Shown in pieces: positions 1 to 64,000 of a DNA stretch of 64,000 bases; the first letter of the stretch is position 1, and each line of letters opens with the position of its first letter. The notes beneath the pieces were generated by a model. It searched no databases and was not told where the DNA came from. It worked only from the letters and a program-made list of their open reading frames with translations. The position numbers and the translations under genes were made by a program. Source of the DNA: Geobacter sp. DSM 9736 (GTDB lineage Bacteria > Desulfobacterota > Desulfuromonadia > Geobacterales > Geobacteraceae); NCBI RefSeq assembly GCF_900187405.1, contig NZ_LT896716.1, positions 2,976,753-3,040,752 of the forward strand, written 5' to 3'.

Positions 1-90
1 AGGAGATCCTCCCGTGGACGAATTTCATTTGGCCTCGTGACGAGACCAGACCATTTGTAACACAACTGAGGCCCGATGCAAACCGCGCGG

Positions 91-126
91 AAAAAAGAAG
101 CGGCGCCTGCCGATATAGACGCCGCT
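91..126 (-). terminator. Intrinsic terminator of the multihaem cytochrome gene
   Basis: A perfect 7-bp stem (AGCGGCG at 99-105, CGCCGCT at 120-126) is followed on the minus strand by a T-rich tract (complement of 91-98). It lies 22 bases past the cytochrome stop codon. I see no gene in positions 1-90. Confidence 0.75.
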
Positions 127-147
127 GAGGGGGTGTCGCCCATAGGG

Positions 148-1965
148 CTAGCGCTTGTAAGACATGGTGTCGTGGCAGCTTGCCTTGCAGCTGCCGCCTT
201 CGGGGGTTTTTTGAAACTTCACGGTGTATTCAACGCCTTCAATTCCAATTGTTCTGGGGCGGATCAGCTTCGGTTGCGAGGCAGAATGGACATCATGACA
301 GACCCTGCAGGAATGGCCGCGGACATGTTCGAGGTGAAGATTGATCTTCCCGTCCCTGAAATCAGTTGCGGTTGTCTCTTTTTCGGTAATGCCCCTGCTG
401 TCGTGGCAGGTAAAGCAGAAGGCGTAGGCGCTGTCACTGTAGGGAATCTGCATTTTATCAGGGTAGTCGGCAATGAGAAGCTTCGGGTAATCGCTACCAT
501 GGACGGAATGGCAGCCACCGCAATCACCGGAAGCTACAGGAGAGTGGATGGAGGTGCCGGTACCAATGGATCTGTCATGACAGTCGAAACATGCAAGAGA
601 ATCTTCGGCACCCTTCAGCAGCCTTCCGCGTTTCGACTGGTGGGGCTCGTGACATGAGAGGCAGTTGCCCGATTCTACAGGTTCATGACCAATTTTTCTG
701 CTGAACCTGGCTTTGTTGTGGCACCCGAAACAGAGAGCGCTCCCTTCAGCCGTGAGAAGCTTCCCCGCTTGCGAGCTGTGTGCTGCATGGCAGGCAGTGC
801 ATGAACCTTCCTTCACGGGGAGGTGTACGACCTTGTCCGTCGCGAGATTGTCGTGGCACGAGTAGCAGAAGGTGGCAAGAACGGCAGAGTTTTCGGATGG
901 AATCGCCTTCAGCAGCCCCTCTCTTTCGGATCCGTGGACCTCGTGGCAGCGGCCGCACTCTCCTGAAGCAACGGGGGCGTGTACCGATTTGCCCGCAGTC
1001 AGCACTTTCTTGTGGCAGTCGAAGCAGATAGGGCCGTTTGAAGGCTTGAGGAGCTTTTCGATTTTGGAGTGATGTGCGGTATGGCAGTCGAGGCAGTTAC
1101 CCGACGAAACGGGGCCGTGGCCTATCTTCTTGCTGAACGACGATCTGTCATGACAGGTGAAGCAGAGCGAAGAGCCCGCGGCTCGCAGCAGCTTTCTGGC
1201 TGGTGCACTGTGCGGCAGGTGACATGCCCCGCACTCCCCTTGTGCTACGGGAGCATGCACACTTTTTTCGCGTGAAAGATTGTCATGGCATTCGTAACAG
1301 AAGGAGGCTGTCCCACTTGCGCCGGATATTTTCAGCAGCTTCGGGTTGTCGCCACCGTGTACTGCATGGCAGGAGGCGCATCCACCTGACGCGACTGGGG
1401 GATGGACCGAGACTCCCGACGCGATGGACTTGTCGTGGCATGTAAGACAGATGCCGCTTTCTGCAGGCTTGAGCAGCCTGGTCTGCGTTGACTGATGAGG
1501 TACATGGCATCCAAGGCATTCACCCGAAGCTACGGGTTCATGGGAGTATATTCCACGGGTAATGCCCTTGTCGTGGCAGTTGAAGCAGAGTTCGGAGCCT
1601 TCCTTCAGCAGGAGCTTTCCGTAAGGTGAACTGTGGGGGGCATGGCATCCGGAGCAGTATCCGTTTCTGATAGGGCCATGAACGGATTTCTGGAGCGACA
1701 GGTTCTCGTGACATCCGTAACAGAGTGCAGAGCCCTTTGCCTTTGGTCCGAACAGGCCTTTACTCTTGAAGTGATTTCCTCCCCCGGAATTATGGCAGGG
1801 CTCACACTCCTTTTCATTGACAGGTCCATGAAGGTGTGCCCCGAGAGTCTTGCTCACGTGGCACTGGTAGCACGGTTTTCCTGTAGCCAAGTCCGCTTCA
1901 GCAGGTAGAACGGAAAGCAGCAGGTGCGAAAGGATCGCGCTGCACAGGAAAAGTGCGCCTTTCAT
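148..1965 (-). CDS. Secreted multihaem c-type cytochrome, about 23 haem sites
   Basis: The 605-aa product starts with a signal peptide (basic MKG, hydrophobic stretch, cut near PAEA-D at about residue 25). I count 22 CxxCH motifs and one final CxxxCH (CKASCH). They come in alternating pairs: a C-F/Y-x-CH-D motif followed about 20-25 residues later by one in an SGxCxxCHxxH context, repeated about ten times, as in doubled-CXXCH cytochromes. Such proteins move electrons in the periplasm or across the outer envelope; the partner is not evident here. The reading frame extends 36 codons further upstream, but ATG 1965 is preceded by AGAGGT and begins the signal peptide. The gene follows an MscS-type gene with 138 bases between them, so it may have its own promoter. 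Confidence 0.93.
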   Translation of the reverse strand: MKGALFLCSAILSHLLLSVLPAEADLATGKPCYQCHVSKTLGAHLHGPVNEKECEPCHNSGGGNHFKSKGLFGPKAKGSALCYGCHENLSLQKSVHGPIRNGYCSGCHAPHSSPYGKLLLKEGSELCFNCHDKGITRGIYSHEPVASGECLGCHVPHQSTQTRLLKPAESGICLTCHDKSIASGVSVHPPVASGGCASCHAVHGGDNPKLLKISGASGTASFCYECHDNLSREKSVHAPVAQGECGACHLPHSAPARKLLRAAGSSLCFTCHDRSSFSKKIGHGPVSSGNCLDCHTAHHSKIEKLLKPSNGPICFDCHKKVLTAGKSVHAPVASGECGRCHEVHGSEREGLLKAIPSENSAVLATFCYSCHDNLATDKVVHLPVKEGSCTACHAAHSSQAGKLLTAEGSALCFGCHNKARFSRKIGHEPVESGNCLSCHEPHQSKRGRLLKGAEDSLACFDCHDRSIGTGTSIHSPVASGDCGGCHSVHGSDYPKLLIADYPDKMQIPYSDSAYAFCFTCHDSRGITEKETTATDFRDGKINLHLEHVRGHSCRVCHDVHSASQPKLIRPRTIGIEGVEYTVKFQKTPEGGSCKASCHDTMSYKR

Positions 1966-2026
1966 ATTGACCTCTTGAGATAAGGGTGCTGGATACAAAG
2001 AGATGGAGGTTCCGCTGTTATCTAAT

Positions 2027-2090
2027 CGGCAACGGCTTGTTATTCTTAAGGGATACTCAGGTCCGGCACCCACTGAAAGAGCCGTTGCCG
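2027..2090. repeat. 11-bp perfect inverted repeat between mscS-like gene and cytochrome gene
   Basis: CGGCAACGGCT (2027-2037) and AGCCGTTGCCG (2080-2090) are exact reverse complements separated by 42 bases. There is no T-run on either side, so it is not a standard terminator. It could be a hairpin in the cytochrome leader or a bipartite protein site. Confidence 0.45.
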
Positions 2091-2103
2091 GTGCGTGTGC
2101 AGC

Positions 2104-3180
2104 TCACGAAGTAGGCTTTTGATGCTGTATGTCGGTTCTGATTCGGGGCAGGCATTGAGGGTAGAGGCGATTTACAAATTCTACCAGACGTTCCCGGACG
2201 TGGCATCGAAGTTCCCACAGATTACCTGCATTATCGGCGCTCACCAGCGCCCGCAGCTCTATGGAGTGCTGGGTCGCCTCAGTAACATGCAGCGACCAGG
2301 CTTTGCCGTTCCAGAGAGGAGAGGCACCAAGGATGCGGTGCAGTTCTTCGCGAACCGCTTCGACCGGCAATGTGTAGTCGACGTGGAGCGTGACCGCGCC
2401 CACCAGGTTAGACGAGACGTGAGTCCAGTTCTGAAAAGGTTTTTCAAGGAAAAAGATTATAGGCACCACCAGGCGCCGCAGGTCCCAGATCCTCACTACA
2501 ACGTAGGTAAGCGTTATCTTTTCGATTACCCCCCATTCCCCCTCGACGATTACTACGTCGTCTATCCGAATCGGCTGCGAGATGGCGATCTGGATACCGG
2601 CGATCAGATTAGCAATGGAGCGCTGAGCAGCTATACCGACTATGATCCCGATGATTCCGGCAGACGCGAGGATGCTGAAACCTACCTTCCTGATCTGGGG
2701 GAAGGTCATGAGAGCGACTGCAACGGCGAGAATAACCAGAACAACGAGTGATGTTCTGACGAGTCCGTTGATCTGGGTATGGACCCTTCGGGCTTTCAGG
2801 TTGTCAGTGACAACAAGGTCATACCTGCTGAGGATGACTTCGCGCAGGCCCAGTACCGTGTTGATGAGGAGCCAGGTTGCAGAGGCGATGAATCCGAGGG
2901 TAAGGATATGGCGGAGGACCTCCTTGATTTCGACGTGAAGCCATAGATATGGGGAGACAAAAATGATCAGAAGGAGAGGCAGCATCAGCCGTACGGGGCT
3001 GACCCAGCGATCCAGCAGGCGATGATCGATGGGAAGCCAGCCGAGCCTAGAACCGCGATCCAGGAAGTGGAAAGTGAGAGCGTGCAGAAAGATGCCGGAG
3101 ACGATAGCCGAAAATATGAGTGCGAACGAGTAAAGCGTCGATTCCCAGGCTTTGAGTCCACCAAACACGTTCTGCAACAT
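2104..3180 (-). CDS. MscS-family mechanosensitive ion channel
   Basis: The 358-aa protein has about four to five hydrophobic segments in its first 190 residues, then the MscS signature: a Gly/Ala-rich pore helix (SILASAGIIGIIVGIAAQ) followed by SIANLIAGIQIAISQPIRIDD and a beta domain containing EGEWGVIEKITLTYVVVR. Channels of this family open under membrane tension and release solutes during hypo-osmotic shock. It is longer than minimal MscS (about 290 aa) because of extra N-terminal helices. ATG 3180 has a GGGG element seven bases upstream. The C-terminal 100 residues fit the cytoplasmic cage. Family assignment is firm; conductance and gating cannot be read from sequence. Confidence 0.9.
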   Translation of the reverse strand: MLQNVFGGLKAWESTLYSFALIFSAIVSGIFLHALTFHFLDRGSRLGWLPIDHRLLDRWVSPVRLMLPLLLIIFVSPYLWLHVEIKEVLRHILTLGFIASATWLLINTVLGLREVILSRYDLVVTDNLKARRVHTQINGLVRTSLVVLVILAVAVALMTFPQIRKVGFSILASAGIIGIIVGIAAQRSIANLIAGIQIAISQPIRIDDVVIVEGEWGVIEKITLTYVVVRIWDLRRLVVPIIFFLEKPFQNWTHVSSNLVGAVTLHVDYTLPVEAVREELHRILGASPLWNGKAWSLHVTEATQHSIELRALVSADNAGNLWELRCHVRERLVEFVNRLYPQCLPRIRTDIQHQKPTS

Positions 3181-3275
3181 GAGTCGCCCCTTGCCCAGCG
3201 CTATTGTCCCATACGAATTGTACAGGGCTGCTGCCCGGGGTCAACGGAAGCATCCCGGCGACCCTGTAGCTAAGC

Positions 3276-3310
3276 GAAAAAAAAGGCCGTGAACATGGGG
3301 GTTCACGGCC
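3276..3310 (-). terminator. Intrinsic terminator downstream of ssb
   Basis: GGCCGTGAAC (3284-3293) pairs exactly with GTTCACGGCC (3301-3310). On the minus strand it is followed by eight T residues (A-run at 3277-3284). It sits about 30 bases after the ssb stop. Confidence 0.9.
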
Positions 3311-3338
3311 GGCAGGTAACAGTCGCTAATGTTGAAGC

Positions 3339-3770
3339 TTAGAACGGAATATCGTCGTCAGGATTGAAGACCGGCTCTTCGTAGGCCGGCTCATGGGAGT
3401 CCTGTCTTCCTGCAGGTGCGCGGCCGCCACCGCCGTCTCCGCGGCCTCCGAGCATCTGCATCTTTTCTCCCACTATTTCCGTGGTGTAACGGTCCTTTCC
3501 ATCCCGGTCCTGCCACTTGCGAGTCTGAAGCCGACCTTCCACATACACTGTCTTCCCTTTGGCCAGGTACTCCCCGGCGATCTCCGCGAGCCGACCCCAG
3601 AGGGTCACGTTGTGCCACTCGGTTCGTTCTTCCCAATCCCCACTCTTGTTTTTGAACTTTTCAGAAGTTGCAATGGAAAATCCGGCTACAGCGGTGCCGG
3701 AAGAGGTATACCGCACCTCCGGGTCCTTGCCCAGGTTTCCGATTAGCATGACTTTATTGAGGCTCGCCAT
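3339..3770 (-). CDS. ssb: Single-stranded DNA-binding protein
   Basis: The 143-aa protein has the OB fold of bacterial [23 protein letters not shown] at the start, a [14 protein letters not shown] core and a [14 protein letters not shown] strand. A Gly/Arg-rich linker follows, and the acidic tip DDDIPF recruits replication and repair partners. SSB coats single-stranded DNA during replication, recombination and repair, acting as a tetramer. The start codon has AAGGAG six bases upstream. It has its own terminator and is separated from its neighbours by more than 100 bases on both sides, so it is probably monocistronic. Confidence 0.97.
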
Positions 3771-3891
3771 AGAAGCTCCTTGATGGTGTTGAAATACCTG
3801 ATCGTGAAGACGGGCGGTATCTTACCCGATTACCTTAAGGACGGGAAGGAAAACTTTCTAGGTCGAACCAGGTGAGAATGCGAGGCAGTTC

Positions 3892-6849
3892 TTACTGCAT
3901 GAAGCGGCTGAACTCTTCGGCGGGGATGGGACGGCTGAAGAGGAAGCCCTGGATTTGATCACAGCGGTTGTCGTGGAGAAAACCGAGCTGGGCTTCGGTT
4001 TCTACACCCTCGGCAATGACCTCCATCCTCATGTTGTGTGCCATGGCGATTATGGCGGTGACGATGGCTTTGTCGCTGGGATCGGTCGTGACGCCGAAAA
4101 TGAACGACTTGTCGATCTTGAGTTTCTGGATCGGCAACCGCTTCAGATGGCTCAATGACGAATACCCGGTGCCGAAGTCGTCGATGGCGAAGGAAACCTC
4201 CATCCCTGAGAGCCGGGTAAGACTTGGAATCGTGTGCTCGATGTCTTTCATGGCGGTTGTCTCGGTTATTTCGAGCTCCAGCAGTTTAGGTGGAAGACCA
4301 GTTTCCTGGAGCACGTTTCTAACAGTTTCGACGAGGCCGGGCTTGCGGAAGCGCTTGGCGGATACGTTTACAGTGACGCAGAAGGAGGGATAGCCAGCAT
4401 CGAGCCATGCTTTGTTCTGGGCGCAGGCGGTCCTGAGGACCCAATCGTCTATTTCGGTTATAAACCCTATTTCTTCCGCCAAGGGGATGAACTCCATGGG
4501 GGAGAGAAGGCCCATTTCGGGGTGAAGCCAGTGGACAAGGGCCTCGGCGCCTACCAGCCGTCCCGTAGTAGTCTCTATCTGCGGCTGGTAGAAAAGTACG
4601 AGCTCGTTCCGTTCAACCGTCTGGCGCAGCCTGTTTTCAAGCCGGACCCGTTCCACCGTCCGCGTGTTCATTGCCGCGTCATAGAACTGGTAGGTATTCT
4701 TCCCCCGGTCCTTTGCGTGGTAGAGGGCGATGTCTGCGTTCTTAAGCAGCGTTTCGGCGTCCTTCCCATCGTAAGGAAAAATACTGATGCCGATGCTGAT
4801 GCTGATGCGCAGCTCTACATCTTCGATGAAGAAAGGCTTGTTGAGGGCGACCAGGATTTTTTGCGCGACGGCTGCGGCATCGTCCACATGTGCGATCTGG
4901 TTGAGGAGGATGTTGTACTCGTCTCCTCCGATCCGGGCGACCGTGTCGGTTTCGCGGACGCAACCACGCAGCCGCTCCGAGACCGCCTTAAGCAGCTTGT
5001 CTCCCGTCGCATGCCCCAGTGTATCGTTGATCGACTTGAACCTGTCGAGATCGAGGAACATTACCGCCTGTGTCTCGTTGAAGCGGAGCCCCTGTTTGAT
5101 CGACATGGTTAGATGATCCATGAAGAGAACCCGGTTGGCAAGACCGGTTAGTATGTCGTGAGTTGCCTGGAACCGTATTGCCTCCTCCATTTTCCGGTGC
5201 TCGGTGATATCCCGAACTATGTGGATCGAGCCCACGAGGCGGGTCCCCTCTCTGAGAGCGGAAGAACTTATTTCGACATCCAGATAGTCACCGCTTTTCG
5301 CGAGCATCGTGCCGGTGAACATGGGAGAACTGTCCCCACGTTCCCTCTTCTTGAGTTCTGCCCTGACTCGCGGAGCCTGTTCCGATGGAAACAGGTCGAG
5401 GATGTTCATCTGCAAGAACTCGTCATGTGTATAACCGAATATGTTGATTGCCCGGTTGTTGACCCCTATGAACGCAAGCTTGGGATCTATGACGAAGATC
5501 GGATCGTTGGCGTTTTGGAACAGGTACTTGTAGCGCTCCTCGGATTTGCGCAGCGCCTGTTCCGCCTGCTTTCGCTGGGTAATGTCCTTGAAGGTCATAA
5601 CGGCACCGACTATCGCGCCCCCCTCTACGATAGGGTTGCTCGTGCAATCGACGGGGAACGACGTGCCGTCCCGTTTCCAGAACACCTCGTCGAGCATCCG
5701 GTAGTTGGTGCCCCGGAAGAGAGTGTCGTAGATCGGGCATTGCTCGAAAAGGTGTGAGGTGCCGTCGGGACGGGAATGATGGATCAGTTCGTGTACCCGG
5801 GTTCCGAGCAATTCGTCGGGCTGGTACCCTAGCATTTCGCAGGAAGCCCGGTTGAAGAACTGGCCGATGCCCTTGGTGTCGATGCCGAATATTCCTTCGG
5901 CGGCACAATCGAGAATGAGCTGATACTGCCGGCTCAAGCGTTCGAAATTCTGCTCCGCCCGAATCTGCTCCTCATAAAGCCTCGCGTTCTTCAGGGCAAG
6001 TGTGGCCGAGGCGGCTACCTTGCGGGCGAAGTCGTACTGAAGATCGGTAAACAGGGCTCCGGGAGAATGGTAGTGGAGGGAGAAAGCGCCGACAACTTCC
6101 TCGCCTGTAATCAGTGGCACTTCGATGACGGACTGGATGTGCTGCCTTTCGACGATGCAGCGGTTGATTCCTTCGCTGATGGTTATTGTGCGGTTTTCAC
6201 CGACGTTGAGGCGGGAGAACTCTATCTCATCCCGTCCGAGGCAACCACCGATGACCTCTTCCGACAACCCGTGGGCATACCGCAGAACCCACCGATCGTC
6301 CTCCAGCAGGTATATCACGGCTGAATCGGCTCCTATGGCGCGGGTTGCCTCTTCAATGATCCTGGTGATTATCGTAGAGAAATCCTTTGATAAATCAATG
6401 ATTTCATAGATGTTGTTGAGGGCGTCGCTCAGGACCTTTCCCTTGCGCACAGTCTCCTCGATCCGTTTGCGCTGGATCGAGTACCGTATGGCGCGGGATA
6501 GGATGTTCGCATCGATCTGACCCTTGACCAGGTAATCCTGGGCTCCCATTTCGACAGCGCTGCTTCCCAATTCTTCGTCGTGAAGACCTGTGAGCAGGAT
6601 GAGGGGGAGGGTGGGAGCGACGCTGCGTAACGATCGAAGGGTGTCTAGTCCCTGGCTGTCGGGTAGCCCCAGGTCGAGAAGCACCACATCGAAGTTTTCG
6701 GAGGAAAGAAGATCTTTCCCCGTTGCAAGGCGTTCCACGTGCCGTAGCGTGCCCCAGCTACCCGGAGCATCTGAAAGCATGGCTTCGATAAGGGCTGCAT
6801 CGTCCGGGTTATCTTCCACGAGCAGTATGTGTATGACGGGTACATCCAT
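3892..6849 (-). CDS. Response regulator with GAF, two PAS, GGDEF and EAL domains (cyclic-di-GMP turnover)
   Basis: About 985 aa. A receiver domain (residues about 5-125, phospho-acceptor in VVLLDLGLPD) is followed by a GAF domain (about 150-290), two PAS domains (about 310-430 and 440-560), a diguanylate cyclase domain and an EAL phosphodiesterase domain (about 740-980). The cyclase motif is GGDEY, with an RETD inhibitory I-site five residues before it. The EAL half keeps EALVHW, LEITET, DDFGTGYSS and EGVE, so it looks active. It should make and/or degrade cyclic di-GMP in response to phosphorylation and a GAF/PAS ligand. The frame is open to a GTG at 6906, but ATG 6849 has AGGGG upstream and begins directly at the receiver domain. 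No histidine kinase is adjacent, so it is an orphan response regulator. Confidence 0.92.
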   Translation of the reverse strand: MDVPVIHILLVEDNPDDAALIEAMLSDAPGSWGTLRHVERLATGKDLLSSENFDVVLLDLGLPDSQGLDTLRSLRSVAPTLPLILLTGLHDEELGSSAVEMGAQDYLVKGQIDANILSRAIRYSIQRKRIEETVRKGKVLSDALNNIYEIIDLSKDFSTIITRIIEEATRAIGADSAVIYLLEDDRWVLRYAHGLSEEVIGGCLGRDEIEFSRLNVGENRTITISEGINRCIVERQHIQSVIEVPLITGEEVVGAFSLHYHSPGALFTDLQYDFARKVAASATLALKNARLYEEQIRAEQNFERLSRQYQLILDCAAEGIFGIDTKGIGQFFNRASCEMLGYQPDELLGTRVHELIHHSRPDGTSHLFEQCPIYDTLFRGTNYRMLDEVFWKRDGTSFPVDCTSNPIVEGGAIVGAVMTFKDITQRKQAEQALRKSEERYKYLFQNANDPIFVIDPKLAFIGVNNRAINIFGYTHDEFLQMNILDLFPSEQAPRVRAELKKRERGDSSPMFTGTMLAKSGDYLDVEISSSALREGTRLVGSIHIVRDITEHRKMEEAIRFQATHDILTGLANRVLFMDHLTMSIKQGLRFNETQAVMFLDLDRFKSINDTLGHATGDKLLKAVSERLRGCVRETDTVARIGGDEYNILLNQIAHVDDAAAVAQKILVALNKPFFIEDVELRISISIGISIFPYDGKDAETLLKNADIALYHAKDRGKNTYQFYDAAMNTRTVERVRLENRLRQTVERNELVLFYQPQIETTTGRLVGAEALVHWLHPEMGLLSPMEFIPLAEEIGFITEIDDWVLRTACAQNKAWLDAGYPSFCVTVNVSAKRFRKPGLVETVRNVLQETGLPPKLLELEITETTAMKDIEHTIPSLTRLSGMEVSFAIDDFGTGYSSLSHLKRLPIQKLKIDKSFIFGVTTDPSDKAIVTAIIAMAHNMRMEVIAEGVETEAQLGFLHDNRCDQIQGFLFSRPIPAEEFSRFMQ

Positions 6850-6950
6850 CCCGGCCCCTGACCAGCAAATATAAGACAACTTTAACCTCAGTTCATTGTA
6901 CCACACGAATGTGTGAGCGTCCGCTGGTCGGCAGATGCCTGGGGAGACCC

Positions 6951-6978
6951 TTGACCTGACCCGCCCACGGCGTAATTT
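6951..6978 (+). promoter_or_regulatory. Possible sigma-70 promoter for the acyltransferase gene
   Basis: TTGACC (6951-6956), a 16-base spacer and TAATTT (6973-6978) lie 58 bases before the ATG. This is a sequence match only. Confidence 0.4.
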
Positions 6979-7036
6979 GTTTGACTACCCCGGTAAAAAA
7001 AAGTACCTTTACCCGGTAAAATCGCCCGGATACCAT

Positions 7037-7744
7037 ATGCTGAAAGCCTCTCTTTTCCTGCTCCTCTTCATCCCCCTTACGGGAGTCATTGCTGCAAGTG
7101 CCCTTGTATCGACCCTCGCAGACGCAACGGGAAGGCTTTACTACCGGCATGCGGTCCTTTGGGCTCGCCTTTCACTACTGCTGGCAGGGGTAAGGGTAGT
7201 GGTGGAGGGTAGGGAGAAGGTGCCCGTAGCTTCTCCGGTCATCTTCATGAGCAACCACCAGAGCAACTTCGATATCCTCGCACTATTCCTGGCCATTCCG
7301 GGGCAGTTCTCCTGGATAGCCAAGGAAGAGTTGTTCCGCATTCCGGTGTTCGGGCACTCCATGAGCCGGGCAGGGTACATACCTCTCGACAGGAGCGATG
7401 GACGCAGGGCGCTCAAAAGCATGGATGCCGCAGCCCGAAGGATCAGAAACGGTGAAAGCGTGGTTATCTTTCCTGAAGGGACTCGCACCGTCGACGGCTC
7501 GCTCCTTCCCTTCAAGCAGGGAGGGTTCCTGCTGGCCGGAAAAGCGGGCGTGCCGGTTGTGCCGGTAACCATAAACGGAAGCGGAAAGATCAATCCGAGC
7601 AAGCGGCTTGAGTTACGCAGCGGAGTTATCAGAATATCCTTCTCTGATCCCTTGCTTCCTTCAGGCAGTGCTCCCCAGGAGCGTGAGAGGCTCATGCAGC
7701 GGGTGCAGGATGCCATAGGAGCGGTGCTGGAGGCCGGAACATGA
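7037..7744 (+). CDS. plsC: 1-acyl-sn-glycerol-3-phosphate acyltransferase (PlsC family)
   Basis: About 235 aa from ATG 7037, which begins a hydrophobic anchor (MLKASLFLLLFIPLTG). The catalytic NHQSNFD (HX4D) and FPEGTR motifs are both present, with a PxxPVxI strand after them. The enzyme transfers an acyl chain to lysophosphatidic acid to make phosphatidic acid at the inner membrane. The frame continues upstream to 6935, but that extension is polar, overlaps the likely promoter and lacks a ribosome site. The stop overlaps the start of the next gene by four bases (ATGA), so the two are translationally coupled. Confidence 0.9.
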   Translation: MLKASLFLLLFIPLTGVIAASALVSTLADATGRLYYRHAVLWARLSLLLAGVRVVVEGREKVPVASPVIFMSNHQSNFDILALFLAIPGQFSWIAKEELFRIPVFGHSMSRAGYIPLDRSDGRRALKSMDAAARRIRNGESVVIFPEGTRTVDGSLLPFKQGGFLLAGKAGVPVVPVTINGSGKINPSKRLELRSGVIRISFSDPLLPSGSAPQERERLMQRVQDAIGAVLEAGT

Positions 7745-7923
7745 ACTACTTTTATCTCGGACTGGTGATTGCCGGTGCCGCTGCTGTAGTGTGGGGGCTC
7801 CCTGCTGCTCACCGGTTGCGATCACCTTACGACGTACTTGCCGCCCTTGCTGTTCTGGCGGGAGTCATCTTGGCTCTTCTCGGAGTGCTTCTTACGGCTG
7901 TTCCGGAATTCTTCAACGGGTAG
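7741..7923 (+). CDS. Small two-helix membrane protein of unknown function
   Basis: 60 aa with two hydrophobic stretches (about residues 4-20 and 33-54) separated by a short polar loop (PAAHRLRSPYD). It overlaps the acyltransferase stop by four bases and is followed after three bases by another membrane-anchored protein, so the three form an operon. I do not recognise the family. The tight coupling and clear membrane topology support a real gene. Confidence 0.72.
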   Translation: MNYFYLGLVIAGAAAVVWGLPAAHRLRSPYDVLAALAVLAGVILALLGVLLTAVPEFFNG

Positions 7924-7926
7924 ACA

Positions 7927-8334
7927 ATGAAAAAGGCAAGGCCTATAGCAATCAACATCGCGGTGATTTCGGTGCTGATCTTCATGCTTATCTGGGGCAA
8001 CACCTGGTATCGGCAGTGGAGCCAGTACCGCAAGGGAGAGACAGCTCTTGCTGCGGGTAATTACGTTTCCGCAATAGCCGGGTTCGAATCCGCCATCCAC
8101 ATGTACACCCCGGGAAGCCCATTTGTAGAGAGGTCAGCGGAGAAGCTCTGGGAGCTCGGGGAGATGTTCGAGAAGAGGGGGGATCTGGAGGGAGCAATTG
8201 TCGCCTATCGATCCCTTAGGAGTTCATTCTATTCCACCAGAGGAATCTTCCAACCGGGAGGCGAGTGGATAGCCCGTTGTGACGGGAAGATCGAACCTCT
8301 TGCCCGTATGCTCAAGGAGAGACAGCGGCAGTAA
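7927..8334 (+). CDS. Membrane-anchored protein with a TPR-like region, unknown function
   Basis: 135 aa. One N-terminal transmembrane segment (about residues 8-24, INIAVISVLIFMLIWGNTW) is followed by two helix pairs resembling tetratricopeptide repeats (YRKGETALAAGNYVSAIAGFESAI and WELGEMFEKRGDLEGAIVAY). The soluble part is probably periplasmic and could bind a partner protein. It is the last gene of the acyltransferase operon, three bases after its upstream neighbour and 63 bases before the RNase J gene. No enzymatic motif is visible. Confidence 0.78.
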   Translation: MKKARPIAINIAVISVLIFMLIWGNTWYRQWSQYRKGETALAAGNYVSAIAGFESAIHMYTPGSPFVERSAEKLWELGEMFEKRGDLEGAIVAYRSLRSSFYSTRGIFQPGGEWIARCDGKIEPLARMLKERQRQ

Positions 8335-8397
8335 CCATGCTGCCGCATCAAGCATGCCCCTGGACCCTGCGCTTTTTCGTGTGCGGAAGGTTAGGGG

Positions 8398-10083
8398 ATG
8401 AAAGGCAGTATGGACGTATTCCCAACTGATTCGACCCTTAAAATAATTCCCCTCGGCGGGCTCGGTGAAATCGGCCTCAACATGGCGCTCTTCGAGTACG
8501 GCGAGGACATCATCATCATCGACTGCGGGCTGATGTTTCCCGAGCCGTACATGCTCGGCATCGACCTTGTCATCCCCGACATATCTTACCTGCTCGAACG
8601 AGCGGACCGGATAAGGGGCCTTTTTCTCACCCACGGCCACGAAGACCACATCGGCGCTATACCCTTCCTGCTCCGGGACATCAACCCCCCAATTTACGGC
8701 ACTGCTCTGACCCTCGGATTCGTCAGGGAGAAGCTGAAGGAATTCAGGCTTGACGAGGATGCCTGCCTGAACGTGGTCCGTCCCCGGCAGAAGGTGCAGG
8801 CCGGATGCTTCGAGGTCGAGTTTATCCGTGTGGCGCATTCGATTGTGGACGGTTGCGGTTTGGCCATCGGCACCCCCGAAGGGGTCGTCATTCACACAGG
8901 CGATTTCAAGATCGACCAGACCCCGGTGGATGGGGAGCTAACGGATCTGGTCACCTTCGCCCGGTACGGGGAGGAGGGGGTCCTTGCCCTCATGTCCGAC
9001 TCGACCAACGTGGAGCGGGAAGGCTACACCCTCTCCGAGAAGCTCGTGGGAGACGCCTTCGACGAGATTTTTCCGCAATGCGGCGGACGCATCATCGTGG
9101 CGGCGTTCTCAAGCAATATACACCGCGTGCAGCAGGTGGTGGACGCCGCCGCCCGATGGCGGAGAAAGGTTCTGCTCAACGGGCGCTCGATGGTGGCCAA
9201 CGTCCAGATCGCCCGGGACCTCGGTTATTTGCGAATACCCGACGACCTGCTCATCGACCTGAGGGACCTTCCCCGGCTGCCGAAGGAGGAGGTGTGCATG
9301 ATCACAACGGGCTCCCAGGGGGAACCGATGAGTGCCCTCACAAGGATTGCGATGGACGACCACAAGCAGATACGGCTTGAGGCGGGAGACACCGTAATCC
9401 TTTCTTCACGGTTCATCCCGGGGAACGAGAGAACCATTTCGGACCTGATCAACCACCTCTACCGACGGGGTGCGGAGGTCTACCACGAAAAGGTGTCGGA
9501 GGTGCACGTGTCGGGGCATGCAAGCCAGGAGGAGCTAAAGCTCATGCTGAACATGGTGCGCCCCAGATACTTCATTCCGGTGCACGGCGAGTACCGTCAT
9601 CTCGTGAAACACGCCCAGCTCGCGCAGAAAGTCGGAATTGGGCGTGACAACTGCATCCTCGCCGTAAACGGTGACGTCATCACCTTCAGCGGAGGGCGGG
9701 GGTGGATAGACGAAGGGATCGAAACAGGCCGTGTTTTCGTCGACGGCAAGGGCATCGGGGATGTAGGGGAAATAGTGCTCAAGGACCGCCGCCATCTTTC
9801 CCAGGACGGCCTGGTTATCGTGATAATAGGGATCAATCAGGCGACGGGCGAAATCATCTACGGGCCGGACATAGTCTCCCGAGGCTTCGTGTTCGAGGAT
9901 GAGAGTCAGGAGTTTCTGGACGAGACGCGAAAGACCGTCCTCGACACGCTGGCTGCCAAGAACGTAGAGGTCCTAGCAGACTGGAACGAGGTGAAGCAGG
10001 AGGTGCGCCGCGTCCTGCGTCGTTTCTTCAACAAGACTCTCGAGCGGCGGCCCGTCATACTGCCGCTTATCCTGGAAATGTAG
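8398..10083 (+). CDS. rnj: Ribonuclease J
   Basis: 561 aa, the usual length. The N-terminal metallo-beta-lactamase domain carries the zinc motif THGHEDHIGA (about residues 77-86), and HTGDFKID supplies another metal ligand. The beta-CASP region contains MSDSTNVEREG, and the conserved HVSGHAS and PVHGEYRH follow. The final 100 residues form the RNase J C-terminal domain. RNase J is a 5'-to-3' exonuclease and endonuclease in RNA maturation and decay. GGAAGG lies seven bases before ATG 8398; ATG 8410 is a second possible start. Its presence in a Gram-negative genome is known among deltaproteobacteria. Confidence 0.95.
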   Translation: MKGSMDVFPTDSTLKIIPLGGLGEIGLNMALFEYGEDIIIIDCGLMFPEPYMLGIDLVIPDISYLLERADRIRGLFLTHGHEDHIGAIPFLLRDINPPIYGTALTLGFVREKLKEFRLDEDACLNVVRPRQKVQAGCFEVEFIRVAHSIVDGCGLAIGTPEGVVIHTGDFKIDQTPVDGELTDLVTFARYGEEGVLALMSDSTNVEREGYTLSEKLVGDAFDEIFPQCGGRIIVAAFSSNIHRVQQVVDAAARWRRKVLLNGRSMVANVQIARDLGYLRIPDDLLIDLRDLPRLPKEEVCMITTGSQGEPMSALTRIAMDDHKQIRLEAGDTVILSSRFIPGNERTISDLINHLYRRGAEVYHEKVSEVHVSGHASQEELKLMLNMVRPRYFIPVHGEYRHLVKHAQLAQKVGIGRDNCILAVNGDVITFSGGRGWIDEGIETGRVFVDGKGIGDVGEIVLKDRRHLSQDGLVIVIIGINQATGEIIYGPDIVSRGFVFEDESQEFLDETRKTVLDTLAAKNVEVLADWNEVKQEVRRVLRRFFNKTLERRPVILPLILEM

Positions 10084-10090
10084 CTGCCAG

Positions 10091-10113
10091 CACCGGCTGG
10101 GTAGCCGCCGGTG
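10091..10113 (+). terminator. Weak hairpin after the RNase J gene
   Basis: CACCGGC (10091-10097) pairs with GCCGGTG (10107-10113) across nine bases and is followed only by AGCTTTA. The poor T-run suggests partial termination, so ftsK may be partly co-transcribed with rnj. Confidence 0.3.
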
Positions 10114-10137
10114 AGCTTTAATACCTCAGAGTGACAT

Positions 10138-12420
10138 ATGGAACCTCAGATCGACAAAAAACATAAGCTTGCAAGCGAGATCAAGGGTATGGGACTTGGT
10201 GCCGCCGGGCTCTTTCTCTTGATCGCCCTCGCTTCATTCCACATCGACGACCTCTCCTTCAACAGTTATTCCTCGGAGACGCAAATCCGCAACTATGGAG
10301 GCTACGTGGGTGCGCAGCTGGCCGACCTGCTCTTCCAGTTATGGGGAGTAGCCGGTTATCTGGTTCCTTTTGCTCTTCTCTACCTGGCATACCGCATGCT
10401 CCGGTTCAAGGAGATCAGGTGGCTTGCATACAAATTTTGCGCATTTATCGGACTTCTGGTAGCGGTCAGTTCCCTGTTCGCCTTCAATATCCAGTTCACG
10501 GAGATCTTTGGGCAGCGGGTTCCCACCGGTGGAGTGGTTGGATTTAAAACCTCCGATATCCTCAAGAGCTATCTGGGGATCAGCGGGGCGCTGTTGCTCC
10601 TGTTGCCGATGCTGGCTGCATCAATCATGGTCCTCTCCCGCTTTTCATTCGTGCTCTACGCCGACTGGTGGATTAACGTCCTCGGCGACCGCTGGGAGAG
10701 ATACCGTGAAAAACGTGCGCTGAACCGTGAGCTTCTCGAGAAGGAACCGCGTCCTGCCGGGGCTGCTGCCCCGGTCATAAAGCCGCTTCCGGTAACGGTA
10801 CCGGTGCCCGAGAAAAAGAAGGAGAAGGAAAAGAAGCGGGAGAACGAGAAGATCGCTCCGGTCCAGGAAGCTTTCGAATTCATCCGGGCAGACGGGTCTT
10901 TCCGGACTCCTCCGCTTTCGCTTCTCGATGCACCGCCGGCGGCCGAGCGGCGGGTGGACCGGGAAGCTCTCACCATGAACGCCCGGCTCCTGGAGAAGAA
11001 GCTGAAGGACTTCGGTGTGGAGGGGGAGGTGGTAGAGATCTGCCCCGGCCCCGTAGTCACCATGTACGAATTCGCCCCCGGCCCCGGGATCAAGGTGAGC
11101 CGCATAGCGGGCCTGGCGGATGACCTCTCAATGGCGCTCCAGGCTCTTTCCATCCGCATTGTCGCTCCCATTCCCGGTAAAGGGGTGGTGGGCATAGAGC
11201 TTCCCAACCGGGACCGGGAGATGGTTGCCCTGAGGGAGATACTTGCTACCGACGAGTTCCATACCGGCAAAATGAAGCTCCCACTCGCTCTCGGGAAGGA
11301 TATCGCAGGCGCCCCGCTGGTCACCGATCTCGCACGGATGCCTCACCTGCTTGTTGCCGGCGCTACCGGAAGCGGCAAGTCCGTTTCAATCAATACGATG
11401 ATCCTGTCGCTTCTCTACACGGCGACGCCCCGCGACGTGCGCATCATCATGGTCGACCCGAAGATGCTTGAACTCTCGGTCTACGAGGGGATCCCCCACC
11501 TTCTTCTTCCGGTAGTCACCAATCCGAAGAAGGCATCGCTCGCCCTTCGCTGGGCCGTGGAGGAGATGGGACGCCGCTACAGGCTTATGGCCGACAAAGG
11601 TGTCCGGAACATCGACTCCTACAACAAGCAGCTGGAGCGGGAGGAGAAGGAGCTTGCCGAGAACCGCGCGCGGGACACGGTGGTGGTGGACGAAGTTGAG
11701 GACCCGACAGATGAGGAAGCTGCTGCAATCGAGGAGTTTCTCGACAAGGAGGAGGAACTGGAGCACGGCCATTTACCATATATAGTGGTAATAGTGGACG
11801 AGCTTGCAGACCTCATGATGGTGGCAGGCAGGGAGATAGAGGAGTCCATCGCCCGTCTGGCCCAGATGGCGCGTGCTGCGGGGATACACCTGATCCTCGC
11901 CACCCAGCGACCCTCGGTGGACGTAATCACGGGCCTCATCAAGGCAAACTTCCCTGCTAGGATATCCTTCCAGGTCTCTTCCAAGACCGACTCGCGGACA
12001 ATCCTCGACTGCAACGGCGCCGAGGCGCTCCTGGGGATGGGAGACATGCTATTCCTCCCCCCGGGAACCGCCAAGCTTATGCGCAGCCACGGCGCCTTCG
12101 TTTCCGATGCGGAGGTGCAACGGGTGGTGGAGTTCCTCAAGAAGCAGGGGAAGCCGGTTTACGACAAGCGCATCCTCGAAATGAAGGAGAGCGATACAAA
12201 AGGGGGAGGCGCCGAGGACGAAGAGGACGACCCCCAATACGATTCCGCCGTGGCCCTTGTTGCCGAGGCGCGCCAGGCTTCCATTTCAATGATCCAGCGC
12301 CGCCTTCGGATCGGCTACAACCGCGCCGCCCGAATCATTGAGAAGATGGAGCAGGAAGGCATCGTCGGCCCCTCCGACGGGACGAGCAAGCCGCGGGAAG
12401 TGTTCATCAACAAGCTGTAG
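10138..12420 (+). CDS. ftsK: DNA translocase FtsK
   Basis: 760 aa, the compact FtsK/SpoIIIE layout. Four transmembrane segments lie in residues about 20-185. A charged linker (a Lys/Glu-rich run near 225-240) leads to the alpha domain, then the RecA-like motor with Walker A GATGSGKS (about residue 407) and Walker [12 protein letters not shown] (about 550). A strongly acidic insert ([19 protein letters not shown]) precedes Walker B. The winged-helix gamma domain (about 695-755, [21 protein letters not shown]) recognises KOPS-type polar DNA sequences. The protein pumps chromosome termini through the division septum and activates XerCD dimer resolution. Confidence 0.96.
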
Positions 12421-12434
12421 CTCTGAGGAAGGAC

Positions 12435-12467
12435 AGCCGCCTTTACTCTTGTTCAAGGCGGCTTTTT
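12435..12467 (+). terminator. Intrinsic terminator of ftsK
   Basis: AGCCGCCTT (12435-12443) pairs perfectly with AAGGCGGCT (12455-12463), followed by five T residues. Confidence 0.92.
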
Positions 12468-12572
12468 CAGTAAGGGAGCTGCCCTTGACTTTTCGATGTA
12501 AATAGTGGGTCTGCCTGAGGCTGACAGTTGGACAATCGAATAACTTATGGCTAATCTTGCAACAGGTGCGGC

Positions 12573-12896
12573 ATGAGCGATATATTCAAGCAGGTCCTTC
12601 GGCTGGTTCAAGGAGGGGACGTCAGGGTTTCGGATCACGGCTACGATGAATTGGCTGCTGACGGCCTTTTTGTAAGAGACGTGATCTCATCTTTTGCAGA
12701 TGGCCAGGTGGTCGAGGAGTATCCGGATTACCCCAAAGGCCCATGCATTCTGGTCTTGCAAAAGAATCGTCTGGGAGAGCAAATGCATGTGGTGTGGGAA
12801 ATTCCAAGGGGCACGTTATCTCCGGCTGTGCTCGTCACTGCATACCGGCCAGACCCGGACCGATGGGAGCCGGGTTACCTGAGGAGAAAGAAATGA
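12573..12896 (+). CDS. DUF4258 domain protein, possible toxin of a toxin-antitoxin pair
   Basis: 107 aa. It shows the DUF4258 pattern: an early VRVSDHGYDELAADGL segment with Ser-Asp-His-Gly, then paired strands (GPCILVLQKN, QMHVVWEIPRG) and LVTAYRPDPDRW near the C-terminus. DUF4258 proteins share the small RelE/HigB-like fold and are often found with a small partner gene. Here the stop overlaps the start of a 71-aa gene by four bases. AGGTG lies upstream of ATG 12573. The pair lies directly after the ftsK terminator. Toxin activity is inference from arrangement and fold class. Confidence 0.75.
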   Translation: MSDIFKQVLRLVQGGDVRVSDHGYDELAADGLFVRDVISSFADGQVVEEYPDYPKGPCILVLQKNRLGEQMHVVWEIPRGTLSPAVLVTAYRPDPDRWEPGYLRRKK

Positions 12897-13108
12897 TTAC
12901 GAGACATTGCACAAAGATGGTGCATGAGGGCAATTATGTTGCCGAAGTAGAAGTGGATTTGGTTTTGTCCGACGAAGGATGGTCCCCCTATCTGTCTTTG
13001 GAGGACGCGTACAAACTCGATGATGTTCGGAATGCGCTGAGACATGGCGATGTGAAATCGGCAGCAGCGCTGGCCCGGGTTTATACCCTGACCCCCGTTG
13101 CCATCTGA
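12893..13108 (+). CDS. Small partner protein of the DUF4258 gene (possible antitoxin)
   Basis: 71 aa beginning MITRHCTKMVHEGNYVAEVE. The N-terminal half is predicted beta-rich (YVAEVEVDLVLSD); the second half is helical (LSLEDAYKLDDVRNALRHGD, VKSAAALARVYTL). It lacks the paired CxxC zinc motif of YgiT/MqsA-type antitoxins that often accompany DUF4258 genes. Translation is coupled through ATGA, with AGGAGAAAG just before the start. A longer frame reaches back to 12743 but only overlaps the upstream gene. I do not recognise a named family. Confidence 0.68.
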   Translation: MITRHCTKMVHEGNYVAEVEVDLVLSDEGWSPYLSLEDAYKLDDVRNALRHGDVKSAAALARVYTLTPVAI

Positions 13109-13164
13109 CCCGGCAACTGCCTCTTGTCTCGCGACAGGAGATTGCAGTTGTGGAGGGGGCGGCA

Positions 13165-13412
13165 ATGAGCAGGTCAACACAGATATCGAGGCTCCAACCT
13201 CCGGTCACTGAACTCGTCGGCCGTATCACCTCCATCATCGAGAGCGCCCGCAACCGATCAATATAGTTATGGACAGTGAAATGGTTGCCGCCTTTTGGCA
13301 GGTCGGACGGGAGATTATGGAGGACGAACAGAAGCGGGAGAAGCGCGCCGAGTACGGAAAAGTCGCCTGCTGCCCAAGGCTTGCGACCCATAGAAAACTT
13401 GCCGAACTGTAG
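13165..13412 (+). pseudogene. Decayed 5' fragment of a DUF1016/YhcG-type nuclease gene
   Basis: Frame 1 from ATG 13165 reads MSRSTQISRLQPPVTELVGR, continues to SIIESARNRSI and stops at 13266. The similarity resumes in another frame at 13269 with MDSEMVAAFWQVGREIMEDE, then RAEYGK, before running out and stopping at 13412. Together these match the DUF1016 N-terminal helical domain (ESAR...VDSEMVxxFWxVGRxI...RAEYGK). The C-terminal PD-(D/E)XK nuclease domain is absent. So there is one frameshift and a 3' deletion: a gene remnant. The remaining sequence between 13109 and 13459 shows no other gene. Confidence 0.72.
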
Positions 13413-13459
13413 CGTTAGGCTATAATAAGCAACTCGAACATCGAATCACGAGGAACCTC

Positions 13460-14026
13460 ATGAACGCATCACGTACCGAAGGTCTCGCCCATTTCGCCGT
13501 CACCGTCATCAGCAAGGACCGCCCTGGCATCGTTGCCGATACAGCGGAAGTCCTCTTCCGGCTCGGGTGCAATATCGAGGACTCGAGCTGCACCATGCTC
13601 GGTGGGGATTTTGCGATGATTCTGATAATTTCCCACCGGAAGCCGTTTTCAAAGTCGCTCCTCGTCGAGGAGTTCCGGCGGCTCCACGAGGAGAAGGGGC
13701 TGGCGGCCTTTGTGCGGAAGCTTGCTGACGATGAGGTGCGTTATCGGCAGCCGGAAGGGGAACTCTGCCTTGTTTCCGTCTACGGCTCCGACCAGCCGGG
13801 GATCGTATATCGCGTGACCCGGGAGCTGGCGAACCGCGGGATCAACATAACAGACTTGAATACCAAGCTCGTCGGTACAGAGGAAGAGCCGGTGTACGTA
13901 CTTATGCTCGAAGCGGCCCTGCAGGAAGGTATTTCCGTGGAAGATGTTTCGGCTCTGCTGGAAAATCTGAGGAAGGAGCTTAACGTGGAAATCGGGGTTC
14001 GCAGCATCACCCCTGTTTCTTTCTGA
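13460..14026 (+). CDS. Two-ACT-domain protein, GcvR-like
   Basis: 188 aa made of two ACT domains. The first (about 10-85) starts AVTVISKDRPGIVADTAEVL; the second (about 100-180) starts VSVYGSDQPGIVYRVTREL. Each has the DxPGI ligand-binding turn. This is the architecture of GcvR, the glycine-responsive partner of GcvA in E. coli, but no GcvA or gcv gene lies here, so the ligand is unknown. The gene ends three bases before the peptide deformylase start, so the two are probably one transcript. Confidence 0.85.
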   Translation: MNASRTEGLAHFAVTVISKDRPGIVADTAEVLFRLGCNIEDSSCTMLGGDFAMILIISHRKPFSKSLLVEEFRRLHEEKGLAAFVRKLADDEVRYRQPEGELCLVSVYGSDQPGIVYRVTRELANRGINITDLNTKLVGTEEEPVYVLMLEAALQEGISVEDVSALLENLRKELNVEIGVRSITPVSF

Positions 14027-14030
14027 TACC

Positions 14031-14537
14031 ATGCCTGTCCAGAAGATCCTTCTCTATCCCCATCCGCTTCTTAAAAAGATGGCTCATCCGGTCCCGGAGA
14101 TCGACGGTGAAATATCCGGATTGATCGAGGATCTCCTCGATACCATGCGTGGCGGTCCCGGTTCCGTTGGTGTCGCGGCACCACAGATAGGTGTCTCGCT
14201 GCGGGTCTGCGTCGTGGACGTTTCCAACAGCAAGCTTGGAAAGGAAAACAACCATGGCCTGCTCGTGATGATCAACCCTGAGATAACCGCCAAGGAGGGG
14301 AGTGCAGTGATGCGGGAGGGATGCATGAGCATTCCTGATTACACCGGAGACGTAGAGCGGGCGACGAATATCACCGTTACTTTCAAAGATGCCGCAGGGG
14401 AGGCTCGGATAGTGCACGCCTCAGGGTTCGAGGCAGTGGCAATCCAGCACGAGATGGACCATCTCGATGGAATCCTCTTTCTCGACCGTATCATGTCGCT
14501 CAAAACCGGGTTGTTCAGGCGGAAGAATTACAAGTAG
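14031..14537 (+). CDS. def: Peptide deformylase
   Basis: 168 aa with all three conserved motifs: GVAAPQIG (motif I), EGCMSIP (motif II, metal-ligand Cys) and QHEMDHLDG (motif III, two metal-ligand His and the catalytic Glu). The enzyme removes the N-formyl group from nascent proteins. EGCMS replaces the commoner EGCLS, a conservative change. The stop codon is directly abutted by the stop codon of the convergent hemY gene, with no bases between, so neither gene has room for its own terminator. Confidence 0.96.
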   Translation: MPVQKILLYPHPLLKKMAHPVPEIDGEISGLIEDLLDTMRGGPGSVGVAAPQIGVSLRVCVVDVSNSKLGKENNHGLLVMINPEITAKEGSAVMREGCMSIPDYTGDVERATNITVTFKDAAGEARIVHASGFEAVAIQHEMDHLDGILFLDRIMSLKTGLFRRKNYK

Positions 14538-15947
14538 TCACCTTGTCCTGAGGTACTCCACTGCCTCTTCGGCGGTGCGGTTGGCAGCCGCCACGCAGTC
14601 GTTGAGCCCGATCCCGCGGTACGAGTTGCCGGTCAGGAAAAGACCCCGGTATGGTTTCCCTCGCTCTTCAAGCGCTTCCAGCCGCTTTCCGTGCCCGACG
14701 ACGTACTGAGGTATCGCTTTCTCGTGGCGGAAGATGCGCACGAAATCAGGGGCCGACTTGATCCCCATTATCGTCTGCAGGTCCCCTCTCACCCGATTCG
14801 TCACTTCCTCATCCCCCAGCTTTATATAGTCCGGGAAGCAGGCTCCTCCCATCATACTGCGAAGCAGGACATGGCCTTCAGGCGCCCGATTTTCGAAAAT
14901 GCTGGAATCCCAAAGGGTGCCTAGGGTATTCATTCCTTCTTCTTTGGGAATAAGGTATCCGAAGCCGTTAAGATCATGAGCGATCTTTTCTCTTGCGAAG
15001 CCGAAGCAGACGACGGTCATGGTGGCGTAGGGTATTTCGCGAAGCACAGCGGTTAGATCTGCAGCAGTTTCTGCAAGGAGATCTGCGGTGGCGTAAGCGG
15101 GGGTCGCGAAAATGACGGCATCAGCGTCCAGTTCGCCTTTCTCCGTCAGCAGCCTCCACGGAGCGCTTTCTCCCCGTTGGAGCTTGATGGCGCCCACTCC
15201 CTTCCTGAGAGAAGATGAGCCGACATTTTCGGCTGTTATGTCGGTGAGGGACTGGATGCCGTCCCGGAAGGAGGTGAGAATGCCCCCGGGACCAGCCGCG
15301 CTCGCAACCGCCTTTCCCTCGGCGATCTCCTGCTTCTTTTTCTTTGCTAGTTTCACCATCGCCTTGATCAGGCCGCCATACTCCCTTTCAAGCTCTGCGA
15401 TCCGCGGGAAGCATGATTTCAAAGACATGGTCTCCGGGTTCCCGGCAAAGATCCCGGAAACCATGGGGGCGATCAGTTTGCGAAGTGCCTCGTCACCAAG
15501 CCGCCGCCGGCCGAAGGCGGCCAGAGTCTCATCCACCCCTTCCGGCGCCTTCGGAGCAAAAGGCTCCATGGCCAGGCGGAGCTTTCCAGGCCATGAAATC
15601 AGCTTGCTTTTCAGGAATGACGGACCGTTTTCAGGAAGCCGGTTGAGTATCCCGCCCGAGTAGATGAAACGCTTACGGGCATTGTCGTTGCTGCGTAACA
15701 GAAAGCGGTCTGCACCCAGGTCCCGGCACAGGTCCAGGGTCTGCGGCTTGTTGTCGAGAAAGCCGTTGGGCCCCCATTCACAGAGATACCCTTCCGCCCT
15801 TATGCTCCAAATCTTTCCACCGAGTCGCTCCTCTTTTTCAACGAGGGTAACTTCGATGTCGATGCCGGCGGCCTCAGCTTTCTTTTGCAGCAGGTAGGCG
15901 GTGGACAATCCCGAAATGCCTCCTCCGACCACGACTATTTTTTTCAT
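14538..15947 (-). CDS. hemY: FAD-dependent protoporphyrinogen (or coproporphyrinogen) oxidase
   Basis: 469 aa. A dinucleotide-binding motif (VVVGGGISGLSTAYLL) opens the protein, followed by EKEERLGGKIWS, a substrate region with WGPNGFLDN, and a C-terminal FAD contact (GLFLTGNSYRGIGLNDCV). This is the oxygen-dependent PPO family (also named hemG/cgoX). It oxidises the porphyrinogen to the porphyrin late in haem synthesis. A family that classically uses O2 is notable in an apparent anaerobe; another acceptor may be used. It lies 24 bases downstream of a marR gene and should be co-transcribed with it. The rest of the tetrapyrrole pathway is about 10 kb away. Confidence 0.9.
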   Translation of the reverse strand: MKKIVVVGGGISGLSTAYLLQKKAEAAGIDIEVTLVEKEERLGGKIWSIRAEGYLCEWGPNGFLDNKPQTLDLCRDLGADRFLLRSNDNARKRFIYSGGILNRLPENGPSFLKSKLISWPGKLRLAMEPFAPKAPEGVDETLAAFGRRRLGDEALRKLIAPMVSGIFAGNPETMSLKSCFPRIAELEREYGGLIKAMVKLAKKKKQEIAEGKAVASAAGPGGILTSFRDGIQSLTDITAENVGSSSLRKGVGAIKLQRGESAPWRLLTEKGELDADAVIFATPAYATADLLAETAADLTAVLREIPYATMTVVCFGFAREKIAHDLNGFGYLIPKEEGMNTLGTLWDSSIFENRAPEGHVLLRSMMGGACFPDYIKLGDEEVTNRVRGDLQTIMGIKSAPDFVRIFRHEKAIPQYVVGHGKRLEALEERGKPYRGLFLTGNSYRGIGLNDCVAAANRTAEEAVEYLRTR

Positions 15948-15971
15948 GGTTTTCTCCTTTGGGAGATGCGT

Positions 15972-16409
15972 TTAATCCTGCTTTTCGAGGGACCCCAGAA
16001 CTTCCGCCAGCATTTCAAAAGCCTGCACAAGCCGCTCCTGTTCCACTTCAGGCAGTTTTTCCAGCAGGGTCCTGTAGTTGTCGAGAATACCCCGTTGCAG
16101 TTCCAGGATCACTTCAATACCCTTTTGCGTGGCGAATATCGTTACCTGTCGCCGGTTTTCCTCATCAATGACACGGGTCACGAGCCCTATCTGCACGAGC
16201 CGGTCAACCATCTCGCTGGCAGAACTCATGGCTATGCCCAGTTGGCGGGCGAGCTGGTTCAGTGAACAGCTGTCACTGTCGGAGATTGTCAGCAGCATTT
16301 TGTACTGATTGTAGGTCAGGTCCATCCCCTCATGGACGATGCTGCGTATGCGACTCATGCCGTGCATGATTGCAGGGTACAATTTTGCGATTCGTTCGAT
16401 ATTTTCCAT
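15972..16409 (-). CDS. MarR-family transcriptional regulator
   Basis: 145 aa winged-helix protein. Dimerisation helices flank LTISDSDSCSLNQLARQLGI, the recognition helix SSASEMVDRLVQIGLVTR, and a wing DEENRRQVTIFATQKG. MarR proteins usually repress their own operon and release DNA on binding a small ligand or after oxidation. The hemY gene follows, so control of a porphyrinogen oxidase is likely. The promoter upstream contains a symmetric 31-bp dyad over the -10 box, the expected position for autorepression. Confidence 0.92.
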   Translation of the reverse strand: MENIERIAKLYPAIMHGMSRIRSIVHEGMDLTYNQYKMLLTISDSDSCSLNQLARQLGIAMSSASEMVDRLVQIGLVTRVIDEENRRQVTIFATQKGIEVILELQRGILDNYRTLLEKLPEVEQERLVQAFEMLAEVLGSLEKQD

Positions 16410-16420
16410 AAAAAACCTTT

Positions 16421-16463
16421 GTTCGGGTTCCTAAATATTAGACTTTCGAACAGTAAGTGTCAA
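16421..16463 (-). promoter_or_regulatory. marR-hemY promoter with overlapping MarR-type operator
   Basis: On the minus strand, TTGACA (complement of 16458-16463), a 17-base spacer and TAATAT (complement of 16435-16440) form a near-consensus promoter. Over it lies a symmetric dyad at 16421-16451: GTTCG, 5 bases, CTAA, ATA, TTAG, 5 bases, CGAAC. Confidence 0.82.
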
Positions 16464-16480
16464 GAAGGTAATGCCTGCGG

Positions 16481-16509
16481 TTGACAATGTGAGGATGAGC
16501 CATTACATT
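16481..16509 (+). promoter_or_regulatory. Sigma-70-type promoter of the J-protein gene
   Basis: TTGACA (16481-16486), 17 bases, TACATT (16504-16509), 26 bases before ATG 16535. It is divergent from the marR promoter, whose -35 box is only 17 bases away. Confidence 0.7.
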
Positions 16510-16534
16510 CATCACGTGAAAGGAGAGGATGGCC

Positions 16535-17431
16535 ATGGCTCCCAAAGACTACTACCAGCTGCTTGGGCTCAAGAAAGGAGCTTCGGCGGAAGAAATAAAG
16601 AAGGCTTACCGTAAGCTGGCGGTGAAGTACCATCCGGACAAGAATCCGGGGAACAAGGAAGCGGAGGAGCGCTTCAAGGAGATCAACGAGGCGTATGCGG
16701 TCCTCTCAGACCCCCAGAAGAAGGAGCAGTACGATCAGTTCGGATCGGCGGGGTTCCACCAGAGATACTCCCAGGAGGACATCTTTAGAGGGTTCGATGT
16801 GGGGGACATCTTCAAGGATATGGGGTTCGGTACGGACGATATCTTCTCGCGCATTTTCGGGGGGGGCGGTGGATTCCAGCAACGTGGCGGCTTCGGTTTC
16901 GGTGGAAGAAGGAAAGGTGAAGACTTCAGCATGGAAGTCTCGATTCCGTTGCGTGATGCATTTACCGGGTGCGAAAAGCGGGTCGCTTTTAGGCGTAACG
17001 GCAGTCGCGAGGAGCTGTCAGTCAAGATTCCAGCCGGAGTTGACACCGGTTCCCGACTCCGGATTCCTGGCAAGGGTGGAGAGGGAGCAGGAGGGGGGGC
17101 GACAGGCGATCTCTTCCTTGACATCAGGGTAACACCTGATCCTCTTTTTGCCCGTGAGGGGGACGACCTTGTAGTTGAACGGCGAATAAGGTTTTCCGAA
17201 GCTGCCCTGGGGACTACCGTAGAGGTGCCTACAATGGAGGGGACGAAGCGCATCAAAGTGCCGGCCGGGATTCAGCCGGGTACCAAGATACGCCTTAAAG
17301 GCTTCGGATTTCCTCATATGGGGAAACAGGGAAGGGGAGACCTTTTTGTCAGGATCGGAATTGGTGTTCCGGAACAGTTGACCGCCCCGCAGCGTGAACT
17401 GCTGGAGGAACTCGCCAGGAAAGGGCTGTAA
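16535..17431 (+). CDS. cbpA: CbpA-like DnaJ-family co-chaperone (type II J-protein)
   Basis: About 298 aa. The J domain (residues 3-70) contains YHPDKNPGN, with the HPD tripeptide that stimulates DnaK ATPase activity. A Gly/Phe-rich segment ([17 protein letters not shown]) and two C-terminal substrate-binding beta domains follow. There is no CxxCxGxG zinc finger, so it is a type II J-protein rather than DnaJ itself. ATG 16535 has AGGAG nine bases upstream; ATG 16529 is only three bases from it. No dnaK or grpE is nearby. Confidence 0.9.
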
Positions 17432-17465
17432 AAAAAGGGAGGAGCCTGTCGCCCCTCCCTTTCTT
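17432..17465. terminator. Bidirectional terminator between cbpA and the SurA-like gene
   Basis: AAAGGGAGG (17434-17442) pairs with CCTCCCTTT (17454-17462). It has A residues on the left and T residues on the right, so it can serve both convergent genes. Confidence 0.85.
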
Positions 17466-17487
17466 GTGCCCATGTCTGCCAGCTGCT

Positions 17488-18462
17488 TTACTTCTCATCA
17501 TTCCGTATCTCTATCGCCGCATTTTTTCTCAAATCTTCAAGCCACTGATTGAATCGCTCATCCGATTTCTTTTTATATAGCAACTCCTCGATCTCTCCCT
17601 TCACCTGTTCGAAGGGTTTGACGGGAGCGCTGGAACGGGTTTCCAGTTTGATGATGTGGAGCCCGGCTGGCGAGATTATGACATCGCTGATATCTCCGGG
17701 TCGCATGCCGGCGAGTGCTTCGTCCACTTCCGGCAACATCTCCCCTCTCTTGAAGGTGCCAAGATCGCCTCCGTCCGTAGCAGCCCGGGGGTCGGTCGAG
17801 TGTTTTTTTGCCAGCTCGGCAAAATCCTTTCCGCTTCGGGCCTCATTCAGCACGTTCAACGCAGCGGCCATGGTTTCCTTGGTTTTCTGGGGAGAAGGAT
17901 CCTTCCCCAGCCCGAAGAATATCTGCCGGGCGTGGAAGAGGTCTTCTCCTCCAAAGCGGGTCTGGTTGGCTTTGTAGTAATCCATCATTTCCCGCTCACC
18001 CACCTGGATCTTGGACCTCACCTCCTGGCTCATGAGGCGCAATCGTTCCAGTTGCTCACGGAACTGCGCACGGTACTGATCAAACGTAAGACCCTGGGCG
18101 GTGAGAGCGGCGACAAGACTATCCTGGGACAGGTTGTTCTGTTTCTTTATTTCTTCTATGGACTGGCGTACTTCCTCTTCGCTTACCCTGATGTTCAGCT
18201 CTTTGATCTTTTGATCCACCAGGTGCTTGTCGATCAGCTGGTTGAGCGCTGCAGTGCGAAGCTGCTGCCTGGTTTCGGGAGTGACCGCACCTTTCTTCTC
18301 GGCCTCTTTCAGGAAAGGGGCCATCTCCTTCTCGACCTGGAAACGGGTAATCGGTTCGTCATTTACGATGGCGGCGATGCTGTTGATCACTTCGGCGGCC
18401 GCCGGAATGGAAGCGGCCGGCAGAGCGGCAAGTGATAAGAGAAAAATAAGCAGTGTTCTCAT
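17488..18462 (-). CDS. surA: SurA-like periplasmic chaperone/peptidyl-prolyl isomerase
   Basis: 324 aa. A signal peptide (MRTLLIFLLSLAALPAASI, cleaved near AAAE) is followed by the SurA N-terminal chaperone domain (INSIAAIVNDEPITRFQVEK...) and one parvulin domain (about 170-270: HARQIFF, DFAELAKKHSTD, GGDLGTFKRGEMLPE, GLHIIKLE). E. coli SurA has two parvulin domains; this one has one, common in deltaproteobacteria. It should fold outer-membrane proteins in the periplasm. It is the last gene of the mfd-ppiC-surA series, with a terminator hairpin before it that may lower its expression. Confidence 0.88.
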   Translation of the reverse strand: MRTLLIFLLSLAALPAASIPAAAEVINSIAAIVNDEPITRFQVEKEMAPFLKEAEKKGAVTPETRQQLRTAALNQLIDKHLVDQKIKELNIRVSEEEVRQSIEEIKKQNNLSQDSLVAALTAQGLTFDQYRAQFREQLERLRLMSQEVRSKIQVGEREMMDYYKANQTRFGGEDLFHARQIFFGLGKDPSPQKTKETMAAALNVLNEARSGKDFAELAKKHSTDPRAATDGGDLGTFKRGEMLPEVDEALAGMRPGDISDVIISPAGLHIIKLETRSSAPVKPFEQVKGEIEELLYKKKSDERFNQWLEDLRKNAAIEIRNDEK

Positions 18463-18502
18463 GTTGATGTCCTGTCGTTTTCTTCTAAACCGGAGTAGAT
18501 AG

Positions 18503-18528
18503 AAAAAAAGGCCGGGGAAACCCCGGCC
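18503..18528 (-). terminator. Terminator or attenuator between the PPIase lipoprotein gene and surA
   Basis: GGCCGGGG (18510-18517), loop AAA, CCCCGGCC (18521-18528), followed on the minus strand by seven T residues. It lies in an 84-base gap between co-directional genes. Confidence 0.82.
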
Positions 18529-18546
18529 CTGTTATAGGATCAAGCT

Positions 18547-19488
18547 CTACTTTCCGGAAGGGGCCGGTGGTTGAGCGCCTTTTGGGCTGGGACTGGGAGA
18601 GGACTCGCCTGCTCCCCCCAATTCCTTGAGGGCATCTTCCTTGATGGTGTACTTGGAGCTCTTTTTCAGGTCTTCCTTGAGCTTCTGGAATACCTCCTGC
18701 TGCTTGGTCGGCAGCAGTGCAGCCTGCAGCTGCTCCTTTACCTCATCGTAAGAGCGGATGCCTGCAGGGCGTTTACCTGTGACCTTGATGATATGATAGC
18801 CATACTTTGTTTTCACGACCCCGGAAGTCTCTCCCTCCTTAAGGCCGAAGGCTGCCTTTTCGAATTCCGGCAGCATCGCTCCCTTACTGAACCAGCCGAG
18901 ATCGCCCCCTTTGGTATTGGCTGCATCCATCGAGTGCTTTTTCGCAAGTTCGTCGAAGTTGGCGCCGCTTTTCAGCTGGGCCAGGATATCCTGAGCTTCC
19001 TTTTCCGTTTTCACGAGGATATGGCTGGCTCGCACCTGCTCTCCGCTGCGGAATTTCTCCTTGTTCTCGTTATAGAACTTCTGCATGTCGGCATCGGAGA
19101 CCTGTGCCTGCTCCTCAACCTTTTTCTTAAGGTAAGCCTCGACTACGAGCCGTTTCTTGAGCTCTTCCAGCTTTTCGGCAACCTGCGGGCTCGAATCGAC
19201 GCCCTCCTTTTTGGCCTGCTGCAGGATCAGCTCCCGAATAACCATTGTCTCGATCAGCTCCTTCTTTCCTTCGGCCGTCTCCGTCATCGGCTTCAGGTAA
19301 GGGGGAAGCGTATCAAGTTCATTGTTGAAGTCTTCCGTGGTGATTATGGTGCCGTTGACTTCGGCGAGAGTTTTGCCGGAAGATTTGCCTTCCTTTTTGT
19401 CGGCGGTGGGGGTCTTGGGTCCGCACCCGGCGATAGCCATAAGGGAAAGGGCAACGAAGATATGCTTCATGAATTGTTTTTTGTGCAC
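18547..19488 (-). CDS. Parvulin-type peptidyl-prolyl isomerase lipoprotein (PrsA/PpiC-like)
   Basis: About 313 aa. The signal peptide ends in a lipobox (LMAIAGC), so the mature protein is lipid-anchored. A SurA-N-like helical region is followed by a parvulin domain (about 150-250: VRASHILVKTEKEAQD, NFDELAKKHSMD, GGDLGWFSKGAMLPEFEK, GYHIIKVTG). A Ser/Pro-rich tail ends the protein. It should assist protein folding at the periplasmic face. The start is decided by AAAGGAG: GTG 19488 lies seven bases from it, TTG 19491 only four, and ATG 19470 is 25 bases away. The gene follows mfd by 61 bases. Confidence 0.88.
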   Translation of the reverse strand: MHKKQFMKHIFVALSLMAIAGCGPKTPTADKKEGKSSGKTLAEVNGTIITTEDFNNELDTLPPYLKPMTETAEGKKELIETMVIRELILQQAKKEGVDSSPQVAEKLEELKKRLVVEAYLKKKVEEQAQVSDADMQKFYNENKEKFRSGEQVRASHILVKTEKEAQDILAQLKSGANFDELAKKHSMDAANTKGGDLGWFSKGAMLPEFEKAAFGLKEGETSGVVKTKYGYHIIKVTGKRPAGIRSYDEVKEQLQAALLPTKQQEVFQKLKEDLKKSSKYTIKEDALKELGGAGESSPSPSPKGAQPPAPSGK

Positions 19489-19549
19489 CAATGTGCTCCT
19501 TTGCTCCTAAAGTCTGTAACTACCTGTGAATCCTGGAGACGCTAGCATA

Positions 19550-22500
19550 TCATCCCAGCCTTTTCAAGACATTTCTGGCTTCCTGGATGACCCCGTCGAA
19601 GGAGGTGTCGGAGGCTTCCACAATGAGTCTGAACTCAGGCGTAAACTGGTATTTTTTCGGGTGCTGGCGGATCAGGCCGATGATCAGGTCGGGGGACACC
19701 GGCGTCTTCTGGTGGAAAGAGAAGATGATTCTTGTGCCTGCGCTCTCGACCTCTCTGATGAGCATACGGCGCATCTGCAGCTTCAGCTTCATAACGTCGA
19801 GGAGATACAGCGCCGCTTGCGGAAGCTTTCCGAAACGGTCGGCAAGCTCTTCATGAACATCGTCAATCTCCTCTACGTTTTCGGCCTGGGAGAGTTTCTT
19901 GTAGATTATTAGCCGCTGATTCGGGTTCTGAACGTAATCCTCCGGGATAAAGGCGGGCACGCGGAGCTTTATTTCCGGATCAACACGTTCCGGGAGATCT
20001 TCTCCCTTCAAGGTCCGGATGGCTTCTTCCATTAGCTCGGTGTAGAGCTCGAACCCCACGGCGGCTATATTCCCCGACTGCTTTGCCCCCAGGATATCTC
20101 CGGCGCCGCGAATTTCCAGATCATGGGTGGCGATGCGGAATCCGGCTCCGAGTTCCGTGATGTCCTGCAGGATTTTCAGCCGGTCGCGGGCATCGGTCGA
20201 TATGGCCCCTTCACCCGGAATGAGGAAATAGGCGTAGGCACGCAGCCGTGAGCGGCCAACCCGTCCGCGCAGCTGGTAAAGCTGAGCAAGGCCGAAGGTG
20301 TCGGCCCGGTTGACTATGAGGGTATTGGCGGATGGTATGTCGAGACCGGATTCAATAATGGTCGTGCAGAGTAGGAGGTTGTACTCGCCGTGCATGAAGG
20401 CGAGCATAATCTTTTCAAGCTCTTTTTCATCCATCTGCCCGTGAGCTACGGCCACTTTCGCTTCAGGGACAACGCGGTGGAGGTGTTCGGCCATGGCGCC
20501 TATGCTCTGAACACGATTATGGACAAAAAATACCTGCCCTCCGCGCTGGAGCTCACGCATTACGGCTTCACGGATGACTTCGTCATTGAAGCGAGCAACG
20601 AAGGTCTTGATGGCGAGTCGATCCACCGGAGGCGTGTCGATGATGGAAAGGTCGCGGATTCCCATGATCGACATGTAGAGGGTTCTGGGAATTGGAGTAG
20701 CCGTGAGTGTCATGATGTCCACCACCGCACGGAACTTTTTGAGTCTCTCCTTGTGTACGACACCGAAGCGCTGCTCCTCGTCCACGATCAGGAGCCCCAG
20801 ATCCTTGAACTGGACGTCTGACTGGAGGAGGCGATGGGTCCCGATTACGACGTCCACCTCCCCCTTCTTTACTCCTTCCAGAATAGCCTTCTGCTCCTTC
20901 GGCGTCCGGAAACGTGAGAGCATCTCTACCGTGACCGGGTAGCCGTTAAAGCGGCTGCGGAAAGTTTCCAGGTGCTGCTGGGCGAGAATGGTTGTCGGTA
21001 CCAGGACCGCTGCCTGCTTTCCATCCATTACCGACTTGAAGGCTGCACGAAGCGCCACCTCTGTTTTGCCGTATCCGACATCTCCGCAAACGAGCCGATC
21101 CATTGGCTTAGAGCTCTCCATGTCCCGAAGCACGTCCTCGATCGCGGCAAGCTGATCCGGGGTTTCCTCGAATGCAAATGACGCCTCGAATTCTCTGAAG
21201 AGATCGTCCGGAGGCGAGAATGCATGCCCTTGCTGGACCTCTCGCGCTGCATAGATCTTCAGCAGCTCGTCCGCCATCTCCTTCACCGCTTCGCGGGCAC
21301 GAGCCTTCGCTTTTTCCCACGAGGAGCCGCCGAGCTTGTCGGTCTTCGGCTCGAGCCCCTCAGCTCCGACGTAGCGCTGAACGAGATTGATCCGATCAAC
21401 GGGGAGGTAGAGCTTGTCGGTGCCGGAGTATTCGAGAAGGATAAAGTCTCCTTCGATGTCACCGAGGCTGAGGTGCTTGAGCCCCTGGTAAACTCCCACC
21501 CCGAAGTCTATGTGAACCATATAGTCACCCGGCTTCAGCTCTGCCAGGGAAGAAAGGATCTGCTTCTGCCGAACCTCGGAGACGCCACGCCGTTTGACCC
21601 GTTTTCCGAAGATCTCTTCTTCGGCTACCACTACGAGCCCTTGGTCCGTTAGGCGAAACCCCCGGACGATGTCACCGATGAGGATGTCGATCTTGCCATC
21701 GCGACGGGTGAGTTCGACGGGGAAGGAGCGGTCCGAAATGTTGAGGGGAAGGCCGTACGGAGCAAGCAGCTCGTAGAGGCGCTGGGCCTGCCCCTTCTGG
21801 TGGCATGCCACCATGACCCGTCGGCGTTCGGAAAGATCAGTCCGCAGCCGGTCAACGAGTGGCTTGAGTATCCGCTCCCCGTCCGGAGCGGGATCTACCT
21901 TGAGGTCAGCCGTACTCTCCGTGGTGAAGCGGCAGACGGTTGCAGTGGCGGGGGGACTGAGTTCCAGAACCGGCACATCTATTCGCCTGTCTCGTGAGAG
22001 GCTTTCCGACAGCTGGTCGGGAGGGAGGAAGAGATCGTCGCGCCGGCACGTGATCAGGTCTCTTTCGAGCGCTCTCTGTTCTGCAGCGTTCAGATCGCCC
22101 TGAAAACGCTCAGCGGCTGCAGTGACCCCTTCAGGGTCTATTACGACGATAGCCGCACCGGGTCCTGCATAGTCGAAGAGGGTTTCCAGTTCGGGGTGAA
22201 AGAGGGGCTGCAGATACTCGATTCCAGGCGGAAACAGGGACTGCTGGACCTGTTCGAATATTTCCCTGCGTCGGTCGGCGGGGATGCCGGTGTCGTCACA
22301 GCGTTTCTTCAGCCTGCCGGCAAATCCTTCCACCACATCTTCGGAAAGGATGATTTCCCGCGAGGGGAGAAGGACGAGCTCGGGCAGGGGGTCGCGTGAG
22401 CGCTGCGTTACAGGGTCGAAAGATCGTATTGTCTCTACGAAGTCGCCGAAAAACTCGATTCTTACAGGAGACGGAAGATTGGATGGAAAGATATCCACGA

Positions 22501-23026
22501 TCCCGCCGCGGACGGAAAAGGTGCTTCGATCCTCAACGAGGCTGACAGGGGCGTAGCCAAGCCTGACAAGCTTGGCGATAAGCGACTCCCGATCCGTTTC
22601 CTCTCCGGTCACCAGGTATTGCGAGACCTCACCCAGCGTGCGGCGAGGAAGCACCTTCTGGGATAACGCCGTAACCGAAGCGATGACTGTTTTTGCCTTT
22701 CCGTCGAGAAGCCTGAAAAGGGTCGAGAGGCGCTCCCCGGAAGTATCGGGGTGAGGAGATGTGCGGTCGAACGGAGTAGTTTCCCATGGGGGGAAGAGGA
22801 GAATGCTCTCCGCGTTCCCGCTATAAAAGCTAAGTTCGCGATGCAGTTCTTCAGCAGTGTCATGGTCAGGAGTTACAACCAGGAACGGAAGGGAGAGCTG
22901 TTCCCGCAGGCGCGCCAGGATAAAAGCAGGTGACGAGCCGCGCAGGCCGGCAAGAACCAGGTGTCCGACTTCCCGGCGAAGCACTGCTGATGCATGCTCT
23001 ATGAGGGGGGTGATTTCAGCGGTCAT
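19550..23026 (-). CDS. mfd: Transcription-repair coupling factor Mfd
   Basis: About 1158 aa. In order: a UvrB-like N-terminal module (RGSSPAFILARL..., FPPWETTPFDR), the RNA-polymerase interaction domain (LKPGDYMVHIDFGVGVYQGL, CarD-like), a RecG-type helicase with Walker A GDVGYGKTE and DEEQRFGV box, TLTATPIPRTL, a helicase C domain with QLRGRVGRS, and the C-terminal TRCF domain. Mfd removes RNA polymerase stalled at DNA lesions and recruits UvrA. The frame is open to TTG 23074, but ATG 23026 fits the family length; neither has a strong ribosome site. It heads a unit with two periplasmic foldase genes. Confidence 0.95.
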   Translation of the reverse strand: MTAEITPLIEHASAVLRREVGHLVLAGLRGSSPAFILARLREQLSLPFLVVTPDHDTAEELHRELSFYSGNAESILLFPPWETTPFDRTSPHPDTSGERLSTLFRLLDGKAKTVIASVTALSQKVLPRRTLGEVSQYLVTGEETDRESLIAKLVRLGYAPVSLVEDRSTFSVRGGIVDIFPSNLPSPVRIEFFGDFVETIRSFDPVTQRSRDPLPELVLLPSREIILSEDVVEGFAGRLKKRCDDTGIPADRRREIFEQVQQSLFPPGIEYLQPLFHPELETLFDYAGPGAAIVVIDPEGVTAAAERFQGDLNAAEQRALERDLITCRRDDLFLPPDQLSESLSRDRRIDVPVLELSPPATATVCRFTTESTADLKVDPAPDGERILKPLVDRLRTDLSERRRVMVACHQKGQAQRLYELLAPYGLPLNISDRSFPVELTRRDGKIDILIGDIVRGFRLTDQGLVVVAEEEIFGKRVKRRGVSEVRQKQILSSLAELKPGDYMVHIDFGVGVYQGLKHLSLGDIEGDFILLEYSGTDKLYLPVDRINLVQRYVGAEGLEPKTDKLGGSSWEKAKARAREAVKEMADELLKIYAAREVQQGHAFSPPDDLFREFEASFAFEETPDQLAAIEDVLRDMESSKPMDRLVCGDVGYGKTEVALRAAFKSVMDGKQAAVLVPTTILAQQHLETFRSRFNGYPVTVEMLSRFRTPKEQKAILEGVKKGEVDVVIGTHRLLQSDVQFKDLGLLIVDEEQRFGVVHKERLKKFRAVVDIMTLTATPIPRTLYMSIMGIRDLSIIDTPPVDRLAIKTFVARFNDEVIREAVMRELQRGGQVFFVHNRVQSIGAMAEHLHRVVPEAKVAVAHGQMDEKELEKIMLAFMHGEYNLLLCTTIIESGLDIPSANTLIVNRADTFGLAQLYQLRGRVGRSRLRAYAYFLIPGEGAISTDARDRLKILQDITELGAGFRIATHDLEIRGAGDILGAKQSGNIAAVGFELYTELMEEAIRTLKGEDLPERVDPEIKLRVPAFIPEDYVQNPNQRLIIYKKLSQAENVEEIDDVHEELADRFGKLPQAALYLLDVMKLKLQMRRMLIREVESAGTRIIFSFHQKTPVSPDLIIGLIRQHPKKYQFTPEFRLIVEASDTSFDGVIQEARNVLKRLG

Positions 23027-23202
23027 TGACAAGGTATTGAGGCAGGGGAATAAAGGCCGCTTAAAGAATAACAAAAAACATTGAGGGAATCCAGCGGGAG
23101 CTGCGGATTAATGTTATGGAACCGCGCGCCCTCTGTCTGCGTTGGTGCGGTGGCGGGGCAGCGGGGTATACTTTTCTTAATACACCGACACAGGGGGCAA
23201 AG

Positions 23203-24405
23203 ATGATTTTTGTCGAAACGATCGCAGAAAAGACAGCGGCAGAGCAGCGGGTGGAAATTGTTGAGAGGAAAGGCAAAGGTCACCCGGATAGTATGTGCGA
23301 TGCGATCATGGACGCGATTTCGGTGGCGCTCTCGGCGGTATATCTTCGGGAGTTCGGGATGGTGCTCCACCATAACATCGACAAGGGGCTCCTGGCGGCG
23401 GGGAAGGTCGAGAGGTGGTTCGGTGGCGGTCGTGTGATCCGGCCGATGGAGCTGGTGATCGGCGACCGTGCAACCTTCGAGGCAGAGGGCCGAATTATTC
23501 CGGTGGTGGACATTGCTCTGGATGCCGCAAAAAAATGGCTGAAGTCCAACATACGACGCATCGACCCGGAGCGGGATCTGTCATACCGGGTTGCCCTTGC
23601 TCCGGGATCTGAGGAGCTAACCGGCATTTTCAAGCTTGCCGGAGACATCATGGTAGCAAACGACACTTCCGCGGCGGTCGGGTATTATCCATTTACGCCT
23701 ACCGAACAGGCTGTTCTCGGACTGGAAAAAATGCTCAATTCCGAGTCGTTCAAGGAGCGTTTCCCGGAGACGGGGGAGGATGTGAAGGTTATGGGGGTAC
23801 GCACGGAGGATCGCCTTGACTTGACGGTAGCAATGCCACTGTTGTCAACAGAGGTGATGTCGGTAAACGAATATTTCGCGAGGAAGGAGGTTGTTGTCGA
23901 GGAGATGCGGAAGTTCATCGCAGATAACACTCCGTTTCCGGATTTCCATGTGCACTATAATGCGCTTGACCGTGCGGGCAGGGGGCTGGAGGGGGTGTAT
24001 CTGACGCTTCTCGGAACGTCCGCGGAAGATGCGGACTCGGGGCAGGTTGGGCGTGGCAATCGTGTGAACGGCCTTATTTCCGTCAACAGGCCGCTAGGAA
24101 CCGAAGCTGCCGCCGGAAAAAATCCGACGAGCCATGTGGGGAAAATTTATAACTTTTTGGCCAACAGACTTGCTAAAAATATATACGGCGATGTCGCAGG
24201 ACTAAAGGAGGTACGGGTGCTTCTGTCGAGCAGGATCGGCCTGCCGGTTAATGCACCTCCCGTGGTAGCCGTGCAGCTTTTTGCCGAGAAGGGTTTTCAT
24301 GATGGGGTGCCGGAAGAGGCGATTCGGGATATATGTCTAAGGGAGTTGCAGGAGATAGGTGGGCTCTGCCGGGAGCTCGCAAGGGGTGAGCACTCAGTTT
24401 GCTGA
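23203..24405 (+). CDS. mat: Archaeal-type S-adenosylmethionine synthetase
   Basis: 400 aa. The sequence matches the archaeal AdoMet synthetase family (PF01941), not the bacterial MetK family. Landmarks are VERKGKGHPDSMCDAIMDA near the start, HHNIDKGLL, PIRPMELVIGDRA-like RPMELVIGDRA, VANDTSAAVGYYP, GRGNRVNGLISVNRP and NPTSHVGKIYNFLANRLA. It makes S-adenosylmethionine from methionine and ATP. The frame extends to 23116, but ATG 23203 after GGGGGCAAAG matches the family N-terminus (MIFVETIAEK...VEIVERKGKGHPD). It is divergent from mfd, with 176 bases between them. No AdoMet riboswitch-like structure is evident upstream. Confidence 0.93.
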   Translation: MIFVETIAEKTAAEQRVEIVERKGKGHPDSMCDAIMDAISVALSAVYLREFGMVLHHNIDKGLLAAGKVERWFGGGRVIRPMELVIGDRATFEAEGRIIPVVDIALDAAKKWLKSNIRRIDPERDLSYRVALAPGSEELTGIFKLAGDIMVANDTSAAVGYYPFTPTEQAVLGLEKMLNSESFKERFPETGEDVKVMGVRTEDRLDLTVAMPLLSTEVMSVNEYFARKEVVVEEMRKFIADNTPFPDFHVHYNALDRAGRGLEGVYLTLLGTSAEDADSGQVGRGNRVNGLISVNRPLGTEAAAGKNPTSHVGKIYNFLANRLAKNIYGDVAGLKEVRVLLSSRIGLPVNAPPVVAVQLFAEKGFHDGVPEEAIRDICLRELQEIGGLCRELARGEHSVC

Positions 24406-24412
24406 CAAAGAA

Positions 24413-24444
24413 CAAAAGGCGGTACCACACGGTGCCGCCTTTTT
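24413..24444. terminator. Bidirectional terminator between mat and the TlpA-like gene
   Basis: AAAAGGCGGTACC (24414-24426) pairs with GGTGCCGCCTTTTT (24431-24444), with one G-U pair. The A-run and T-run on opposite sides suit both convergent genes. Confidence 0.85.
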
Positions 24445-24468
24445 GCCGATACTCCCAAAAGGGGATGG

Positions 24469-24984
24469 TCATTCTGCAAGCAACCTTTTGATCGCCGCCT
24501 CTATCGCTTTTTTCGTGTCGTCTGAATATCCCATGTACTTCTCTGCAACAATCCCTTTTTTGCTTATCAGGTAAAGGGTTGGCACGGAGCGCAGTCCGTA
24601 CTCCGTCTGAAGCTCCTCGCTCGCCATGGCTACCGGATAGTTGACCTTTCGTGCGCTGATGAAGCTCTTGACTGATTTCTCATCCCCTTCATCGACGCTC
24701 ATCCCCAGGATCTGGAAACCCTGTTTGCCATACTTCTCGTTCAGTTCCGTGAGATGCGGAATTGCCTGGGAACAGGGAGTGCACCATGTGGCGAAGAAAT
24801 CGAGAAGCAGAACGTGCCCTCGATAATTAGCCAAAGTGATCTGCTGCCCGGAGGTGGACACGACCTTTATCGGAGGAGCCGCCTGCCCCTTTTGCAGAAT
24901 CGCTGCTGCAGGTGAGGCGGTTATCAGGAGCAGGATCAGGGCACTGGCTGCCCGTAAAGTTGAGCATCTGCCGGGACTTTGCAT
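24469..24984 (-). CDS. Exported TlpA/ResA-like thiol-disulfide oxidoreductase
   Basis: 171 aa. A signal peptide or anchor (ALILLLITASPAAA) is followed by a thioredoxin fold with the WCTPC active site (in LLDFFATWCTPCSQAIP), then GMSVDEGDEKSVKSF and the cis-Pro segment VPTLYLI. This family reduces periplasmic disulfides, for instance on apocytochrome c haem-binding sites in ResA systems, which suits a cytochrome-rich genome. It lies 52 bases downstream of trxA on the same strand. Its exact substrate cannot be read from the sequence. Confidence 0.9.
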   Translation of the reverse strand: MQSPGRCSTLRAASALILLLITASPAAAILQKGQAAPPIKVVSTSGQQITLANYRGHVLLLDFFATWCTPCSQAIPHLTELNEKYGKQGFQILGMSVDEGDEKSVKSFISARKVNYPVAMASEELQTEYGLRSVPTLYLISKKGIVAEKYMGYSDDTKKAIEAAIKRLLAE

Positions 24985-25036
24985 GGTAGTCCTTCTTAAT
25001 GTTGTGAAGCGAAGGTTCCAAGGAGCGTGTGGCCGA

Positions 25037-25366
25037 TCACAGTGCCTTTTTCAGCAGAGCTTCAAGCTGGGTCTTCGGTACGGCTCCGACTACCTGATCG
25101 ACAACCTTGCCATCCTTGAAGAGGATAACGGTGGGAATGCCGCGGACACCATATTTGCCGGGGGTGCCGGGATTGTCGTCCACATTGACCTTCCCTACCT
25201 TTACTTTTCCGTCATACTCTTCAGCAATGGCATCGATGACGGGAGCGATCGCCTTGCAGGGGGCACACCAAGTGGCCCAGAAATCAACGAGAACCGGAAC
25301 GGTGGATTGGAGCACGTCCGTCTCGAAATTACCGTCAGTGAGGGTGAGAACTTTGTCGCTGGCCAT
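25037..25366 (-). CDS. trxA: Thioredoxin
   Basis: 109 aa cytoplasmic thioredoxin. The active site reads WCAPC ([16 protein letters not shown]) instead of WCGPC, and cis-proline is in [11 protein letters not shown]. It reduces protein disulfides using thioredoxin reductase. GGAG lies about nine bases before ATG 25366. The exported TlpA-like gene follows, so one transcript may supply cytoplasmic and periplasmic dithiol proteins. Confidence 0.96.
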
Positions 25367-25485
25367 AAAATCTCTCCTTTAACCATTACACATAATGTCA
25401 AATCTGCTCTCAACTATAGCCAAGCAAGGGAAAAAATCAAGAATGAATTCTCCGGCTCAGTCCTTGTAACGTGGCGGTTTTGCTC

Positions 25486-25524
25486 TTGCAGCCCACGGAA
25501 ATGAAGTGATATAGTCATTTCCGT
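25486..25524 (+). promoter_or_regulatory. Haem-operon promoter with a perfect 10-bp dyad over the -10 box
   Basis: TTGCAG (25486-25491), 18 bases and TATAGT (25510-25515) form a promoter. ACGGAAATGA (25495-25504) and TCATTTCCGT (25515-25524) are exact reverse complements ten bases apart, spanning the spacer and the -10 box. This is the position of a repressor operator. Confidence 0.72.
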
Positions 25525-25569
25525 ATTTTTGAAGGTAACCTGTTCGCGAAGCGGCGCTCCGGGAGGGGC

Positions 25570-26244
25570 ATGCGGTATTTTCCGGTGAATCTCGATCTCC
25601 GAAAGCGTCCTGCGGTCGTTGTGGGAGGGGGCGCCGTGGCTTTGAGAAAGTGCGGTTCTCTTCTCGAAGCGGATGCGTCCATAACCGTCATAGCCCCCCG
25701 CCTGCATCCGGCATTGAGGGAGTTGGGTGAGCAGGGCCGAGTAAAACTGCGTGAACGCACCTACGCTTCGGGAGATCTGGCAGGCGCAGCGATAGTATTC
25801 ACCGCCACCGGTGACCTGACGGTGGATATGGAGGTTGCGCGGGAAGCGAAGGGACTGGGAATCCCGGTGGACGTGGCTGGTTCGCCGGATCTAGGGACTT
25901 GTGTCTCCCCTGCCGTAGTAGCCCGGGGAGACCTGATCATCACGGTATCGACAGGCGGGAGGGCACCAGCCCTTGCGGGCCTCGTACGCCGCGAGATCGA
26001 GGAGCGTTTCGGAGAGGAATATTCCGCTGTGGCGGCACTCTTTGGTGCGATTCGTGAAAAGCTGTTGACTGAAAATCGAGGCGCCGCGTACAATAAATGC
26101 CTTTTTGAAAGGCTCGCAGGACATGACATGCCGCATCTGTACCGGCAGCGCGCCTTTGCTGAAATAGACCGCCTTCTCCTGGAGCTGTTAGGCCCCGGAT
26201 ATTCTCATGCCGAACTGGGAGTGGTAGAAAAGGAACCTGAATGA
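25570..26244 (+). CDS. Precorrin-2 dehydrogenase/sirohydrochlorin ferrochelatase (CysG N-terminal type)
   Basis: 224 aa. The NAD-binding motif VVVGGGAVALRKCGSLLEA lies at residues about 16-34, followed by VIAPRLHP, ATGDLTVDMEVAREAK and the Met8/CysG-N signature (SPDLGTCVSPAVVARGDLII, STGGRAPALAGLVRREIE). It oxidises precorrin-2 to sirohydrochlorin, and the family may also insert iron to make siroheme. Its substrate would come from the CobA half of the fused gene downstream. It is the first gene of the tetrapyrrole operon and overlaps the next by four bases (ATGA). Confidence 0.92.
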   Translation: MRYFPVNLDLRKRPAVVVGGGAVALRKCGSLLEADASITVIAPRLHPALRELGEQGRVKLRERTYASGDLAGAAIVFTATGDLTVDMEVAREAKGLGIPVDVAGSPDLGTCVSPAVVARGDLIITVSTGGRAPALAGLVRREIEERFGEEYSAVAALFGAIREKLLTENRGAAYNKCLFERLAGHDMPHLYRQRAFAEIDRLLLELLGPGYSHAELGVVEKEPE

Positions 26245-27053
26245 ATGTTCTCTTCAATGTTACCCTAGGCTGCTATTTCATCGCCACGGTCATGTACCTG
26301 ATCTATCTGGTCCGCCCTGGCCGCGCACTCGGGCAGGCTTCCCGCTGGATCGTCTTCGGCGGGTTGGCTGTGCACTGCGCCTTTACCGTCAATCGGTACC
26401 TGGCAGCAGGACATACGCCCATCACTAACCTGCATGAATCTCTCTCCTTCTTCAGCCTCGCCATCGTCGGCACATTTCTCGTGTTCGAGCGGAAGTACAA
26501 GGTAAGTATCCTCGGGTCCTTCGTGATTCCGGTGGCACTCATCCTGCTGCTGGTTTCCACCAACTTTTCATCGGCCATCGCTCCACTCAATCCGGCCCTC
26601 AAGAGTAACTGGCTGGCGATTCATACGATACTTGCCTTTCTTGGCTACGCAATGTTTGCCGTCGCTTTCGGGGCGGCAATCATGTACCTGATCCAGCAGC
26701 GCTTTCTCAAGCAGAAAAAGCTGGGTTCGATGTACCAAAAGCTGCCGTCTCTGGATGTCCTGGATGAAATAAACTACCGCTGTCTTACTTTCGGGTTTCC
26801 GCTGCTCACCCTGGCCATTATTACCGGTGCCATCTGGGCCGAGACCGCCTGGGGCACTTACTGGAGCTGGGACCCGAAGGAGACCTGGTCCCTCATTACC
26901 TGGTTCGTGTACGCCGCGCTCCTCCATGGGCGGCTCACCACCGGCTGGCGCGGAAAGAAAGCCGCTATCCTCTCCATAATAGGCTTCTTTGTACTGCTCT
27001 TCACCTTCCTCGGCGTGAACTTGCTCCTGCCGGGACTGCACAGTTACAAGTAA
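26241..27053 (+). CDS. ccsA: CcsA/ResC/HemX-type cytochrome c assembly membrane protein
   Basis: 270 aa with about eight hydrophobic segments. The haem-handling signature [18 protein letters not shown] (the WWD-type motif of CcsA/CcmC/CcmF) lies near residues 200-217. Conserved histidines flank it (for example [12 protein letters not shown] and LLHGRL). These proteins move haem to the periplasm for attachment to CxxCH motifs, or in HemX form influence HemA levels. The position just before hemA (14 bases) matches the HemX arrangement, so either role fits. No resB-like partner is in the window. Confidence 0.88.
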
Positions 27054-27066
27054 AGGCTGGCGACAC

Positions 27067-28371
27067 ATGAACATAGTTGTAGTTGGGCTCTCTCACAAAA
27101 CCGCCTCCGTCGATATCCGGGAGAAAGTAGCTTTCGCCCCGACGCAGATGGAGAAGCCGCTTCATGCCCTCGTTGCACTTGCCGACATTACAGAGGGAAT
27201 TATCGTATCCACCTGTAACCGGGTGGAGATCTATGCCGCCACTCACGACGTAGCGGGAGGCATGGCGCGGATAAAGAGGTTCCTGGCCGACTACCATCAC
27301 CTTTCCCTCGAAACACTCGAGCCGCATCTTTATGCCTTGCATGGGGAGGCAGCCATACGTCACGTTTTCCGGGTCGCCTCCAGTCTCGACTCCATGGTTG
27401 TCGGTGAGCCCCAGATACTCGGCCAGATCAAGACCTCCTACGGATATGCCGCCGAGTTCAGGTCGTCCGGCATAATACTCAACCGGTTCCTTCACAAGGC
27501 CTTCTCCGTAGCGAAGCGGGTACGCACTGAAACAAAAATAGCCTCTTCCGCCGTATCGGTCTCCTTCGCTGCAGTCGAGCTGGCCAGGAAGATATTCGGC
27601 GACCTCTCGGACAAAACGGTCATGCTCATAGGGGCCGGGGAGATGTGCGAGCTGGCTGCGAAGCATTTTCTCAACAACGGTGTGCGCGGTGTGATGGTTA
27701 CCAACCGCACCTTCGAGCGGGCCGTAAAGCTGGCAGAAGAGTTCGACGGGAAGCCCATCCAGTTCGAGGACCTGTTCGACCAGTTGCACAAGGCCGATAT
27801 CATCCTCTCCTCAACGGGAGCCACCCACTTCATCATCAAGCCCAGGGATGTGGAAGAGGTCATTCGCCGTCGCAAGCTCAAGCCGATGTTCTTCATAGAC
27901 ATCGCGGTCCCACGGGATATAGATCCGAAGGTCAACGATGTCGAAAACGTCTATCTCTACGACATGGACGATCTCCAGGGGGTCGTTGCTTCGAACCTCC
28001 AGCAGCGGGCGGAGGAGGCTAAAAAAGCCGAGGCGATCATCGAGCAGGAGATCGGCCAGTTTTTCAAATGGCTCTCGTCGCTGAACGTAACTCCTACTAT
28101 CGTGGCGCTACGCTCCCGTTTTGAGGAGATACGGCAGGCGGAGCTTGCGAGGACCCTTGCGGGATGGAAAGACCTGCCTCCGGAAGGGCAGAAGCGCCTT
28201 GAAGCATGTACTGCCGCGATCATCAACAAGCTTCTCCATCAGCCGATCAGCACTCTCAAGCGAAGCGACCAGGGGAACAGAAACGATCTTTACGTGGACG
28301 CCCTGCGCCATCTTTTCGAGCTGGAAACCGAGAACTCCGATGGCGGAGGGCTTGCAGAGCTGGAAGAATAA
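27067..28371 (+). CDS. hemA: Glutamyl-tRNA reductase
   Basis: 434 aa. The catalytic cysteine is Cys50 in [10 protein letters not shown], preceded by [14 protein letters not shown]. The NADPH domain has [15 protein letters not shown] and [15 protein letters not shown], followed by [10 protein letters not shown] and the helical dimerisation domain. It reduces Glu-tRNA(Glu) to glutamate-1-semialdehyde, the first committed step of C5-pathway haem synthesis. A tRNA-Glu gene is in this window but far away at 54.65 kb. No hemL lies in the operon, so it must be elsewhere. Confidence 0.97.
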
Positions 28372-28401
28372 AGAAGAAAAACCTAAAAAAGGAGAATATA
28401 C

Positions 28402-29358
28402 ATGGCGTTGAAACAGTTGCGCATCGGGACCCGAGCGAGCCAGCTTGCCCTCTGGCAGGCAAACTGGGTAAAGTCGGAGCTGGAAAAGCGGTATCCCGGG
28501 ATGGAAGTAACCCTTACCAAGATAAAGACCATCGGTGACAAAATTCTTGACGTCCCTCTGGCTCAGGTTGGAGGAAAAGGACTGTTTGTCAAGGAGATAG
28601 AAGAAGCTATGCTCCGGGAGGAGATCGATATCGCCGTCCACAGCATGAAAGACGTGCCGACGGAGTTTCCGGAGGGGCTTGGACTCTACTGCATCACCGA
28701 GCGGGAAGACCCGCGTGACGCGGTCATTTCACGGGGAGTGAAATTTGCCGACCTGCCGAAGGGGGCGAGGATAGGCACCAGCGCCTTGCGACGTCAGGCC
28801 CAGCTCCTCAAGGTGCGCCCCGATCTTGAAATGGTCATTATCCGCGGCAACGTGGAGACTCGCATACGAAAGCTGAATGATGAAAATCTGGACGCCGTAA
28901 TCCTGGCGGCCGCCGGGCTGAAAAGGCTGGGCTTCACGGAAAGCGTGACGGAATACCTCCCGGTCGACCTGTCACTCCCGGCAATCGGCCAGGGAGCCCT
29001 CGGCATCGAGTGCCGGCTTGACAACGAGGCAGTCAAGGAGACGATAGCGTTTTTCAACCATCCCGACACGGCCCATGCGGTGCGTGCCGAGCGGGCGCTT
29101 CTCTGGCGCTGCGAAGGCGGGTGCCAGGTTCCCATCGCTGCCCATGGTGAGGTCGTCGGGAATCAGCTCAAGCTCACCGGGTTCATCGCTTCGGTAGATG
29201 GTAAAACATCGGTGAAGGGAACCATTTCGGGCGCTGCCGAAGAGTGCGAGAAACTAGGGATAGCCCTAGCAGAGCAGCTCCTGAAAGACGGAGGCCACGA
29301 GATCCTCGCCGAGGTGTACAAGCGGGAGGTGTCGCGGGAGAAGGAAATTCCTGTCTAA
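28402..29358 (+). CDS. hemC: Hydroxymethylbilane synthase (porphobilinogen deaminase)
   Basis: 318 aa. Motifs include RIGTRASQLALWQA, VGGKGLFVKEIEEAML, DIAVHSMKDVP, RIGTSALRRQAQL and the dipyrromethane-cofactor cysteine at about residue 241 (CEGGCQVP). The enzyme joins four porphobilinogen molecules into hydroxymethylbilane. AAAAAAGGAG sits seven to eight bases before the ATG. It follows hemA by 30 bases and precedes cobA-hemD by 18. Confidence 0.97.
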   Translation: MALKQLRIGTRASQLALWQANWVKSELEKRYPGMEVTLTKIKTIGDKILDVPLAQVGGKGLFVKEIEEAMLREEIDIAVHSMKDVPTEFPEGLGLYCITEREDPRDAVISRGVKFADLPKGARIGTSALRRQAQLLKVRPDLEMVIIRGNVETRIRKLNDENLDAVILAAAGLKRLGFTESVTEYLPVDLSLPAIGQGALGIECRLDNEAVKETIAFFNHPDTAHAVRAERALLWRCEGGCQVPIAAHGEVVGNQLKLTGFIASVDGKTSVKGTISGAAEECEKLGIALAEQLLKDGGHEILAEVYKREVSREKEIPV

Positions 29359-29376
29359 ACCCTGAAACCCCTACTC

Positions 29377-30918
29377 ATGTCCGAAAAGCCACAAAAAATA
29401 GGGCGCGTCTATCTGATCGGCGCCGGTCCGGGAGATCCCGGCCTCATCACCGTCAGGGGGAGGGAATGTCTCCGTAGAGCCGATGTCGTGGTCTACGATT
29501 ACCTGGCTAACGAGGCGCTACTGGATTCGGCTCCTTCCGGTGCGGAGTTGATCTACGCAGGTAAAATCGGGGGGCTTCACAACCACGAGCAAAGCCAGAT
29601 CAACGAACTGCTGGTGAGAAAAGCGCTCGCCGGACATGTGGTGGCGCGCCTTAAAGGGGGGGACCCTTTCGTCTTCGGCAGGGGAGGGGAGGAGTGCGAA
29701 GCCCTTGCCGCTGCTGGAGTTCCCTTCGAAATCGTACCCGGCGTAACTGCAGGAATCGGTGCTGCCGCTTACGCCGGCATACCCCTCACGCACCGGGATT
29801 TCACCACCTCCGTCGCCTTCGTCACGGGACATGAGGGAGCCCATAAAGACGCTTCCGAAATCGACTGGCAAGGGTTGTCCCTTGGAAGCGGCACCATCGT
29901 TTTCTACATGGGGATGAAAAATCTTCCGCTGATCGCTCAGAATCTCATCGGCTGCGGAAGGCCACCCGAAACTCCCGTAGCCCTTATCCGCTGGGGAACG
30001 CGCGCGGAACAGGTGGTTCTGACCGGGAACCTCGGTGACATAGCGGAAAAGGCGCGAAAAGCTAATTTCAAGCCTCCGGCAATAACCGTGGTCGGCGAAG
30101 TAGTCTCCCTGAGGGATAAACTTCGCTGGTTCGACAACCGCCCATTTTCCGGAAAAGGTATCCTCGTAACACGGGCGGCCGACCAGGCTGGAGAATTCAG
30201 CAGCATGCTCGAGCGCTACGGCGCGAAGATATTTGAATGCCCCACCATCAGCATTTCGCCGCCGGAGGACTGGCTGGAGGTCGACACAGCCATTCAGGCG
30301 CTCTCCGGATTCGACTGGACGATCTTTACTTCCGCAAACGCCGTCAGAATGTTCTTCATGCGGCTCGGCGACAAAAAGCTTGATACAAGGGCTTTCGGCT
30401 CATGCCTTGTCTGTGCGGTGGGTCCCAAGACCGCTGCCGCTCTTTCCGCCTTTGGGATCAGGGCTGACCTCGTACCCCCTGATTACAAGGCCGAAGGTGT
30501 AGTGGCCGCTTTCAAAGCAATCGGGATCAGCGGCAAAAAGATTCTTTTCCCGAAAGCCGACAGGGCCCGTGAGGTTATTACCAAAGGACTGACCGCCCTC
30601 GATGCTCAGTTGATCGCGCCGGTCCTTTACCGGAACATCACCCCAGAATCGGTGCCGGAGAAGGTTCTTGCTGCGCTTGAAGAAGGACAGATAGCCTGCG
30701 CTACCTTCACATCATCTTCCACTGTCGAGAATCTTGCTGCTATCCTCGGAGAGAACCGGATGCTTCGCCTCCTGAGCAATGTCGCTATTGCTTCAATAGG
30801 GCCGATCACGTCCCGGACCTGCCGGGAGCTTGGGCTTCACGTTGATATCGAGCCAGCGGAATACACACTTGAGGCATTGACGGAGGAGATGCTCGGCTTC
30901 TTCCGAAGAAGCAACTGA
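29377..30918 (+). CDS. cobA-hemD: Fused uroporphyrinogen-III C-methyltransferase/uroporphyrinogen-III synthase
   Basis: 513 aa bifunctional protein. The N-terminal half (about 8-245) is a SUMT/CobA methyltransferase: [53 protein letters not shown]. The C-terminal half (about 255-510) is Hem[60 protein letters not shown]. HemD closes hydroxymethylbilane to uroporphyrinogen III; CobA methylates it to precorrin-2 for siroheme and cobalamin. The fusion puts the haem/siroheme branch point in one polypeptide and links it to the precorrin-2 dehydrogenase that opens the operon. Confidence 0.95.
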
Positions 30919-30974
30919 AAGACCTCTTGTCGAAACAAGCGCCCGGTCAAAAGGGCAATTCAAAGGAGCCAGCC

Positions 30975-31988
30975 ATGTTCTTTCCAACATTCAGATCACG
31001 CCGAATCCGGGGGAAGGAAATATTCCGGACGATGGTCCGTGAGACTTCTCTGTCGGTCAACGACCTGATTTATCCGATGTTCTCCGCCTTCGGGAAGGGT
31101 ATCCGGAAAGAAGTTTCTTCGATGCCCGGAATCTACCAGCAGTCCATCGAGTATATCGTGGAGGAAGCCCAGGCGGCTTACGAGCTCGGAATCCCCGCAG
31201 TGCTCCTCTTCGGCATACCCGAGACGAAGGATGCCATCGGGAGCGATGCCTATTCCGATACCGGGATCATTCAGGAGACGATCAGGGCTCTGAAAAAGCA
31301 GGTGCCAGGGCTCGCGGTGATTACCGACGTCTGCATGTGCGAGTACACCGATCATGGGCATTGCGGTATCATCACCAATGGGGATGTGGACAACGACGCC
31401 ACGCTGGAACTCCTCGCCAAGGAAGCTCTCTCCCATGTGCAGGCGGGCGCCGATATGGTGGCACCTTCGGACATGATGGACGGAAGAGTTGCCGCCATCC
31501 GTGACCGGCTTGATCAGAACGGTTTTGGTAACATCCCTCTCATGAGCTACGCAGTCAAGTATGCTTCGGGCTATTACGGGCCGTTTCGGGAGGCCGCCGA
31601 GTCGACGCCGCAGTTCGGCGACCGCCGCTCCTACCAGATGGACCCGGCAAACCGGCTCGAAGCGATCAGGGAAGCGCAGATGGATGTTGAGGAGGGTGCG
31701 GATATCATCATGGTCAAGCCGGGGCTCCCCTACCTGGATATAGTCCGCGACCTCCGGAACGAATTCAACCTTCCCGTGGCGGTCTACAACGTGTCCGGCG
31801 AGTACAGCATGATCAAGGCCGCGGCCAGGATGGGCTGGATTGACGAAGAGCGGGTGACCATGGAGACGATGTACTCCTTCAAGCGTGCCGGTGCAGACCT
31901 TATTCTCACCTATCACGCCATGGAAGTGGCGCGGCTTCTTCACAAGGGGTACGAGGCGGACCGGGCCTCCCGCTGCGGGTGTCCTTAG
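30975..31988 (+). CDS. hemB: Delta-aminolevulinic acid dehydratase (porphobilinogen synthase)
   Basis: 337 aa from ATG 30975, which has AAAGGAG nine bases upstream; the longer frame from 30927 is disfavoured. The Schiff-base lysines are in [14 protein letters not shown] (about residue 195) and VKPGLPYLD (about residue 248). The metal site [14 protein letters not shown] has three cysteines, indicating the zinc-dependent class. It condenses two 5-aminolevulinate molecules into porphobilinogen. It is the last gene of the tetrapyrrole operon and is followed by a terminator-like hairpin. Confidence 0.97.
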
Positions 31989-32015
31989 TATTCCGAACAC
32001 TATTCCTTCGCTGTC

Positions 32016-32054
32016 GCCCCCTTTGCCGATTGCCGGCACTGGGGGTTTCTTTTT
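32016..32054 (+). terminator. Terminator-like hairpin at the end of the haem operon
   Basis: CCCCC (32017-32021) pairs with GGGGG (32041-32045), with an inner GCCG/CGGC helix (32025-32028, 32034-32037), followed by TTTCTTTTT. Confidence 0.65.
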
Positions 32055-32106
32055 GCAAGAGCCACTTTTATATCGAGTGTTCCGGTTACTGCTGTATCCT
32101 TATGCC

Positions 32107-33204
32107 ATGCGACTCCCTTTCCGCTACATTGAACCCACCTTTTTTGCGGGACTCTTCGACGACCCGGTGCTTCTCGTCCACGTCAGGCCCTGGGGGAAGA
32201 GCCTCCTCCTGGATTGCGGACAGATGCAGCACCTTGCCAAACGAGTCCTCAAATCTGTTGCAGCAGTTTTTGTGAGCCACGGACATATGGATCACTTCAT
32301 GGGATTCGATAACCTGATCAGAAACGTGCACGTATCGCCGCGGACGGTTGAGGTTTACGGACCGCCGGGCCTGGCAGAGAAAGTATGCCATAAGTTCGCC
32401 GCCTACGACTGGAACCTCACCGAGCGCTCCTGGTGTTCCTTCCTTGTCCACGAGCTGGCTGACGAACGGACAATTTCATATATGCTCGCCGGGCCGGAGG
32501 GCTTCACCTGCCGAAAAGAAGCGGAACAACATCGATCTGGCTCCCTTGCATATCGCAACGAATATGTCAAAATGTCGGCGGTCTCCTGCGATCATAAAGG
32601 GATCGCTTCCATGGTATATCGGGTGGATGAGCTGCCTGTATTTTCGGTGGATGAGGAGAAGCTGGAACAGGCGGGATTTGTAAAAGGGGAGTGGCTCCAC
32701 GACCTGAAGAGGGCTCTCTGGCAGCCGGAGGATCAGGGAAAAGCGGTGCGGGCGCTGCGTCGCAGAGGAGAGCATTTAAGCGAGGAGCCGGTTCACGATC
32801 CTGCGGCGTTGTACCGGGAGATAAGGAGAGAGCTGGAACCTGCCTCCATCGGATACATGACCGATATCGGCTTCACGGAAGACAACAAAGAGCGGATCGA
32901 GGAGCTGTTGTGCGGGGTGACTCTCCTTATTGCAGAGTGTTCCTTCCTTGTGGAACACCGGGATAAGGCACGACAGTCATACCATCTCTGCACAGATGAT
33001 CTCAACGAACTGGTCAAACGGATTCGTCCGCGGTATGTACTGCCTATGCACTTTTCCAAAAACTACACAGGGCGTGGCGAACTGATTTACGAAGAGCTGG
33101 ATTTCCCTTCCGGTACGACACTGTTACGGCTCCCTGAGCGAATTCCCCCTCGGCCTTTCCTTCGGGAGGAGGGGGTAGACCTGCTCAGGATACGAGGGTC
33201 GTGA
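32107..33204 (+). CDS. MBL-fold metallohydrolase, RNase Z-like
   Basis: About 365 aa. The metal motif HGHMDH (VFVSHGHMDHFMGFDNL) lies near residue 60, preceded by LLLDCGQMQHLA. Later metal-ligand candidates are AVSCDHK, an aspartate in IGYMTDIGF, AECSFL and MHFSKNYTGR. The order resembles ribonuclease Z/ElaC, but the middle is longer than in standard RNase Z, so tRNA 3'-processing is possible rather than proven. The frame runs upstream into hemB, but ATG 32107 begins a family-like N-terminus. It lies beyond the hemB terminator; I see no clear promoter. Confidence 0.75.
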   Translation: MRLPFRYIEPTFFAGLFDDPVLLVHVRPWGKSLLLDCGQMQHLAKRVLKSVAAVFVSHGHMDHFMGFDNLIRNVHVSPRTVEVYGPPGLAEKVCHKFAAYDWNLTERSWCSFLVHELADERTISYMLAGPEGFTCRKEAEQHRSGSLAYRNEYVKMSAVSCDHKGIASMVYRVDELPVFSVDEEKLEQAGFVKGEWLHDLKRALWQPEDQGKAVRALRRRGEHLSEEPVHDPAALYREIRRELEPASIGYMTDIGFTEDNKERIEELLCGVTLLIAECSFLVEHRDKARQSYHLCTDDLNELVKRIRPRYVLPMHFSKNYTGRGELIYEELDFPSGTTLLRLPERIPPRPFLREEGVDLLRIRGS

Positions 33205-33277
33205 TTCTGCCAGACTGCTGCAATGCACGACGGGAGATTGCTTCCGTGACCCCGTGGCTATCAGGCAGGTGAAAAAC

Positions 33278-33313
33278 AAAAAACGGCAGCCCCCGTGGGA
33301 GCTGCCGTTTTTT
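33278..33313. terminator. Bidirectional terminator between the MBL hydrolase gene and hppA
   Basis: AAAAAACGGCAGC (33278-33290) pairs exactly with GCTGCCGTTTTTT (33301-33313), serving two convergent genes. Confidence 0.92.
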
Positions 33314-33334
33314 GTTTCAGCTGTTACCGTTATC

Positions 33335-35386
33335 TCAGAACTTGCTGAGGAGCGGAACAATGAGAAGCGACACGATGTTGATGATCTTGATCATCGGGTT
33401 TACGGCCGGGCCTGCCGTATCCTTGTATGGGTCGCCGACGGTGTCGCCGGTGACTGCGGCTTTATGGGCGTCGCCGCCCTTACCGCCATGGTGGCCGTCT
33501 TCGATGTACTTCTTGGCGTTATCCCAGGCGCCGCCACCGGTGGTCATGGAGATGGCGACGAAGATACCGGTGACGATGGTGCCGACGATGACGCCGCCGA
33601 GCGCCTTCGGGCCGAGGGTGAAGCCGACGACGATTGGGGCGAGGATCGGGATCAGGCCGGGGATGACCATTTCCTTCAAGGCGGTCTTGGTAACGATGTC
33701 GACGCATGAGGCATAGTCCGGCTTGCCGGTTCCTTCCATGATCCCCTTGATTTCCCGGAACTGGCGGCGCACTTCGACGACGACGGCACCGCCTGCCGTA
33801 CCGACGGCTTCCATGCACATCGCCGCGAAATAGTAGGGGAGCATCCCACCGATGAACAGGCCGACGATGATGTACGGATCGGAGAGGTCGAAGGTGATCG
33901 ATTGACCGGCCAGTTTCAACTCGTCAACGTACGAGGTGAAGAGGATGACTGCGGCGAGGCCGGCGGAACCGATGGCGTACCCCTTGGTGACCGCCTTGGT
34001 GGTGTTGCCGACGGCGTCGAGCGGATCGGTGACGTCGCGGACGGACTTGTCCAATTCGGCCATTTCGGCGATGCCGCCGGCATTGTCCGTTATCGGGCCG
34101 TAGGCATCCATTGCGACGACGATGCCGGTGAGGGAGAGCATGGAGACGGCTGCGATGGCGATGCCGTAGACGCCGGCGCACTGGAACGCAACGATGATGC
34201 CGGCGGCGATGACGACGACGGGAGCAGCCGTGGATTTCATGGAGACGCCGAGACCGGCGATGACGTTGGTGCCGTGTCCGGTGGTTGAGGCCTGGGCAAT
34301 ATGGCGAACCGGACCGTACTCGGTGGCGGTGTAGTATTCAGTGATCCAGAAGATGGCACCGGTAACGACCAGTCCGACAATGGCGGAGATGAAAATATTG
34401 ACGGCGCTGAAATTGTCACCAGCGGCGTTGGTAAGACCCTCGGGGAACATTGCGCTGGTGACGAAGTAGAAGGCGATACAGGCCAGGACACCGGAGGCGA
34501 TTAGCCCTTTATAGAGGGCAGGCATGATCTTCTGGCTTGCTCCGAGCTTGACGAAGAAGGTGCCGATGATGGAGGCGATGATGGAGATGCCTCCCAGAAT
34601 CAGCGGATAGCTGACAGCGGCCTGATTATCGACGAATGCCATGGCTCCCAAAAGCATGGCGGCTATCAGGGTTACGGCATAGGTTTCAAACAGGTCGGCG
34701 GCCATGCCGGCGCAGTCGCCGACGTTGTCGCCGACGTTGTCGGCAATGACGGCGGGATTGCGGGGGTCATCTTCGGGGATGCCTGCTTCCACTTTGCCGA
34801 CCAGGTCGGCGCCGACGTCGGCTCCTTTGGTGAAGATGCCGCCGCCGAGGCGGGCGAAGATGGAGATGAGTGAGCCGCCGAAGCCGAGGCCGACCAGCTG
34901 ACTTGCCACTTCCTTGACGGAAGAGCCGATCATCAGTTTCTGCAGGATGAAGTAGTAGCCTGCAACGCCCAGGAGGCCGAGCCCGACGACCAGCATGCCG
35001 GTGATGGCGCCCCCCTTGAAGGCGACGTTAAGAGCCTTGTGAATGCCGGATTTCGCTGCTTCGGTAGTGCGGACGTTGGCGCGGACCGACACGAACATGC
35101 CTATGAAGCCTGTAAGCCCGGAGAAGATCGCCCCGATGGCGAATCCGATGGCGGTTTTGGCCCCCAGGGTTGCGAAGAGCGCGACGAACATGACGGCACC
35201 GACCAGGGCGATGATGGTGTACTGGCGCTTCATGTACGCTCCCGCCCCTTCCTGGATGGCTGCAGCGATCTGCCGCATCCGGTCGTTACCTTGCGGGAGT
35301 CCCAGGATCCATTTGGCAGAGACGAGGCCGTAGACGACGGCTGCCGCTGCGCATGCCAGGGCGAAAATTACTGCATACTGTTCCAT
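33335..35386 (-). CDS. hppA: Membrane-bound H+-translocating pyrophosphatase, K+-independent type
   Basis: 683 aa with about 16 transmembrane helices. The catalytic loop is complete: [20 protein letters not shown], then [18 protein letters not shown]. The K+-dependence position reads GNTTKA, where Lys replaces the Ala of K+-dependent enzymes, so this is predicted to be the K+-independent proton pump. The second catalytic loop includes [17 protein letters not shown]. It couples pyrophosphate hydrolysis to proton export, or the reverse, and recovers energy from biosynthetic pyrophosphate. It has its own promoter and terminator. Confidence 0.96.
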
Positions 35387-35466
35387 TCTTGGTGAACCTC
35401 CTCGTTATTTGCCTTTAGAAGGCTAAAATCCAGATTTATAAGGATTTACGGCACAAAAACGCAAAA

Positions 35467-35495
35467 TAGTTACAGGAAAAACCATACCTTGTCAA
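35467..35495 (-). promoter_or_regulatory. Promoter of hppA
   Basis: On the minus strand: TTGACA (complement of 35490-35495), 17 bases, TAACTA (complement of 35467-35472), about 80 bases before the hppA start. Consensus -35, weak -10. Confidence 0.5.
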
Positions 35496-35549
35496 CCTAT
35501 TAATAACGCTCGGGTTAACTTCTTGCGAATCGGTACCCGAAGCTGTATT

Positions 35550-36827
35550 ATGCCTCAGGTGAACCATATCGAACTTAAATACGGCACCACAGCCTCTCCG
35601 CTTGGCATGTCTCCCGATAAGATACGTGGGGTGATTCGCTACGATCAACCTCCTCCGGAAGAATCTCCGGAGCAGATAATCTCTGCTTCGCTGGATGAAT
35701 GCAGCAGTCTACTCAGTTCTTTCCGACCCGGGCAGAAGGTAGTTATCATTACTTCCGACATCACTCGCTATACGGGCAGCGAAATATATCTGCCGCTGCT
35801 GGTGGAGCGTCTTAACGCCTGCGGGATCAGCGATGAAGAAATCGAGATCGTCGTGGCCCTCGGAATCCACCGGAAACAGACCGAGGCGGAACATCGGAAG
35901 ATAGTCGGTTCTCTTTACGGAAGAATCGCGGTCTCGGACCATGAGTGTGATGATCCCGGAAAGCTGCTGTATTTGGGGAGAACTTCCGCAGGCCTTGAGA
36001 TCGAGATCAATCGGAAGGTTGCCGAGGCCGACCGGGTTATAGCTACGGGCACAATCGGCTACCATTACTTTGCCGGGTACGGAGGGGGGCGCAAGAGCAT
36101 CCTGCCCGGAACCGGCAGCCGAAAGTCCTGCATGGCGAGCCACTTTGCCGTTCTCAACCCTGGCGAGGGAACGGGCAAACATCCGTTTGCGGCAACCGGC
36201 ATTCTTGACGGAAATCCGGTCAATCAGGCGCTAGAGGAAGCCTGTGCCATGGTTGAACCTGCCTTTATCCTCAACACGGTCCTTTCTCCGGACAAACGTA
36301 TAATCGCCGCCTTTTCGGGTCACTGGCGGGCGGCCCACCGTGCAGGATGCGCCTACTACGCTGAGCGCTTCTCTTATCCTCTGCGCGAGAAGGCGGACCT
36401 GGTCCTGGTTTCATGCGGCGGTTATCCCAAGGACATCAATTTTATCCAGGCGCACAAATCCATGGAATATGCCAGCCAGGCGCTCAAGGATGGGGGCGTG
36501 ATGGTGCTGCTGGCGCAGTGCCGGGACGGGTACGGGAACTCCACATTTTTCAACTGGTTCAGGTTTCACGACTTGCGGGAGTTCGAAGCCGAGCTTCGGC
36601 GTAATTATGAAATAAATGGCCAAACGGCATATTCGACGCTACAGAAGGCAAAGCGCTTCCAGGTTGTCCTGGTTTCTGATCTGCCCGCGGAAGAAGTCAA
36701 CGCAATGGGGATGATTCCTCAGCACTCCCTTGACAAAGCATTGGAAGTGGCGGAAGGCCTTCTTCCCGCCGATTATTCTGCGTATGTAATCCCCGAAGGG
36801 GGAACGGTGCTGCCGGTGGTTGGATAA
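35550..36827 (+). CDS. larA: LarA-family nickel-pincer racemase homologue
   Basis: 425 aa. It follows lactate racemase LarA: ALGIHRKQTEAEH holds the catalytic His (His108 in Lactobacillus plantarum numbering), GYHYFAGYGGGRK holds the Ni-ligand His174 and cofactor-bearing Lys184, and ASHFAVLNPG holds His200. The spacings (65, 10 and 16 residues) match the family. The fold binds the nickel-pincer nucleotide made by LarB, LarC and LarE, none of which is here. LarA relatives also act on malate and other 2-hydroxyacids, so the substrate is open. FAD- and FeS-type 2-hydroxyacid dehydrogenase genes follow, supporting lactate. ATG 35550 is preferred to TTG 35523. Confidence 0.85.
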   Translation: MPQVNHIELKYGTTASPLGMSPDKIRGVIRYDQPPPEESPEQIISASLDECSSLLSSFRPGQKVVIITSDITRYTGSEIYLPLLVERLNACGISDEEIEIVVALGIHRKQTEAEHRKIVGSLYGRIAVSDHECDDPGKLLYLGRTSAGLEIEINRKVAEADRVIATGTIGYHYFAGYGGGRKSILPGTGSRKSCMASHFAVLNPGEGTGKHPFAATGILDGNPVNQALEEACAMVEPAFILNTVLSPDKRIIAAFSGHWRAAHRAGCAYYAERFSYPLREKADLVLVSCGGYPKDINFIQAHKSMEYASQALKDGGVMVLLAQCRDGYGNSTFFNWFRFHDLREFEAELRRNYEINGQTAYSTLQKAKRFQVVLVSDLPAEEVNAMGMIPQHSLDKALEVAEGLLPADYSAYVIPEGGTVLPVVG

Positions 36828-36892
36828 ATTACGGGTCGGCCATCAGAAGCCTTCAAATATTTAAGTATAAGGGCAGGGTAATAAGACGCAAG

Positions 36893-38275
36893 ATGATCGA
36901 CTCTAAAATTATTAAGAACCTTCAATCCATCGTCGGCGCTGAAAACGTTGCTACCGACCGGCAGGAACTCATCTGCTACGGCTATGATGCTACCCAGTTC
37001 GAATTCATTCCGGATGCCGTGGTGCATCCCGGCTCACCGGAGGAGGTGGCGGCCGTTCTAAGGTTGGCCAACGCCGCAGGATTTCCCGTATTTCCTCGCG
37101 GTGCAGGGAGCGGCTTTACGGGGGGAGCTCTCCCCCGTGGCGGTGGGGTAGTCCTTGTCATGACAAGGTTGAACCGCATTCTCCGGATCGACACGGAGAA
37201 TCTGATCGCGGAGGTGGAGCCGGGAGTTGTGACGGAACAGTTTCAGGTTGCGGTTGAAAAGCTGGGTCTATTCTATCCGCCCGATCCGGCCTCATTGAAG
37301 TTTTCCACGCTTGGCGGAAACGTTGCCGAAAACGCAGGTGGTCCGAGATGCGTGAAGTACGGCGTCACCCGCGATTTCGTGATGGGGCTGGAAGTGGTGC
37401 TTCCGACCGGAGAGATCATCCGGACAGGAGGGGAGACGTACAAGGGTGTAGTCGGTTACGACCTGACCCGCCTCCTTTGCGGTAGCGAGGGGACGCTGGG
37501 AGTCATCACGAAGATCATCTTCAAGCTTCTCCCCCTCCCTGAGGGGAAGAAGACCATGCTCACCATCTTCGACTCCATCGATGGTGCCGCAAAGGCTGTT
37601 TCCACCATAATCGGCAACAAGATCATTCCCACGACGCTGGAGTTCATGGACCACGCCACCCTGCAGTGCGTCGACCGACGCTTCAGCCTTGGCCTTCCAG
37701 CCACGGCGCGTGCGGTCCTGCTTATCGAGGTCGATGGTGATAAGGAGCTGATCGAGCGGCAGGCCGCGCGAATTCGGGAGCTGGTGCAGCCGCTGGGTCT
37801 GGTGGAATGCAAAATGGCCAGGGACGCCGCCGAATCCGAACAGCTGTGGAGGGTCCGCCGCCTGGTTTCTCCGTCGCTTCGTGACGTGAATCCCGACAAG
37901 TACAACGAGGATATCGTCGTCCCTAGAAGCAAGGTTCCCGAGGTCATCCGGCGCATTGACGGCATCCGCCGGAAGTACGACATTCCCATTGTCAACTTCG
38001 GCCATGCCGGAGACGGTAACATCCATGTGAACGTCATGATCGACAAGAGTATCGAAGGGATGGAGGAGAAGGCCCACGAGGCGATCGAGGAGATTTTTCA
38101 GGCCGCCCTCGATCTCGGCGGCACCATGTCCGGCGAGCACGGTGTCGGGCTCGCCAAGCAGCCGTACATACATCTTGAGCTTAAACCTGAGCAGGTGGCG
38201 GCGATGCAAGCCATCAAGAAGGCGTTGGACCCTAACAATATTCTTAATCCCGGAAAAATGTTTCCGGTGAGGTAA
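36893..38275 (+). CDS. glcD: GlcD-type FAD-linked 2-hydroxyacid (glycolate/D-lactate) dehydrogenase subunit
   Basis: 460 aa. The FAD-binding type-4 domain (about 40-215) contains VHPGSPEEVAAVLRLA, FPRGAGSGFTGGALP and KFSTLGGNVAENAGG, GVVGYDLTRLLCGSEGTLG. The C-terminal FAD-oxidase domain ends with FGHAGDGNIHVN and SGEHGVGLAK. These enzymes oxidise glycolate or D-lactate to the 2-oxoacid and pass electrons to an FeS subunit, present next door. It lies 65 bases after the LarA homologue and may use the D-isomer the racemase supplies. Confidence 0.93.
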   Translation: MIDSKIIKNLQSIVGAENVATDRQELICYGYDATQFEFIPDAVVHPGSPEEVAAVLRLANAAGFPVFPRGAGSGFTGGALPRGGGVVLVMTRLNRILRIDTENLIAEVEPGVVTEQFQVAVEKLGLFYPPDPASLKFSTLGGNVAENAGGPRCVKYGVTRDFVMGLEVVLPTGEIIRTGGETYKGVVGYDLTRLLCGSEGTLGVITKIIFKLLPLPEGKKTMLTIFDSIDGAAKAVSTIIGNKIIPTTLEFMDHATLQCVDRRFSLGLPATARAVLLIEVDGDKELIERQAARIRELVQPLGLVECKMARDAAESEQLWRVRRLVSPSLRDVNPDKYNEDIVVPRSKVPEVIRRIDGIRRKYDIPIVNFGHAGDGNIHVNVMIDKSIEGMEEKAHEAIEEIFQAALDLGGTMSGEHGVGLAKQPYIHLELKPEQVAAMQAIKKALDPNNILNPGKMFPVR

Positions 38276-38279
38276 TTCT

Positions 38280-38346
38280 GCCACGGAGGCACGGAGACAC
38301 AGAGGCGCATGAGTTCAGTTTCTCTGCGTCTCCGTGCCTCTGTGGC
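38280..38346. repeat. Long palindromic repeat between glcD and glcF
   Basis: Arms of 25 bases, 38280-38304 (GCCACGGAGGCACGGAGACA...) and 38322-38346 (ending CTCCGTGCCTCTGTGGC), are reverse complements apart from two positions, with a 17-base loop. The motif resembles CACGGAGRCACRGAG-type intergenic repeats found dispersed in many bacterial genomes. It ends one base before the glcF ribosome-binding site AAAGGT at 38348. Confidence 0.88.
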
Positions 38347-38360
38347 GAAAGGTCTTTGCA

Positions 38361-39626
38361 GTGGATCCTTTGAAACGAGTAGAAGCTGAACTGAAGAAGT
38401 GCGTGAAGTGCGGCGCGTGCCGGGCGAATTGTCCTGCCTTCGCTGCTTTCCAGCGTGAGCCGGCTGTGGCCCGGGGCAAGGTTGCCATCGCACAGCACAT
38501 CCTGAAAGGGGATATCGAGCTCGATGACGCTACATACTCAGCCATGTCCAAATGCCTTCTCTGCGGCAGTTGCGTAGAGAAGTGTCCCAATGACGTGCCG
38601 ACCGATGAGATCGTCATGTTCGCACGGGAAGCACTCGCCCGGCAGCGGGGGCTGACGACCTTCCATTCGGCTGTAGGACGGGTGATCCGTAACCGCTCAT
38701 TGATGAAGTTCGGTGCAGCGGCAGCTCGCATACTCGGTCCGCTCTTCTTTAACAAGGTTCCCGAGACCTCGGGACTGCGGCTCCGCTTTCCGCTTCCCTT
38801 CGTCGGGGGGAAGCGACACGTCCCTCCCTTGGCTAAGAAACCCTTTCTGGAGCGTCATCCGGAAGTCATTCAGGGTCAGACCGGCAAGCCGAGGGTAATC
38901 TACTTCGTCGGCTGCATGACGAACTTCTGTTACCCCCAGGTGGGGGAGGCGGCGCTGGCACTGTTCCGCCATCTCGGCTGTACCGTCATCATCCCGAAAG
39001 ATCAGCAGTGCTGTGGCCTTCCGGGGATGTCGGGTGGAGATCTTGACACCGTGCGGGTTCTTGCGGAGCAGAATCTTTCCATCCTGGAGCGCTACGAGGC
39101 GGACTATGTAGTTACTGCCTGTGCCACATGCGGCGGTGCCCTCCATAAGTTTTATCCGGCGGTGCTTGGAAGAAGGCACCCGGAACTCCTCGATCGCGCA
39201 AAAGCCCTGGCGGCCAAAACAGTGGACGCCGCCCAACTGCTTCACAAGCTCGGCCTCAATCCGGCTGAAACCGGTGCAGGGGGGGAGGGCGCCATTACTT
39301 ACCACGACCCGTGCCATCTGCGTACCCGAAATATAACGAGTCAGCCTCGCGAACTGCTGCGCGCCACCCCCGGCATATCACTCGTCGAGATGCAGGGAGC
39401 CGACAAGTGTTGTGGCCTCGGGGGTACCTTCAATGTCTATCATTATGACACCTCGATGCAGATCAATGCAGGTAAGAGCGAAGCCATCATAGCCACAGGG
39501 GCACAGGCTGTTGCCACCGGCTGCCCCGGGTGCATGATGCAGCTTTCCGACGGCCTGAAGCAGAGGGGTAGCCGGATCAAGGTCTTACATTCGCTAGAGA
39601 TTCTGGCACGTTCCATTCGCAGGTAA
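38361..39626 (+). CDS. glcF: GlcF-type iron-sulfur subunit of 2-hydroxyacid dehydrogenase
   Basis: 421 aa from GTG 38361, which has AAAGGT seven bases upstream. Two [4Fe-4S] motifs come first (CVKCGACRANCP and CLLCGSCVEKCP), then two CCG domains: FVGCMTNFC...CCGLPG...CATCGG and DPCHLRT...CCGLGG...CPGCMMQ. It takes electrons from the FAD subunit and passes them to the quinone pool or another acceptor. A longer in-frame reading from 38334 would start inside the palindromic repeat and is unlikely. Confidence 0.92.
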   Translation: MDPLKRVEAELKKCVKCGACRANCPAFAAFQREPAVARGKVAIAQHILKGDIELDDATYSAMSKCLLCGSCVEKCPNDVPTDEIVMFAREALARQRGLTTFHSAVGRVIRNRSLMKFGAAAARILGPLFFNKVPETSGLRLRFPLPFVGGKRHVPPLAKKPFLERHPEVIQGQTGKPRVIYFVGCMTNFCYPQVGEAALALFRHLGCTVIIPKDQQCCGLPGMSGGDLDTVRVLAEQNLSILERYEADYVVTACATCGGALHKFYPAVLGRRHPELLDRAKALAAKTVDAAQLLHKLGLNPAETGAGGEGAITYHDPCHLRTRNITSQPRELLRATPGISLVEMQGADKCCGLGGTFNVYHYDTSMQINAGKSEAIIATGAQAVATGCPGCMMQLSDGLKQRGSRIKVLHSLEILARSIRR

Positions 39627-39755
39627 TCCCGTTTCAGGTCAAGATCGACAAGCTGTTTTACACCACAGTCGCCCTCCCTCAAGCTTTTAATTTAGCTAAA
39701 CAATTTTCACTATTCCTTGAATTTTTGCCGAAGGTGCGCCATGAAAAATTTCTGG

Positions 39756-39814
39756 TTGACAGTGGGTACCCATTTCTGTATTTTTTAGCCAAAATAAAAA
39801 TAAGTTTTATTTTG
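39756..39814 (+). promoter_or_regulatory. Promoter and A/T dyad upstream of the XRE-cupin regulator
   Basis: TTGACA (39756-39761), 17 bases and TATTTT (39779-39784) form a promoter. Just downstream, CAAAATAAAA (39790-39799) and TTTTATTTTG (39805-39814) are exact reverse complements five bases apart, 20 bases before the ATG. It could be an autoregulatory operator. Confidence 0.65.
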
Positions 39815-39833
39815 CCGTCTTCGGTGGAGAGTA

Positions 39834-40397
39834 ATGACCGATTACAATATCGGAGCAAAGATAAAGAAGCTGCGCCTGGCAAAGAAGATGACGCTGCAGG
39901 CCGTGGCGCGGGAGACTGGTTTTTCTCCCGCACTCATATCGCAGATCGAGAATAATAACGTCTCCCCCCCCATCGCTACCCTTTCCAAGATCGCCAAGTT
40001 TTTCGATGTGAAGATCGGCATGTTCTTCACCGAAGACGAGGAGGAGCACCGCTACGAAGTGGTGCGCAAGGGAGAGCGGAAGCAGATACCCCGGGTTATC
40101 TCCCGTTCGGGAACAAGCCAGGGGTATTCCTATGAGTCGCTGTCGTTCCGCAAGCAGAACAAGAAGATGGAGCCTTTCCTTCTCACCGTGACGGAAAAGG
40201 CTTCGGAAGAAAACACCTATAGCCATGATGGGGAGGAGTTCCTTTTCATCATGAAGGGTGTCGCCGAGCTACTGCTCGACGAAGAGCGGATAGCCCTCGA
40301 AGAGGGTGATTGCGTCTATTTCGATTCATCCATGAAACATCGTCTCCTAAGCAGGGACGGCACTGAAGTCCAGGTGCTGGCGGTCGTAACGCGATAA
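39834..40397 (+). CDS. XRE-family transcriptional regulator with C-terminal cupin domain
   Basis: 187 aa. The N-terminal helix-turn-helix (about 7-62) reads KIKKLRLAKKMTLQAVARET then SPALISQIENN. The C-terminal cupin (about 110-185) has YSHDGEEFLFIMKGVAELLL and GDCVYFDSSMKHRLL, usually a metal or small-ligand site. Regulators of this build often control amino-acid, polyamine or organic-acid catabolism. The next gene is an acyl-CoA carboxylase 150 bases downstream on the same strand, so control of the propionyl-CoA genes is a reasonable inference. Confidence 0.92.
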   Translation: MTDYNIGAKIKKLRLAKKMTLQAVARETGFSPALISQIENNNVSPPIATLSKIAKFFDVKIGMFFTEDEEEHRYEVVRKGERKQIPRVISRSGTSQGYSYESLSFRKQNKKMEPFLLTVTEKASEENTYSHDGEEFLFIMKGVAELLLDEERIALEEGDCVYFDSSMKHRLLSRDGTEVQVLAVVTR

Positions 40398-40547
40398 CCG
40401 CTTTCACGGTTGAGCTCTCCGGGCAGGGCGGCGCTCTGTTCCCCCGGAGTTCTGTTTGTCTCCAGACGCGTTTTTGAAGCAAGTAGCTAGAATTTCCCAT
40501 TCACCCACTACTGGTGTTGATAACCCTATTTCGGAAGGATGACGGAG

Positions 40548-42272
40548 ATGTCTATGAAAGAAATCAAACCTTCACTGAAGAACCCCTTTGATCCACCCGA
40601 GAAGGTCGAATTCACGATCCCCGGAGAAATATCCAGGGCTACCGGCGGATATGAAGAAGCGATGAAGGAAGGCTTCGACCTGATCCAGCGCCCCATCAAG
40701 TCGGTGAGCATAGACCAGATCGAAAAGCAGCACTTCAAGAAGCGTATGACCGTCTGGGAGAGAATACGCGTCCTTACCGACAAGGAGCCGAACGTTCTCT
40801 ACCAGAACTGGGGCAAAAACCTGGATGGTGCATCTCTAGTCACAGCCATCATTAATGTTGGTGGACGCGACGTCGCGCTTTACGGTCACGACTTCACCGT
40901 CCGCGCGGGCTCCATCGACGCCACCAACGGTAACAAGCTGGCCCGCCTCTTTTACATGGCAGGGGAGAAGGGGATACCCCTTATCGGGATGAACGACAGC
41001 GCCGGCGCCTTCGTTCCTGCAGGGGTCGGCGGCCTCGACGGGTACGCCGAGGCATTTACAGCGCTTCGCCGGATCAGCGGCGTAGTCCCGAGCATCATGT
41101 GCATGTTCGGCTTCAATGCCGGCGGAGGCTCCTACCTCCCGCGCCAGGGGAGCTTCGTCATCCAGCCCAACGATACCTTCTTCGGCCTCACCGGCCCGGG
41201 CGTCGTAAAGAGCGTCCTCGGCGAGGACATCACCCCCGAGGAGCTCGGCGGACCGAAGGTTCACGGGAAGTCAGGCGTGGCCGATCTGACGGTTCAGGAC
41301 GAAGTTGCAGCACTTCGCACCGCTGCTCGCCTGCTTAGCTACATCCCGGACAACAACTCCATCGCTCCCCCCTTCCAGGAGACGAGCGATCCCCTCGACC
41401 GGAAGACCTGGGAGATCAACACCCTTCTCAAGAAGGCGTTCAACTCTCCAACCGGGTTCAACACCCCCTTCGACGTCTCGATCATCATCCAGCAGATATG
41501 CGATCACGGCGACTATTTCGAGCTGCAGCCGGAAAGGGCACGCGAGGTTGTGACCGCCTTCGGCCGCCTTGGTGGAAATGTCGTCGGCTTCGTCGCCAAC
41601 AACAGCGCAGTGGCCTCCGGCCAGATCGACTGCGACTCTGCAGTGAAGATCGCCCGGTTCGTACGCTTCTGCAACATCTACAACATTCCCATCATCTTCA
41701 TGGAGGACACCACCGGGTTCCTGCCGGGCCGGGAGCAGGAGTCGCGCGGCATCGTCCAGGCCGGACGCTCCATGCTCGATTCAATCGTGGATGTGAGAAC
41801 CCCGCGAATACTCCTCATCCTGCGAAACGCTTTCGGCGGTGCGTACGCCTCCTACAACAACTACCCGACCGGCGCCGACCTCGTCCTTGCGCTTCCCACC
41901 ACCCGCCTTGCCGTCATGGGTCCTGCAGGAAAAGAGTTCGTGTACAAGGATGAACTGCGGAAGATCCGCGGTGCCGTGCCTGAAATGGTGAAAAAGGGAG
42001 CCCAGGAAAGGGTCGCTGCCGGCATGAACGGTGACGAAGCTAAAAGAGATGCCGAAAAGGAAGCTGCCGACTGGCTCAAAGCCCAGGAGGCGGCCCTCAA
42101 TCAGCGGTACGAGAAGGAGCTGATGAATCCGAAGGAGGGTCTCGCCCTTGGTTCAATCTCCTCCATCGTGATGCCTACAGACCTTAGAAAGGTGCTGGGA
42201 GAAAATCTAGGCTTCCTCCTGCGGCACTACAAGCCCGGCCCGATGGTTGGACCCCAGAGGGAGTTCCACTAA
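40548..42272 (+). CDS. pccB: Acyl-CoA (probably propionyl-CoA) carboxylase carboxyltransferase subunit
   Basis: About 574 aa, some 55 longer than typical PccB. Two crotonase-like halves are clear: [20 protein letters not shown] and [15 protein letters not shown] in the first, [15 protein letters not shown] and [24 protein letters not shown] in the second. It transfers CO2 from carboxybiotin to an acyl-CoA. The nearby mutase and epimerase genes point to propionyl-CoA. In-frame ATGs lie at 40539, 40548 and 40554; GGAAGG is nine bases before 40548, and GGAG six before 40554. The biotin subunit gene follows after 89 bases. Confidence 0.87.
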
Positions 42273-42361
42273 GCGCACTGCGATGGAAGATTGGGACCAC
42301 TCAGCTTCCGTTCCAGTGATCGAATCAGTTTTCTAATTTCATGAATTGGAGATAGAGATCG

Positions 42362-45250
42362 ATGACAGAGAATAACGACCTTTACATGCACAACCCGCTG
42401 ATCCACCGGGATCGCCGCCTGGGGCTCTCCTCCTCGGAGTGGGTGCGTTCCTTCGCCTGTGAGGACCTCAAGCCCCTCATCGTCTGCCGAGGGCCCATTC
42501 GGAAGGAGGCAATGGACGTCTTCGAAGAGATGGGAATGACCCACTACGGCATCCTTCTCTCGGAAAAGGACTCCATCACGTACCCCAATGCCCTTGCCCC
42601 GGAGCTGCGTCAGCTAACCGACAACAGCCGTGTCCACCGCGTACCCGATTACACCGGTGCGAGCAAGGAGGAGAGGGTCGAGCGGATCGGCCAGATCATC
42701 CAGATCGCCAAAGACAACGGCTATGACTCCATCTTTGCCGGCTACGGCTTCATGGCCGAGGACGAGGAATTCGTCGCTTCCATCGAGAATGCCGGCCTTA
42801 CGTTTATCGGCCCAAATTCCCGCACCCAGGCCGATGCCGGCAAGAAGGACGAGGCGAAGCGGACTGCACTCCAGGTCGGGGTGAGCGTGACCCCCGGGAT
42901 AAACAACGTCACTGCGCGAACACTCGTAAAGAAATACCCAACCCGCGAGAAGCTCCTGGCGCTTGCCCAGGCACAGGAGCTGACCATCGACAAGAAGATC
43001 CTGGACGACAAGAAGCTCTCACTCGAAGATCTTGCTGACGAGATTCTCTATGCCTCCTACGACAAGGGGCTCGACCTTTACTCGATAGAAGAGCTGTCCG
43101 CCCAGGTGCAGTTTGAGGTGGAGGAGATGTTCCGCCAGTATCCGGGGAGCAGGATCAGGCTAAAGGCGATCGGCGGAGGCGGCGGCAAGGGGCAGCGCAT
43201 TCTCGGCGCTTCACTCCTGACAACGAAAAAGCCGACGGACAAGCAGGTGAAGGACGCTGCAGCCGAGGCGCCGGCCATGGTTCGCGAGGTTCTCAACGAA
43301 GTGAAGGCGACCGGGATCGGGGATAACAAGAACGTCCTGATCGAGCTGAACATCGAGCAGACCCGCCACAACGAGATCCAGATGCTCGGCAACGGCGACT
43401 GGTGCGTTACCCTCGGGGGGCGAGACTGTTCGCTGCAGATGCACGAGCAGAAGCTGCTGGAAGTCTCCGTTACGCAGGAGGGGCTGAAGGACGCCATAGC
43501 CAGCGCAAAGAAGGCCGGCAGGAAAGCTGAGGTGGCTGCCCTTGAGAGCGATCTCAAGGTTCTCACCCGAATGGAGGAGGATGCATCCCGCTTCGGCCAG
43601 GCCGTTGGTCTCGACTCCGCATCCACCTTCGAGTGCATAGTTGACCGCGACCGTTACTACTTCATGGAGGTCAACACCCGGATTCAGGTGGAACACCGGG
43701 TCTCCGAACTCTGCTACTCGCTCAAGTTCACCAACCCGAAAGACAAGAAGGACTTCTTCATCGTAGAGTCGCTCGTCGAGGCGATGGCCCTTCTGGCCCG
43801 CCACAAGAAGCGGCTCCCCAAGCCGGAGCGGATACCGCGCTTCGGTGCATCGGTGGAAGCACGCCTCAATGCCACCGACGCATCCCTCTCACCCCACGCC
43901 GGCGGCTACATCCGCTACTGGTCGAAGCCGATCGAAGGAGAGATCAGGGACGACCAGGGGATCTGCATCGTAAATCCCGACACCGGCCAGTTCATGCGGT
44001 ACCATGTGGCTGGAGCATACGACTCCAACATCGCGCTGATCCTCACTAAAGGTGACGACCGCGAGGCTTCGTACAACCAGATGTCGAAGGTCCTCGGGTC
44101 CATGAGCATCCGTGGAACCAACGTCGCGACTAACCTGCAGTTCCAGTATGGACTGACAAACTGGTTCATCGGCCAGAATGTGCTCGCCAAACCGACGACC
44201 CGGTTTGTCGTCCCTTACCTGACCCTGGTCGGTCTCCTCAAGGAGGAAGCCAACAAGCTGGACACGGTCTACGCATTTCTTCAGGCGAAGAAGGCATATG
44301 CCAAAAAGGCTGCCGAGGAGTTCCCTGATGATCCCTCGGTTTCCAAGAATTACTCGAAGATCCTGGACCGGAAGGGGCTTCTAGTTACCCGGCCCATGGA
44401 CAAACTGCTGGAAGACCCGCACCTCCTTTCTGGTTGGCTCTCCCTCAACAGGAATAATTTCACCCTGGAGAATGGTAAGGTGGTTTGGCACGACAATCCC
44501 TTCGTGATCCTTGCCGACACGTACAACTATCTGAATATGGGGTACGATCCGGCCGCGCCCGCAGCCGAGGTGATCTGGCAGCATGACGATCAACTCCTTC
44601 AGACGGGACTCCGTTTCTACAGGACACTTTCCGAGCGCTTCAAGCTGGGGCTCCACGAGTTCGACAAGCTGTCTGCAATCCTCGCCAAAGAGAAGCCGCA
44701 GGGAGGTTTCTCAGCCGAAGAATGGAAAGAGATTCAGTCCTCCCATCTCGGGTTCGAGGCGGGGCTTGAACTTCTCGGCATGCTCTTCATCATCGCAGAG
44801 AAGGTCAGGTTCTGGGAGCTGAAGGTGGAAGACGACCTTGAGGTGACGATCCCGGCTTTCCTGCACGATGCCGAACTCCAGGCGCGGATGAAGAAGGTTC
44901 TTGTGCCGCCACCGGTAAACAAGGCCGATGAAATCGTAGCCATGTGCGGCGGCATGTACTACGGGCAGGAAGCTCCCGGAATGCCCTCCTTCGTACACGA
45001 AGGGATGCACTTTGAAAAGGGGCAGCCCCTCTACATCATAGAGGTCATGAAGATGTTCAACACCGTCCGTGCAACCTTTGCCGGGACCATCGACAAGATT
45101 ATCATTCAGGGTGGGGACGGAACAATAGTGCAGAAAGGGCAGCCTCTTTTCAAGATCACGCCAGACGAGCAGTTCGTGGAGATCGATCCGGCGGTGATCG
45201 AGAAGGAGCGGCGGGATCGTACTTCTGAATACCTGAAGGCCGTTCTCTAG
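42362..45250 (+). CDS. Long biotin carboxylase/biotin carrier subunit of an acyl-CoA carboxylase
   Basis: 962 aa, about 300 longer than usual PccA/AccC-BCCP subunits. The biotin carboxylase domain has FIGPNSRTQADAGKKDEAKR, the Gly-rich ATP loop KAIGGGGGKGQRIL, GGRDCSLQMHEQKLLE and YFMEVNTRIQVEHRVSELC. Relative to AccC, an insert of roughly 70 residues precedes the Gly-rich loop and a further Lys/Ala-rich insert follows the QKLLE motif. A long middle region leads to the biotinyl domain, with biotin on about Lys897 (IIEVMKMFNTV), followed by a 65-residue tail. It should carboxylate biotin with bicarbonate and ATP for the upstream carboxyltransferase. Confidence 0.88.
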   Translation: MTENNDLYMHNPLIHRDRRLGLSSSEWVRSFACEDLKPLIVCRGPIRKEAMDVFEEMGMTHYGILLSEKDSITYPNALAPELRQLTDNSRVHRVPDYTGASKEERVERIGQIIQIAKDNGYDSIFAGYGFMAEDEEFVASIENAGLTFIGPNSRTQADAGKKDEAKRTALQVGVSVTPGINNVTARTLVKKYPTREKLLALAQAQELTIDKKILDDKKLSLEDLADEILYASYDKGLDLYSIEELSAQVQFEVEEMFRQYPGSRIRLKAIGGGGGKGQRILGASLLTTKKPTDKQVKDAAAEAPAMVREVLNEVKATGIGDNKNVLIELNIEQTRHNEIQMLGNGDWCVTLGGRDCSLQMHEQKLLEVSVTQEGLKDAIASAKKAGRKAEVAALESDLKVLTRMEEDASRFGQAVGLDSASTFECIVDRDRYYFMEVNTRIQVEHRVSELCYSLKFTNPKDKKDFFIVESLVEAMALLARHKKRLPKPERIPRFGASVEARLNATDASLSPHAGGYIRYWSKPIEGEIRDDQGICIVNPDTGQFMRYHVAGAYDSNIALILTKGDDREASYNQMSKVLGSMSIRGTNVATNLQFQYGLTNWFIGQNVLAKPTTRFVVPYLTLVGLLKEEANKLDTVYAFLQAKKAYAKKAAEEFPDDPSVSKNYSKILDRKGLLVTRPMDKLLEDPHLLSGWLSLNRNNFTLENGKVVWHDNPFVILADTYNYLNMGYDPAAPAAEVIWQHDDQLLQTGLRFYRTLSERFKLGLHEFDKLSAILAKEKPQGGFSAEEWKEIQSSHLGFEAGLELLGMLFIIAEKVRFWELKVEDDLEVTIPAFLHDAELQARMKKVLVPPPVNKADEIVAMCGGMYYGQEAPGMPSFVHEGMHFEKGQPLYIIEVMKMFNTVRATFAGTIDKIIIQGGDGTIVQKGQPLFKITPDEQFVEIDPAVIEKERRDRTSEYLKAVL

Positions 45251-45277
45251 CCTTCTGCTGCAAGGACAATGAGATGG

Positions 45278-45315
45278 GACGTGACGGGGGCCGGCACTGC
45301 CGGCCCCCTCACGTC
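45278..45315 (+). terminator. Strong hairpin after the carboxylase operon
   Basis: GACGTGACGGGGGCCGGC (from 45278) pairs with GCCGGCCCCCTCACGTC (to 45315), with one bulged C and a three-base loop. No T-run follows in either direction, so it may block read-through or 3' exonucleases rather than act as a classical terminator. Confidence 0.5.
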
Positions 45316-45354
45316 GAAGGAAAGTCCCCTGCTGCGACGGGGATTGTTTTGGGG

Positions 45355-45570
45355 TCAGCGGCCGGTGTAGTTGTAGTCGTCACCTTCCACGCATTCAGAC
45401 GTTGCCTCCAGGAACGATTTTTCCTGGCTGTCCTTGATGATTTCGATCACCCCGTGGTTCACGGACCAAGTCGTGCCGCAGATGCTGCATTCGACGATGT
45501 CTTCCGTGAAGCCTTCTGCGTGGAGATCGAGGTCGACCTGCTCGTGGTTCTTACATACGGGACATTGCAT
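45355..45570 (-). CDS. Small zinc-ribbon protein of unknown function
   Basis: 71 aa. Two CxxC knuckles (CPVCKNHEQ and CSICGTTW) can bind one zinc ion, followed by a short strand-helix (VNHGVIEIIKDSQEKSFLEA) and an acidic tail. GGAGACAC precedes ATG 45570. It lies on the opposite strand between the carboxylase and mutase genes. No nucleic-acid or enzyme motif beyond the zinc ribbon is visible. Confidence 0.78.
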   Translation of the reverse strand: MQCPVCKNHEQVDLDLHAEGFTEDIVECSICGTTWSVNHGVIEIIKDSQEKSFLEATSECVEGDDYNYTGR

Positions 45571-45751
45571 GGTGTGTCTCCTTTCGGCCCTTCAACACTC
45601 TTCCTGCTTTAAGTATAGGGCATTGGTATCGTTTGCAACCGGAAACATCCGGAAGTATGAAAATTCGGCAGTTTATTCGCTATTCCGTTTTGATCAATAC
45701 ACCGTCATTCAGAATCAGCATGTTTTTTTTAGTTCGGCGAATGCGGCTTTA

Positions 45752-45820
45752 CCTTGAATAAAACTTAACGTGATTCAAGGTGCAAAGCCTCGTTTCTGCT
45801 AGTTAAACCCCTAATTTAAC
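45752..45820 (+). promoter_or_regulatory. Two inverted repeats in the methylmalonyl-CoA mutase leader
   Basis: CCTTGAAT (45752-45759) and ATTCAAGG (45773-45780) are exact reverse complements 13 bases apart. GTTAAA (45802-45807) and TTTAAC (45815-45820) form a second dyad seven bases apart, just before the ribosome site. I see no convincing sigma-70 pair, so promoter position is unresolved. Confidence 0.5.
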
Positions 45821-45837
45821 GGGACAAGGAGCCTATG

Positions 45838-47493
45838 ATGAGCCTCAAAGAGAAGAAGAAGTCGTGGCAGGAATCGGTAGTGGCAAAAAACATTGCCAAG
45901 GCGCCGGAGCGGAAACCTTCTTTTACGACCACATCGGGGATCGAAATGGAGAGATGCTTCACTCCAGACTTTGAGTACCCCCAGTATGAGGATAATCTCG
46001 GGTTCCCGGGGCAGTACCCGTTTACGCGGGGGGTACAGCCGACAATGTACCGGGGTAGGTTCTGGACTATGCGCCAGTATGCGGGCTTCGGAACGGCGAG
46101 AGAATCCAATGAGCGCTACAAGTATCTCCTCTCAGCGGGCCAGACTGGGCTTTCCGTCGCCTTCGACCTTCCGACCCAGATGGGGTACGATTCCGACCAT
46201 GCCATGAGCCAGGGTGAAGTAGGGAAGGTCGGAGTCGCCATCGATTCCCTAGCCGACATGGAAGTCCTCTTTGACGGGATACCTCTCGACAAGGTCTCCA
46301 CTTCCATGACGATCAACTCAACCGCCTCAATCCTCCTTGCCATGTACATCGCCGTGGCTGAAAAACAAGGGGTAACAGCCGACAAACTTCAGGGGACCAT
46401 TCAAAACGACATCCTCAAGGAGTACATGGCGCGCGGTACTTACATCTACCCTCCCAAGGAGTCGATGCGGATCATTACCGACATCTTCGCATACTGCAAG
46501 GATCAGGTGCCCAAGTGGAATACCATAAGCATTTCCGGCTACCATATCCGGGAAGCAGGCTCCAGTGCGGTTCAGGAGGTAGCCTTCACTTTGGCTGACG
46601 GTATAGCCTATGTCGACGCAGCCATAAAAGCCGGACTTGACGTTGACGAGTTCGCACCCAGACTTGCGTTCTTCTTCAACGCGCACAATAACCTTCTTGA
46701 GGAGGTTGCGAAGTTCCGGGCTGCACGCCGCATGTGGTCAAAGATCATGAAGGACCGTTTCAAGGCTAAAGACCCGAAGTCGATGATGCTTCGCTTCCAC
46801 ACCCAGACAGCAGGATGCACCCTGACTGCGCAGCAGCCCGACAACAACATCATGAGGGTTACCATACAGGCACTGGCTGCGGTGCTTGGCGGAACACAGT
46901 CGCTTCACACCAACTCGCGCGATGAGGCACTTGCCCTGCCCACGGAGGATTCCGTCCGCATAGCACTGCGCACCCAACAGGTTATTGCCTACGAATCGGG
47001 GGCTGCGGACTCCATTGATCCGCTTGCCGGAAGCTTCCTTGTCGAGTCCCTCACCGACCAGATCGAAAAAGCTGCTTTCGAATACATTGAAAAGATCGAC
47101 CAGCTCGGTGGGGCCGTTGAAGCAATCTCTCGCGGGTTCCAGCAGAAGGAGATACAGGACTCGGCTTATGCTTATCAGCGTGCCATAGAGACCAACGATA
47201 TGGTGATCGTCGGAGTGAACAAATTCACAATTGAAGAGCCTCCCCCTGCAGACCTTCTCAAGATCAAGGGAGAGGTGGAAATCGCCCAGAAGAAGGCTCT
47301 CGGGGAGATGAGGCAGAAGCGGGACGATGCCAAGGTGGACACGGCTCTCAAGGCGCTGGCGGGAGCTGCCCGGGGAACCGAGAATGTAATGCCTTTCATA
47401 CTTGATGCAGTGAAGGCGTATGCGACGCTGGGCGAGATTGCGGACGTGTTCAGGGATGTATTCGGCAAGCACCGGGAGACCGTAGTTCTCTAG
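45838..47493 (+). CDS. mcmA: Methylmalonyl-CoA mutase, catalytic (large-subunit) domain protein
   Basis: 551 aa. Landmarks: [92 protein letters not shown] and [18 protein letters not shown]. Only the TIM-barrel substrate domain is here. The C-terminal B12-binding domain (DxHxxG) is missing, so a separate small subunit must come from another locus. With B12 it interconverts (R)-methylmalonyl-CoA and succinyl-CoA. AAGGAG is six bases before ATG 45838 and only three before ATG 45835. Confidence 0.93.
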
Positions 47494-47519
47494 GGCTGCA
47501 ACCAGGAAAGGAGCGATGA

Positions 47520-47924
47520 ATGCTCGAAAAAATAAACCATCTCGGCATTGCCGTTAACTCCTTGGACGAGGCCATTCCCTTTTACCGCGACAACCTCGGG
47601 ATGGAGTTTCAGGGAACCGAGGAGGTAGCGGAGCAGAAGGTAAAGGTGGCTTTTCTCAGGGTTGGCGAGTCGAAGATCGAACTGCTGGAACCGACGTCAC
47701 CCGAGAGTCCGGTTGCCAAGTTTCTTGAGAAGAATGGTCCCGGTATCCATCATGTGGCTTACGAAGTTGCCGACATCGAAGCCGCCATTGCCTCTCTGGA
47801 GCAGGAAGGGGCTCGAATGATCGACCGTACCCCCAGGAAGGGCGCCCATGGCGCCAGGATCGCATTCGTCCACCCTAAAAGCAGCGGCGGTGTACTGACG
47901 GAACTCTGCCAGCCGGGACATTGA
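47520..47924 (+). CDS. mce: Methylmalonyl-CoA epimerase
   Basis: 134 aa vicinal-oxygen-chelate fold. INHLGIAVNSLDEAIPFYRD opens the first repeat and GPGIHHVAYEVADIEAAI the second; metal ligands are the His residues of these segments and the Glu of VLTELCQP. It interconverts (S)- and (R)-methylmalonyl-CoA, linking the carboxylase to the mutase immediately upstream (26 bases). AAGGAG is six bases before the ATG. A terminator follows. Confidence 0.95.
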   Translation: MLEKINHLGIAVNSLDEAIPFYRDNLGMEFQGTEEVAEQKVKVAFLRVGESKIELLEPTSPESPVAKFLEKNGPGIHHVAYEVADIEAAIASLEQEGARMIDRTPRKGAHGARIAFVHPKSSGGVLTELCQPGH

Positions 47925-47948
47925 GCAGTAATGCGATAAACGGAGCTC

Positions 47949-47979
47949 AGGCCCCATGCAAGCAGCGTGGGGCCTTTCT
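47949..47979 (+). terminator. Intrinsic terminator after the epimerase gene
   Basis: AGGCCCCA (47949-47956) pairs exactly with TGGGGCCT (47968-47975), followed by TTTCT. Confidence 0.8.
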
Positions 47980-48016
47980 GTATACGGAAGTCGGTTTTCA
48001 AATGAGAAGTTTTTTC

Positions 48017-48044
48017 TTGACTTTTGTTTGGAAAATCATATAGT
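48017..48044 (+). promoter_or_regulatory. Promoter of the porin leader transcript
   Basis: TTGACT (48017-48022), 16 bases and TATAGT (48039-48044) in an A/T-rich stretch. It would start transcription near 48051, about 350 bases before the porin ATG. Confidence 0.7.
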
Positions 48045-48288
48045 GATCGAAATTTTTTAGAACAATGTTATTGGGAAAGAGAAGGTAGAAACACACAAGT
48101 ATCCGTAAAACAAGAAGAGACCGGCAGTAGCTGTTCTACTCAAGTCAGAGCAAATCAAGAACCGCAGGTGGCAATGATCGTTTCCTCGAGAAATACGAAT
48201 TCACCTTTTGGTTGCTTCAGGAGAAGCACCGCATTCCGCAGCCCTGTTTTCACCGTGACACGTGTCCGGTAAACAGGGCTTTTGTTTT
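48045..48288 (+). ncRNA. Candidate leader RNA or small RNA upstream of the porin gene
   Basis: The approximately 240-base segment between a good promoter and an intrinsic terminator has no convincing coding frame. The one frame spanning it begins inside the promoter and encodes a low-complexity polar peptide. It could be a free small RNA or a terminated leader controlling the porin gene. I could not match it to a known riboswitch class. Confidence 0.45.
48240..48288 (+). terminator. Intrinsic terminator inside the porin upstream region
   Basis: AGCCCTGTTT (48240-48249) pairs exactly with AAACAGGGCT (48271-48280), with additional ACCG/CGGT pairing inside, then TTTGTTTT. Confidence 0.8.
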
Positions 48289-48299
48289 GGAGGGGGGAC

Positions 48300-48371
48300 A
48301 TGCAGTCAAATCTCACAGGAAAGGTGGTGGTTAGGCGAAAACTAAATTCTTGCTATGGACTGAAACACTGA
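48300..48371 (+). CDS. Possible 23-residue leader peptide before the porin gene
   Basis: ATG 48300 lies just after a very strong ribosome site (GGAGGGGGG) and opens a 23-codon frame, MQSNLTGKVVVRRKLNSCYG then LKH, ending at TGA 48371. It lies between the upstream terminator and the porin start, 31 bases before the porin ATG. The frame may be chance; the ribosome site is the main support. Confidence 0.3.
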   Translation: MQSNLTGKVVVRRKLNSCYGLKH

Positions 48372-48402
48372 TGCGTTTTTATCAACAATGAAGGAGGCAA
48401 AA

Positions 48403-49734
48403 ATGAGTATGAAAAAGAAGCTTGTCGTAGCTGCAGCTTGCACGGCGCTGACCGCGGGAGCCGCTGTTCCGGCTATGGCGCTTGAGAATGAGTTTCATGG
48501 GATGTACCGTTTCTTCGGGTATCAGACAAACGTTTTTAACGGCCTTCAGGCAAACCTGTCACGAGACGCCCACTCAGGTTTCTTCGCTGAGCAGCGGGCA
48601 CGGCTCCAGTATATTGCCAAGGCCAACGACAACTTGAAACTGGTGACGCATTTCGAACTCGATTCAAGGTTTGGCGGCAAGGTAGCTACCGCTCCGGGTA
48701 ACGGCTATCTTGGAGCAAATGATGACGCCGGCAACCTGGATGCCGATCAGCTCACCCTTGAGACCAAAAACGTCTATCTCGACTTTAACACCTTCGACAC
48801 CAACTTCAAGGTCGGTATTCAGCCCTGGAACGATTCCTACAAGAGTCTCTTCCTCCTTGCCGATATGACCGGTGTTGCGGTAACAAAGAAATTCGACCCG
48901 ATAACCGCTTCTGTCGCCTGGTACAGATTCGACGACAATACCGTAGCTGGCACTGCTGATCCGGGGCGGGATACTGCCGATCTCATCGTTCTCGATGGGA
49001 AATTTGCAGTAAGCAAAGACCTTATCCTCGGTGCTAATTACTACAACGTGCAGAATGATAGCGGCCTTACTGCATTCGAGCTTCTCCACATGTTCGGCGC
49101 CAATGCATCCATGAAACTCGGTCCGGCAGCAGTGGACGTATTCGCTGCATACCAGACTGGTGAGTTCAACGCTACGCAGGATCTCAAGGCATACATGTTC
49201 GGCACCACCGGCAAAGTCAAGGTGGGTCCGGGTGCCGTCAACTTTGCCGGATTCTACCTGTCCGGTGACGGTACCACTGGTGCAGGCACTGGTGACAGGG
49301 GTGACTTCCAGACCATCTCCAACAACACTACCTACTTCAACCCCGCCAACATGTGGCTCCTTATCCGTAGCGGCCAGGCTATCAACAGCTCTACTTCTGT
49401 TCTCGGCAACGACATGACCGTTGGGGACCGTGGTATGTGGGGTGCATTTGTCGGTTACGAAGGCAAAGTAGACAAAATGTTCTACAACGCAAACCTTGGT
49501 TATGCAGAAGCAGCTCATGCGCGTAACGCCAACGAGAAGAAGTCCCTTGGAACTGAGGCTAACCTTCAGGTCGGTTACAACATCTACGACAACCTGCAGG
49601 TCAGCGTTGCTGGCGCCTACCTCCTCCTTGGAGACGGTCTCGGCGGCAAAGCAAACGAGATCCTCGCTGGTAGTGGTGCTGTCGACGCCGACAACCCCTA
49701 CATGGCAAACGTTCAGCTAAGCTACACGTTTTAA
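48403..49734 (+). CDS. Outer-membrane beta-barrel porin-like protein
   Basis: About 443 aa. A signal peptide (MSMKKKLVVAAACTALTAGA, cleaved near AMA-LE) is followed by alternating amphipathic strands rich in Tyr, Phe and Gly, ending in SYTF with the C-terminal aromatic residue used for outer-membrane insertion. Fragments such as FHGMYRFFGYQTNVF, TKNVYLDFNTFDTNFKVGIQ and KSLGTEANLQVGYNIYDNLQ are barrel-like. The substrate is unknown. GGAGG lies five bases before ATG 48403; the upstream in-frame ATG at 48388 overlaps this site and is unlikely. A leader with a terminator precedes it. Confidence 0.83.
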   Translation: MSMKKKLVVAAACTALTAGAAVPAMALENEFHGMYRFFGYQTNVFNGLQANLSRDAHSGFFAEQRARLQYIAKANDNLKLVTHFELDSRFGGKVATAPGNGYLGANDDAGNLDADQLTLETKNVYLDFNTFDTNFKVGIQPWNDSYKSLFLLADMTGVAVTKKFDPITASVAWYRFDDNTVAGTADPGRDTADLIVLDGKFAVSKDLILGANYYNVQNDSGLTAFELLHMFGANASMKLGPAAVDVFAAYQTGEFNATQDLKAYMFGTTGKVKVGPGAVNFAGFYLSGDGTTGAGTGDRGDFQTISNNTTYFNPANMWLLIRSGQAINSSTSVLGNDMTVGDRGMWGAFVGYEGKVDKMFYNANLGYAEAAHARNANEKKSLGTEANLQVGYNIYDNLQVSVAGAYLLLGDGLGGKANEILAGSGAVDADNPYMANVQLSYTF

Positions 49735-49743
49735 TCCCTGATG

Positions 49744-49775
49744 CACGGAGCGGCTTGCGAAACAGCCGCTCCGTG
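49744..49775 (+). terminator. 12-bp hairpin after the porin gene
   Basis: CACGGAGCGGCT (49744-49755) pairs exactly with AGCCGCTCCGTG (49764-49775) over an eight-base loop. There is no T-run, so it may stabilise the porin mRNA 3' end rather than terminate. Confidence 0.5.
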
Positions 49776-49815
49776 GTATACTGCCCAAACTGTCAATACG
49801 ATAAGGAGGTCTTCG

Positions 49816-50085
49816 ATGAAAAAATTTGCCGTGCTGCTTTGTGCAGCGTTCATGATGTCTGCTGTACCGGCACTTGCCGCCGAGCCGACGAAGGACCAGA
49901 AAAACGAGTGCCTTCTCGCCTCGAAGAACTGCGCTACCGAAGTTGACACCATCCAGAAGAAGATGAAGAAGCTTCAGGCGGAGATCAAGAAGGGTACGAA
50001 AGTCTACAGCCCTCAGGAGCTCAAGCAGCTTGAGGAGAAGCTGAACGAGGCAGACAAGATGCTGGACAACCTCCTCAGGCCGTAG
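49816..50085 (+). CDS. Small exported helical protein of unknown function
   Basis: 89 aa. A signal peptide (MKKFAVLLCAAFMMSAVPALA) is followed by a mature chain of about 68 residues, mostly charged helix with coiled-coil spacing (VDTIQKKMKKLQAEIKKGTK, QELKQLEEKLNEADKMLDNL). Two cysteines (NECLLASKNCA) in the mature part could form a disulfide. AAGGAGG is six bases before the ATG. It lies between the porin and a large exported protein and has its own terminator. I do not recognise a family. Confidence 0.82.
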   Translation: MKKFAVLLCAAFMMSAVPALAAEPTKDQKNECLLASKNCATEVDTIQKKMKKLQAEIKKGTKVYSPQELKQLEEKLNEADKMLDNLLRP

Positions 50086-50106
50086 CCTGTGGGGAGATAG
50101 AAGCAG

Positions 50107-50136
50107 AAAAAGGCGAACCTGCGGTTCGCCTTTTTT
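50107..50136 (+). terminator. Intrinsic terminator after the small exported protein gene
   Basis: AAAAAGGCGAACC pairs with GGTTCGCCTTTTTT (50123-50136) over a three-base loop. Confidence 0.93.
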
Positions 50137-50194
50137 CATTCGGTCGTTTGACGTTGTACCTGCAGAGTAAACCTGTAACTGGCAAGAGGTGAGA

Positions 50195-51646
50195 ATGAAA
50201 CGGTTGATCTTGAGTATGTTGTTCCTGATGACCCTGCTGAGTTCCTTAGCAGGAGCTGCAGCGCCGACGGCTTTCGTCGAGCCCTTCAAGGTGGTAGGGG
50301 CGGGGGACGCTGAACTGTCCTCGACTTTGCAGACGCTTCTCGTTTCAAGGTTAAGCGGCGGAGGTGTCCCGGTGCAGGACGCTGCCAAGGATGCGGATGC
50401 CGTTGTAAAGGGGATCTACATCCAGCTCGGAAAGGTCTTCAGCGTAGACGTGACGGTGCGGGACCGTAACGGGGCTGTTCTGGCGCGGGCTTTCGAGCAG
50501 GGAGAACGGCAGGAGGAGTTGCTTGGTGCGATTACGAAAATCGCGCAAAAACTTCAGGAAGGACTGGCGGGTACATCATCTCCTAAAGTGTCAGCTCCCG
50601 CCATTCCGACAGTTACGCCTTCTCCGACTTCCGAGGCGCGACCTGCAACCGATGTCGTTAAGAAAAATACTGCCGGAAGACAGATTAGCGGGGTCCTTCC
50701 GCAGCGCTTGCCGGGAATATACGTGGGGATGGCTCCGGCTCACGAGAAGGATGGGGGAAGGGAAATCTTTCTCATCAAGGAACGCAGCCTCCATGTAATG
50801 CGTGCTGACGGGAAGATGGAACAAGTTGCGGAAGCTGCTTTGGCTTCCGACGACAAAGCCCTTTCGGTAGATACGGCAGATCTGGATGGGGACGGGGCTC
50901 AGGAGGCATATCTGACTGTGTTCCGTGGTAATGAACTGGCCTCTCAGGTTTGGGCATACAAGGAAGGGCGACTGGTGCGGGTAGCGGAGAATCTTCCCTA
51001 TTTCTTCCGTGCCGTTGGTCCATGGAAGTCGCGTCGGCTGTATGCACAACAGATGGGGCGGGCGGAAGATTTTTACGGACCTGTTCACATTGTTAAAAAA
51101 GCGGAATCGGGATATGAGCTGGCAGACCCGATCAAACTTCCGAAATTCGCGAATATCTTTAACTTCAACCGCTTTCAGGACAGGGACGGAAACCTGAGGT
51201 TTATTGTTCTGCATCCTGACGGCTTTCTGGTAGTCTTCGACGCTTCAGGCGAGGAGCTGTGGCGCAGCAACGACAAGTACGGCGGATCTGAAGCCTACTT
51301 CAGCCGTGATGATCAGGAGCGGATCCGCATTACCGGTTCGGCGGTACGAAAGGTATTCATCGAGCAACGTATAACAGTAACAGGTGATGGAGAGATAATA
51401 GTTCCGCAAAATACGGGATTCTGGGTTTTGGGTAACAGCCGTTCCTATTCCAAGAATGTTGTCTATGGGCTTGCCTGGAATGGGGTGGCGCTTGAGGAAG
51501 TATGGCAGACCAACGTGAGCCAGAATTACCTTTCAGATTACTTGTATGACGAGGTGCGCAAGCAGCTGGTGTTACTGGAGGTGGTCAAGAAGGAAGGGTT
51601 CGCGGAAAAAGGTGCAAGCGCGGTATCCGTAAAGACGGTCGAGTAA
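50195..51646 (+). CDS. Exported protein with FG-GAP/VCBS-like repeats
   Basis: About 483 aa. A signal peptide (LILSMLFLMTLLSSLAGAAA) precedes a FlgO/TolB-like N-terminal region (VEPFKVVGAGDAELSSTLQT, LVSRLSGGGVPV, ADAVVKGIYIQLG), a Pro/Ser/Thr-rich linker (about 130-160) and a C-terminal region with VCBS/FG-GAP-like segments (SVDTADLDGDGAQEAYLTVF, FNFNRFQDRDGNLRFIVLHP), suggesting a beta-propeller with Ca-binding DxDGD loops. Function is unknown; a cell-envelope role is likely. ATG 50195 follows AGAGGTGAGA; GTG 50189 is an alternative start. Confidence 0.8.
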   Translation: MKRLILSMLFLMTLLSSLAGAAAPTAFVEPFKVVGAGDAELSSTLQTLLVSRLSGGGVPVQDAAKDADAVVKGIYIQLGKVFSVDVTVRDRNGAVLARAFEQGERQEELLGAITKIAQKLQEGLAGTSSPKVSAPAIPTVTPSPTSEARPATDVVKKNTAGRQISGVLPQRLPGIYVGMAPAHEKDGGREIFLIKERSLHVMRADGKMEQVAEAALASDDKALSVDTADLDGDGAQEAYLTVFRGNELASQVWAYKEGRLVRVAENLPYFFRAVGPWKSRRLYAQQMGRAEDFYGPVHIVKKAESGYELADPIKLPKFANIFNFNRFQDRDGNLRFIVLHPDGFLVVFDASGEELWRSNDKYGGSEAYFSRDDQERIRITGSAVRKVFIEQRITVTGDGEIIVPQNTGFWVLGNSRSYSKNVVYGLAWNGVALEEVWQTNVSQNYLSDYLYDEVRKQLVLLEVVKKEGFAEKGASAVSVKTVE

Positions 51647-51671
51647 AAGCTGTCCGTAAGAAAAAGGGTAA

Positions 51672-51703
51672 GGGGGCGCAGGCGTTGACTGCGCCCCTGT
51701 TTT
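51672..51703 (+). terminator. Intrinsic terminator after the VCBS-like protein gene
   Basis: GGGGCGCAG (51673-51681) pairs exactly with CTGCGCCCC (51689-51697), followed by TGTTTT. Confidence 0.85.
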
Positions 51704-51795
51704 ATGAAGAATTGACCACTGGTTGCTGCTCCGGAAAAAGTCGCGCGCGACTCCTGGCGCGGTGTTCAGCGGGTGCCTGACCTTAGGATAATTCG

Positions 51796-51824
51796 TTGAC
51801 ATGTGCCTACTATATTGCTAGGAT
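51796..51824 (+). promoter_or_regulatory. Promoter of hisZ-purA
   Basis: TTGACA (51796-51801), 17 bases and TAGGAT (51819-51824). Transcription would begin near 51831, which rules out the GTG at 51803 as the hisZ start. Confidence 0.65.
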
Positions 51825-51886
51825 TTCAGCCGTTTTGCGCGCACTTACACCCTCTTGAAAGCACCAATGCCCCAGGCTGGCCGGGA

Positions 51887-54503
<2,617 letters not shown>

Positions 54504-54527
54504 ATTGTAAAAAAATGGAAAAAAAGC

Positions 54528-54556
54528 TTGACGGTGAAGTTCAACCCTAGTATAAG
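54528..54556 (+). promoter_or_regulatory. Promoter of the tRNA-Lys/tRNA-Glu pair
   Basis: TTGACG (54528-54533), 17 bases and TATAAG (54551-54556), 17 bases before the tRNA-Lys 5' end. Confidence 0.82.
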
Positions 54557-54573
54557 AGTTTACTTGTCACTTC

Positions 54574-54649
54574 GAGCCGCTAGCTCAGTCGGTAGAGCAC
54601 CTGACTTTTAATCAGGTGGTCGTTGGTTCGACCCCAACGCGGCTCACCA
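54574..54649 (+). tRNA. tRNA-Lys (anticodon UUU)
   Basis: 76 bases with encoded CCA. The acceptor stem GAGCCGC (54574-54580) pairs with GCGGCTC (54639-54645). The anticodon stem-loop CCTGA-CTTTTAA-TCAGG reads TTT, and the T arm contains GGTTCGACC. Confidence 0.97.
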
Positions 54650-54650
54650 T

Positions 54651-54728
54651 GTCCCCTTCGTCTAGCCCGGCCCAGGACACCGCCCTTTCACGGCGGCGAC
54701 GGGGGTTCAAATCCCCCAGGGGACGCCA
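54651..54728 (+). tRNA. tRNA-Glu (anticodon UUC)
   Basis: 78 bases with encoded CCA, one base after tRNA-Lys. The acceptor stem GTCCCCT (54651-54657) pairs with AGGGGAC (54718-54724). The anticodon stem-loop CCGCC-CTTTCAC-GGCGG reads TTC. Charged tRNA-Glu also feeds haem synthesis through HemA. Confidence 0.97.
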
Positions 54729-54734
54729 AACATT

Positions 54735-54767
54735 AAAAAGCCTCGGAAGAAATTCCGGGGCTTTTTT
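54735..54767 (+). terminator. Intrinsic terminator of the tRNA operon
   Basis: AAGCCTCGGAA pairs with TTCCGGGGCTT (one G-U), followed by six T residues at 54762-54767. Confidence 0.9.
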
Positions 54768-54807
54768 CATGCAGTGGCGACCTCTACGCTAAACCCTCAA
54801 GGTGGAC

Positions 54808-55356
54808 ATGAACTTTTCAAAACATTTCCTTTACAAGGCACTGCGTCCGGTAATCCTGATTCTGCTGATTTCTCTCCTGTGCAGTCAGTTCGTACCGGAG
54901 ATTGTGAGTGCCGGGAGCGACAGTAATGCTCCGGCATCGGTACAATCGCAAGTGTCTGGGCAGATGTCGGTGATGCCGGATGTGATAAATGCCGATCTGG
55001 ACAAAACGGGCCGAAGGCTGACCAATTCGGGGCTGAAAGTGGTAGTAAGGCGTGATAGGCAGGCGTTGCCCCTCCCGAGGGGAGCGAAGCGGGATCTGGT
55101 TCTTCCCGAGGTCGTACGGCCATTTCGCCCATCCGAGTGGAGTCACCTGATAGCTGGCCAGGAACCTGCAGCGGGTACCACGTTGCGTCCCGAAACCGTT
55201 GTTACGCTTACTGCCGGTATCCATCATGGGGCAGGTCCATACCGTCCATGGCTGGAAACACATGGGGGCGCCGTGAAGCGACGGGGCGAACTTCGCTGCC
55301 GAGACTGCCATGAGCAGAAGTACTGCTCGGGGTGTCATAACGCGCTCCGGCAATAA
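54808..55356 (+). CDS. Exported dihaem protein with a PASTA-like domain
   Basis: 182 aa. An N-terminal signal anchor (PVILILLISLLCSQFVPEIVSA) is followed by a region resembling a PASTA domain (about 48-130): MPDVINADLDKTGRRLTNSG, LKVVV, then PAAGTTLRPETVVTLTAG. Two CxxCH haem motifs (CRDCH and CSGCH) lie within the last 20 residues. PASTA domains usually bind peptidoglycan or proteins, so this could be a wall-associated electron carrier. AAGG is five bases before ATG 54808; GTG 54802 is an alternative. After the stop, 55357-55595 shows no gene or clear signal. Confidence 0.7.
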   Translation: MNFSKHFLYKALRPVILILLISLLCSQFVPEIVSAGSDSNAPASVQSQVSGQMSVMPDVINADLDKTGRRLTNSGLKVVVRRDRQALPLPRGAKRDLVLPEVVRPFRPSEWSHLIAGQEPAAGTTLRPETVVTLTAGIHHGAGPYRPWLETHGGAVKRRGELRCRDCHEQKYCSGCHNALRQ

Positions 55357-55595
55357 AAAAGCAATTAGCCCCGCCCATCGAAAAAAGTGCTCCAGAGCCG
55401 ACAATAGTGGTATGGTAGCATGTCCGTCTTCCCCTTCTCCCGTACGCCTTCAAACTCTTACTAAGTGCCATTGTGAAGAACATCGTGAGGAGCATGCCCG
55501 CTGACACTCACGGCTGTGGCCGGAATATAAGGCGCTAGCTCGGCGAGCAAGGAAAAGATCGGCCGCGTAGCGGCCTTCAACAGGAAGGGTTGCCA

Positions 55596-57230
55596 ATGCT
55601 TAAAACCTTCGACAGGTTTCTGCCCCGCCCCCGCCTCAGCGCCACGGCAGCCAATTTGACCGCTGCGCTTTTTCTCGTTCTATGTGCTAATACTGCCTTC
55701 TGGCAAGCTTTGACAGCGAAACTCAAGCCTGCTTCCTACGGCCACTGGATGTTTATTTTCATACTCGGCATCTCCCTCATTTTGGTGTTCAACCTTTTCC
55801 TGTCGGTAGTCTCATTCAAGCCTTTCCATAAGCCACTCATGATCATCGTGCTGCTCACGGCGGCTGTAGTAAGTTACTTCATGAGCAGTTACGGCGTGAT
55901 CATCGACAAGCAGATGATCCAGAATATCCTGGAAACCGATACCCGTGAGGCATCGGAACTACTGACCTGGTCGTTGCTAAAGCACACGGTCTTGATGGGA
56001 CTTGTGCCCGTCGTGCTTGTTATTAGAACGCGCGTCATTTATCATCCCTGGCGGCGCGAAATCCTCTTGCGGGGAGGAGTGATCGTCGTCAGCTGCCTCC
56101 TGCTCGGTGCGGGTATTCTGGCAAATTTCAAAGAACTTTCACTTTTTGGTCGGGAAAACAAGCACCTGCGGATGTACATCAACCCGACTTATCCGATTTA
56201 TTCGTTGACCAAGGTAATGAAGAAGAAGTTTGGGACTCAGGAGAGCCAGCCTGTACGGATCGTGGCGCCGGATGCACTACGAACGGTTCATGGCCTTCGC
56301 AGGGTCGTGGTTCTGGTAGTCGGCGAAACGGCACGGGCAGAGGAGTTCTCGTTGAATGGCTATGGCCGGAACACCAACCCTGAAACGAGCGGAAAGGGGG
56401 TCTTCAACTTCACCCAGGTGCAATCCTGCGGAACGGAGACCGCCGTATCATTGCCCTGCATGTTCTCACATCTGGGAAGGGAGAATTTCAGCCGCAGCGA
56501 AGCCGAACGGTATGAGAACATCCTGGACGTGTTGCAACGGACGGGAGTCCGGGTGATATGGCGCGATAACAATTCCGGCAGCAAGGGTGTGAGCAAGCGT
56601 ATTACCTTCGAAGATCTCGCAAACATCAAGGAGGACCCCCTCTGCTTGTCGGGAGAATGCTATGACGAGATCCTGCTCAAGGACCTGGAGACGATGTTAA
56701 ACCGGGGGGATGGAGACATGCTCGTCGTGCTTCACCAGAAGGGGAGCCACGGCCCCTCGTATTATAAGAGGTCACCTCCACAGTTTGAGGCCTTTACTCC
56801 TGAATGCAGTACCGACAACGTTCAGGATTGCGACCGTCAAAACATCATCAATGCCTATGACAATACGATCCTGTACACGGACCATGTGCTGGCGAAGCTG
56901 ATCGATATCCTCGCCGCACAAACATTTCCAACCGCAATGCTGTACGTGTCGGACCACGGCGAATCGCTCGGCGAAAACAATATCTATCTGCACGGACTCC
57001 CGTACATGATTGCCCCCAGTCAGCAGAAGCATGTACCCCTGCTTTTTTGGGCTTCAAAAAATTTTTTCCATGAGGCTGAAATAGAGCCAGCGCTGTTGAA
57101 GCAGCACCAGGCGGATCAGCTAAGCCACGATAATCTCTTCCACACCCTGCTCGGCCTTTTCGAGGTCAGGAGCGAAGCCTACCGTCCTGATCTCGACTTC
57201 ATTTCCCGTGCACATCGTAGCGGGGCGTAA
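55596..57230 (+). CDS. eptA: EptA-like lipid A phosphoethanolamine transferase
   Basis: 544 aa. Five transmembrane helices fill about the first 180 residues, followed by a periplasmic alkaline-phosphatase-like domain. Metal and catalytic motifs: VVGETARAEEFSLNGYGRNT (about residue 243), SCGTETAVSLPCMFSHLGR with the nucleophilic Thr near 280, and YVSDHGESLGE. Paired cysteines (SCGTE, LPCMF, DPLCLSGECYD, PECSTDNVQDCD) match the family disulfides. It moves phosphoethanolamine from phosphatidylethanolamine to lipid A or core, lowering surface charge; relatives include MCR polymyxin-resistance enzymes. GGAAGG is seven bases before ATG 55596. The regulator downstream starts soon after its stop. Confidence 0.92.
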   Translation: MLKTFDRFLPRPRLSATAANLTAALFLVLCANTAFWQALTAKLKPASYGHWMFIFILGISLILVFNLFLSVVSFKPFHKPLMIIVLLTAAVVSYFMSSYGVIIDKQMIQNILETDTREASELLTWSLLKHTVLMGLVPVVLVIRTRVIYHPWRREILLRGGVIVVSCLLLGAGILANFKELSLFGRENKHLRMYINPTYPIYSLTKVMKKKFGTQESQPVRIVAPDALRTVHGLRRVVVLVVGETARAEEFSLNGYGRNTNPETSGKGVFNFTQVQSCGTETAVSLPCMFSHLGRENFSRSEAERYENILDVLQRTGVRVIWRDNNSGSKGVSKRITFEDLANIKEDPLCLSGECYDEILLKDLETMLNRGDGDMLVVLHQKGSHGPSYYKRSPPQFEAFTPECSTDNVQDCDRQNIINAYDNTILYTDHVLAKLIDILAAQTFPTAMLYVSDHGESLGENNIYLHGLPYMIAPSQQKHVPLLFWASKNFFHEAEIEPALLKQHQADQLSHDNLFHTLLGLFEVRSEAYRPDLDFISRAHRSGA

Positions 57231-57263
57231 GGGGGCGAGGTGCATGCGGCCACTGGAGGTACC

Positions 57264-57968
57264 GTGACAGGAAGTGAACTCGTCAACATGATTGAGCGGG
57301 TCGAGCCTGGAGTTGTCCTGCTCGATGCCGACTATTCCATTTCCCACATCAACCGGATGTTCATGCTGATGTTCAGCGCGATTCCCCGTGAGCGTCTCTT
57401 CGAAAGCGACATTCTCGGGTTTCACCGAGAGGAGAGCCGTGCGAAAGTTGCAGGAAAGCTTCGCCTTGCTGAAGAAGCCCAGCGTCAGATTCCCCTTTCC
57501 CTCAAGATAATCAACCAGGACGGACAGGATCGTTACCTGCTGATCAAGATAACTCCTCTAGTAGATCGAAACGAAGCCGAAAACCGGCTCTGCGCGCTCT
57601 TCTACGATATAACGCCATTCATTTCTGCAGAGCGCAGACTTACGAGAATTCCGGTTACTGCCGGAGGAGAAATAAACCTCCTCAGCCCCGAGGAGATCGT
57701 ATACCTGAAAGCCGACAACATCTATTCCCGGGTATACACTGAAAACGGCGAGTATCACTGTGACTTCTCTCTGGGGGAGATCACAAAGCGCTTGCCTCCC
57801 GAACAGTTTTACCGCATACATCGCAGCTACGTCGTAAGCATCCCCAAGATCAGAAAGGTGCGGCGTGAGACGTCGGAATGCTCAGTTAGCATCCGGGAGA
57901 ATGACGTACGGCTTCCAATCAGCCGGGAGAAGCTGCAGCACTTCCTCGTGGAGCTCGGCCTGAAGTAA
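57264..57968 (+). CDS. PAS-LytTR transcriptional regulator, possible CO sensor (RcoM-like)
   Basis: About 234 aa. An N-terminal PAS domain (SELVNMIERVEPGVVLLDAD...) is joined to a C-terminal LytTR DNA-binding domain (GGEINLLSPEEIVYLKADNI, FYRIHRSYVVSIPKIRKVRR, LPISREKLQHFL). This is the architecture of RcoM, a haem-containing CO sensor, and cooS begins 133 bases downstream. A His in ILGFHREESRAKV is in the region of the RcoM proximal haem ligand, but I see no Met in the PAS segment where the distal ligand is expected. GTG 57264 follows GGAGGTACC; GTG 57240 is an alternative. A redox, CO or other PAS ligand is possible. Confidence 0.8.
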   Translation: MTGSELVNMIERVEPGVVLLDADYSISHINRMFMLMFSAIPRERLFESDILGFHREESRAKVAGKLRLAEEAQRQIPLSLKIINQDGQDRYLLIKITPLVDRNEAENRLCALFYDITPFISAERRLTRIPVTAGGEINLLSPEEIVYLKADNIYSRVYTENGEYHCDFSLGEITKRLPPEQFYRIHRSYVVSIPKIRKVRRETSECSVSIRENDVRLPISREKLQHFLVELGLK

Positions 57969-58002
57969 TAACCCAGCTTCCTTCATTCCTCTATTCCTGC
58001 CA

Positions 58003-58051
58003 TTTACAAGCCCCATCCGCAGTTCACAAGACAGCTCTTACCCTGACAGCT
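58003..58051 (+). promoter_or_regulatory. Direct repeats upstream of cooS (candidate LytTR site)
   Basis: TTTACAAG (58003-58010) and TTCACAAG (58023-58030) repeat with 20-base spacing. GACAGCT occurs at 58030-58036 and 58045-58051. LytTR proteins bind direct repeats about two helical turns apart. No good -35 box is visible, as expected for an activated promoter. Confidence 0.45.
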
Positions 58052-58101
58052 TCAAACATATACGATCACCTCAGAAAAGCACCATCTTGAGGAGGCCGTA
58101 A

Positions 58102-60024
58102 ATGTGCGACGGATGCGGTAAAAATGATTATAGAAGTGCTGATCCGGCTGCGGTTGAAATGCTGGAGATAGCCGACCGGAAAGGGTACGAAACGATATGG
58201 AGCCGCTTTGAGAAGCAGCAGCCCCAGTGCGGCTACGGACAACTTGGTACCTGCTGCCGCATCTGCGTTATGGGCCCCTGCCGGATTGATCCTTTCGGCG
58301 AGGGGCCGACACAGGGAGTGTGCGGCGCCACAGCAGACACCATTGTTTCCCGGAATCTTGCAAGGATGGCGGCGGTGGGTTCCTCGTCACATTCGGACCA
58401 TGGCCGCAAAGCCGCGCTTCTTCTGAAGGCAGTGGCGACGGGGGTGAATACCGATTATCGCATCACCGATTCGGAAAAGCTCCTGGCCGTGGCGCGAAAA
58501 CTCGGAATCCAGACATCCGGGCGCGGATACTCCGAAATCGCCGGAGACGTGGCCGACGCCGCCATCAATTGCTTCGGGAAGCAGGACGAGGAACCGATTC
58601 TCTTCCTTGAGAAGTTCATGCCCCGCAAGCGCCTGCAGCATCTGAAGAACCTGGAGAAAACGCTAAGGGAGACTACCGGTGCGGTAACCGGGTTGCTCCC
58701 TCGCGGTATCGACCGTGAGGCCGTCGATATACTCCACCGCACCCACTTCGGCTGTGACGCCGATCCACTTTCGCTTATCGCCCAGACAGTCCGTTGCTCC
58801 CTTTCCGACGGCTGGGGGGGATCGCTCATTGCGACCTCTGTCCAGGATATTCTGCTAGGTACCCCATCGGTGAAGGCGGTAAAGGCTAACCTCGGCGTGC
58901 TGGAGGAGGAGAGCGTCAACGTGGTGGTGCACGGTCACGAGCCGATTCTGTCGGCGAAAATAGTGGAGATGGCGCTGGCTCCCGATATGTTGCAGGCGGC
59001 CGAGGCGGTCGGGGCCCAGCGGGTTAACGTAGTGGGCCTCTGCTGCACGGGGAACGAGGTGCTTCTGCGCCAGGGAGTGGGAATGGCGGGGAACGAGGGG
59101 CATAGCGAGCTTGCGATAATGACGGGCGCGGTGGACGCCATGGTGGTGGACGTCCAATGTATTTATCCCGCCCTTGCCGACCTGGCGACATGCTTCCACA
59201 CAAATCTCATCACCACAAGTGAGCAGGCGAAGATACCCGGGGCTCGACACATCCAGTTCAACGAGCAGGAGGCCGATTCCATAGCAACGACAATAGTGCA
59301 GGAGGCCATCGCGGCCTTCCCTCGCCGCAATAGGGCTCGGGTCCACATTCCACAGCATTCCTCGACGGCACTAGTCGGCTTTACGGTAGAGGGTGTGCTC
59401 GCCGCACTAGGCGGCTCACTCCAGCCCCTGATCGACCTGATCCTGAAAGGAACCATAAAGGGTATTGCGGGGGTTGTGGGTTGCAATAATGTAAAGGTGC
59501 GGCAGGACTCTTTTCATCGTGCGCTTACCTCGGAGCTGATAGAGCGCGACATCCTCGTCATCGGCACCGGCTGCTGGGGGATCGCCGCCGCAAAGGCTGG
59601 TCTGATGGACCCGTCCGCGGGGAAGATGGCTGGACCTGGCCTTCGAGCTCTGTGCGAACAACTGGGCATCCCCCCTGTCCTCCACATGGGGTCGTGCGTC
59701 GATTGCTCCCGAATGCTCCTTTTGGCCGGGGCAATTGCCGATCAGCTCGATCTCGACATCTCACAGCTGCCGCTGGTCGGATCGGCACCGGAATGGACAA
59801 CGGAGAAGGCTGTCGCCATAGGTACCTATTTCGTCGGAAGCGGCATCCCCGTTCACCTCTGGCCGCTTCCGCCAATCCTCGGCGGTCCGCAGGTCACCCG
59901 AATACTCACACAGGATGCCAAGGAGATATTTGGCGGGTATTTCTTCGTTGAGGAAGACCCGGTTGCCACCGCCGACACGATGGAGACCATCATTATGGAG
60001 CGGCGAGCGGCTCTCGGCCTCTAG
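58102..60024 (+). CDS. cooS: Anaerobic nickel-iron carbon monoxide dehydrogenase catalytic subunit
   Basis: 640 aa. Cluster ligands are all visible: D-cluster Cys43 and Cys51, B-cluster Cys52, Cys55, Cys60 and Cys74 (CCRICVMGPC...GVCG). C-cluster candidates are the His of VVVHGHEP, then the cysteines of GLCCTGNE, DVQCIYPA, VVGCNN, GTGCWG and GSCVDC. The dimeric enzyme interconverts CO and CO2. The neighbours (cooC, ferredoxin, FAD oxidoreductase) indicate CO oxidation linked to NAD(P)+ rather than acetyl-CoA synthase, whose genes are absent. GAGGAGG is five bases before the ATG. Expression is probably controlled by the PAS-LytTR protein upstream. Confidence 0.97.
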   Translation: MCDGCGKNDYRSADPAAVEMLEIADRKGYETIWSRFEKQQPQCGYGQLGTCCRICVMGPCRIDPFGEGPTQGVCGATADTIVSRNLARMAAVGSSSHSDHGRKAALLLKAVATGVNTDYRITDSEKLLAVARKLGIQTSGRGYSEIAGDVADAAINCFGKQDEEPILFLEKFMPRKRLQHLKNLEKTLRETTGAVTGLLPRGIDREAVDILHRTHFGCDADPLSLIAQTVRCSLSDGWGGSLIATSVQDILLGTPSVKAVKANLGVLEEESVNVVVHGHEPILSAKIVEMALAPDMLQAAEAVGAQRVNVVGLCCTGNEVLLRQGVGMAGNEGHSELAIMTGAVDAMVVDVQCIYPALADLATCFHTNLITTSEQAKIPGARHIQFNEQEADSIATTIVQEAIAAFPRRNRARVHIPQHSSTALVGFTVEGVLAALGGSLQPLIDLILKGTIKGIAGVVGCNNVKVRQDSFHRALTSELIERDILVIGTGCWGIAAAKAGLMDPSAGKMAGPGLRALCEQLGIPPVLHMGSCVDCSRMLLLAGAIADQLDLDISQLPLVGSAPEWTTEKAVAIGTYFVGSGIPVHLWPLPPILGGPQVTRILTQDAKEIFGGYFFVEEDPVATADTMETIIMERRAALGL

Positions 60025-60045
60025 CTTAAAAAGGAGCGAAGCAAG

Positions 60046-60924
60046 ATGTGCAAACCTAACAAAGGCTTCAGATTAGTCATAACAGGAAAGGGGGGGGTAG
60101 GAAAAACAACTCTTACCGCATGCCTCGGCACCGCACTGGCTCGCGACGGCATCAACGTCCTCGCCGTCGACGAGGACCCTCAGATGAACCTCCCTTTTGC
60201 CCTGGGTCTCGGTGTTGAAAAAGGCTCCAAGATAGTGCCACTCAACATGAACGGGGATTACATCGAGGAGAAGACCGGCATCCGCCCAGGCAAGAGCGGC
60301 TGGGGCGCAATGTTCAAGCTGAACCCGAACGTGGCGGATGTGGTGGAGCGGTACGGGATGAGATGCCGGGAGAACCTGAGCCTGCTCGTGATGGGAACCG
60401 TGAAGCAGGCAGGGGGCGGTTGCCTCTGTGCCGAGAATGTCCTCCTTGATTCGACGATCCGTCACCTTGCGCTGCGAAGAAACGAGGCGATTCTTCTCGA
60501 TACACAGGCGGGGGTGGAGCATTTCGGCCGGGCGCTGGCAAAGGGCTTTCACCACTGCCTCGTGGTTTCCGACATTTCCTTCAACTCCCTCACTGTCGCT
60601 TGCCATTCGGCAGCCCTCGCTCGGGAGACGGGGATCGAGAGGGTGTCGCTCGTTGTGAACCGGGTGAAGGAGGGGGGGGAGGAAAAGCTTGCACGCTTCG
60701 AAAGGGAAACGGGGCGTGAGCTGGCAGAGCAGTTCGATGCGATCTTCATGCTTCCACTGGAATCCCGCTTCGAGGAGCTGGAGCCTGACGTGACGCGGGT
60801 CATGGAGATGGATGGCAGCGATTACGCCGCTGGGGTTGCCGCTCTGGCCTGGAGGCTCAATCACGGGGAATGCGGCTGTGGCCCGGCCCACCACCATCCC
60901 CATGAAACGGAGAACCGCCGATGA
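60046..60924 (+). CDS. cooC: CO dehydrogenase nickel-insertion ATPase CooC
   Basis: 292 aa MinD/NifH-like ATPase. The P-loop is GKGGVGKTT (residues about 14-22). A CxC pair in GGGCLCAENVLL matches the dimer-interface nickel site of CooC. LDTQAGVEHFGRALAKGF is the switch II region. The C-terminus carries an unusual Cys/His cluster (ECGCGPAHHHPHE), a likely extra metal site. It loads nickel into the CooS C-cluster with ATP. It follows cooS by 21 bases and overlaps the ferredoxin gene by four (ATGA). Confidence 0.94.
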   Translation: MCKPNKGFRLVITGKGGVGKTTLTACLGTALARDGINVLAVDEDPQMNLPFALGLGVEKGSKIVPLNMNGDYIEEKTGIRPGKSGWGAMFKLNPNVADVVERYGMRCRENLSLLVMGTVKQAGGGCLCAENVLLDSTIRHLALRRNEAILLDTQAGVEHFGRALAKGFHHCLVVSDISFNSLTVACHSAALARETGIERVSLVVNRVKEGGEEKLARFERETGRELAEQFDAIFMLPLESRFEELEPDVTRVMEMDGSDYAAGVAALAWRLNHGECGCGPAHHHPHETENRR

Positions 60925-61517
60925 AGCGGATATTGGTCGATTACAAGAAGTGTCTCGCCTGCAAGGGTTGCGAAACAGCCTGCGCCGTCGAGCACCACCC
61001 GTCCCGCTCCTTCTTCGGAGCGCTTGGAGACAGGAAGACCGAGATCAACGTTCGGGTGCTCGGGGTCGAGCAGGAGGCTTTCCCCCTTTCCTGCCGCCAT
61101 TGCGATCCAGCCGATTGTCTCAATGCCTGTCCTTCGGGAGCTCTCTGCCGCGACCCGGAGACCGGAGCCGTTGTCCTGAACCCCGATCATTGCAAAGCTT
61201 GCGCGATGTGCGCAATGGTCTGTCCTTTTGATGCCATAGCATTCAAGGAAACCCATCGCTCCCGCTACGGAAGAGATGTGGCTCATAAATGCGACCTTTG
61301 CAGCAGCCGGGTGAAGAGGGGGGCTGATCCGGCCTGCGTGGAGGCCTGCCACTCGGGCGCACTGATTTTCGGTGAGCACTCTGTGGTACGTGCGGGTAGG
61401 GCTGTCAAGGGTTTGCGCAGCTATCTCCTCGGAGAGGGAGAGATGCTGCAACCCCTGATGGAGCTGTTTCGTGAGCTGCGCCGCAAGGAGTTCGCGCGGC
61501 GACGGAAAGGTGAATGA
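60921..61517 (+). CDS. cooF: CooF-like ferredoxin with several [4Fe-4S] clusters
   Basis: 198 aa. Four cysteine groups can hold four [4Fe-4S] clusters: CLACKGCETAC, CRHCDPADCLNAC, CKACAMCAMVC and a C-terminal pair (CDLCSSR and CVEAC). It resembles CooF and HycB-type electron-transfer subunits. It should take electrons from the CooS D/B clusters and pass them to the FAD oxidoreductase encoded next. Genes on both sides overlap by a few bases, so translation is coupled. A basic C-terminal tail (RELRRKEFARRRK) ends the protein. Confidence 0.92.
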   Translation: MKRILVDYKKCLACKGCETACAVEHHPSRSFFGALGDRKTEINVRVLGVEQEAFPLSCRHCDPADCLNACPSGALCRDPETGAVVLNPDHCKACAMCAMVCPFDAIAFKETHRSRYGRDVAHKCDLCSSRVKRGADPACVEACHSGALIFGEHSVVRAGRAVKGLRSYLLGEGEMLQPLMELFRELRRKEFARRRKGE

Positions 61518-62758
61518 TGAAAGTCGTTACGGTCGGCACCGGAATGGCGGCTGCGGAGTTCGTACAACGTCTGAGGTTTGAGGGCTTTTCGGGCGAAATA
61601 ACCATGATGGGGGATGAAGATTTTCCCCCGTATTCTCCATGCGTGATCCCTTTTTACCTGGCCGGGGAGCCCATGGAGACGGTCTACTGGAAGGGGAGCG
61701 ACTTTTACGAACGCTACCGGGTGACAGCGCGGCTCGGCGACCCTGTGGTGGAGGTCGATCCGGAGCGCCATCTGGTAAGGAGCGCTGGCGGGCATTGTGA
61801 GACTTATGACAGGCTCTTCTTCGCTACCGGTGCAAGGAGCTGGTATCCTCGTCCTGAATGGCTCGATACACATGGCGTCTTTGGGTTCAAGACGCTGAGC
61901 GACATGGTTGCCATTGACCACTACATTCGCGAGAACAGCGTCACGGAGGTAGTGGTGTTCGGCGGCGGCTTCATCGGCGTCGATGCTGCCCTGGCGCTCC
62001 GGCACCGCGGCCTCAGGGTTGTGCTCGTGCATCGCAACACGCGGGTCCTGTCTCAGATGACCGACGAGGAGGGGGGGCTGTTTGCTACAGCCAGGCTCCG
62101 TGAGAAAACAGGGATCGACATCCGGCTGAAAACGATGGTGGAAGGCATCGTCTCCTGCAACGGAGCACTCAAAGCGGTAACCTTATCCACTGGCGAGAGC
62201 ATGGAGACCTCTCTCCTGATCCTGGCCATAGGTGTGTCGCCTAACTCGGAGCCGTTGAGCGGCAACGACAAGGGAATTGCAGGCAACGCTCAAATGATGG
62301 CTGACCCGTCCATATATGCCGCCGGTGATGTAGCGGTCACTACCCATGCCGTCAGCGGTGCCACCGGAATCTACGCCACCTACCCGAACGCCATGCTCCA
62401 GGCGCGTACCGCCGCCCGGCACCTGGTCCACGGCGAAGGCTGTTACCTCGGTTCCATCAACACTAATATATTGAGGAAGCATATCGAGTTTCCCATCGTT
62501 TCGGCCGGGAGCTTCAATGGAGAAGCGGTCACATGGACGAGGGGGGACATCTGGCGCAGGGTCTACCTGACAGACGGGATGATCAACGGCTATCTCGTCA
62601 TCGGCGATATGCGTATGTCCGGATACCTTTATCAGCTCTATGTAGCGCGCAAACGTGTCGACCGCACGATACGACAGGTGCTTTTCAGTCCGACCCACGA
62701 CGGCTATTACCGGGAGATGCTCGGAATCGAACCATTAAGCCGACATGATCAGGCCTGA
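61517..62758 (+). CDS. FAD-dependent NAD(P)H oxidoreductase of the CODH operon
   Basis: 413 aa, pyridine nucleotide-disulfide oxidoreductase class I. The FAD motif is VVTVGTGMAAAEFVQ, the NAD(P) motif VVVFGGGFIGVDAALALR, and AAGDVAVTTHAV is the second FAD contact. Cys42 (PPYSPCVIPFY) falls at the redox-active position of NADH oxidase/peroxidase and CoA-disulfide reductase enzymes. In cooS-cooF-FNOR clusters such proteins move CO-derived electrons to NAD(P)+. AAAGG is six bases before ATG 61517 and three before ATG 61514. It ends the cooSCF unit, 79 bases before an acetate kinase homologue. Confidence 0.88.
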   Translation: MKVVTVGTGMAAAEFVQRLRFEGFSGEITMMGDEDFPPYSPCVIPFYLAGEPMETVYWKGSDFYERYRVTARLGDPVVEVDPERHLVRSAGGHCETYDRLFFATGARSWYPRPEWLDTHGVFGFKTLSDMVAIDHYIRENSVTEVVVFGGGFIGVDAALALRHRGLRVVLVHRNTRVLSQMTDEEGGLFATARLREKTGIDIRLKTMVEGIVSCNGALKAVTLSTGESMETSLLILAIGVSPNSEPLSGNDKGIAGNAQMMADPSIYAAGDVAVTTHAVSGATGIYATYPNAMLQARTAARHLVHGEGCYLGSINTNILRKHIEFPIVSAGSFNGEAVTWTRGDIWRRVYLTDGMINGYLVIGDMRMSGYLYQLYVARKRVDRTIRQVLFSPTHDGYYREMLGIEPLSRHDQA

Positions 62759-62837
62759 AACCTTTCCATTTTCCTCCGGCTGTGATACTAAGTGTTCATG
62801 AAATAATGCTACTATTCAGAGTCGGTTCTCTCTGCCC

Positions 62838-64000
62838 ATGAACGTGCTTATCCTTAATTGCTGGACCTCTTCCATTGCGTTCCACCTCCTCGATGGAAAG
62901 AAAAAAATCCGACTCGCAGACGGCACAGTCGAGCGGGTGACACTTGACGGAGGTTCCATCTCTCTGCGTCGCCCGGGGAGGGAAGTGCATGAAAGGAAGC
63001 TGGAATGCCCGACCCACGCCTCCGCGGTCGAAGCGGTCCTTGCTCTCCTTGCCGATCCGGACGCCAAACTACTGCAGAATCCACACGAAATCAGCGTCGT
63101 TGCCCACCGGGTGGTCCACGGTGGGGAAAAATTTCACTTCGGCTGCGTAATAGATCAGGAGGTCCTGGGCTCGCTGCGGAAGCTGCGGGCGCTGGCTCCC
63201 CTTCACGCCCCCTCCAACATCGCGGGGATAGAGGCCGCGATGAAACTGCTGCCGGGGGTTCCTCATCTGGCATTATTCGATACTGCTTTTCACCATACGA
63301 TGCCTCCCGAGGCATACCTCTACCCGCTTCCTTATGACTGGTACGAACAAAGGGGCATACGCCGGTACGGCTTCCACGGGCATGCTCACCAGCATGCCAC
63401 TATGCGGGCTGCTTCCATTCTCGGAAAGCCGCTGGACTACTGCAACCTCATAACCATTGCCATAGGCCGTGGAATTTCCGTCTGCGCCGTCAGGAATGGA
63501 AGGTCCATCGACACCAGCATGGGGCTCACTCCCCTCGAAGGTGTGGTGATGGATACCCGCTGCGGTGACCTCGACCCCGGGCTCACGACATTCATGATGG
63601 ATCGCCTGAACTTGTCGCCTCCCGAGATCCACCGTGTTCTCAACGAGAAAAGCGGCCTCTATGGAATAGCCGGGAGTGGCAGCAGGATCGAGCTGATTGA
63701 GAGGGCCGGGCAGGGTGAGTACCGTGCGCAGTTGGCACTCGATATCCAGTGTTATCGCTTGAAGAAACAGATCGGCGCCTATATCGCGGCAATCGGCAAA
63801 ACCGATGCGGTTGTATTTACCGCCGAAGAGGAGCTGACCGACTGGCGGCTGCGTGAGCAGGTCCTGAACGGGCTTGAGCTGATGGGCATAATAATCGACT
63901 CTGAAAAAGCTCGCCTTGCGCTTCCGCGAAAGGAGGAGGTGATTTCCGCCTCCGGGTCGCCTGTTACAGTGATCAACGTTCCGACACACCTGGAGACGGT
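62838..64000 (+). CDS. Divergent acetate kinase homologue with degraded nucleotide site (partial, runs off the window)
   Basis: The open frame runs from ATG 62838 to the window end (387 codons, no stop). It aligns along its length with acetate kinase, without gaps up to residue 247: Asn7, Arg91 (AHRVVHGG), Asp148 (LFDTAFHH), His180 (YGFHGHAH) and Arg241 (DTRCGDLDP) sit at their canonical numbers. The nucleotide side is altered: HLGNG becomes AIGRG (208 Ala, 211 Arg), the SxDxRD loop reads GSRIEL, the GIGEN phosphate loop reads EEELTD, and PTNEE becomes PTHLE. It probably binds acetate or acetyl phosphate but may not phosphorylate. The ribosome site is weak, and a stop at 62799 excludes earlier starts. 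It may be the last gene of the CODH operon. Confidence 0.85.
   Translation, partial: MNVLILNCWTSSIAFHLLDGKKKIRLADGTVERVTLDGGSISLRRPGREVHERKLECPTHASAVEAVLALLADPDAKLLQNPHEISVVAHRVVHGGEKFHFGCVIDQEVLGSLRKLRALAPLHAPSNIAGIEAAMKLLPGVPHLALFDTAFHHTMPPEAYLYPLPYDWYEQRGIRRYGFHGHAHQHATMRAASILGKPLDYCNLITIAIGRGISVCAVRNGRSIDTSMGLTPLEGVVMDTRCGDLDPGLTTFMMDRLNLSPPEIHRVLNEKSGLYGIAGSGSRIELIERAGQGEYRAQLALDIQCYRLKKQIGAYIAAIGKTDAVVFTAEEELTDWRLREQVLNGLELMGIIIDSEKARLALPRKEEVISASGSPVTVINVPTHLET

Follow-up and report, generated by a model that had tools for sequence, protein, structure and literature searches.

An acetate kinase paralogue of Geobacter sp. DSM 9736 keeps its acetate pocket and has replaced its nucleotide-binding loops

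The window analysed here, a stretch of 64,000 nucleotides of the Geobacter sp. DSM 9736 genome, ends within a gene for a divergent acetate kinase paralogue, AckX, in which none of the nine listed acetate-site residues has changed and three of the 13 listed nucleotide residues remain. We put at roughly one in two the probability that AckX is a non-catalytic, ligand-binding protein of the acetate kinase fold that no longer uses MgATP, as its residue pattern suggests. What is new here is the connection of AckX with a clade of paralogues that are present as second copies and changed in the same loops.

Results

AckX is an intact second acetate kinase homologue

The AckX gene (62838-64000, + strand) is open from its ATG at 62838 to the window edge, over 387 codons, and runs 12 codons past it; in the genome the stop codon comes after 399 codons (L003:7591-8790), giving a whole protein of 399 residues. 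A preliminary description had called the frame intact over 387 codons and the gene not decayed, and the open frame is borne out. By homology AckX belongs to the acetate kinase family, scoring above the curated cut-offs along its whole length in profile searches (401 bits against a cut-off of 293 for TIGR00016, 393 against 22 for PF00871), and solved acetate kinases align along its length, the best being 2iir (E 1.7e-106). The fold model, built from a six-row alignment, has a mean pLDDT of 77, with values below 50 at 172-175, 229-248 and 269-275, the second of which includes Asp239 and Arg241; a fold search with this model returned acetate kinases as top matches, 2iir first. The sole other PF00871 match in the genome is a canonical ackA (P0002) that adjoins pta (named from its sequence), so that the second, canonical ackA-pta pair for which a search had been proposed does exist.

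AckX is 50% identical to the genome's own canonical AckA, and the highest identity of any relative is 53%. A search of 277 genomes of the class, with a limit of E 1e-133 and at most six candidates scored per genome in many of them, gave seven genomes with a match at that limit, its own genome being one of these, and no other match reaching E 1e-136. On these E-values and the top identity of 53%, no close AckX orthologue was found. Peptide patterns run against GTDB r220 contigs returned seven loci, which are 35-42% identical and were rejected as close orthologues; six of them, once aligned, retain G9, G331 and E384, although one, L039, has H208M, N211S and G239S. A plasmid-borne source was likewise rejected, the best identity being 42% among the best 10 of 383 records.

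The changes in AckX described below are substitutions scattered along the gene, together with one alignment gap at position 283, in a frame that stays open. Its GC3 falls inside the range of ten other genes from this genome, and its codon-adaptation value of 0.716, with eight of the compared genes as the reference, is the second lowest of eleven (range 0.673-0.780). Because the substitutions are spread through an open frame and codon use lies within the range of other genes, a sequencing error as the source of the changes, a possibility raised at the outset, is unlikely and was rejected.

The acetate pocket is kept and the nucleotide loops are replaced

Residues were read from an alignment of 100 rows, comprising AckX, the genome's own AckA, 96 sequences from related and other genomes and the enzymes of M. 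thermophila and T. maritima, and are numbered as in M. thermophila acetate kinase. Before alignment we dropped L041, which has only half the length, and duplicates of the genome's own genes, and left out weak partial-length matches of 29-34% identity, which are likely butyrate kinases; six further places, one paralogue and five fragments nearest to canonical rows, are in no alignment. AckX retains N7, S12, R91, V93, L122, H123, D148, F179, H180, G212, P232 and R241, and it carries G9W, S10T, K14A, N124A, H208A, N211R, G239D, a gap at D283, R285I, G331E, G333E and E384L.

All features that follow lie on the + strand and were placed by alignment and by codon re-reading. The residues that we take to be those of acetate and the transition state are all present: Arg91 (63108-63110), His123 (63204-63206, with N124A adjacent), Asp148 (63279-63281), His180 (63375-63377, in an HGTSH motif that now reads HGHAH) and Arg241 (63558-63560). 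On the nucleotide side, the PHOSPHATE1 loop (62856-62879) reads NCWTSSIA where the own AckA has NCGSSSVK, with G9W, S10T and K14A and with N7 and S12 kept, and the PHOSPHATE2 loop (63459-63479) reads AIGRGIS for HIGNGVS, with H208A and N211R. Position 239 of LOOP3 (63552-63554) has gone from Gly to Asp, which may pair with Arg211, judging from the sequence. LOOP4 (63672-63698) reads GSGSRIELI and has lost the D283/R285 motif, the ADENOSINE loop (63819-63845) reads TAEEELTDW for TAGVGEMGW (G331E, G333E), and the C-terminal motif (63981-63998) reads PTHLET for PTDEEL, with Leu in place of E384, the conserved glutamate that binds magnesium. Among canonical rows G331, N211 and G239 are retained in 67, 64 and 66 of 67, respectively, and H208, K14 and E384, which we assume to have roles in the functional ATP-dependent enzyme, in 66, 67 and 67; AckX has none of the six.

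The preliminary description had placed Asn7, Arg91, Asp148, His180 and Arg241 at canonical positions, and these five stand there, together with His123. It had also named the His to Ala change at 208, the Asn to Arg change at 211 and the replaced SxDxRD and GIGEN loops; these entries are right, and the list was incomplete, lacking G9W, S10T, K14A, N124A, G239D and E384L. Its statement that the acetate/phosphoryl side is kept holds for the acetate pocket and is too generous for the phosphoryl part, because K14, H208, N211 and E384, all gone from AckX, also serve phosphoryl transfer.

AckX resembles canonical AckA (EC 2.7.2.1; PF00871, TIGR00016) in whole-length homology, predicted fold and acetate-pocket residues, and differs from it in the PHOSPHATE1, PHOSPHATE2, LOOP3, LOOP4 and ADENOSINE loops and at E384. 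For the M. thermophila enzyme, the accessible text of PMC4390882 gives the roles of N211, G239, G331, D283 and R285; N211 contacts the beta-phosphate of ATP and hydrogen-bonds G239, and changing N211, G239 or G331 lowers activity 6- to 200-fold. In AckX all three are changed, to residues other than the variants given in that text and among further changes. The PPi-dependent acetate kinase of Entamoeba histolytica shares with AckX the acetate kinase fold and a changed ADENOSINE motif. PMC5517563 gives two signatures of the PPi enzyme, a PHOSPHATE2 loop that is longer and contains a second Gly, and an Asp next to position 331. AckX has neither: its AIGRGIS loop is of canonical length and its residue 330 is Ala, and a PPi-kinase signature was rejected. 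Unlike the Entamoeba enzyme, AckX has lost phosphate-side residues too.

Loss that is selective for the nucleotide side, as first proposed, also emerges by count. We counted over the 121 columns that do not vary across 57 canonical rows (the two solved enzymes plus 55 of the group, 10 of the 67 canonical rows being left out of this choice), with residue sets drawn up after viewing the alignment. AckX is changed at 0/23 of these columns in the acetate/phosphoryl pocket, 15/27 in the nucleotide loops and 14/71 elsewhere (Fisher p 8e-6 for loops vs. pocket, 0.001 for loops vs. elsewhere and 0.019 for pocket vs. elsewhere). Constraint on AckX is graded by column conservation, with 76, 56, 47, 28 and 13% of residues kept from canonical-invariant to most variable columns.

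AckX is a member or sister of a clade of second-copy paralogues

Picking rows by W, R or L at position 9 gives a paralogue group of 33 of the 100 rows, AckX included. With the motif columns excluded from the trees (position 9 and likewise positions 211 and 239), the 33 rows lie on one side of a branch with an SH-aLRT of 99, in a tree from which 22/67 canonical rows had been thinned out. A second tree, built with 32 of the 33 (L100 omitted) and 23 canonical rows, 44/67 being left out, gives bootstrap/SH-aLRT values of 95/98. The AckX branch is long (1.0-1.17 changes per column) and its nearest neighbours are unsure; in an AU test, a tree with 31 other paralogues as a clade that excludes AckX was not rejected (p 0.308). 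On the sequence trees, AckX is a member of, or sister to, the second-copy paralogue clade. The paralogue is carried by 32/57 other related genomes and 15/24 of their genera (hand count); the 32 other paralogue rows come from 31 genomes, genome G022 adding one further copy.

The trio W9, R211 and D239 of AckX recurs in L059 and L069. Lys or Arg at 211 occurs in 18/33 paralogue rows and Asp or Glu at 239 in 16/33, each in 0/67 canonical rows, and the first accompanies the second in 12/18 rows, against 4/15 of the others (p 0.037, uncorrected for kinship). In the 32 remaining paralogues, changed cells make up 35.5% of the invariant ones in the nucleotide loops, compared with 5.3% for the acetate pocket and 13% outside both; since the rows are related, p-values over them are not independent evidence. 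None of the 32 has H208A or E384L, both H208 and E384 being retained throughout, so AckX is altered further than its relatives; with this retention, and with G331 present in 26/33 paralogue rows, some catalysis may persist in the clade taken together. Conservation of the altered motifs in relatives, which the preliminary description had put forward as a check, is found in that the same loops are changed in 32/57 genomes; the residues themselves vary by lineage, with H208A and E384L in 0/32.

A reverse of the AckX pattern is seen at L100:3971-5197, a paralogue that has lost H123, D148 (to Glu) and R241, yet keeps H208 and E384. V93 is Ala in 13/33 paralogues, a change that presumably widens the acyl pocket, and L122 is Gln in 5/33; the two changes hint that some members of the clade bind another acyl ligand. 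AckX keeps V93 and L122. Outside the clade, an acetate kinase homologue from a Firmicutes MAG (L039:10001-11167) carries H208M, N211S and G239S, a separate case of altered phosphate loops.

The paralogue family is probably the AckA-2 of Geobacter (GSU3448 / Gmet_0149), judging from sequence and locus position. According to the accessible text of PMC2700814, this is a second acetate kinase homologue besides AckA-1, of unknown role, whose divergence predates the Geobacteraceae ancestor, and the acetate kinase activity supplied by GSU3448 is insufficient for growth. We place GSU3448 in the clade on a shared peptide and on a locus number near the complex I genes, which matches the nuo neighbourhood of some paralogues. 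A peptide reported for AckA-2 in the available part of PMC4121341 implies GIRLDRERN, present in 3/33 paralogue rows and 0/67 canonical rows, and the complex I genes are GSU3429-3445 in the accessible text of PMC5585712. In the main text of the same genome-wide mutant paper acetate kinase is unnamed, and among the literature matches listed no title or abstract opening describes loss of the ATP site in GSU3448. A 2026 paper, in its accessible part, includes GSU3448 with ackA and pta in a possible, though downregulated, propionate activation route (PMC13274346). AckX differs from AckA-2 of Geobacter in lying beside coo genes and in having lost H208 and E384.

Selection on the paralogues was estimated by a simple counting method (own script) for 24 pairs in three genera. 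The paralogues have a dN/dS of 0.042-0.183 and the canonical copies of the same genomes 0.006-0.052, with the paralogue higher in 24/24 pairs; on these values the paralogues in the three genera are under purifying but weaker selection. For AckX itself, the signs of selection are indirect, namely its open frame, codon use within range (at the low end) and graded column constraint.

The genomic neighbourhood varies between lineages

Upstream of AckX, on the same strand, lies an rcoM-cooS-cooC-cooF-FNOR cluster (57240-62758, +) that ends 79 bp before the gene and whose genes are named by order and by likeness to the similar cluster of G. sulfurreducens in the accessible text of PMC4703632. Within these 79 bp (62759-62837) no Shine-Dalgarno sequence is evident by eye, a scan gave no sigma-70-like promoter near AckX, and the + strand of L003:7300-9100 lacks any terminator-like site. 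FNOR has a match at E 1e-110 in 11/57 other relatives, with cooC and cooF adjoining it in 11/11; an AckA relative lies within 1.5 kb downstream at 0/11 of these loci, and coo genes (E 1e-20) occur around 0/32 other paralogue loci, where we scanned flanks of ~4 kb on each side as far as the contig allows (1.5 kb for L006). Among the loci compared, only AckX lies beside coo genes. An association with CO metabolism, from the start described as positional, is unsupported by these counts, and orthologues with altered motifs beside cooS, which were to be looked for, are absent from the 1.5 kb downstream of the 11 other FNOR loci.

Gene order is available for 31 of the 32 other paralogue loci, L086 not having been called as a gene, and some neighbours are named by likeness to a scanned copy. 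Glutamate synthase, Bcp or nuoA are neighbours at six loci taken together, MarR-type regulators lie in the stretch of five, and an acetyl-CoA hydrolase/transferase gene is next upstream at 3/31 (gaps of 246 bp in L006, 181 bp in L072 and 58 bp in L079). No neighbour is common to all 31 loci, and because neighbours vary between lineages no partner stands out. A Bcp-type peroxiredoxin gene adjoins the paralogue in L053, L065, L080 and L092 (PF00578 in the L065 copy); the fold search with AckX contains 9a4d, titled a model of ACKA-BCP by crosslinking, and our guess is that the two Bcp proteins are of one family. A remnant at the Bcp-nuo place, which is where the paralogue sits in some relatives, was considered and rejected: this genome has Bcp and nuoA there, and over 13 kb the AckA matches are no better than E 0.019. 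In L042 (L042:2709-5263), whose paralogue is the nearest to AckX by path, a multihaem cytochrome gene (PF13447) overlaps the paralogue start by 4 bp at its end.

Discussion

With the loops for the ATP phosphates and adenosine replaced, and E384 with them, AckX would no longer use MgATP. An Arg211-Asp239 ion pair would sit where the beta-phosphate of ATP is otherwise held; since N211 of the M. thermophila enzyme contacts this phosphate and hydrogen-bonds G239 (accessible text of PMC4390882), such a pair would block nucleotide binding. Trp9 and the acidic stretch 330-332 would fill the remaining cleft, while the rest of the pocket would still bind acetate, acetyl phosphate or phosphate. AckX would then act via binding; its most plausible role would be that of a regulatory partner, perhaps one that forms mixed dimers with canonical AckA, or else that of a ligand-responsive regulator of acetate metabolism. 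The functions suggested in the preliminary description, a sensor of acetyl phosphate or acetate, a phosphatase or a regulator, are candidates at most. We count for this the residue comparison, the activity lost by the M. thermophila variants at N211, G239 and G331, the canonical ackA beside pta, the clade, the dN/dS values, the GSU3448 data and the acetyl-CoA hydrolase/transferase gene upstream in 3/31 loci. Counted against it are the long branch, the lack of any match better than the canonical copies in 277 class genomes at the E 1e-133 limit, the absence of an evident ribosome-binding site, the variable neighbours, H208 and E384 in 32/32 other paralogues, G331 in 26/33 rows, the propionate route in the accessible part of PMC13274346 and the pLDDT below 50 at 229-248. 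A broader version, which we hold only tentatively and at less than even odds, is a family of pseudo-acetate kinases in Geobacter relatives, in which an ion pair and bulky residues would shut the ATP cleft and the proteins would be receptors for acetate or acetyl phosphate that adjust acetate use, perhaps in mixed dimers with the working enzyme, AckX being fully non-catalytic.

The long branch of AckX, the lack of a close orthologue in 277 class genomes and of an evident Shine-Dalgarno sequence, the loss of H123, D148 and R241 in clade member L100, the higher paralogue dN/dS in 24/24 pairs and the 14/71 changed invariant columns outside the site could all reflect a paralogue under relaxed constraint, useful until recently, that is heading for decay and lost its ATP site first. 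We consider this a serious rival but less likely, given the open frame, codon use inside the range of other genes, the pocket columns changed at 0/23 vs. 14/71 elsewhere (p 0.019) and a constraint that continues to follow column conservation. Catalysis with a different phosphoryl donor or acceptor, by a PPi-type kinase, a kinase of some other acyl phosphate or a hydrolase of acetyl phosphate working through R91, H180, R241 and D148, would fit the complete set of pocket residues, H208 and E384 in the 32 other aligned paralogues and Ala at 93 in 13/33. For AckX this too is a serious rival, though less likely than the main reading: the enzyme would have to work without H208, N211, K14 and E384, V93 and L122 are unchanged, and both PPi-enzyme signatures from the accessible part of PMC5517563 are absent. 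Least credible by far is a role within the coo operon, with AckX linked to CO as, for instance, a sensor that couples CO oxidation to acetate; position speaks for it, AckX following FNOR by 79 bp on the same strand with no terminator-like + strand site in L003:7300-9100. Against it, neither the 11 further FNOR loci, each of which has cooC and cooF (no AckA relative within 1.5 kb downstream), nor the 32 other paralogue loci (no coo genes at E 1e-20 in the scanned flanks) repeat the arrangement.

Acetate is a central fuel of Geobacter, and acetyl phosphate is a common bacterial signal. A paralogue that is widespread and under selection, and whose ATP site is disturbed, is treated in print, in the accessible parts of PMC2700814 and PMC13274346, as an acetate kinase or a possible propionate kinase. 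If it is instead a ligand-binding regulator, as we favour for AckX, annotations and pathway assignments would be wrong for many species, and the paralogue would offer a specific candidate sensor of acetate or acetyl phosphate.
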